A DNA stretch of 34,459 nt from contig CALHVP010000212.1 of assembly GCA_938038975.1 (NCBI GenBank), forward strand, positions 1-34,459. Reading direction: 5' to 3'. A model generated the notes under the pieces. That model was given only the letters and a program-made list of their open reading frames with translations. It ran no database searches and was not told the origin of the DNA. Both the position numbers and the translations under genes were made by a program. The DNA comes from an uncultured Maribacter sp. (GTDB taxonomy: Bacteria > Bacteroidota > Bacteroidia > Flavobacteriales > Flavobacteriaceae). Below, one piece after another: positions 1-34,459 of the stretch (positions within the stretch are counted from its first letter, which is position 1; each line of letters begins with the position of its first letter).

Positions 1-226
1 AAAGATAACCACTGAAAGTATAAATCTATTAGCACCTAAAATCTTGCAAGTAACCATTCTTGAGCACGGTCAAAAACCTCAACATAATAGCATTAGGGTA
101 TCGTAATTACTTTTTTGCTAACAGAAGCTCAGACGTGAAATCAGGTCACAATTGGTTATAGGTATTTAGAATTACCCTCTTACCGGCCAGTAGAGTCTTA
201 ATATACAAAATACCTACATACCATTT

Positions 227-679
227 TTAGAACATCAAATTAGAATATATCATACTTTTCAAATCTTTGGGAAGTACATCGCGGATATCTTCCATTTCCC
301 CCAAGGAGATGTATTTTCTTAAATAAATAAAGGTAATATCGATGTACTTCTCGACCAGATCATCTTCATATCCAAAATCGTTTACAGCAGCAGGTCCATC
401 AAATTGGCGTACTAGTTCAACGAATTCCTTCATATGCTTAATTTTTGGTTTTTGCTTTTTAACCGCCCAACCGTTTACGTAAACTCCTTTTAAGAACATT
501 GGTAGTTGTGCCATTAATTGTAGTGATTCTTCTACAGGAATGATTTCACGCAAGGCGTGCATTATCGAGACGAATATTCTTCCAGCCTTTTCAGGTTCCT
601 TTTTCATATCCATAAATTTAGAATAATCCTTTAAAAACAATTTTCCTTCCGCTGCGTATTGATTAAAATTAAGTGCCAT
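227..679 (-). CDS. DUF2267 family protein
   Basis: ORF with 'MHALREIIPVEESLQLMAQLPMFLKGVYVNGW', typical of DUF2267. Start moved from 733 to MALNFNQYAAEG (679) because the upstream part runs into the promoter. Confidence 0.75.
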   Translation of the reverse strand: MALNFNQYAAEGKLFLKDYSKFMDMKKEPEKAGRIFVSIMHALREIIPVEESLQLMAQLPMFLKGVYVNGWAVKKQKPKIKHMKEFVELVRQFDGPAAVNDFGYEDDLVEKYIDITFIYLRKYISLGEMEDIRDVLPKDLKSMIYSNLMF

Positions 680-733
680 AATATAAAATTTTAAGTGAAG
701 TTTAAAATTGATGGTTTTATACAAGTGGTGCAA

Positions 734-745
734 TGATGGTGGTCA
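734..745. promoter_or_regulatory. TGA-N6-TCA operator (TGATGGTGGTCA), divergent
   Basis: Centre 739.5. Perfect plus-strand -7 box TATATTTG at 769-776 (centre 772.5, +33). Weak minus-strand -7 box CAATTTTA at 703-710 (-33). Confidence 0.65.
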
Positions 746-798
746 TTTTGAGCAGTTTTTCACCAAACTATATTTGTATAACTACAAAAGCACTTAAA

Positions 799-1072
799 AT
801 GAAAAAAAACTATTCTACCCACCGATTTCTCTGAAAACGCCGAAAATACAATCGACTATGCCTTATTTCTTTGTAAAAGGAAGAATGCACTTTCTACCCC
901 TACTCCATGCCTATTACAATGCTCCATCGACTCCTAAAACTATAATGATGACTCAGGAAGTACTAAAACAACTCATAAAAAAATTACAAGCCATAAATAA
1001 TACGAACAGCTGATTTGAAATATCACCATTCAGACTGACGTACCCCTATAGATTCTTCCTGAAATTGAATAG
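799..1072 (+). pseudogene. Decayed universal stress protein (UspA family) remnant
   Basis: After correcting an A8 run following the ATG, reads KTILPTDFSENAENTIDYALFLC. Further shifts give FYLLHAYYNAPSTPKTIMMTQEVLKQLIKKLQAINNTNS*. At least two frameshifts. Confidence 0.7.
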
Positions 1073-1077
1073 GTAAT

Positions 1078-1341
1078 CTAGACAACCATTGATGCAAGTC
1101 TTGCTTGAAAATTAGACTCTTGTTTTGAGCTTAGCTTAACCTCGCACATAGGATACCCTATACGTTTCAGTTCTTGTTTTACGTGTTGGAGCGAAATCAG
1201 ATTCGCAAAAAGGAACAGCATCGTACTATTTTCGATGTCTATATTTATGATGCGAATATCCAATATCCGATTCAGGTTACGGATAATGGTATTTTTACAA
1301 GATTCAGATTCTAGATTTTTTAGTTTTGCCATGGCTTTCAT
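1078..1341 (-). CDS. Small HMA-like (ferredoxin-fold-like) protein lacking the CXXC motif
   Basis: 87 aa; '...IRNLNRILDIRIINIDIENSTMLFLFANLISLQHVKQELKRIGYP' resembles heavy-metal-associated spacing. Own operator at 1399-1410. Confidence 0.5.
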   Translation of the reverse strand: MKAMAKLKNLESESCKNTIIRNLNRILDIRIINIDIENSTMLFLFANLISLQHVKQELKRIGYPMCEVKLSSKQESNFQARLASMVV

Positions 1342-1398
1342 AGAAGTAAGATTTTAAGGTTTTCGTACTAAAATAAAGCGTAACCTAGCCCTTAAGAA

Positions 1399-1410
1399 TG
1401 ACCTAGATCA
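1399..1410. promoter_or_regulatory. TGA-N6-TCA operator (TGACCTAGATCA)
   Basis: Centre 1404.5; minus-strand -7-like TATTTTAG at 1368-1375 (33 bp centre to centre). Confidence 0.75.
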
Positions 1411-1452
1411 TTTAGGAGTATTTTAACCTTTAATTGATGCGTACACCAACAT

Positions 1453-1746
1453 TTATTGATACAGTAAAAAATCAGGACAAAAAATGGGAAGTATAAAGAA
1501 TATGAAAAGCATAAAAAGAATGGCCCACAAGGCACCCATTAATAAAGGATAGGCCAATAGCCCGCCCTTTGCTTCTGGTCTTAGCGAATGAGCAATTAAG
1601 CCATGAATTCCAATACTACAAAGCATAAAAATAAGTCCTGACAACAGAATTAAAAAGACTTTTGAATGTGTATCGCGAATAGTATAAAGATAGTACCAAA
1701 GACCAAAGGCGACAACAATAATAACACTGTAGATTCTTCTTGCCAT
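1453..1746 (-). CDS. Small integral membrane protein
   Basis: 97 aa with about three hydrophobic segments. Confidence 0.6.
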   Translation of the reverse strand: MARRIYSVIIVVAFGLWYYLYTIRDTHSKVFLILLSGLIFMLCSIGIHGLIAHSLRPEAKGGLLAYPLLMGALWAILFMLFIFFILPIFCPDFLLYQ

Positions 1747-1888
1747 TTCTATTTGTTTTTAAGGTTAACACGAACAATTTTTAAAGTTGAATTGAATCAG
1801 CATCCACAACAAATACAAAGAAATGCGATATCATAAATTTATGAACATCTAGGATTCAAAATACTTCTGTTCAGCTTTTTAACAAATG

Positions 1889-2764
1889 CTAAAGAACCGC
1901 ATTAAAATAAAATAGCTGATGGTTGCCCTCATGGAAACTCATCAAGGGAACCCTACCATAAGATTCCATTTTTTTCACAAGATTGCGATGAAACCACTTT
2001 TTGAAGATGCTTCTCTGTTCCCTTTCTAACATAACCACCATATCTGCATTGACATCCCCAAGATAAACTCGAAGCGATTCAAAAATATCTTCAGAAAAAA
2101 GAAGCTTGAATTCCATCTTATCATAGGATACTTTGTCTGAAAGCATCTCCTTAAACCATTCCAACAGCGTTTCGCCAGCATATTCATCTTCGGTAACAAT
2201 ATGTACCACTTTTATCTGGGAATCAAAGGCCTTGGCCAGTTCTGTCAATTTACGAATAGCATAAATATCCTCTTCCTCGAAAGCCGTCGCATAGACAATG
2301 GTCTTAAGTGATATATGGCTGGCATCCGAAGGAACCGCCAAGATAGGGCAAGGTGCTTTTTTAATGAGATTTTTCGTAGTACTGCCCATCATTATTTCCC
2401 TAATTACACTTTCGCCCTTGATGCCTACCACCACCATTTGGGCATGCCATTCTTCAGCCGTAGAAAGAATACCTTTCAAGACCGATTTGTTTTCTACGGG
2501 CTGAAGCTGAATGTTAGGTGCCTTCCATATGGCTCCCAAATGTTCTTGACAGAAACCCTCCAACTTAATCCGATTTGTTTTAAAGGCGTCTTTCTCCAAA
2601 TCAGGAAAAGGTTCTGAAAGAGCGGTAGCACCTAAAATAGTAGGGTAATCGAACACATGGCAAACTACCAACCTATAACCTAATTGTTCGGCCAGACTTC
2701 GGGCATACTTTAAAGCGGCTACTGAATTTTTTGAAAAATCGGTGGCATACAGAATTGTTTTCAT
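1889..2764 (-). CDS. Universal stress protein, tandem UspA domains
   Basis: MKTILYATDFSKNSVAALKYA...VVVGIKGESVIREIMMGSTTKNLIKKAPCPILAVP. Start placed at residue 21 of the ORF (2764). Confidence 0.92.
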   Translation of the reverse strand: MKTILYATDFSKNSVAALKYARSLAEQLGYRLVVCHVFDYPTILGATALSEPFPDLEKDAFKTNRIKLEGFCQEHLGAIWKAPNIQLQPVENKSVLKGILSTAEEWHAQMVVVGIKGESVIREIMMGSTTKNLIKKAPCPILAVPSDASHISLKTIVYATAFEEEDIYAIRKLTELAKAFDSQIKVVHIVTEDEYAGETLLEWFKEMLSDKVSYDKMEFKLLFSEDIFESLRVYLGDVNADMVVMLEREQRSIFKKWFHRNLVKKMESYGRVPLMSFHEGNHQLFYFNAVL

Positions 2765-2798
2765 TTTCCTAATTTTTTGATCACTATAGAATAGATTA

Positions 2799-3674
2799 TC
2801 AACGTAACGTAAAATCCAGCACATTCAAATTGGCCTCGTTAAAACTCAACAATGGTAATTCTCCATAGCTCTGCATTTTCCTGACCAAATCACGATGGAA
2901 TATTTTTTTTAGGAAACCCTGTTTTTCCCTTTCAAGCATAACGACCATATCCGCATTGACCTCTACTAAATAGTCGCGGAGAGATTCAAAAATATCCTCG
3001 GAAAACAATAGCTTAAATTCCAGAGATTGATAGTTAACCTTCTCTGCTAAAGCATTTTTAAACCATTCCATTTGTATCTCTCCCGCATATTCTTTCTTAG
3101 TAGAAATATGTACCACTCTGATCTTCGATTTAAAATGCTGGGCAAGCTCCACCGTTTTTTGAATGGCATACACATCTTCCTGCTCAAAATCAGTGGCATA
3201 AACAATTGTTTTGGGAGCGGCATAGCTAGCCTCCGAAGGGATAGCCAGTACAGGGCAAGCCGCTTTTTTAATCAGGCGCTTGGTAGTAGTGCCCAATATT
3301 GTGTCCTGAAAAGCACTTTCGCCTTTGGCACCCACTACAATCAGTTCTGCGTGCCAGTCTGCGGCTATCGCCAAAACACCATCTAGAATTGCCAAATCTT
3401 CTACTGGAGCGATCTGAATTTTCTTGGTCTTCCATTCCTGCCCTAAATGTGCTTTACAGAAATCCTCTAATTTGGTACGATGTGTTTTAAGAGCTTGTTT
3501 TCTCATTTCGGGCAAGTGCTCGATAATCATACCTTGGGTAACGATAGGATAGGAAAATACGTGTGTGACCACCAAACGTGCAGCTACCATAATACTTAAT
3601 TTTTGAGCATATTTTAATGCAGCAATAGAGTTTTTAGAATAATCGGTGGCATATAGAATTGTTTTCATTCTCAT
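2799..3674 (-). CDS. Universal stress protein, tandem UspA domains
   Basis: MKTILYATDYSKNSIAALKYAQ...GAKGESAFQDTILGTTTKRLIKKAACPVLAIP; close paralogue of the downstream USP. Alternative start at 3668. Confidence 0.92.
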   Translation of the reverse strand: MRMKTILYATDYSKNSIAALKYAQKLSIMVAARLVVTHVFSYPIVTQGMIIEHLPEMRKQALKTHRTKLEDFCKAHLGQEWKTKKIQIAPVEDLAILDGVLAIAADWHAELIVVGAKGESAFQDTILGTTTKRLIKKAACPVLAIPSEASYAAPKTIVYATDFEQEDVYAIQKTVELAQHFKSKIRVVHISTKKEYAGEIQMEWFKNALAEKVNYQSLEFKLLFSEDIFESLRDYLVEVNADMVVMLEREKQGFLKKIFHRDLVRKMQSYGELPLLSFNEANLNVLDFTLR

Positions 3675-3717
3675 TTATTTAAAAAGTAAATTTAACAACC
3701 ATTACTAAGCTGCTACA

Positions 3718-3729
3718 TGACCTAGGTCA
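3718..3729. promoter_or_regulatory. Perfect palindromic operator TGACCTAGGTCA, divergent
   Basis: Centre 3723.5. Minus -7 TAAATTTA (3687-3694) and plus -7 TAGTTTTG (3753-3760) are each 33 bp away. Confidence 0.85.
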
Positions 3730-3805
3730 TATAACAAAAACGTGGAACATTATAGTTTTGTTACACAAAATGAGTATGTAGACGTAACACCTAAAAAATA
3801 GAATT

Positions 3806-4167
3806 ATGAAGAAGTATATCCTCGCCATGACATTTGCTTGCGCATTGTTAAGCCTCAAAGCACAAACAGAACCGGTAGAGGAAGAAATAAACGTTGGTGC
3901 TGTTTTACAAATCGGTAAATCGGTTACCTATGGGTATTCCCATATTAATTTTCCCAGACCAAATTTTATAATCAAAAGGGGAGGTATTCTCAACTATAAA
4001 GACCTCTGGGGCGAAAAAGTAGTAGTAACCGAGGTATATCAAAATAAAAAAATGAAACCGAGGTTACCCTTGAACGAAAGAACGGAAAAAAGTTTTTTAG
4101 AAATTATAAGAGTGTTAAGGCCAAACTAGTAGAAGCACTAGCTAGCGGTGAACTTATGGTCCAATGA
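3806..4167 (+). pseudogene. Secreted small protein disrupted by a homopolymer frameshift (or phase-variable)
   Basis: Signal peptide MKKYILAMTFACALLSLKAQ. Frame 1 ends at 4129. After an A7 run (4046-4052) another frame continues as NETEVTLERKNGKKFFRNYKSVKAKLVEALASGELMVQ* to 4167. Confidence 0.6.
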
Positions 4168-4274
4168 ACTGAATAAAAATTATGTATTGAACAAAAAGAA
4201 ACCAATGAATAAACTAGTGGTACCGTTACCTAAAACTAGTTAGCGGACATAGGTTTATTGCTACATGTTTATTT

Positions 4275-4450
4275 TCATGTTTTACTCTCTATTTTCAGGA
4301 ACGATCGTTTAGCTCTAACACCGGTAAATCCGAATAGTAACCCAATTCTTTGACTAAAGGCTTTAATACCATCGTGTACTTTTACGTCTTTAAAGAAATG
4401 AAAACTATAGTTTATCTGACCCAAAATGGTTTCCAGTAGTTCTTTGGACT
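4275..4450 (-). pseudogene. Orphan 3' coding fragment truncated next to the IS3 element
   Basis: Minus-strand open frame SKELLETILGQINYSFHFFKDVKVHDGIKAFSQRIGLLFGFTGVRAKRSFLKIESKT*, without a start before the IS boundary. Confidence 0.35.
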
Positions 4451-4511
4451 TACTATATTAGACTGGACATAAGGTTGAGGGAATTGTTGTTACATAATTT
4501 AACTTTGAATT

Positions 4512-4826
4512 ATGTCAAGACGAAAAAAGAATTACAGCGTAGAATTTAAGAAAAAGGAAGTAGAATTAAGCTTTGCAAGAGGTAGTGTAACTCAGATATG
4601 TGAGGAATTGGACATTCCTACTTCTGTATTGAGTCGTTGGCGAAGAGAATCTAATGAATATGGTGAAAATAGTTTTCCAGGTCGAGGAAAGCCAAAACTA
4701 ACGGATCAGCAACGGGAGATAGCTCAATTGAAACTAGAATTAAAAGATATGAAACTAGAGCGTGATATCTTAAAAAAGGCAATCAGCATCTTCTCCGCGA
4801 ACGACAGGAAAAATTTAGGTTCATGA
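4512..4826 (+). CDS. IS3-family transposase OrfA (HTH)
   Basis: MSRRKKNYSVEFKKKEVELSFARGSVTQICEELDIPTSVLSRWRRE...LKLELKDMKLERDILKKAISIFS. Confidence 0.9.
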   Translation: MSRRKKNYSVEFKKKEVELSFARGSVTQICEELDIPTSVLSRWRRESNEYGENSFPGRGKPKLTDQQREIAQLKLELKDMKLERDILKKAISIFSANDRKNLGS

Positions 4827-5022
4827 AGCATCATAAATTTAAATTTCCAGTTGGGAATATGTGTGAAATATTAGGAGTAAGCAAAAGTGGTTATTATAAT
4901 TGGTTAAAATCAGGCCCATCCAAACTATGGTTAGAAAACGAGGCTATATCTATTGAAATACACACTATTTTTAAGGAGAGCTTTGAAAATTATGGAGCTC
5001 CAAGAATTAAAGTGGAGTTATT
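4823..5022 (+). pseudogene. IS3-family transposase OrfB, 5' fragment
   Basis: MKHHKFKFPVGNMCEILGVSKSGYYNWLKSGPSKLW...ESFENYGAPRIKVEL; similarity stops near 5022 and the ORF then runs into unrelated sequence. Confidence 0.8.
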
Positions 5023-5064
5023 TTTTACTTCTCCCAATGCACCTAAAAAAAGAGTTGTTCAATA

Positions 5065-5787
5065 CTACCCCTCCCCGAACCAACGGCTCGGCTTTGTTCT
5101 TACAAGTTTGAATTTATTAATAGCATGTGCCCTTATATGTGCAATCATCTCTTCCACGGAATCGGTTACGAAAAGCAATTTCATGTCTTCCTTATCGATA
5201 CTTTCATTTTGTGCCATAATTTGAATGTGCTGGCAGAGTTCCTTGTGGTATTCAGAACCAAAAATGACAACAGGAAAGTCCCTAATCATCTTGGTCTGTA
5301 TAAGCGTTATAGATTCAAATAATTCATCCAATGTACCCATACCACCTGGCATGACCACAAAAGCATACGAATATTTAATCAACAAGAACTTACGTACAAA
5401 AAAATAGCGTATATCTATCCATGTATGCAAATACGGATTTCGTTTCTGTTCGAATGGCAGAATGATGTTACAGCCTACCGAAGGTCCTCCGGCCTCGTAG
5501 GCACCCTTGTTAGCTGCTTCCATAATACCAGGACCACCACCTGTCATTACTGTAAATCCCAATATTGATAAGGCAGCACCTACTTTTTCCGCTTGTTGGT
5601 AATAGAGATGGTCAGGTTCAAATCGAGCCGAACCAAAAACGGTAACGCAAGGGCCTAGAAAATGCATCTTTCTGAACGCCTTAATAAAACTAAACATAAC
5701 CCTGAACGTAAAAAATAGTTCGTTCAGACGCGATAGCGGTCCACTAAGGAATGGAGATTCTTCTGGACTTAATTGCTGCTCGTTCAT
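5065..5787 (-). CDS. LOG-family (TIGR00730-type) Rossmann protein
   Basis: VTVFGSARFEPDH...MTGGGPGIMEAANKGAYEAGG...VVMPGGMGTLDELFE. Confidence 0.88.
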   Translation of the reverse strand: MNEQQLSPEESPFLSGPLSRLNELFFTFRVMFSFIKAFRKMHFLGPCVTVFGSARFEPDHLYYQQAEKVGAALSILGFTVMTGGGPGIMEAANKGAYEAGGPSVGCNIILPFEQKRNPYLHTWIDIRYFFVRKFLLIKYSYAFVVMPGGMGTLDELFESITLIQTKMIRDFPVVIFGSEYHKELCQHIQIMAQNESIDKEDMKLLFVTDSVEEMIAHIRAHAINKFKLVRTKPSRWFGEG

Positions 5788-5799
5788 TTTGGTTAATCC

Positions 5800-7305
5800 T
5801 TAAGAATCCAACCCAAACGCATAGTATTGTTTTCCAGGTATGTCTTCATATACCCCTTCTAACATTACACCTCCTTTTTTATTTTCCAAAACGGAAACCA
5901 ATGCTTTTACATTGGTAATCTTTTTGCCATCTACATGTGTAATAATATAACCAGGACGCATTTGTGTTTTTTGTCGCAACACCCCAGGGTACAAATTAAC
6001 CACTCGCACACCGCCGTCCAAATTCAATTTTTTTGTGGTTTCCTTATCCAATGTTTCAAAGTCGGCACCCAAATAATTGAGCATTTCTACATTCTCCTTT
6101 TTTGTGATATCGGTAGTTCCTTTTACATTTTCCAAGGTTACTTTCAACTCCCGCTCTTTTCCTTTCCTATTTACTATAACGGATATCTTGTCACCCGGTC
6201 TATGCTGGGCTATAATCTCCTGTAGTCTTGGCGATGTGGCAACGCTTATTCCTTCAACTTTTAAAATGATATCCCCAGGCTCCATTCCTGCCTTTTCAGC
6301 AGCACTATCTTCGTTAACGGTTTCAACCCAAACACCTTCTATAAAATCTACTTTCTTTTCCTTGGCCAAATTTCCGTTCATAGTTGTTATGATAACACCT
6401 AACATACCCCGCTGTACGCTTCCATACTTTAACAAATCGCTTACAACTTTGGTTACGATATTACTTGGTATTGCGAAACCATATCCTGTGTAGCTACCCG
6501 TTCGGGTGGCAATGGCAGAGTTAATACCCACAATTTTTCCGTTAAGGTCTACTAAGGCTCCACCGCTATTACCGGGATTAATGGCTGCATCGGTCTGGAT
6601 AAAGCTCTCTATGGCGAATTTATCAGGATTAATATTAATATTTCGTGCTTTGGCGCTTATGATACCCGCGGTAACGGTAGAATAGAGACTATACGGATTA
6701 CCTACCGCCAATACCCACTCTCCAATTTCAACATCATCAGAATTAACAAAGGACAAGGCTTTTAAATTATCAGCTTTAATCTGTACCAGTGCCAAATCCG
6801 TTGCTGGATCCGCACCTATCACTATGGCTTTATATGTTTCATTGTTGTGCAGTGTAACCTCCAGTTCGGTGGCATTATCGATAACATGATTATTGGTTAC
6901 AATGTGACCTTTCTCATCGATAATCACACCGGAACCAGAACCATACATAGGTTGCTGCGGCATATTATCGGGCATTTGAAAACGGTCCCCGAAAAAATCC
7001 CTGAAAAAATCGGGTAATTGTTGAGGCTGTATTCCGATGTCTTCCCTCTTCGCGGTTTGTGTAGATCGTATATGCACTACTGCATCCAAAACTTTTTTGG
7101 CGGTTTCGGTAAAATCAACAGGCCCGCCCTTAAACTCTTCCTTTTTATGTTCTGCGGATTCATTAGCATCACTATTTCCCGTATAAAATTGAAGTTGTTC
7201 ATTTTCATTGTCTGCCCCAAAATCTTTTACTTCTTTACAGGAAAGTATAAAAACCGATAATACGAGTATTAAAGATATACCTAAACTTAGCTTAGTTTTT
7301 CTCAT
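5800..7305 (-). CDS. HtrA/DegP-type periplasmic serine protease with PDZ domains
   Basis: VTNNHVIDNATELEV; DPATDLALVQIK; AAINPGNSGGALVDLNGKIVGIN; PDZ segments follow. Start at MRKTKLSLGISL (7305). Confidence 0.92.
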   Translation of the reverse strand: MRKTKLSLGISLILVLSVFILSCKEVKDFGADNENEQLQFYTGNSDANESAEHKKEEFKGGPVDFTETAKKVLDAVVHIRSTQTAKREDIGIQPQQLPDFFRDFFGDRFQMPDNMPQQPMYGSGSGVIIDEKGHIVTNNHVIDNATELEVTLHNNETYKAIVIGADPATDLALVQIKADNLKALSFVNSDDVEIGEWVLAVGNPYSLYSTVTAGIISAKARNININPDKFAIESFIQTDAAINPGNSGGALVDLNGKIVGINSAIATRTGSYTGYGFAIPSNIVTKVVSDLLKYGSVQRGMLGVIITTMNGNLAKEKKVDFIEGVWVETVNEDSAAEKAGMEPGDIILKVEGISVATSPRLQEIIAQHRPGDKISVIVNRKGKERELKVTLENVKGTTDITKKENVEMLNYLGADFETLDKETTKKLNLDGGVRVVNLYPGVLRQKTQMRPGYIITHVDGKKITNVKALVSVLENKKGGVMLEGVYEDIPGKQYYAFGLDS

Positions 7306-7333
7306 TACTTTTATATTTATATGTGGTATCAAT

Positions 7334-7735
7334 TCAACCATTTCTTCTCTTTGTTGTTCTATTACTCCTTCCCCTATTTGCATTTTTTTGTTCGTGGTAC
7401 TTTCGTATATTATCGCCCCTATACCCCTTTACACGCTCATATCTTGAACGCCTCAAATCTAGACTTCGATAGCGAGGCGGCAAGACTTTACGGCGAATCC
7501 AAACCCCGCCGTCCAAATAAAGATAGCTACGTGCCGAAAGGTCATAATAAAAACGGTATTCTGGGAAATACACATAGCGCACGACTTCCAGCCGATTGGG
7601 ATAGAACCATGGAGGTGGCGGCTCATTAACAGCAGTAGTCAAGACCATGGGGCCGCAACTTGCCAATAATAATAGGAATATGGTAATTAGAAATAGTACG
7701 GCTGATCTTAAAAGTTCTTTACTGTTGATATACAT
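7334..7735 (-). CDS. Small lipoprotein, unknown function
   Basis: Lipobox-like ITIFLLLLASCGP; first gene of the predicted 7735-5065 operon. Confidence 0.6.
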   Translation of the reverse strand: MYINSKELLRSAVLFLITIFLLLLASCGPMVLTTAVNEPPPPWFYPNRLEVVRYVYFPEYRFYYDLSARSYLYLDGGVWIRRKVLPPRYRSLDLRRSRYERVKGYRGDNIRKYHEQKNANRGRSNRTTKRRNG

Positions 7736-7785
7736 TGCTTTATTAATTTTATAACAAAATAAAGAGACAGTATTGACTTAAGAAA

Positions 7786-7797
7786 TGATCTATATCA
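7786..7797. promoter_or_regulatory. TGA-N6-TCA operator (TGATCTATATCA)
   Basis: Centre 7791.5; minus -7-like TTATTTTG at 7755-7762 (33 bp). Confidence 0.8.
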
Positions 7798-7895
7798 TTC
7801 TAGGCATTAAGTAATAATAAATTCTTAGGATAGATAGTGATACATAAGACAAAATATCATTTAGCAGGCGGCTTTTCATAGTAGGTTCACTTCCT

Positions 7896-8345
7896 TTATC
7901 GTTTTTCGTAACGCCCAGTTTTTTTGGTCAGTTTAATCCTGTATAAGACGCCCTTCATTGCCTCAACATATTTTCCATGTGTATCAATCATCGCATGGCT
8001 CACGGTCATTTCCCCAGTTAGCAAAGGCATCACGCGATCAATAAGTTGTTGCATTCCTTTCTCTCGCTCTTCGGGCGTTTTAAGTTCCTCAAAGGTTCCC
8101 CACGCGATAACACTGCGCCAATTGCTCATATTCTCCATTACATCTACCTCGAAACAGACTTTGGGGTTCTTCCGCATCATATCAATCTTCATTCCCTCCC
8201 GTGTATGCCCGTAGACAAATTGACCATCATACGCATAGGTCATTGGCACAATGTAGGTGGTATTATTGGCATGGCAACCTATCCTGCCCACAACCTCGCG
8301 ATGTAGTACCGTTTCTATTTGATTTGCAGTTAAATCTCCCAACAT
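7896..8345 (-). CDS. Pyridoxamine 5'-phosphate oxidase-like FMN-binding protein
   Basis: GRIGCHANNTTYIVPMTYAYDGQFVYGHTREGMKIDMMRKNPKVCFEVD..NWRSVIAWGTFEEL. Confidence 0.85.
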   Translation of the reverse strand: MLGDLTANQIETVLHREVVGRIGCHANNTTYIVPMTYAYDGQFVYGHTREGMKIDMMRKNPKVCFEVDVMENMSNWRSVIAWGTFEELKTPEEREKGMQQLIDRVMPLLTGEMTVSHAMIDTHGKYVEAMKGVLYRIKLTKKTGRYEKR

Positions 8346-8520
8346 AGCTTAAAATATAAAAATTAACTAACCAACATAATTGATTACGTTCCAAGGGTTC
8401 TGCATACTGGTCTTACTACTTGCCAATTTGAACCAAAATAGGTTCAAAGAGCCAATGGTGAAATCTCACAGGCAGTTACCAGCATCCATCAAAATAAAGA
8501 CGTAACCTATTCTTCCGGAA

Positions 8521-8532
8521 TGATTTAAATCA
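8521..8532. promoter_or_regulatory. Perfect palindromic operator TGATTTAAATCA, divergent
   Basis: Centre 8526.5; plus -7 TACATTTG at 8556-8563 and minus -7-like TTATTTTG at 8490-8497, each 33 bp away. Confidence 0.85.
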
Positions 8533-8617
8533 TTTTAGGATTGAACCACATAAAATACATTTGAAATAACCATCATTGCAACAAACAAATGGCAATAAAA
8601 GGTAAAACAAGAATAGT

Positions 8618-8983
8618 ATGATACGTGAATATTCAAAAAGCTATAACGACCTAATGAGGGCCATGAAGCAATTGGGCACTCGTATACCCGATACAATGAA
8701 AGGTTTTACTAGCCTGCATCGGGCAAGCACAGCCAAGGGAGCACTTTCTAAAAAGACCAAAGAACTCATTGCCCTAGGGATTGCCATTGCTGTACGTTGT
8801 GATGGTTGTATCGCCTTTCACGTACATGATTCGCTTAAAGCCGGTGCAAGTTCTAAGGAAGTACTGGAAACGATCGGGGTAGCCGTAATGATGGGCGGTG
8901 GACCATCCGTGGTATATGGTTGTGAAGCCATGGAAGCGTTAAATCAATTTGCTGTATTAGAGAAGAATGAAGCAAACATATAA
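8618..8983 (+). CDS. AhpD/carboxymuconolactone decarboxylase-family protein
   Basis: AIAVRCDGCIAFHVHDSLKAGASSKEVLETIGVAVMMGGGPS. Confidence 0.88.
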   Translation: MIREYSKSYNDLMRAMKQLGTRIPDTMKGFTSLHRASTAKGALSKKTKELIALGIAIAVRCDGCIAFHVHDSLKAGASSKEVLETIGVAVMMGGGPSVVYGCEAMEALNQFAVLEKNEANI

Positions 8984-10922
8984 TAAAAAACAGCCTAAAA
9001 TATCGGAAAAGCAAGATCCGAATCCACCTTCAGGCGGTTATAGGTTTAATTGGTTCTATTTTTTTCTTTTTGGATTTGTATTATGGCTTGCCATCTTTTC
9101 CAATTCAGCCACTGGTACCAAGGAAATAAACTGGACATTTTTACAAGATTCTCTTTTGGCACAAAGGAAAGTCAAAAAAATAGTGGTGGTAAACAAGGAG
9201 GTGGGCGAAATCTATACCATAAAAAAAGGCACAACATCTTTAGGAGAAACTGAGGATACCAAAAGCCTGTTCCAAATATCCGGTGGTCCAAATTATTTCA
9301 TAAATATTGGTTCCGTAGAAACATTTGAAGCCAAACTACAAAGAGCACAACTAGAATTTGCCTCAGAAGATCGAATCGATGTACACTATGAAAAACGCAC
9401 CGGTTTAATCAATATACTTTCTTGGCTCTTACCTTTTGCCCTTATCATTATTTTTTGGATGTATATCATACGCAGAATGGGTAGCGGTGGCACTGGGGGT
9501 AATCCGTTGTTCAATTTTGGAAAATCTACACCAAAATTATCAGAAAAAGGTGCCAAGATTGCAACTACCTTTCAAGATGTGGCAGGACTTAAAGAGGCGA
9601 AGATTGAAGTCATGGAAGTGGTCGATTTTTTAAAAAATCCCGAAACCTACACGAAACTAGGGGCAAAAATCCCAAAAGGTGTCATGTTGGTTGGCCCTCC
9701 CGGCACTGGAAAAACCCTTATAGCCAAAGCGGTAGCTGGCGAGGCGGGTGTTCCGTTTTTCTCTATATCTGGATCGGAGTTCGTAGAGATGTTTGTCGGT
9801 GTCGGCGCCTCTAGGGTTCGTGATCTTTTTAAAAAGGCCAAAGAGAAATCACCAAGCATTATTTTTATAGACGAAATCGATGCTGTTGGGCGTTCCCGTG
9901 GCAAGATCAATGCCTATCAGGCTAATGATGAACGTGAGAGTACCTTGAATCAATTACTTACTGAACTTGACGGATTTGGTCCAAATACAGGGGTGATCGT
10001 GCTTGCGGCTACTAATCGCCCCGATGTTCTCGACAAGGCTTTGCTGCGTCCGGGTAGGTTTGACCGCCATATTTATCTAGAACTTCCTACCAAAGTAGAA
10101 CGTAAAGAAATTTTTGACGTACATCTACGTCCCTTAAAACTTTCAAAAAATGTGGATGTGAATCTTTGGGCCAAACTAAGTCCTGGATTTTCAGGAGCCG
10201 ACATTGCCAATATCTGTAACGAGGCTGCCCTTATTGCGGCGCGGAAGAAAAAAGAGGAGGTAGAACATTCCGATTTTATAGAAGCACGAGACCGTATCAT
10301 TGGTGGAATGGAACGTAAGAGTAAAATCATTTCCCCAAAAGAAAAAAAAATAGTGGCCTATCATGAAGCAGGACATGCGGTGGTCAGTTGGCATCTAAAA
10401 AATGTGGATGCTTTAGTCAAAGTATCCATCATTCCCAGGGGAAAATCCCTAGGTGCCGCTTGGTACTTACCCGAGGAACGTCAGATCGTAACCAAAACTC
10501 AATTTTTAGATCAAATATGTGCTTCGTTAGGTGGTCGTGCCGCAGAGGAAATCATATTTGACGAAATATCATCGGGAGCATTGGATGATCTCGAAAAGGT
10601 AACGAAGCAGGCCTATACCATGGTGGCATTTTATGGGTTGGACAAAGAAATAGGTCCGATAAGCTATTATGATTCCTCAGGACAGAACGAGCGTATGTTA
10701 GGCAAACCCTATAGCGAAAAGATGGCAGAAATGATTGATAAAGAAGTACAAGAGCTGGTGCGCACGGCCTATGAGCGCGCCAAGAACTTGTTGATTGAAC
10801 ATAAAGCTCAAGTGGAAAAACTAGCAGAACTATTATTGATAAAAGAAGTCGTTGAATTAGAAGATCTTGAACAACTTCTAGGTAAAAGAAAAATGGAAGA
10901 TTTAATAGAACATTCAGTATAA
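8967..10922 (+). CDS. ftsH: FtsH-type AAA+ membrane zinc metalloprotease
   Basis: GPPGTGKT Walker [14 protein letters not shown] region, HEAGH zinc motif, N-terminal TM segments; overlaps the upstream CMD gene. Confidence 0.93.
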
Positions 10923-10951
10923 TATCGTGAACAGTTAAACAAGAATATGTT

Positions 10952-11344
10952 ATGGAAAAAGTAAGAGAAGTACTCTACAACAAGAATCTGCATTTTGAAC
11001 ACCAAATATGGCAGTCCGAACTTGCTTTTTGGGAAGATGAGCTAAAATCTTTCAACAACCGATTGAGCGAGCTCGTTACTCGTTGGACGAAAAAGGAGGT
11101 GCTTGTTCAACTGGAGCATTATCAAAATGAATTTATTCTTCACAATGGAATAATAGATAAACTAAAGGAAGAAATTGAAGCTCACGAGATACGGATAGCA
11201 GGCCAAACTCAAACAGGTCAGGATGCCCTCGATACCGTTATGACCAAAAAACATTTTAAGTTTCGTGATAAAATGGAAATCCAGCGACATATTTATGCTG
11301 ATTTAAAAAAAGAGTTCTTTCAATTTTTAACCAAGTATATGTAA
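10952..11344 (+). CDS. Small helical protein, family A
   Basis: 130 aa; 'WQSELAFWEDELKSFNNRL' matches 'WLSTVAFWKDETRFFANLL' in the 20489-20899 product. Confidence 0.65.
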   Translation: MEKVREVLYNKNLHFEHQIWQSELAFWEDELKSFNNRLSELVTRWTKKEVLVQLEHYQNEFILHNGIIDKLKEEIEAHEIRIAGQTQTGQDALDTVMTKKHFKFRDKMEIQRHIYADLKKEFFQFLTKYM

Positions 11345-11432
11345 GCTATTCTAATTTTAGAGACTGCACTGTTCTTTGGTTTCTAATAGTCCCTCTGGAA
11401 TACTATAACCTTCCCTTGGATTCTATAACAAC

Positions 11433-11444
11433 TGATACAAGTCA
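11433..11444. promoter_or_regulatory. TGA-N6-TCA operator (TGATACAAGTCA)
   Basis: Centre 11438.5; plus -7 TATTTTTA at 11468-11475 (33 bp). Confidence 0.7.
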
Positions 11445-11501
11445 TTGTAGTGGTTGCGTTCTGGTATTATTTTTATTCCAATACATTAAAGAATAGAAAA
11501 T

Positions 11502-12002
11502 ATGAAAAGAAATAGCATATTCACAATAGTGTTAAGCCTTATATTATTTACCGGCTTCAACAGCTGTAAGGAACAAACAAAAAAGAAAACTGAAGTAGTA
11601 GAAGAAAATATTGAGGAAGCTACTGAGAACTTAGGCGAAGCCTCAAAGGTGGCCCGCAAAGAAATCCAAACTGAAATCGAGGCTGACTGGGAGAAATTTA
11701 GGAGTGAATCGGAAGTAGCGATTGACAATACAGAAACCGAAATCAAATCGTTACGTGAAAAAATTGCAAAAGCTAATGAAAAAGAGCGTAAAGAATTAAA
11801 TGACGGGCTTGATTCACTAGAGCAAAAAAGCAATACACTTAAAGAGCGATTGGCAGACCGAAGCAATGTATTAAAGGAAAACCTTATTGAATTTAACGAG
11901 ACAGCCAAAGAAAAACAAGAAAAATTCAAAAGGGAATTTCAACATGATATGAAGGAACTAAGTACTGCCTTAAAAAACCTCTTTGAAGATAATGTAGAGT
12001 AA
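11502..12002 (+). CDS. Coiled-coil lipoprotein
   Basis: MKRNSIFTIVLSLILFTGFNSCKEQTKKK lipoprotein signal followed by a charged coiled coil. Confidence 0.65.
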   Translation: MKRNSIFTIVLSLILFTGFNSCKEQTKKKTEVVEENIEEATENLGEASKVARKEIQTEIEADWEKFRSESEVAIDNTETEIKSLREKIAKANEKERKELNDGLDSLEQKSNTLKERLADRSNVLKENLIEFNETAKEKQEKFKREFQHDMKELSTALKNLFEDNVE

Positions 12003-12089
12003 GGGCTAAAGCTATGCTAAAGATATTTTATTCACATAGAACAAGAATAAAACAATGTTAAATATGACTATTATTAGGGTTTCTTTACA

Positions 12090-12580
12090 TTGGCCTTAGG
12101 TATTTGGATGTTAAGAACCAATTTGACGCGCTATGTTTTTCTCAGTATAATTTTTGGTGCTTCAATCTTATTTTTAGGACTTTTTTGGACCGCTTTATCC
12201 ATTTCTTCCGAAAGAATTTCCTCTAATTGGAATTGGTTATTTAGCATTGGGCTTGTAGAACTATTAATCTGCCTAGTACTCATCTTGTTTCCTTCCATAT
12301 CTCCCACAATATTGCCATTATACATAGGTTTTTGTTTGATTCTCGGAGGAATTATCGCGCTAGTTAACTCTCATCAACATAAATCATTAGGGGGTAGTGG
12401 TTGGATATGACTTTTAGTCTTCAAACTTTTTACAGCTCTATTTTCAATCCTTATGTTGGTCAATTCGCGTTTTGCTGATATTATTTTTATGACAGCTATA
12501 ATCTTAATTACTTTTGGGTTTCTTCGTGGTATGTTTGCTTTTAGTCTTAAAAAGATTAGCAAAAAGAACCTATGGAAATA
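12090..12580 (+). pseudogene. HdeD/DUF308-like membrane protein with in-frame TGA
   Basis: Hydrophobic ORF ends at TGA (12408-12410). The same frame continues LLVFKLFTALFSILMLVNSRFADIIFMTAIILITFGFLRGMFAFSLKKISKKNLWK*. N-terminus also disrupted (in-frame TAG at 12075). Confidence 0.6.
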
Positions 12581-12802
12581 ATTCATCTACATTATTACAT
12601 AGGACATGTATCCTAACACCACTTACCGCAGAAAACAATTGATTCTTTATGCAATCGAATTACAAGACTTATAGCCTTACTAACGTTGGAATGCTTAATA
12701 ATAAACCAAAAAAACAATGCTAGTTCACAAAGCGAATAATGGTGTTTGTTGTATCCTTAGATTTTTTCCAAATAGAACTAAATGAGAATGCCAAAGGTAT
12801 AC

Positions 12803-12814
12803 TGATAAATATCA
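12803..12814. promoter_or_regulatory. TGA-N6-TCA operator (TGATAAATATCA)
   Basis: Centre 12808.5; plus -7 TACATTTA at 12838-12845 (33 bp). Confidence 0.75.
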
Positions 12815-12889
12815 TGTATTTACCTATTTGTCTTTGCTACATTTAATTAACTTTGGTATAGTTTATCATAGGAATCCCAAAGCAGTATC

Positions 12890-15889
12890 ATGGCTATACA
12901 AAAAACAACGACAAAAAAGACTTTAAGCAAAAAAACGTCAAGCAAAAAGAAACCTTTGAAAAAGGTCCTTAGTTCAAAAAAGGAAGCAATTAAATTCTTG
13001 ATTGTTGGTATGGGCGCATCGGCAGGCGGATTGGAAGCTTTCAAAGAATTTTTTGAAGCCATGCCAGATACGCCTGGAATGGCCTTTGTATTGGTACAAC
13101 ATTTGGACCCCACGCATAAAAGTTTAATGGTTCCTCTTTTGAAAAACTATACCAAAATGACCGTCACACAGGTAAAGGATAATACCAAGGTAGTGCCGAA
13201 CCATGTATATGTCATTCCGCCAAATAAAGACATGGCAATTCTAAACGGCAAACTCCATTTAATGAATCCCATTGCAGCCAGGGGTTTTCGCAAACCTATT
13301 GATTTCTTTCTACGCTCATTAGCGGAGGATCAGACCGATAACGCGGTCGGCATCATTCTTTCGGGCACAGGCACGGAAGGTACATTGAGCTTAAAGGATA
13401 TTAAGGGCAACGGCGGACTCTCCATTGTTCAAGACCCCACCACTGCAAAATATGATGGTATGCCTAGAAGTGCTATAGCGGCTGGAGTAGAAGATTTTGT
13501 GCTTCCTGTTAAGGAGATGCCCGATATGCTTCTAAAATATTCAAAAAATCGTAAGTTCAAACCTGAAGAAAAACCTATTTCCATTGCAACCCCTATTGAA
13601 CAATTAGACAAAATATTTATTCTTTTACGTAATGAAACGGGATGTAACTTTAGCGATTATAAGAGTAGTACAGTCATCCGCAGGATAGAAAAACGGATGG
13701 CCCTTAATCAAATCGACAAACTTGAAAATTATATCAAACATCTACAAAAACAACGCGGAGAAGTCATAAGACTGTTTAAAGAACTACTGATAGGGGTTAC
13801 CAATTTTTTTAGGGACAAGGAAGCATTTGATATCTTAAAGGAAAAGGCCATTCCAGGGATTATCATTAACAAACAAGATGGCGACATTATTCGTATTTGG
13901 GTTGCTGGCTGCTCAACTGGTGAAGAGGCCTACTCAATCGCTATTCTTTTTGACGAGGCCATACGCAAGCAGACCAAGGCACTAAAAGTACAGATCTTTG
14001 CTTCTGATTTGGATGAAGGTGCCATTAACTTTGCCAGACAGGGTGTATATCCTGAAACTATTTCTACCGATGTAAGTGTAGAAAGGCTCTCCAGTTATTT
14101 TCAAGGAGAAACCAATAGCTATCGTATTAAAAAGGAAATACGTGATCAGATTATCTTCGCTGAGCATAACATCATCAAAGATCCGCCTTTCTCAAAACTA
14201 GATATGGTAAGTTGTCGCAACCTGTTAATCTATTTAAATGTAAAAACCCAACAAAAAGTGCTTTCCATTTTTCATTATGCGCTGAATCCAAAAGGTATCT
14301 TATTTTTAGGTAATTCGGAATCCTTGGGGGAATATGCTGGTTTGTTCGAGGTAGTGGAGAGAAAGCACAAAATTTTCAGGTTCAAGGATGTAAAACAGGC
14401 TAAAATGCCAGATATCGGTAACCTGTTTCAAGAGCGAATACCCTTAAAAATAGCAAATACTACACCGCATAAAAGAGAATGGCAGACAAGTCTTTCCGGG
14501 ATTACGGAAAAAATGCTGCTGGCCAATTATGCACCGGCCTGCACCATTGTTAACAACAAGGGAGATGCAGTTTATTTTTGGGGAAACACGGGCAAATACC
14601 TGCAACCATCTCCAGGCAAGGCCAATTTGAACATTATCGATATGGCACGCGAAGGGCTTAAGACTGACCTCCGTAGCCTCCTTACAAAAGGCCATAAAAG
14701 CAAAAAGATAGAAACACAAAAAAATATCAAGGTAAAGACCAACGGGAATGAACAACTGATCGATCTTAACATACGACCCATGGAGGACGTAGGACTTGAC
14801 GACTTATACTGGATGATCACTTTTGATGATATAGTAATGCTTCCGGAAAAGGTTACCAAAAAAAAAGCAATAAAAACCGTAGAGGACACCACGGAAATAT
14901 TTGCCTTAGAGCAAGAACTTGCCGCAACCAAAGAATACCTTAGATCCACCATAGAACAGTTGGAAATATCAAATGAAGAACTCAAATCCTCGAACGAGGA
15001 GCTCCAATCCAGTAATGAGGAATTGCAAAGTACTAACGAAGAAATGGAAACCTCTAAAGAAGAACTACAGAGCGTAAATGAAGAAATCGTTACCGTGAAC
15101 ACGGAGTTACAAGGAAAAATCGATGAACTCGCACAGGCTTATAATGATATGAACAACCTGTTGGCAAGTACAGAAATCGGGACCATTTTTCTTGATTCCG
15201 ATTTGAAGATAAAAAGGTTTACGCCCCCCATGCAAAAAATTATCAACCTTATTCAAACAGATGTGGGTCGGCCTATCGCAGACTTATCGTCCAACCTAAT
15301 TTACGATGGTATCGTACAAGACGCAAATACCGTATTGAATAAGCTGATTCCGATTCATAAATCTATTAAAAGTAATGAGGGTATCTGGTACCAGATGCAG
15401 ATTATGCCCTATCGTACCTCAGAAAATGTAATCCAAGGGGTGGTCATCACTTTTGTTGACATTACAGAAGAAAAGCAATTGACTGAGGAATTGGAAGATT
15501 TTAAGGCGAAATATGAACACCTACTGGAAATGACAAAGACCGTGGTGTATATGCAAGACAAAAACCTTAACTATACTAGCATGCCAAATATCCACCCAGA
15601 TTTTCAATTCAAGAAGATCATAGGAAAAACAGATGCCGATGTCTTTAATAAGGATGATGCCAAAAAATTGAATAACATTAAGACAAGAGTACTAAAAACA
15701 GGTGAACAAAAAAGAGAGACCATTTCATTAAACATAGCTGGGGAAAAACGCTTTTACGACCTTATGATACGGCCTGTAAAAGAAGACAATGAGATTGTTG
15801 GAATTGCATGTACCTCTGTAGATGTTACAGACCTTACCGTAGCCGAACTGGAATTAAAAAAGGTTAAAAAAGATAAAAATGGTCAATGA
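12890..15889 (+). CDS. CheB-CheR-coiled coil-PAS fusion protein
   Basis: CheB: VGMGASAGGLEAFKEFFEAM, VQHLDPTHKS. CheR: SDYKSSTVIRRIEKRM, WVAGCSTGEEAYSIAI. Coiled coil: NEELKSSNEELQSSNEELQSTNEE. PAS segments follow. Confidence 0.93.
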   Translation: MAIQKTTTKKTLSKKTSSKKKPLKKVLSSKKEAIKFLIVGMGASAGGLEAFKEFFEAMPDTPGMAFVLVQHLDPTHKSLMVPLLKNYTKMTVTQVKDNTKVVPNHVYVIPPNKDMAILNGKLHLMNPIAARGFRKPIDFFLRSLAEDQTDNAVGIILSGTGTEGTLSLKDIKGNGGLSIVQDPTTAKYDGMPRSAIAAGVEDFVLPVKEMPDMLLKYSKNRKFKPEEKPISIATPIEQLDKIFILLRNETGCNFSDYKSSTVIRRIEKRMALNQIDKLENYIKHLQKQRGEVIRLFKELLIGVTNFFRDKEAFDILKEKAIPGIIINKQDGDIIRIWVAGCSTGEEAYSIAILFDEAIRKQTKALKVQIFASDLDEGAINFARQGVYPETISTDVSVERLSSYFQGETNSYRIKKEIRDQIIFAEHNIIKDPPFSKLDMVSCRNLLIYLNVKTQQKVLSIFHYALNPKGILFLGNSESLGEYAGLFEVVERKHKIFRFKDVKQAKMPDIGNLFQERIPLKIANTTPHKREWQTSLSGITEKMLLANYAPACTIVNNKGDAVYFWGNTGKYLQPSPGKANLNIIDMAREGLKTDLRSLLTKGHKSKKIETQKNIKVKTNGNEQLIDLNIRPMEDVGLDDLYWMITFDDIVMLPEKVTKKKAIKTVEDTTEIFALEQELAATKEYLRSTIEQLEISNEELKSSNEELQSSNEELQSTNEEMETSKEELQSVNEEIVTVNTELQGKIDELAQAYNDMNNLLASTEIGTIFLDSDLKIKRFTPPMQKIINLIQTDVGRPIADLSSNLIYDGIVQDANTVLNKLIPIHKSIKSNEGIWYQMQIMPYRTSENVIQGVVITFVDITEEKQLTEELEDFKAKYEHLLEMTKTVVYMQDKNLNYTSMPNIHPDFQFKKIIGKTDADVFNKDDAKKLNNIKTRVLKTGEQKRETISLNIAGEKRFYDLMIRPVKEDNEIVGIACTSVDVTDLTVAELELKKVKKDKNGQ

Positions 15890-17600
15890 AAATGACATAA
15901 AAAAGAAGCTGCGTTCAAAGGCAGAGGCCCAAGTAAAACAGATGCTAAATTCAAACCAAGATATTAACTTGGAAAAGGCGAGAACTCTTATGCATGAGCT
16001 AGAGGTACATCAAGTGGAACTAGAGATGCAGAATCAAGAACTGCGTGAAGCTCAGCATTTATTAGAAGACGTACGCGATCAATATACCGACCTGTTCGAT
16101 TTTGCGCCTGTAGGCTATATCTTATTAAACAAAAAAGGCGTAATACAAAACATAAACCTTACCGCCTGTACTATGATGGGTCTAGACCGTTTACTAATCA
16201 AGGGGAAACCCTTTTCTACCTTTATGTCGGGGAGCGAATCGGGAATCTTATTCTTAAAATTACGGGAAGCATTCCAGAGTAAAATCCTCGAACCATTTGA
16301 ACTTCAAATTAAGGGCAATGGTAACGGTATGTTTACTGCCTTAATCCACGGAACGGTTGCGGAAAATCAAGTAAGCGAGTCAATTTGTCGACTATCGATG
16401 CAAGATGTGACTCAGATACGTGAAGTCGAGGCCCTACAGCAAAAGCACAAAGACCTTGAAAGCGAAAAAGAAAATATAGAGCGGTATCTAAATCTTGCCC
16501 CAGTTATTTTTCTTTTATTGGACAACGAATATAAAGTGCAACTAATCAATCAAAAAGGCTGCCAACTATTGGGGTACGAAAAACATGTATTACAAGGCAA
16601 GAAATGGTTCGAATATGTTGGGAATACAAGTAATCAAGATGAAAACTCTAAACCCACCCATTTTTTTAAGTACAAGAAGTTGCTGTCACAACCTTATTTT
16701 GAGAGTGAAGTACGTACCGAAAATGGAGAAATACGACTTATCGGGTGGACGAATACTAGCATAAAAGATAAGTTTGGCCAAACCATTGGTATCTTATGTG
16801 CGGGAGAGGATATTACGGAGCGAAAAAAATTGGAGCTCATTAAAGAAAAATACACTACTAATTTAGAGGAAACCGTAAAAGCACGGACCAAGGAATTAAG
16901 CGAGGCCTTAGAAGCAGAAAAAAAAATCAACGAATTAAAAAGTGCTTTTATTACCATAGCATCTCACGAATTACGCACCCCCTTAACAATAATATTATCT
17001 TCTATTACCTTAATTGATAGATATTATAAAATGGGAGTTTATGAGAAACAACCCAAATTAATCAAACGTATACAACAGGCTTCAAAACAATTTACCGTAA
17101 TTCTAGATGATTTTCTTTCCTTGGATAAACTCGAAAGAGGTGTTGTTCGTATTACTAAAGAAAATATTGAACTTCAGGAATTTACACAACACATATTAGA
17201 GGATATGGAGGGGATTTTGAAACCTGGACAACAAATTATCCATACCTACACTGGAGGCACAAATATCATACAAGATCGAAAAATATTGCACCATATTATA
17301 TCGAACCTGCTATCGAATGCCATAAAATATTCCGACAAGGACATTGAAATCCATACTTTATTGGAAAACGACAAAGTGATTGTTAAGGTCAAGGACAAAG
17401 GTATTGGTATTCCACAGGAAGACCAGCACTACCTCTTCCAGCGTTTTTTCCGAGCAAAAAATGTAGAACACCTTCCAGGAACTGGTTTAGGCCTTAGTAT
17501 AGTAGAACGGTATGTAGATTTGCTCAACGGTAAAATTGAATTCACCAGTATTGTGGATAAAGGCAGCACGTTTACTTTAGCGTTACCATCAGAGGCGTAA
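15879..17600 (+). CDS. PAS-domain sensor histidine kinase
   Basis: H-box SHELRTPLT, N-box HHIISNLLSNAIKYS, GIGIPQEDQHYLFQRFFRAKN, GTGLGLSIV; overlaps the upstream CDS. Confidence 0.93.
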   Translation: MVNENDIKKKLRSKAEAQVKQMLNSNQDINLEKARTLMHELEVHQVELEMQNQELREAQHLLEDVRDQYTDLFDFAPVGYILLNKKGVIQNINLTACTMMGLDRLLIKGKPFSTFMSGSESGILFLKLREAFQSKILEPFELQIKGNGNGMFTALIHGTVAENQVSESICRLSMQDVTQIREVEALQQKHKDLESEKENIERYLNLAPVIFLLLDNEYKVQLINQKGCQLLGYEKHVLQGKKWFEYVGNTSNQDENSKPTHFFKYKKLLSQPYFESEVRTENGEIRLIGWTNTSIKDKFGQTIGILCAGEDITERKKLELIKEKYTTNLEETVKARTKELSEALEAEKKINELKSAFITIASHELRTPLTIILSSITLIDRYYKMGVYEKQPKLIKRIQQASKQFTVILDDFLSLDKLERGVVRITKENIELQEFTQHILEDMEGILKPGQQIIHTYTGGTNIIQDRKILHHIISNLLSNAIKYSDKDIEIHTLLENDKVIVKVKDKGIGIPQEDQHYLFQRFFRAKNVEHLPGTGLGLSIVERYVDLLNGKIEFTSIVDKGSTFTLALPSEA

Positions 17601-17808
17601 TCCTTTATTCATGATTTGCTTTTATTGTCGTTTCCTACTTTTTTCTCGTTAACCCATAGCAACAACTCCTGCAAACGAATTTTCGCTAACAACAGGCAGG
17701 AATACCCATAAAAAATGAGCTGCCTAAAAAAATTTCGTACAAATTTACACACAATATTGAAAGAAATTTAATACCTTCTTGTGCCAAAACATTTCAAAAT
17801 TAACTACT

Positions 17809-18186
17809 ATGCCAACCATTCTTCTTGTTGAAGATGATAAAACAATCTGTGAAAACACCATGGAAATTCTAGAGATGGAAGGTTACACAGTTGTCACGGC
17901 TAATAATGGCAAAAAGGGTTTCCAAAAAATAAAGCACCTTAGACCTGATCTAATTATTTGCGATATCTTAATGCCAGAAATGTGCGGTCTTGAACTCCTA
18001 GCAAAATTAGGGTCCCATCCAAAACTAAAAACTATTCCCCTGATATTTTATAGTGCCAGGTCCGAAAAAAAGGATATTAAAACCGGAATGGATCTAGGTG
18101 CTTATGATTATATCGTAAAGCCTTCCGACCTGAAAGACCTTCTGGCTTCCATACAAAAATGCCTTTTGGAACGGAAACCCTATTAG
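17809..18186 (+). CDS. Single-domain response regulator (CheY-like receiver)
   Basis: TILLVEDDKTICENTMEILE...DLIICDILMPEM...IPLIFYSA...GAYDYIVKP; no output domain. Confidence 0.92.
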   Translation: MPTILLVEDDKTICENTMEILEMEGYTVVTANNGKKGFQKIKHLRPDLIICDILMPEMCGLELLAKLGSHPKLKTIPLIFYSARSEKKDIKTGMDLGAYDYIVKPSDLKDLLASIQKCLLERKPY

Positions 18187-18541
18187 AAATTCTTTTTTCG
18201 CTTAATACAAAACATAAATTTGGTCTATACCCAAAACCAAAGAATTACTTCTCTATCCGATTGAAATACAGAGTAGTGGTTAAGTCCATATGCAATTTAT
18301 CATTAAATGATTTCAGTATGCATGAAGAATCAAACTACCTCGAGAACAGGAAATCCCATCTTCACATATACCACAACAATACAAAATCATTTTAGTGAGG
18401 TAACACACATACAGAGATACCCCTCTTCCCATGCATGAAAGTTAAAGGAAATCTAAAAATCGGAAAAGCATATAAAACGATGAACCTAGTTCTTAAGGCC
18501 ATCCAAAAATCCAACCTACCGTTGTTCCATTTACCTCTGAC

Positions 18542-18553
18542 TGATCTACATCA
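18542..18553. promoter_or_regulatory. TGA-N6-TCA operator (TGATCTACATCA) with no downstream ORF
   Basis: Centre 18547.5; plus -7 TACTTTTA at 18577-18584 (33 bp); followed by non-coding sequence and a terminator. Confidence 0.75.
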
Positions 18554-18587
18554 TTTTATAGTCATTACTCTAATTTTACTTTTAATT

Positions 18588-18718
18588 TATAGGTGGTCTA
18601 CTATTCTAAAATAGGGTCGAAGAAAGATTTGTAAATAAAGCCACACATAACGGGGGTTAAATCGTGGCCTACTTAAAAAGTGTTCAAAAAAAGTGAAGTT
18701 TTTTGGACACTTTTTGTT
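18588..18718 (+). ncRNA. Candidate Crp/Fnr-activated small RNA (~130 nt)
   Basis: Predicted start ~18588 from the -7 box; no ATG before the terminator; internal stem CTATT/AATAG (18601-18614) and GCCAC/GTGGC hairpin; terminator 18675-18715. Confidence 0.5.
18675..18715 (+). terminator. Intrinsic terminator
   Basis: AAAAAGTGTTCAAAAAA / TTTTTTGGACACTTTTT, 17-bp stem (one G-T) with a 7-nt loop. Confidence 0.8.
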
Positions 18719-18733
18719 AAAAAATAGCAGCAC

Positions 18734-18745
18734 TGATCTGCATCA
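18734..18745. promoter_or_regulatory. TGA-N6-TCA operator (TGATCTGCATCA)
   Basis: Centre 18739.5; perfect plus -7 TATCTTTG at 18769-18776 (33 bp). Confidence 0.85.
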
Positions 18746-18813
18746 TTTTAAAACCTAGTACTCAAGAATATCTTTGATGCTATAATGAATTGTTTAATCT
18801 AAAATTGAATATT

Positions 18814-19482
18814 ATGAAAACAGATGCAGAAATCAAAGAAGATGTATTAAATGAATTGGCATGGCAGCCAAACGTTGATGAGACAGAAATCGGCGTAATC
18901 GTAGAAGATGGAGTTGTAACCCTTAGTGGTGTACTAAACAACTATTCCAAAAAAATAGCCGCTGAAAAGGCGGTTAAAAGTGTTGAAGGTGTTAAAGCCT
19001 TAGCTGGTGATATAGAGGTCAAATATGGCGACAGCTTCAAGAAAACGGATAAAGAAATTGCAAAGGCAGTTGTAGATGCTTTGAAATGGAACTCATCGGT
19101 ACCCGAAGAGAATATCAAAGTGAAAGTAGAAGATGGTTGGGTTTACCTTTCAGGAGAGGTCAAATGGAGCTATCAAAAAAATGCTACAAAACGTGCAGTT
19201 GAAAACTTACTGGGTGTTCGTAATGTTATCAATAGTATTACCTTAAAGCAAGACGTAAAACCATTTGAGGTAAAGGATAGAATTAAAAAAGCGTTTGAAC
19301 GTTCTGCTGAAATAGATGCCAACAAAGTAACTGTTATAACTGATGGTAATACAGTAACCTTAAAAGGTAAGGTGAGCTCCATAAAAGAAAAGGAAGAAGC
19401 AGAAACCGCTGCATATAGAGCTCCAGGAGTATTCCATGTAAAAAACGAACTAAGGGTTCAATATTACACAGCGTATGCATAA
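18814..19482 (+). CDS. Triple BON-domain protein
   Basis: Three repeats like 'VEDGVVTLSGVLNNYSKKIAAEKAVKSVEGVKAL'. Start at MKTDAEIK (18814). Confidence 0.9.
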   Translation: MKTDAEIKEDVLNELAWQPNVDETEIGVIVEDGVVTLSGVLNNYSKKIAAEKAVKSVEGVKALAGDIEVKYGDSFKKTDKEIAKAVVDALKWNSSVPEENIKVKVEDGWVYLSGEVKWSYQKNATKRAVENLLGVRNVINSITLKQDVKPFEVKDRIKKAFERSAEIDANKVTVITDGNTVTLKGKVSSIKEKEEAETAAYRAPGVFHVKNELRVQYYTAYA

Positions 19483-19516
19483 AATCTATAAAGCATTACT
19501 ACCATTATCTATTGCT

Positions 19517-19551
19517 AATGGCCCTAATTTATAATGTAAATCAGGGCCATT
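19517..19551 (+). terminator. Terminator-like hairpin after the BON gene
   Basis: AATGGCCCT ... AGGGCCATT inverted repeat followed by AT-rich sequence. Confidence 0.65.
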
Positions 19552-19622
19552 ATTATATTCAACAGACTTTATAAACTTTTCCAACCTCTAGGATTTTCTT
19601 TTGATATAAAATTATGTGAAAA

Positions 19623-20390
19623 ATGAAAATTGTATCTTGGAATGTCAATGGAATTCGCGCTATTACTAAAAAAAAACAATTTTTTGAATACATTGAAAAA
19701 CTGAAGCCAGACATACTTTGTTTACAGGAAACGAAGGCACAGGACAACGAAGTAGAAAATGCGTTAGCTCCCGTTATTGGCTATCACCACTATTACAATG
19801 CCGCTGATAAAAAAGGATATTCTGGCACGGCATTATTAACCAAATTAGAACCCTTGAATGTAGTTCTTGATCTTGGAATCCCCCAACACGACATCGAAGG
19901 AAGAGTTCAATGTGCGGAATACGAAAGTTTTTATCTAGTAAACGTATATGTTCCCAATTCGGGACAACAATTGGAGCGGCTTAACTATCGCAAAACTTGG
20001 GATGCCGATTTTTTAAAATACCTAAAGCGGCTAGAAAAGAAAAAACCAGTAATAGCCTGTGGGGATTTTAACGTGGCACATCGCCCAATAGACCTTAAAA
20101 ACGACATGACCAACTACAACAAAACTGCCGGCTACACCCAAATCGAAATTGACGGAATGGATAATTTTATAGCTGCCGGATTTGTAGATTCCTTTAGAGA
20201 ATTAAATCCAGAAAAAATAGCCTATACCTATTGGAGTTATCGCTTTAAATCTCGGGAACGTAATACAGGTTGGCGTATCGATTATTTTTTATTGACCAAC
20301 TCACTAAAAGATAAGGTGAAAATGACCCAAGTATATTCAGAAGTGATGGGGTCGGACCACTGTCCCATCGGGCTACAAATCAAAATCTAA
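19623..20390 (+). CDS. xth: Exodeoxyribonuclease III family AP endonuclease
   Basis: MKIVSWNVNGIRAI...DILCLQETKAQ...VNVYVPNSG...CGDFNVAH...WRIDYFLLT...SDHCPIGL. Confidence 0.95.
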   Translation: MKIVSWNVNGIRAITKKKQFFEYIEKLKPDILCLQETKAQDNEVENALAPVIGYHHYYNAADKKGYSGTALLTKLEPLNVVLDLGIPQHDIEGRVQCAEYESFYLVNVYVPNSGQQLERLNYRKTWDADFLKYLKRLEKKKPVIACGDFNVAHRPIDLKNDMTNYNKTAGYTQIEIDGMDNFIAAGFVDSFRELNPEKIAYTYWSYRFKSRERNTGWRIDYFLLTNSLKDKVKMTQVYSEVMGSDHCPIGLQIKI

Positions 20391-20488
20391 AAACGCTCTC
20401 AATACTACCCTATTCCAGTATATTGGTTTAACTAGCAAGTTCCAAAACAAGATGTTCTTTAAACTAGTAATTTAATCAAAAGCATCGT

Positions 20489-20899
20489 TTATAATTTCCT
20501 AGCGTAACCAAAAACCATTTTTTTAAAGTCCTTAAATTCTTCGGAAAAAACTTCCATCCTTTTGTTGAGCTTTCGATGTTGAACACGGTAATTACCATCT
20601 GAAATTCCCTTTTCACCTTTTTCCAAACGGGCCAGTAGTTTTTCGTGGGCAATAATATCGTCCCCCAAATAGTCAAATAAATTTTCATGTACGATATCTA
20701 AATTCTTTAGCATTTTCCCATATTCGGTTTCATTGGTTTCCCGTTTATTAAGCAGGTTAGCAAAGAATCGTGTCTCATCTTTCCAAAAGGCAACGGTACT
20801 GAGCCATTCGCGACTTTCTTCATGTAATACATTAAGGCCTGCACCTAGTACTAATTCTATTTTAGGATTTTCTGTTTTTGTTTTTGTTTTTGTTTTCAT
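20489..20899 (-). CDS. Small helical protein, family A paralogue
   Basis: 136 aa; shared W-x3-AFWkdE motif with the 10952-11344 product; N-terminal KTKTKTKT encoded by a hexanucleotide repeat. Confidence 0.65.
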   Translation of the reverse strand: MKTKTKTKTENPKIELVLGAGLNVLHEESREWLSTVAFWKDETRFFANLLNKRETNETEYGKMLKNLDIVHENLFDYLGDDIIAHEKLLARLEKGEKGISDGNYRVQHRKLNKRMEVFSEEFKDFKKMVFGYARKL

Positions 20900-21391
20900 C
20901 TTATGTGTTTTTAATTTGTATTTAAAGGTTATACCCTCTTAATTCTAATAATTTTCCAAAAATTTGTTGCTCAGCCAGCTGTATGGTAAATTAATTTTTA
21001 TTTAAGCAGGATGGCACTATAGCTACACGCCTTGTGTTATATTTAGCAATTACCTTTCGTCATTACTTTAATTCTTTTCCTATTTTGTTGAATCAAGAAA
21101 CCGATACTTCTACTTTTGCTGTTAACATAAACAACTTCTATTAAATTGATAATTTAGTTGTACTCTTATCACAATATTGAGTTTGCCTCTTGTTCTGGAC
21201 TTTCGTTCCTCGTTTCCTTTTCACTTAATCTTTTCTCATTAACTTAATAAGGAATTAGCTTTATGACTATTATTAACCTTTCGTCATAAATCTCTAAGGT
21301 TTGTTGACTTCTTTTTTAAACATTTTTGATATCTCTTGTAGAAACATCTTCGTCTACACCCATAATAGTATAATTGCTTCATATGATTTCT

Positions 21392-22165
21392 TTACTCTGA
21401 TAGCGTATACCTATTATATAAACTAGCCTCAAGGCTCTTGCGCGCATTTTCTAAAAGATGTCGTACCTGTTCAAAGCTTTGGCCGCGTATCATCGCAATT
21501 TCCTCAAGTGTAAATTCGTATTTTGTCGCTAATTCAAAGACTGTTCGCATGGGCAAGGGCAGATGATATAATACCATATCCGTATGATTTCGAATGTTCT
21601 CCTTACCAAGATCTTTGTCCAATTGATACATGATTTCCTTTTTATCCTCTTCCACAAAAACATGGTTGAGAACACGGTGGCTCCTATGGTACAATATATC
21701 TTCCAGCTCCTCTAACATAACTCCATCCCCGTTACCATTAGTACTAAATTCATCTTGCATTTCATCCCATTCGGGTTTTGCAAAAACATCAATATTTTCA
21801 AAAAAATACACATTGAACTCCTCATCAATACTAGTATCTTCCAAAAGCGCATTGACATTTTTGAACAACCATGGATAAAGATCCTCCTTGTCTTTTACCT
21901 CGTCAAAATAGTTGTAAGCCTCAACTAACAGTTGATCTAAAAAATACTCCACATTGTATTTTCTTTCAGGGAGTTTTCCTTTTAGCATAACCGTATTCAA
22001 CCTATCTGTAATGTATCTTTTTACTTGGGGTATTATTTTTAACAAGAGCTGATTGAAGGCGTTCATTTTACCTTTGGCATGGTAGGTATTTAAATCATTA
22101 TAAGTACATGTCACGTATATGCGAAACTCCTTTTGACTTTTGTAGTTGATTATTCTTTCTTGCAT
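21392..22165 (-). CDS. Divergent sigma-70-like regulatory protein
   Basis: C-terminus LPMRTVFELATKYEFTLEEIAMIRGQSFEQVRHLLENARKSLEASL resembles sigma region 4. Start set to MQERIINYKSQ because the ORF-track start lies inside the operator. Confidence 0.6.
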   Translation of the reverse strand: MQERIINYKSQKEFRIYVTCTYNDLNTYHAKGKMNAFNQLLLKIIPQVKRYITDRLNTVMLKGKLPERKYNVEYFLDQLLVEAYNYFDEVKDKEDLYPWLFKNVNALLEDTSIDEEFNVYFFENIDVFAKPEWDEMQDEFSTNGNGDGVMLEELEDILYHRSHRVLNHVFVEEDKKEIMYQLDKDLGKENIRNHTDMVLYHLPLPMRTVFELATKYEFTLEEIAMIRGQSFEQVRHLLENARKSLEASLYNRYTLSE

Positions 22166-22219
22166 TAGAACGAAATTAATATTGGTAGCAAAAATGCAAA
22201 CCAGATACCTTGTGCAAAA

Positions 22220-22231
22220 TGACATAAATCA
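22220..22231. promoter_or_regulatory. TGA-N6-TCA operator (TGACATAAATCA)
   Basis: Centre 22225.5; minus -7-like CATTTTTG at 22189-22196 (33 bp). Confidence 0.75.
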
Positions 22232-22282
22232 GTCGTATCAATTTTTTATTAGGTAGTTATCATTGTAAAATCATTTCCTTAC

Positions 22283-22294
22283 TGATGTACATCA
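22283..22294. promoter_or_regulatory. Perfect palindromic operator TGATGTACATCA
   Basis: Centre 22288.5; plus -7 TACTTTTA at 22318-22325 (33 bp). Confidence 0.8.
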
Positions 22295-22374
22295 TTTCAA
22301 AGACAGTAAGATGCTATTACTTTTAATGTGATTTAACAGATTTCCGTTTATTAGGAAATGAAAACAATATAATT

Positions 22375-23046
22375 ATGAAAACGGATGGAAAGATAAAACA
22401 GGATATTTTAGACGAACTGGTATTTCTACCCGACATAGACGAAACCCAAATTGGTGTCATCGTTGAGGACGGGGTAGTAACCCTGACCGGTTTCGTAGAT
22501 GCCTATCCAAAGAAGGTAGCTGCAGAAAAAGCGGTGCGAAGCGTGGCCGGGGTACAGGCCGTTGCTGAGGACATAGTAGTAAAGTATGGTGACGACTATA
22601 AAAAAACAGATAAAGAAATTGCTAAGGCTGCGGTACATGCCCTTAAATGGAATGCATCAGTGCCTAAAGAAAAGGTAATGGTAAAAGTAGAGAATGGCTA
22701 TATCTATCTTACAGGGAACTTAACCTGGGAATATCAACAAAATGCGGCAAAATGGGCGGTTCAAAACCTTTTAGGTGTAAAGGGGGTCGTCAACAACATC
22801 GAACTTGCACCAACTGTAGAACCTTTCAACATATCTGGAGAGATAAATAAAGCTCTTGAACGCTCAGCAGACCTTGCAGCAAAAGGTATACGAGTCCAAG
22901 TTGACGGGAGCACGGTTCAATTAAAGGGACGGGTATATTCACATAGAGAAAAGAAATTGGCCGAAAGAGCCGCTTACAAAGCCAAAGGGGTTACCAAGGT
23001 GCAAAACGATATTGTTGTACAACTCTATCCCGAATTTGCCGATTAA
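22375..23046 (+). CDS. Triple BON-domain protein, paralogue of 18814-19482
   Basis: MKTDGKIKQDILDELVFLPDIDETQIGVIVEDGVVTLTG... aligns end to end with the first BON protein. Confidence 0.9.
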   Translation: MKTDGKIKQDILDELVFLPDIDETQIGVIVEDGVVTLTGFVDAYPKKVAAEKAVRSVAGVQAVAEDIVVKYGDDYKKTDKEIAKAAVHALKWNASVPKEKVMVKVENGYIYLTGNLTWEYQQNAAKWAVQNLLGVKGVVNNIELAPTVEPFNISGEINKALERSADLAAKGIRVQVDGSTVQLKGRVYSHREKKLAERAAYKAKGVTKVQNDIVVQLYPEFAD

Positions 23047-23049
23047 AAC

Positions 23050-23988
23050 ATGATATCCTTAAAAAGAATACCGCATAGCGATAAGGTACTATTCCCCAAG
23101 TCGGGCATTACCAAAGGTGGACTTATAGCGTACTATGAAGCCATTGCGACCTATATACTCCCTTATTTAAAAAATCGCCCATTGACCTTACATCGCTTTC
23201 CAGATGGAATAGATAAAAAAGGGTTTTTTCAAAAGAATGCTTCGATTTACTTTCCCGATTGGATACAGAGGGAAAAAATAAAAAAGCAAGGCGGATGGGT
23301 AAACCATGTCATTTGCAACCAAAAGGATACATTGATATACCTAGCGGGGCAGGGCACGATAACACTTCACATTACGCTTAGCACACTAGATAAATTGAAC
23401 TATCCGGATAAATTGATATTCGACCTGGATCTACCAAATGGCTCATTCGATACTGTAATAGACGGTGCCCAAGCCCTCCGGTCTTTGTTGGAAACCGAAT
23501 TAGGGCTTACCTCCTATCCCATGCTAACAGGCTCATCAGGTATACATTTAGTGATTCCTCTAGACAGATCAGAGAATTTTGATGGGGTACGGTCCTTTGC
23601 TAAAAAAGTAGTGCACTATTTAGCAAAAATCCGTCCCAAAGACTTTACCGTCGACATGCGAAAAGACGAACGTAAGGGTCGATTATTCTTGGATTATCTA
23701 CGCAACTCGTATGCCCAAACGGCCGTTTGTCCTTTTTCTGTAAGGGCCTTAGAAAATGCGCCTGTTGCCGCTCCCATTAGTTGGGAAGAACTAGGTAAGG
23801 GCATAAAAAGCGCACAAAAATATACAATCCGCACCATCTTGGAAAGGCTAGCACACACCCCTAACGCATGGAAAGATTTTGGTGAAAAACATTATTGTTT
23901 GGACAACGCCAAAAAGAAACTTGAATATTTATCAATGACAACAGTGGATACTGATATTGCTTTCAAAGCTACCTTTAAAAACATATAA
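23050..23988 (+). CDS. LigD polymerase-domain protein (stand-alone)
   Basis: KVLFPKSGITKGGLIAYYEAIATYILPYLKNRPLTLHRFPDGIDKKGFFQKN; FDLDLP; MLTGSSGIHLVIPL; RKGRLFLDYLRNSYAQTAVCPFSVRALENAPVAAPISWEEL. Confidence 0.92.
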   Translation: MISLKRIPHSDKVLFPKSGITKGGLIAYYEAIATYILPYLKNRPLTLHRFPDGIDKKGFFQKNASIYFPDWIQREKIKKQGGWVNHVICNQKDTLIYLAGQGTITLHITLSTLDKLNYPDKLIFDLDLPNGSFDTVIDGAQALRSLLETELGLTSYPMLTGSSGIHLVIPLDRSENFDGVRSFAKKVVHYLAKIRPKDFTVDMRKDERKGRLFLDYLRNSYAQTAVCPFSVRALENAPVAAPISWEELGKGIKSAQKYTIRTILERLAHTPNAWKDFGEKHYCLDNAKKKLEYLSMTTVDTDIAFKATFKNI

Positions 23989-23998
23989 AAAAAGATTT

Positions 23999-25309
23999 AT
24001 GGACACCATAGCACGGCGAATAAACGCACTTTCCAAAGTCACCAAAAAACTTGAGAATGCCATTGACCTTGATCCATTGATCAAAAGACTCTCCGATTCC
24101 AATGTGGTGCTTTTGGGCGAGGCATCGCATGGCACTCATGAATACTATACTTGGCGCAGCGCCATTAGTAAAAGACTCATAACCGAACATGGGTTTAACT
24201 TCATTGCAGTCGAGGGCGACTGGCCGGATTTTTACCGTGTAAATCGTTATATAAAGCAGTATGAAAACAGTAAAAACACCTCGGCGGGGGTGCTTAAGGA
24301 ATTCAATCGATGGCCTACTTGGATGTGGGCGAACTGGGAAATTGAAACCTTGTTAAACTGGCTCCGAGATTACAATACCGATTTGTCTGCCCATAAAAGG
24401 GTGGGTATGTATGGGCTAGATGTTTATAGCCTCTGGGAATCTATTGAGGCCATAATAGATTATCTGCACTTACATGATAGAACACTATTGCCTGCAGCCA
24501 AAAGGGCCATGGGCTGTTTTGAACCTTTTGGTGATGAAATGGGAATGGCCTATGCCCGTTCTTTACAGCGTTTTTTACCCAAAACCTGTGAGAATGAAGT
24601 CATTTCTCTTTTAAGTACTATCAAACAACGAGCACCGACCTTTAATAACGATATCGAGGCCTCGCTAAATATGGAACAGAATGCGCATATAGCTCATAAT
24701 GCTGAAAAATACTACCGTTCAATGGTCTCCGCAAACCAAAGCTCGTGGAACCTGCGCGATAACCACATGATGGAAACGTTAAAACGACTACTGCATTTTT
24801 ATGGTCCCAAGTCAAAGGCTATAATTTGGGCGCACAATACCCACGTAGGGGATGCCCGGGCGACAGATATGGTATTCGATAGAACCGTAAACGTAGGTCA
24901 ATTGGTACGAGAACAGCTTTCACACCTTAACCCGAAAATTGTAGGTTTTGGTTCCTATCAGGGAACCGTGGTCGCCGGGTCAGAATGGGGAGCACCGGTG
25001 CGAAATATGAATGTACCTCGCGCCATAGAAGGTTCTTGGGAACATCTTATGCACCAGACCGGAAAAGGAAATCAATTATTGTTTTTGGAAGACGTTAAGG
25101 AAAACGAACTGTTTAGCACACCTATAGCTCATCGTGCTATTGGAGTGGTGTATCATCCAAGATATGAGAAAATTGGTAATTATGTGCCCTCGGTATTACC
25201 TAATCGTTATGATGCCTTTATACACGTAGACACTTCGCAAGGCGTGCACGCCATGAATGTATATGTTGATAATACCCAATTGCCAGAAACCTACCCTTGG
25301 GCATTTTAG
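23999..25309 (+). CDS. Erythromycin esterase (EreA-like) family protein
   Basis: VVLLGEASHGTHEYYTWRSAISKRLITEHGFNFIAVEGDWPDFYRVNRYI...WAHNTHVGDARAT. Start at MDTIARR. Confidence 0.92.
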   Translation: MDTIARRINALSKVTKKLENAIDLDPLIKRLSDSNVVLLGEASHGTHEYYTWRSAISKRLITEHGFNFIAVEGDWPDFYRVNRYIKQYENSKNTSAGVLKEFNRWPTWMWANWEIETLLNWLRDYNTDLSAHKRVGMYGLDVYSLWESIEAIIDYLHLHDRTLLPAAKRAMGCFEPFGDEMGMAYARSLQRFLPKTCENEVISLLSTIKQRAPTFNNDIEASLNMEQNAHIAHNAEKYYRSMVSANQSSWNLRDNHMMETLKRLLHFYGPKSKAIIWAHNTHVGDARATDMVFDRTVNVGQLVREQLSHLNPKIVGFGSYQGTVVAGSEWGAPVRNMNVPRAIEGSWEHLMHQTGKGNQLLFLEDVKENELFSTPIAHRAIGVVYHPRYEKIGNYVPSVLPNRYDAFIHVDTSQGVHAMNVYVDNTQLPETYPWAF

Positions 25310-25329
25310 GACGGATCAAAGACTGTTTC

Positions 25330-25378
25330 TACTATTTATTTGTTAATCCAATGCACTTGGATTAACAAATAAATAGTA
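25330..25378. terminator. Bidirectional terminator-like perfect hairpin between convergent genes
   Basis: TACTATTTATTTGTTAATCCAA-tgcac-TTGGATTAACAAATAAATAGTA, 22-bp perfect stem. Confidence 0.75.
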
Positions 25379-25387
25379 AAACATAAA

Positions 25388-28033
25388 TCAAGAACAAAAT
25401 CCCGACTGTTTTATCAACTGAACCATGACTAAAGAACCCAGAGCGAACAAAACTGTAAGGCCCAACTGCTCAAACGATATGGGTAATAACGAAAGTGCAT
25501 CTGCTATTGGTTTAACAAGATAGGCGGCAAACGTTATCAGTAACGAAAGTGTAATAGCAGCCCACACCCATGCATTTTTAGTGACTTCATTTTTAATGAA
25601 GGATACACTTCGCTTAGGTATATTGAACACATTGAACAACTGCGCCAGTACCAAGGTATAAAAGGCCATATTATTGATGATATCCCAATTTAGTTTCATT
25701 ACAAAGTTCGCATAGACCACAATACCTAGGACCGAAGCACTGATAGATAGACCGTAGACTATGGTAGCGTTCCAATCGGAACGAGTCATTATAGGCTCCT
25801 TTGGATCGCGAGGTGGTTGTTCCATAATGTCTTCTACTCCTTTTCCTAGACCCAACGCCAGTGCGGGAAAAACATCGGTAACCAAGTTCAGGAACAAAAT
25901 CTGTAACGGCAGTAGGGGTGCTGGAAGGTTCATGAGCGCTGCTATTCCTACAGAAAGTATCTCCGCCAAATTGCACGATAGTAGGTAAATTACAAATTGC
26001 CTAATGTTCTGAAATACTACCCTACCCTGTCGTATCGCCAGTTCTATTGCAGTAAACTTGTCGTTTTTCAAAATCACATCAGCCACTTCACGGGCGGCTT
26101 CGGTTCCACGAACACCCATAGCAATACCAATATCGGCTTTTTTCAAGGCCGGTACATCATTGATGCCATCGCCTATCATCCCAACAATATTTCCGTTTTT
26201 TTGATGGAAGCTTACCAAATCTAATTTCTGTTCTGGGGTTACCCTAGCAAAAACAGAGGCATTGAGAAATCGCATTCTATCGGTTGCCTCACCATTTATT
26301 ATATCCTGTAGTTCTTTGCCTTCTACCACGTGTTCGGAGGAGGCTTCTTGCTCTAAAAGTCCAACATCTTCGGCAATTTTTTTAGCAGTCTTGGGGTGGT
26401 CTCCCGTAGCCATAATAACTTTAATTCCCGCTTTTTTATAGATATCTATCGTTGCCTTTACATCTTCCCTTGCGGGATCAATAAAAGCTATGATTCCTAG
26501 AAAAACAAGTTGTTTTACCATAGTATCCTTTTTAGGGATTCTTTCTACTCTCTTATAAGCGAATGCCAATGTGCGTAAGCCTTGGGCAGCCAATTCATCT
26601 ACTTTATTACGCCAAGCTTCCTTATCTAGAAAACTATTCTCTTTTCCGTTTTCTATAATCGTATCACAAACAGCTACCAAATTCTCAAAGGCACCCTTGA
26701 CATAAACATAGAATTCTTTTTTATTTTGATGTGCCGTAGCCATTAATTTACGATCGGCATGGAAAGGTAATTCCAGCTTCTCGGGATTATCCTTTCGGAT
26801 AAATTTTACATCATACCCGGCATACATTGCAAAATCCAGCAAAGCAACTTCGATAGAATCCCCTTGTTGGTTATCGTTAGAAAGACTTATATTGTTGCAA
26901 AGAATACTAGCCTTCATAATTTTATCAAAAGCTTTGTTTGTCTTAATAAAATCGAAACCCTCAGTATTCTTTTGGGATACCTCGCTAAGGGATATATCTG
27001 CCAAAACTATAGTGTGCACCTTCATTTTATCCTCTGTTAGGGTCCCTGTTTTGTCCGTGAAGATAATATTGGCAGCACCCAAGGTCTGTACTGCCTCAAG
27101 TTTCTTAATGATAACCTGCCTTTTAGATAACCGCAACATTCCTTTGGCCAAAGCAATAGTTGCAACAATAGGGAGGCCTTCAGGAATCGCAGCTACAGCT
27201 AAGGCTACACCCGTTTCTATCATTACCAACAGCTCTTTGCCACGAATGTATCCCGCAATAACAATAAGAATAGCAAAGCTCAAGGTCAACCAAATTAGCC
27301 ATTTGCTCAATTCGTTCAATTTTTTTTCCAAGGGAGTGATTTCCTTTATGGCATTCATTCCCATTTGTTGAATTTTTCCCAATTGAGTATGAATACCCGT
27401 GGCTGTAATGATTGCCCGACCAGACCCTGTTATGACCATGGTACCTTTGAAGAGCATATTACGCTGATTGCTTATAGGGGTTTTTGCAGGTAGAATTTTA
27501 GTCGTTTTGGATATAGGAACGCTTTCTCCGGTCAGGGCTGATTCCTTTACCGTCAAATTTTCCTCTGAAATCAACCTAGCATCGGCGGCGACCACATCGC
27601 CTGTTTGTAAAATGATGATGTCACCTGGCACCAGTTCGGAAGCTTTTAACCTTTGGATTTTTCCAGAACGCAGCACATAGGTCATAATCTGTCCCATTTT
27701 TCGTAAGGCTGCCAAAGAACGTACCGCCTGAAATTCCATAAAAAATCCGATTGTAACAGAAATTAGTATAACTAGTACTATGGCAAGGCCTTCGCGCCAA
27801 TCGGTAAAAAGAAAGGCCAACAGCGAAGCCACTACCAAAATATAAATGATGGGATCTTGCAACTGGTTGATTAAAATACGCCAACGTGACTTTGGCCTAT
27901 CTTTTGGAATCTGGTTTGGCCCAAACTTTTTAATACGTTTTTGTGCATCATGGATATCCAATCCGTTATGCAAATCGCTATTCAACTGGGCTATAATTTT
28001 TTTGGCAGTGCGTTCAAATGGATTGTGAATCAT
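25388..28033 (-). CDS. P2-type cation-transporting P-type ATPase
   Basis: DKTGTLTEDKM, PEGLP in TM4, MIGDGINDVPALKKADIGIAMG, TGESVP. Confidence 0.93.
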   Translation of the reverse strand: MIHNPFERTAKKIIAQLNSDLHNGLDIHDAQKRIKKFGPNQIPKDRPKSRWRILINQLQDPIIYILVVASLLAFLFTDWREGLAIVLVILISVTIGFFMEFQAVRSLAALRKMGQIMTYVLRSGKIQRLKASELVPGDIIILQTGDVVAADARLISEENLTVKESALTGESVPISKTTKILPAKTPISNQRNMLFKGTMVITGSGRAIITATGIHTQLGKIQQMGMNAIKEITPLEKKLNELSKWLIWLTLSFAILIVIAGYIRGKELLVMIETGVALAVAAIPEGLPIVATIALAKGMLRLSKRQVIIKKLEAVQTLGAANIIFTDKTGTLTEDKMKVHTIVLADISLSEVSQKNTEGFDFIKTNKAFDKIMKASILCNNISLSNDNQQGDSIEVALLDFAMYAGYDVKFIRKDNPEKLELPFHADRKLMATAHQNKKEFYVYVKGAFENLVAVCDTIIENGKENSFLDKEAWRNKVDELAAQGLRTLAFAYKRVERIPKKDTMVKQLVFLGIIAFIDPAREDVKATIDIYKKAGIKVIMATGDHPKTAKKIAEDVGLLEQEASSEHVVEGKELQDIINGEATDRMRFLNASVFARVTPEQKLDLVSFHQKNGNIVGMIGDGINDVPALKKADIGIAMGVRGTEAAREVADVILKNDKFTAIELAIRQGRVVFQNIRQFVIYLLSCNLAEILSVGIAALMNLPAPLLPLQILFLNLVTDVFPALALGLGKGVEDIMEQPPRDPKEPIMTRSDWNATIVYGLSISASVLGIVVYANFVMKLNWDIINNMAFYTLVLAQLFNVFNIPKRSVSFIKNEVTKNAWVWAAITLSLLITFAAYLVKPIADALSLLPISFEQLGLTVLFALGSLVMVQLIKQSGFCS

Positions 28034-28088
28034 TTGGGCATATTTTTTTAAAACATCCTAATTTACAAGCCCTAGATGCAAGGCACAA

Positions 28089-28100
28089 TGAGATGCATCA
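28089..28100. promoter_or_regulatory. TGA-N6-TCA operator (TGAGATGCATCA)
   Basis: Centre 28094.5; minus -7-like TAAATTAG at 28058-28065 (33 bp); upstream of the ATPase. Confidence 0.65.
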
Positions 28101-28165
28101 TGCCCCTAGTTAAGCTAGGTAATCTTTTTGGAACCAACATATTCCTCGTGGCACATAATGACTAA

Positions 28166-28199
28166 AAAAAGAGCGCTTTCCATAAGGGAGCGCCCTTTA
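28166..28199 (-). terminator. GC-rich terminator downstream of rhodanese
   Basis: aaaGAGCGCTTTCCataaGGGAGCGCCCTTT; minus-strand reading ends in a T run. Confidence 0.6.
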
Positions 28200-28272
28200 A
28201 CATCAACCAATAAACAAAAAAATAATTCTTATTTGAGGGAACACAACGGTCAATGAACCAAACTTAAGACTT

Positions 28273-28593
28273 TTAGTTCTTTAGTGCCCGTATACCTCCA
28301 TTTAGATCATAGACTTCTTCAAAACCAATGTCCATAAGTTCTTCTCTAGCGATCTTGCTACATTGTCCGGTCTGGCAATAAATAAATATAGGCTCGTTCC
28401 TATCAAAACATTCGAATGAATTTTCAAATATCTTAAGTGTAAAAAAATCTATGTTAATGGCATTATATAAATGCCATTGGTGATACGCCGAACATGTTCT
28501 AAGGTCTATTAATTGAACCGCACTATTAAAAACGGCAATTATAAATTCTGCCGCGTCTAGGGATTTTCCAATGGGGGATTTGGGGGGCATCAT
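28273..28593 (-). CDS. Rhodanese-like single-domain protein
   Basis: IFIYCQTGQCSKIAREELMDIGFEEVYDLNGGIRALKN. Start MMPPKSPIG chosen over the longer ORF, which spans a terminator-like hairpin. Confidence 0.82.
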   Translation of the reverse strand: MMPPKSPIGKSLDAAEFIIAVFNSAVQLIDLRTCSAYHQWHLYNAINIDFFTLKIFENSFECFDRNEPIFIYCQTGQCSKIAREELMDIGFEEVYDLNGGIRALKN

Positions 28594-28619
28594 AGTCAAT
28601 AATACTAAAAAGTTGTAGT

Positions 28620-28658
28620 AAAAAAGGGAGCGGCTAAAAAAACCTACCCACTCCCCAA
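28620..28658 (-). terminator. Terminator-like hairpin in the rhodanese 5' leader
   Basis: Minus strand: GGGGAGTGGGTAGGtttttttaGCCGCTCCC then TTTTTT. Confidence 0.5.
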
Positions 28659-28794
28659 CAATCAATAAACAAAAAACTCCTTTACATTACTTATAGTTGC
28701 CATAGCATATTAGCGTTCTCCAAAAGTTCTCTCTACACGTCATCCACAGTTCCAATTATATTTGTGTAAATATACTTTTGAGATAGCTGTCTTA

Positions 28795-28810
28795 TGTAAA
28801 CTAGTTTACA
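28795..28810. promoter_or_regulatory. Variant Crp/Fnr-type palindrome TGTAAACTAGTTTACA
   Basis: Perfect 16-bp palindrome (TGTAA-N6-TTACA); minus -7 TATATTTA at 28767-28774, 32 bp away. Confidence 0.65.
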
Positions 28811-28964
28811 GATAAAATGTTTTTTTATCGTAAGAACCTCTTATTTTAAAGAAAATATTAGGAATAAATTAGGAAGTATAAAGCAAAGAAGGTAAAGATT
28901 TATATACAGATTCCCCCTTCATCGTAATGACAAAAAGTGAGGAATGAAGATTAGAAAACCGTAT

Positions 28965-29627
28965 CTATAGTTTTAAAATTTTTATATAGTTGCGCCCAAT
29001 TTTTAGTTGCCCCATATTTTCCCATTTTTTCAATAGGCGTGAAACGGCGACCCTAGAAGTATTCAACTCATGGGCCATTTTTTGATGCGTTGTATAAATA
29101 ATCTTGCTTTTTGACAAATGCACTTTATCGCTGAGATATTTCCGCAATCGCTTTTCTATATTTGAAAAAGCAAAACTCTCCACAACTTCCAATAATCCAC
29201 TTATTCGATATTGGTAATTGTCGATAACAAATTGACGCCAACCCTTATACTTAATTAACCATTCCTCCATATTCTGCGTGGGTATCAATATTAGTTTGCA
29301 GTCAGTTTCTGCAATTACCCTAATCTCGCTTTTAACATTTCTGGTGCCGATGACAAGTGCATTAGCGCAGGTGTCACCATGGCTCAAATAATATAGCAAT
29401 AATTCGTTTCCCTCGCTATCATCTGTCAATACCTTTAAAACTCCAGATATTACCAAGGGAATGGATTTGATATAATCCCCGATTTCTAAAAGTTTTCCAC
29501 CTTTTGAAATCTCTTTATAAACGCCCTCTGTTTGAATATCATGCATCAAGGCATCTTCAAATTCATAGCCATTGTGCTCAATGAGCTGTTTGACCATATA
29601 TATATTTTCTAACGTATTGAATCCCAT
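28965..29627 (-). CDS. Crp/Fnr family transcriptional regulator
   Basis: cNMP-fold N-terminus (KGGKLLEIGDYIKSIPLVISGVLKVLTDDSEGNELLLYYLSHGDTC) and Crp HTH (THQKMAHELNTSRVAVSRLLKKWENMGQLKIGRNYIKIL). Confidence 0.92.
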   Translation of the reverse strand: MGFNTLENIYMVKQLIEHNGYEFEDALMHDIQTEGVYKEISKGGKLLEIGDYIKSIPLVISGVLKVLTDDSEGNELLLYYLSHGDTCANALVIGTRNVKSEIRVIAETDCKLILIPTQNMEEWLIKYKGWRQFVIDNYQYRISGLLEVVESFAFSNIEKRLRKYLSDKVHLSKSKIIYTTHQKMAHELNTSRVAVSRLLKKWENMGQLKIGRNYIKILKL

Positions 29628-29855
29628 TTTAAATTATATAATCACAAATCCGTCAGGTTAAATTGGAATAGCGTTATTTTTACAAGTGCTTAACAAATAA
29701 ATATAATTCTGACAGGTCTCATCTTTTGAAAGTGCATTTTAGATTCTAACCAAGGTAAATCCAAAAAGAAAAAAACACCCCCAACCCTAACCTAATTACA
29801 TGGACGCATTTCGGTAATGGAAGAGGGCATTTTGGAAAGCTAACCGTATTTAAAA

Positions 29856-30320
29856 TCAAGCTATTTCTATAACTTTTGGTGGACGTTTTTTCGCTTCTTC
29901 CTTTTTAACCAGTTTAAAACTCAAGATACCATCCTTATATTTGGCTTTAATTGCTTCTTCTTTTACACTTTCGGGTAATTGCAGTGATCGCTCAAAGGAG
30001 TTGTAACTAAATTCACGACGAGTATAATTATCGTCCTTTTCTTCTTCTGAATGTTCTTTTTCTGCAGTGATATTCAGACAGCCGTCTTCAATGGTTACGT
30101 TGAAGTCTTTTTTGCCAAAACCGGGAGCGGATAGCTCAATCTCGAAATCATCGTCCGTTTCTTTAATATTCAATGCAGGTTGGGAGGTGTTTCCGTTCCA
30201 AAAGGTATCTGGCAACATATTCCTTACCCATCTGCGATTATCGAAAAAATCATCCATATCAAAGAAATCCTGTGTGCTCAGATTTCCAAAAGGTCTTCTT
30301 CTAAATTTTACTAGTGACAT
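29856..30320 (-). CDS. Hsp20 family small heat-shock protein
   Basis: QPALNIKETDDDFEIELSAPGFGKKDFNVTIEDGCLNITAEKE...FERSLQLPESVKEEAIKAKYKDGILSFKLVKKE. Confidence 0.95.
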   Translation of the reverse strand: MSLVKFRRRPFGNLSTQDFFDMDDFFDNRRWVRNMLPDTFWNGNTSQPALNIKETDDDFEIELSAPGFGKKDFNVTIEDGCLNITAEKEHSEEEKDDNYTRREFSYNSFERSLQLPESVKEEAIKAKYKDGILSFKLVKKEEAKKRPPKVIEIA

Positions 30321-30398
30321 AATGTTCTAATTTATAGGTTATACAATAATTAAATTTATTTACATTACGAAAATACAATAGCGTAAAGGCTTTGAAAA

Positions 30399-30410
30399 TG
30401 ACCTCCGTCA
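30399..30410. promoter_or_regulatory. TGA-N6-TCA operator (TGACCTCCGTCA)
   Basis: Centre 30404.5; minus -7-like TATTTTCG at 30368-30375 (33 bp); upstream of hsp20. Confidence 0.75.
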
Positions 30411-30454
30411 GTATGACTTTTTTTTTGCTTAGTTCGTTACTATATATATATATG

Positions 30455-31132
30455 CTACTGCAAAGGTATAATCCGTTCGAATTCGGTACAGGAAGTATCG
30501 AATAATAGGCGATTCTCTAAGATTTTTTCAAATTCTTCTTTTGTGGGTTTTATCAATATTTGGCTTTCTTTATTGTTTTTTTTTGCCAAGGTACCAACAG
30601 GCGTAATGAAATTGAGGTCAGTGAGGTTTTCAGGAAGTTCTGCACGTGCGAGAGAGATAATTCCTTCACCTTTATTAGAAACAACCCATACGCCCCATGC
30701 ATCTTCATCGTATTTTGTATTGAGTATCAAGTGACCCTTAAAGGGTTTTAGTACTTGGCCTTGGCGAATGGCAAAAATGGTATCTCTTAAAGTAACCGAA
30801 GTGATAAGGGTATCTGCCTTTCTTTCAATCGGAAAGGATTGTTCCCAACTAGTTACGTACAACCTGTTATTTTGAAGTTGGAGCTCGGGGTCGGCTTCTA
30901 TTTCCTCAGCTGTCAAACGTACTGAAAGCTCCTTTCTTTTAATAAATGACTTGTTGTCTACAACTAGAGAAACACTATCAGCCTTACACCAAAAAATTCC
31001 CTGATAGGACTTAGGAATATTCAAAATTGGTTCAATACCGACAGGTTGCGGTTCCCCAAAGACCACTGGAGGTTGGCACGAGTGTAAAATACAGAAAAAA
31101 GCAAAACATAGAATTAATCTGAACATATTCAT
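30455..31132 (-). CDS. Lipoprotein of unknown function
   Basis: MNMFRLILCFAFFCILHSCQPP lipobox; 225 aa. Confidence 0.65.
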   Translation of the reverse strand: MNMFRLILCFAFFCILHSCQPPVVFGEPQPVGIEPILNIPKSYQGIFWCKADSVSLVVDNKSFIKRKELSVRLTAEEIEADPELQLQNNRLYVTSWEQSFPIERKADTLITSVTLRDTIFAIRQGQVLKPFKGHLILNTKYDEDAWGVWVVSNKGEGIISLARAELPENLTDLNFITPVGTLAKKNNKESQILIKPTKEEFEKILENRLLFDTSCTEFERIIPLQ

Positions 31133-31498
31133 TTTAAATAATTAAAGTTAAATAACCTTTCCTTCGCTCGTTTCGTTATTTTAACCAAACTAAGGGATGA
31201 CGTATGGATTTAGGTAATGAAGATTTCAAAGTTCGCTAGATCTAAGGAAGTTAATCTACCGAAGCCTTATAAATTCCTGTACCATGTGCTCTAATCTTTC
31301 CATAACCAATCTTTCTGCTTACTATCTTTCGATCGTTTGTACATTAAGTTGGATTAAACTTCTGTTTTAAGGACTAACACTAATAAACCTATTCCTTCAA
31401 ATATCTACGACTGCGCTCAAACTGATATTTGCTATACCATCAATTTTAGTTGTGTGAATGTATTCTTTGCTTAAAAAGTTTACATAGGAGGGTAATCC

Positions 31499-32653
31499 TT
31501 AATATCGATATAGTGCATTTACTTTTGAATACCGGTTTGGCATTTCATCTTTTTGCAACAGATAGACTTGGCCTCCGTTCAAAAATGTTTTTACCGCCGC
31601 CATGTTCAACAAGGAAACACTTGTAGGAAGCGGCTCCTCATCTATACGCACATGCCTTTTTTCTAAATCGTATATCCCCCAAATATCTGCTTGATTCTCT
31701 ATGAAAAGTGTATCGATTTTACCTTCTAAGGCAGCCGGTAAAACTTGTTTTATTTCGGAGGTTGTCCTACCCGTCCCCTCATATTGCTTAAAAAGACCCA
31801 TCTTTTCCTTACGCTCGGCATCAAATAATGGTTCCACTTTTTCCCAAGCCATTTCGTGAAGTAGAAATTTATCAGTTTCCGAAAGGTTACAGGAAATAGG
31901 GCGATCAAACAAATTCTTATAACTATTTTCCTTTTTATATATTGAAAACAAATACTCTTGGGTAGCAATTAGCATAGGAGGGTTCTGATCGCTTAACAGG
32001 GTGATAAGGCCTTTGTTCACAGCCCTGAAATATCTGGCCAATTCATTCTTTCTATCACGATCGGATTCTGCATGGCCATGGTACAAGGTCCTACCCCGCT
32101 CATCGGCATGGCTTTTGTACTGCAGGCTTTTCGGTTCATGGTCATAACCTACGCGTTCTTCCAAACGGGCAGGAATAATATCGTCGATGTTTACCTTGGT
32201 AACAGTATGACGCGTGTTTTGGTAAAGGTTGATGCTCTCCAGTTCCAATGCCAGCACGTAAAACATGCCATCTCCTGTGAACATGGGCAATAGCGACTTT
32301 AGGTAAAAACCGTTAGCTATATAGTTAAACTCCTTAAAATATATCGGTAGGGTATACGTTTCAAAAATAGCATCTGAACGGAAAATTGCTAACCCATCTA
32401 ATCGGTGTCGCCAGAATTCACTGTCGCCCAGTAATTCTTCAATGGGAGCTAACAATGCATCGATTTTCCTTGGTCCCATTTCTTCCAGAGCTAATTTTTT
32501 CTTTACCACTTTCAACTGGTTTTTCAATTTTATTAGATCTTTCCCCTGTAAAACTTCTTCCCCTAAACGGTATGTGGGTATAAAAATAGAGATGCAGGTT
32601 TCACTGTGAACGGCATCCAACCTTTCAATATCATTTTTTGTAATCAATTCCAT
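31499..32653 (-). CDS. baeRF (bacterial archaeo-eukaryotic release factor-like) family protein
   Basis: SIFIPTYRLGEEVLQGKDLIKLKNQLK...LEEMGPRKIDALLAPIEELL...FWRHRLDGLAIF and C-terminal QVYLLQKDEMP resemble eRF1-like bacterial proteins. Confidence 0.65.
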   Translation of the reverse strand: MELITKNDIERLDAVHSETCISIFIPTYRLGEEVLQGKDLIKLKNQLKVVKKKLALEEMGPRKIDALLAPIEELLGDSEFWRHRLDGLAIFRSDAIFETYTLPIYFKEFNYIANGFYLKSLLPMFTGDGMFYVLALELESINLYQNTRHTVTKVNIDDIIPARLEERVGYDHEPKSLQYKSHADERGRTLYHGHAESDRDRKNELARYFRAVNKGLITLLSDQNPPMLIATQEYLFSIYKKENSYKNLFDRPISCNLSETDKFLLHEMAWEKVEPLFDAERKEKMGLFKQYEGTGRTTSEIKQVLPAALEGKIDTLFIENQADIWGIYDLEKRHVRIDEEPLPTSVSLLNMAAVKTFLNGGQVYLLQKDEMPNRYSKVNALYRY

Positions 32654-32713
32654 GTCTAAATATTTTCACAATACTATTTCAGCCAAATTAACAGGAGTAT
32701 AACTTTTAGAGAA

Positions 32714-32725
32714 TGACATAGGTCA
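32714..32725. promoter_or_regulatory. TGA-N6-TCA operator (TGACATAGGTCA)
   Basis: Centre 32719.5; minus -7-like TTAATTTG at 32684-32691 (32 bp); upstream of the baeRF gene. Confidence 0.7.
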
Positions 32726-32929
32726 GTACCGTATTTATTAGAACAATATTTACGAAATGAACTCAATGAAAAACGATAATCACAGTGGATAGGGCGGTCA
32801 AAGTGAGCCACCTCGGGCGGATGAAAGTGAGGATAGCAAATCAGTTGCTCAAAATCAATTCTATAGAGGTTTAAAATTACTGTTTATTTATTAGTTTTTT
32901 ACGTGACCTTCTCCCGATACCTCGAACAT

Positions 32930-34090
32930 ACATGTAAGGTAAAGCTAGAGGTTATATGGATGCTAAGGGGACTAAGGCCATCGGCAAGAAAAATAGCCGA
33001 CTTCAGAAAGAACAATGCCAAGGGCTTCAAGATGGCGTTCAGGGATTTCGTAGTCCTGCTCAAGGACTGGGACCTGGTATAGGGCGAGACCATTGCTAGA
33101 CTCCTTCAAGATAAGGGCCCAGAACGCGCTCAAGAACAATTTCATCCAGAAGAAGATAGATCGCCACATCGATTATATTGACCGCAAAATCCAAGAGTAC
33201 TAAGAACAACTGGAACAAGGCGACGATGATATCAACCAAGATATGATCCAGGACAAGATTGCCTATCAGGAGTCCAAACAAGAAAAATACCACAGCATAT
33301 AAAAACTATTGAAAGAAAGCGGTGAAAGACAGATCAGCCTTCCCGATTCCGATGCAAAGGCAGTGGTACTGCACCGCAACATCGTAAACGTGGGCTACAA
33401 TGTGCAGGCCAGATGCGACGAAAAACATAAACTCTTCGTCAACAAGGATACCTAGACCGTAAACGATACGAATGCACTCTCGCCCATGGCATTGGATACC
33501 AAAAACGACTTTTGGACGTCGAACATATGAAAACCCTTACCGATAAGGGATATACCACCGCCAAACATCTGGAGATATGTACCAACAACGGGATAACACC
33601 ATACACCTGCCCAAAGATAAATTCCTCCCAACACAACGGACCCTATCCCATGGTTGATTTCGTACACGATACCGAAAAGGACAACTATACCTATCCCGAC
33701 GGCCAAATACTTGCAATCAACATAACCGTTTACGACAATGTGGGGCACAGGGTCAAACATTACAAGAACCGACAGGCCTGCAAGGTATGCACTTTAAGAC
33801 ATTTATGCACCAAGAACAAAAACGGACGCTTAATAGAATGTTCCATTTACCAAGAGGCATTGGAAGAAAACAAAACAAGGGTGCAAGAAAATCCAGAATA
33901 TTATAGGCTAAGGCAACAAATAACAGAACATCAGTTCGGTACTTTAAAAGACAATGGGGCTTCACCTATACATTGATGAGAGGAAAACAAAATGTACTCT
34001 CGGAGGTGAATCTGATAATGATATGCTACAATCTAAAAAGACTTGTTTCCATTGTTGACCCAAAAGTATTGAAAGACAGGATGAAACAGC
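32930..34090 (+). pseudogene. Decayed IS1182-like (DDE) transposase
   Basis: KNNFIQKKIDRHIDYIDRKIQEY*EQLEQ..., VVLHRNIVNVGYNVQARCDEKHKLFVNKDT*, TDKGYTTAKHLEICTNNGITPYTCPKINSS, CKVCTLRHLCTKNKNGRLIECSIYQEALEENKTRVQENPEYYRLRQQITEHQFGTLK. Several stops and frameshifts; outer boundaries uncertain. Confidence 0.75.
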
Positions 34091-34377
34091 TCCAACTTAA
34101 ATTATCAGGCCCATTAGGCCTCTTTCAAGCCATTATATGCCACTTTCTATTTCAACAAAATCTTTGCCATCCACGAAAAATCATCTGTAAAACCCCAGGT
34201 ACATGGCTATAAATCAAAACCAATCACTTGTTTTTATTCAACACAGGGTTTCTGCGCAGACTACTGTTTTGCTACATATTGACCCGTCCTGAAATATGTA
34301 TACAAAAAATCAACAATAATTACCTACATGTAAATAGGCCAGCTTAGGGACGTAAGTCCTAATTTTTTTGAGATAAT

Positions 34378-34402
34378 AGCGAGTGAAACGAAGTTTCACG
34401 CT
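34378..34402. repeat. Short inverted repeat
   Basis: AGCGaGTGAAAC-GAA-GTTTCAC-GCT. Confidence 0.5.
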
Positions 34403-34459
34403 GCAAGTCCCAAATCCTTACCAAACTAATCTGCTAGCGAGGTATCAAAGTACTTTTTT

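Follow-up and report, generated by a model that had tools for sequence, protein, structure and literature searches.

The short promoter-terminator unit that separates a response regulator gene from a BON-domain gene in this Maribacter contig is very probably what remains of a tandem BON-domain gene once present in the same slot, and any RNA still made from it is most likely a functionless by-product. The window, meaning the whole stretch of DNA that was analysed, is 34,459 nucleotides long and is an entire contig from a draft genome with close relatives in Maribacter. Within it, the response regulator gene (17809-18186) and the triple-BON gene (18814-19482) are separated by a spacer of about 630 nt. 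The features of this region are as follows.

17809-18186, plus strand: response regulator receiver gene (Pfam Response_reg, E 1.4e-29), with an orthologue at the same place in L043 (a Maribacter metagenome-assembled, or MAG, contig) and in L017 (genome G011); the upstream neighbour that fixes synteny.
18542-18553, plus strand: Crp/Fnr-type operator TGATCTACATCA of the orphan promoter; the module is kept with one mismatch at L043:2518.
18577-18584, plus strand: -7 box TACTTTTA, exactly 23 nt past the operator; predicted start at about 18589, by the box position rule of PMC9723704.
18590-18647, plus strand: probable, degenerate trace of a lost BON copy's final codons, a weak assignment from local alignment to the end of the L043 pseudogene.
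18648-18674, plus strand: 3' segment beginning TAACGGGGGTTAAATCGTGGCC, common only to L043 and to L042 (M. orientalis, genome G019), where it stands behind a decayed BON gene.
18675-18715, plus strand: terminator hairpin of 17 pairs with a 7-nt loop, kept in L042 and L043.
18734-18776, plus strand: the surviving BON gene's own operator (at 18734) and -7 box (at 18769).
18814-19482, plus strand: surviving triple-BON-domain gene (Pfam BON, E 1.2e-46, in three stretches), with orthologues that are 85-86% identical.

A sequence-only reading of this DNA had already placed the promoter module, the 17-bp-stem terminator and the BON gene's own operator and box at these positions, and had described the stretch between promoter and terminator as lacking an ATG. 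These observations hold: the gap between operator and box is 23 nt, the hairpin folded with its neighbouring bases is far more stable than shuffled sequence (z -5.8), and ATG is absent from 18502 to 18776. A simple terminator scan did not list the hairpin, the probable reason being that its U run is part of the stem.

The promoter at 18542-18584 is a member of a genuine operator/promoter class found ahead of stress-type genes. When the spacer was shuffled 1000 times, a module like TGATCTACATCA-N23-TACTTTTA arose at most once. Genome-wide, a scan for TGATNTNNRTCA and TANNTTTR separated by any gap from 18 to 28 nt returned 17 operator/box pairs versus none in a reversed control, and the gap is exactly 23 nt in 13 of the 17 (binomial probability ~5e-10 after allowing for any gap). 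The module shows the TGAY-N4-RTCA operator and the fixed distance to a -7 box by which Crp/Fnr-type class II promoters are recognized, and its operator centre is predicted at -41.5, where class II activators bind. This position, the start at about 18589 and an RNA of about 134 nt are all predicted by taking the -7 box as -12 to -5, the span of the flavobacterial box (PMC9723704). Open reading frames behind exact-spacing modules include DnaJ-like, thioredoxin-like, glycogen-synthase-like and BON proteins, as named by sequence inspection. In 11 of these 13 modules an open reading frame lies no more than 100 nt away, the exceptions being the 18542 module and L112 (G000:C61:67582-67624, minus strand). 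The sequence ahead of the L112 module reads like a decayed WG-repeat gene. The strict 23-nt operator-to-box spacing of this Crp/Fnr-type stress regulon in Maribacter can be used for mapping the regulon.

The regulator of the 18542 promoter is perhaps the Crp/Fnr-family protein encoded at 28965-29627 in the window, which scores best against the CRP model but falls far under its cutoff. Elsewhere in the window, the operator TGACCTAGGTCA at 3718-3729 is followed on each strand, at a distance of exactly 23 nt, by a TAnnTTTR box, a shared divergent promoter flanked by a Usp-like gene on the minus side (2799-3674) and a 107-aa open reading frame on the plus side (3806-4129).

The history of the slot can be read from relatives. 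In the L043 contig, gene order matches that of the window (histidine kinase, response regulator, slot, BON gene, XthA), and the slot opens with a module at 2518 that has one mismatch and the same 23-nt gap; none of 1000 shuffles gave a module as good (at most one mismatch). Next comes a stretch alignable to the tandem BON gene of Maribacter sp. ACAM166 (L045), followed by TAACGGGGGTTGAGTCGTAGCC and the same terminator. The BON gene in this L043 slot is decayed, being recovered as three linked tblastn pieces against the L045 tandem BON protein (E 1.3e-9) that are interrupted by stops and frame changes. M. orientalis likewise carries a decayed BON gene (E 3.6e-7 to the L045 BON protein) followed by the same segment and terminator; its promoter is degenerate, with two mismatches, a match reached by chance in about 1% of cases, and no response regulator gene was found beside the locus. 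In ACAM166 itself, intact tandem BON genes occupy the slot, and the 3' region of the intact copy L045b differs from the shared 3' segment. In G011 (L017), the response regulator gene adjoins the BON gene without this promoter-terminator unit. Among the fetched loci, the only relative of positions 18150-18600 is a short promoter-like match in L006.

The distance from the -7 box shrinks across these loci, from 710 nt to the stop codon in L045b, to 269 nt to the 3' segment in L043 and 63 nt in the window, which points to progressive erosion of one tandem copy; because the BON gene is decayed in two relatives, the direction is better read as erosion than as gain. Between the window and L043, identity is 79% for the 3' segment and terminator, 78% for the BON promoter and 82% for the BON coding sequence, but it drops to 33% in the spacer that precedes the operator. 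Maribacter genomes repeatedly contain BON copies that are broken, with further broken matches in G012:C51, G029 and G030. At G012:C61 133608-142460 (loci L018, L026, L033, L036, L039 and L040), at least one of the ACAM166 tandem BON genes is broken by stops.

Within the window spacer itself there is no BON remnant at the protein level. At the nucleotide level, alignment to the decayed end of the L043 gene starts at 18590, with an anchored p of 0.02 for L043 and 0.26 for L042, a weak signal from a short putative remnant. A relationship between the 5' part and the leader and start codon of a BON gene was also considered and was rejected, the similarity not being significant.

Taken with the relatives, these remains suggest that deletions took the leader and nearly all of the coding sequence of the tandem BON copy. 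What would be left is the Crp/Fnr-type promoter at 18542-18584, probably a degenerate tail of last codons at about 18590-18647, and the 3' segment and terminator at 18648-18715. The promoter is probably still active along with the rest of its regulon, in response to its regulator, and polymerase would halt at the old terminator to yield an RNA of about 134 nt. Such a short RNA may still be made from the 18542 promoter; a transcript is plausible because a stretch without an open reading frame lies between a regulated promoter and a terminator, and the promoter is of a real class. The presence of this RNA is explicable without any function, and a function for it is unsupported. A lookalike of an sRNA gene, consisting of a promoter, a short non-coding stretch and a terminator, can arise by simple deletion in a tandem gene array, and such deletion relics can mislead sRNA prediction that relies on a single genome.

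The sequence-only reading had instead proposed a dedicated Crp/Fnr-activated regulatory RNA, here about 134 nt long and acting by base pairing with target mRNAs, an interpretation that now appears distinctly unlikely. It could draw on an exactly spaced promoter of a real class, a strong terminator, the missing ATG frame and a whole-RNA fold that looks more stable than chance (z -3.15), but once the terminator is removed the fold is no better than shuffles (z -0.45); all structure beyond chance in the predicted RNA thus resides in the terminator. The stem-loops that had been pointed out fare unevenly: the predicted fold contains the GCCAC/GTGGC stem, the CTATT/AATAG hairpin appears only when the terminator is included and is absent when the body is folded alone, and both are broken in the relatives. 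Across the three sequences, pairing is kept in 60% of cells for the first proposed helix, 80% for the second and 98% for the terminator. No compensatory pair occurs in the RNAalifold structure of these three sequences, and the covariation score of the whole structure was reached by 65 of 500 shuffles, three sequences being few and the evidence accordingly weak. Searches for homologues also went against a dedicated RNA. Rfam gave no match in the window at gathering scores, and neither DNA searches nor a covariance model of the 3' half, a check that the sequence-only reading had called for, found a complete homologue in 36 Maribacter or 301 family genomes. Strong matches in the genus were confined to M. 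orientalis (G019) and the window itself. Across the family, the DNA and covariance searches returned nothing beyond short or weak matches, and those weak covariance matches that were inspected proved to be A/T-rich terminator-like hairpins without the TAACGGGG segment. Literature searches on this locus found nothing. The comparison of relatives, which had been named as the means of refutation, goes largely against an sRNA: promoter and terminator are conserved, but between them the relatives have a BON gene, intact or decayed, and conservation as RNA, in sequence or in structure, was not found.

Other readings grant the relic some use. The promoter-terminator shell might be a regulatory RNA being born, its regulon-controlled transcript having gained or now gaining a function, which we consider unlikely. 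The window operator is intact whereas that of L043 has a mismatch, and this could hint at upkeep, which would speak against a mere relic; the comparison covers three sequences that carry the 3' segment, one of them (L043) a MAG contig. Some constraint on the 3' segment is also possible, judging from its conservation at about the level of coding sequence. A functional 3' UTR or 3'-derived RNA of the former BON gene (the TAACGGGGGTT segment and terminator), kept after gene loss, would make sense of the identity to L043 and of the segment being the best conserved non-terminator part across all three sequences. However, only three Maribacter loci carry the segment, in none of them is it preceded by an intact BON gene, and the 3' region of the intact copy L045b is a different one. 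The conservation of the segment also equals that of nearby sequence, as recent common descent predicts; retention of such an RNA is accordingly quite improbable. A very short peptide without an ATG start, for example from the 13-codon GTG frame at 18593 just past the predicted start, is scarcely credible, given that very short GTG frames are frequent by chance and that, by inspection of alignment A1, the frame is not common to L042 or L043.

The element resembles decaying bacterial pseudogenes left from tandem copies, which likewise are syntenic with decayed and intact copies in relatives, have a coding part marked by stops and deletions, and keep recognizable regulatory ends; it differs in that almost only promoter and terminator remain, which gives the relic the look of an sRNA gene. 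In enterobacteria, FnrS is an FNR-activated sRNA. Like FnrS, the element is a short unit with a Crp/Fnr-type operator at about -41.5 and an intrinsic terminator; unlike FnrS, it has no Rfam match and is not conserved as RNA, and its regulator need not be FNR, as the Crp/Fnr-family protein in the window scores best, though far below cutoff, against the CRP model. Rfp18 of Flavobacterium psychrophilum, an independent sRNA, has wide conservation within its genus and folds strongly (PMC9723704). The element shares with Rfp18 the (here predicted) status of an independent transcription unit without an open reading frame in a flavobacterium, but it is neither widely conserved nor strongly folded.

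Two further features of the window lie outside this locus. At 4512-5224, two open reading frames resemble, by inspection, parts of an IS3-type transposase, the second apparently shortened. Adjoining the second BON gene, the protein encoded at 21392-22225 on the minus strand has weak similarity, under curated cutoffs, to sigma-70-type factors.
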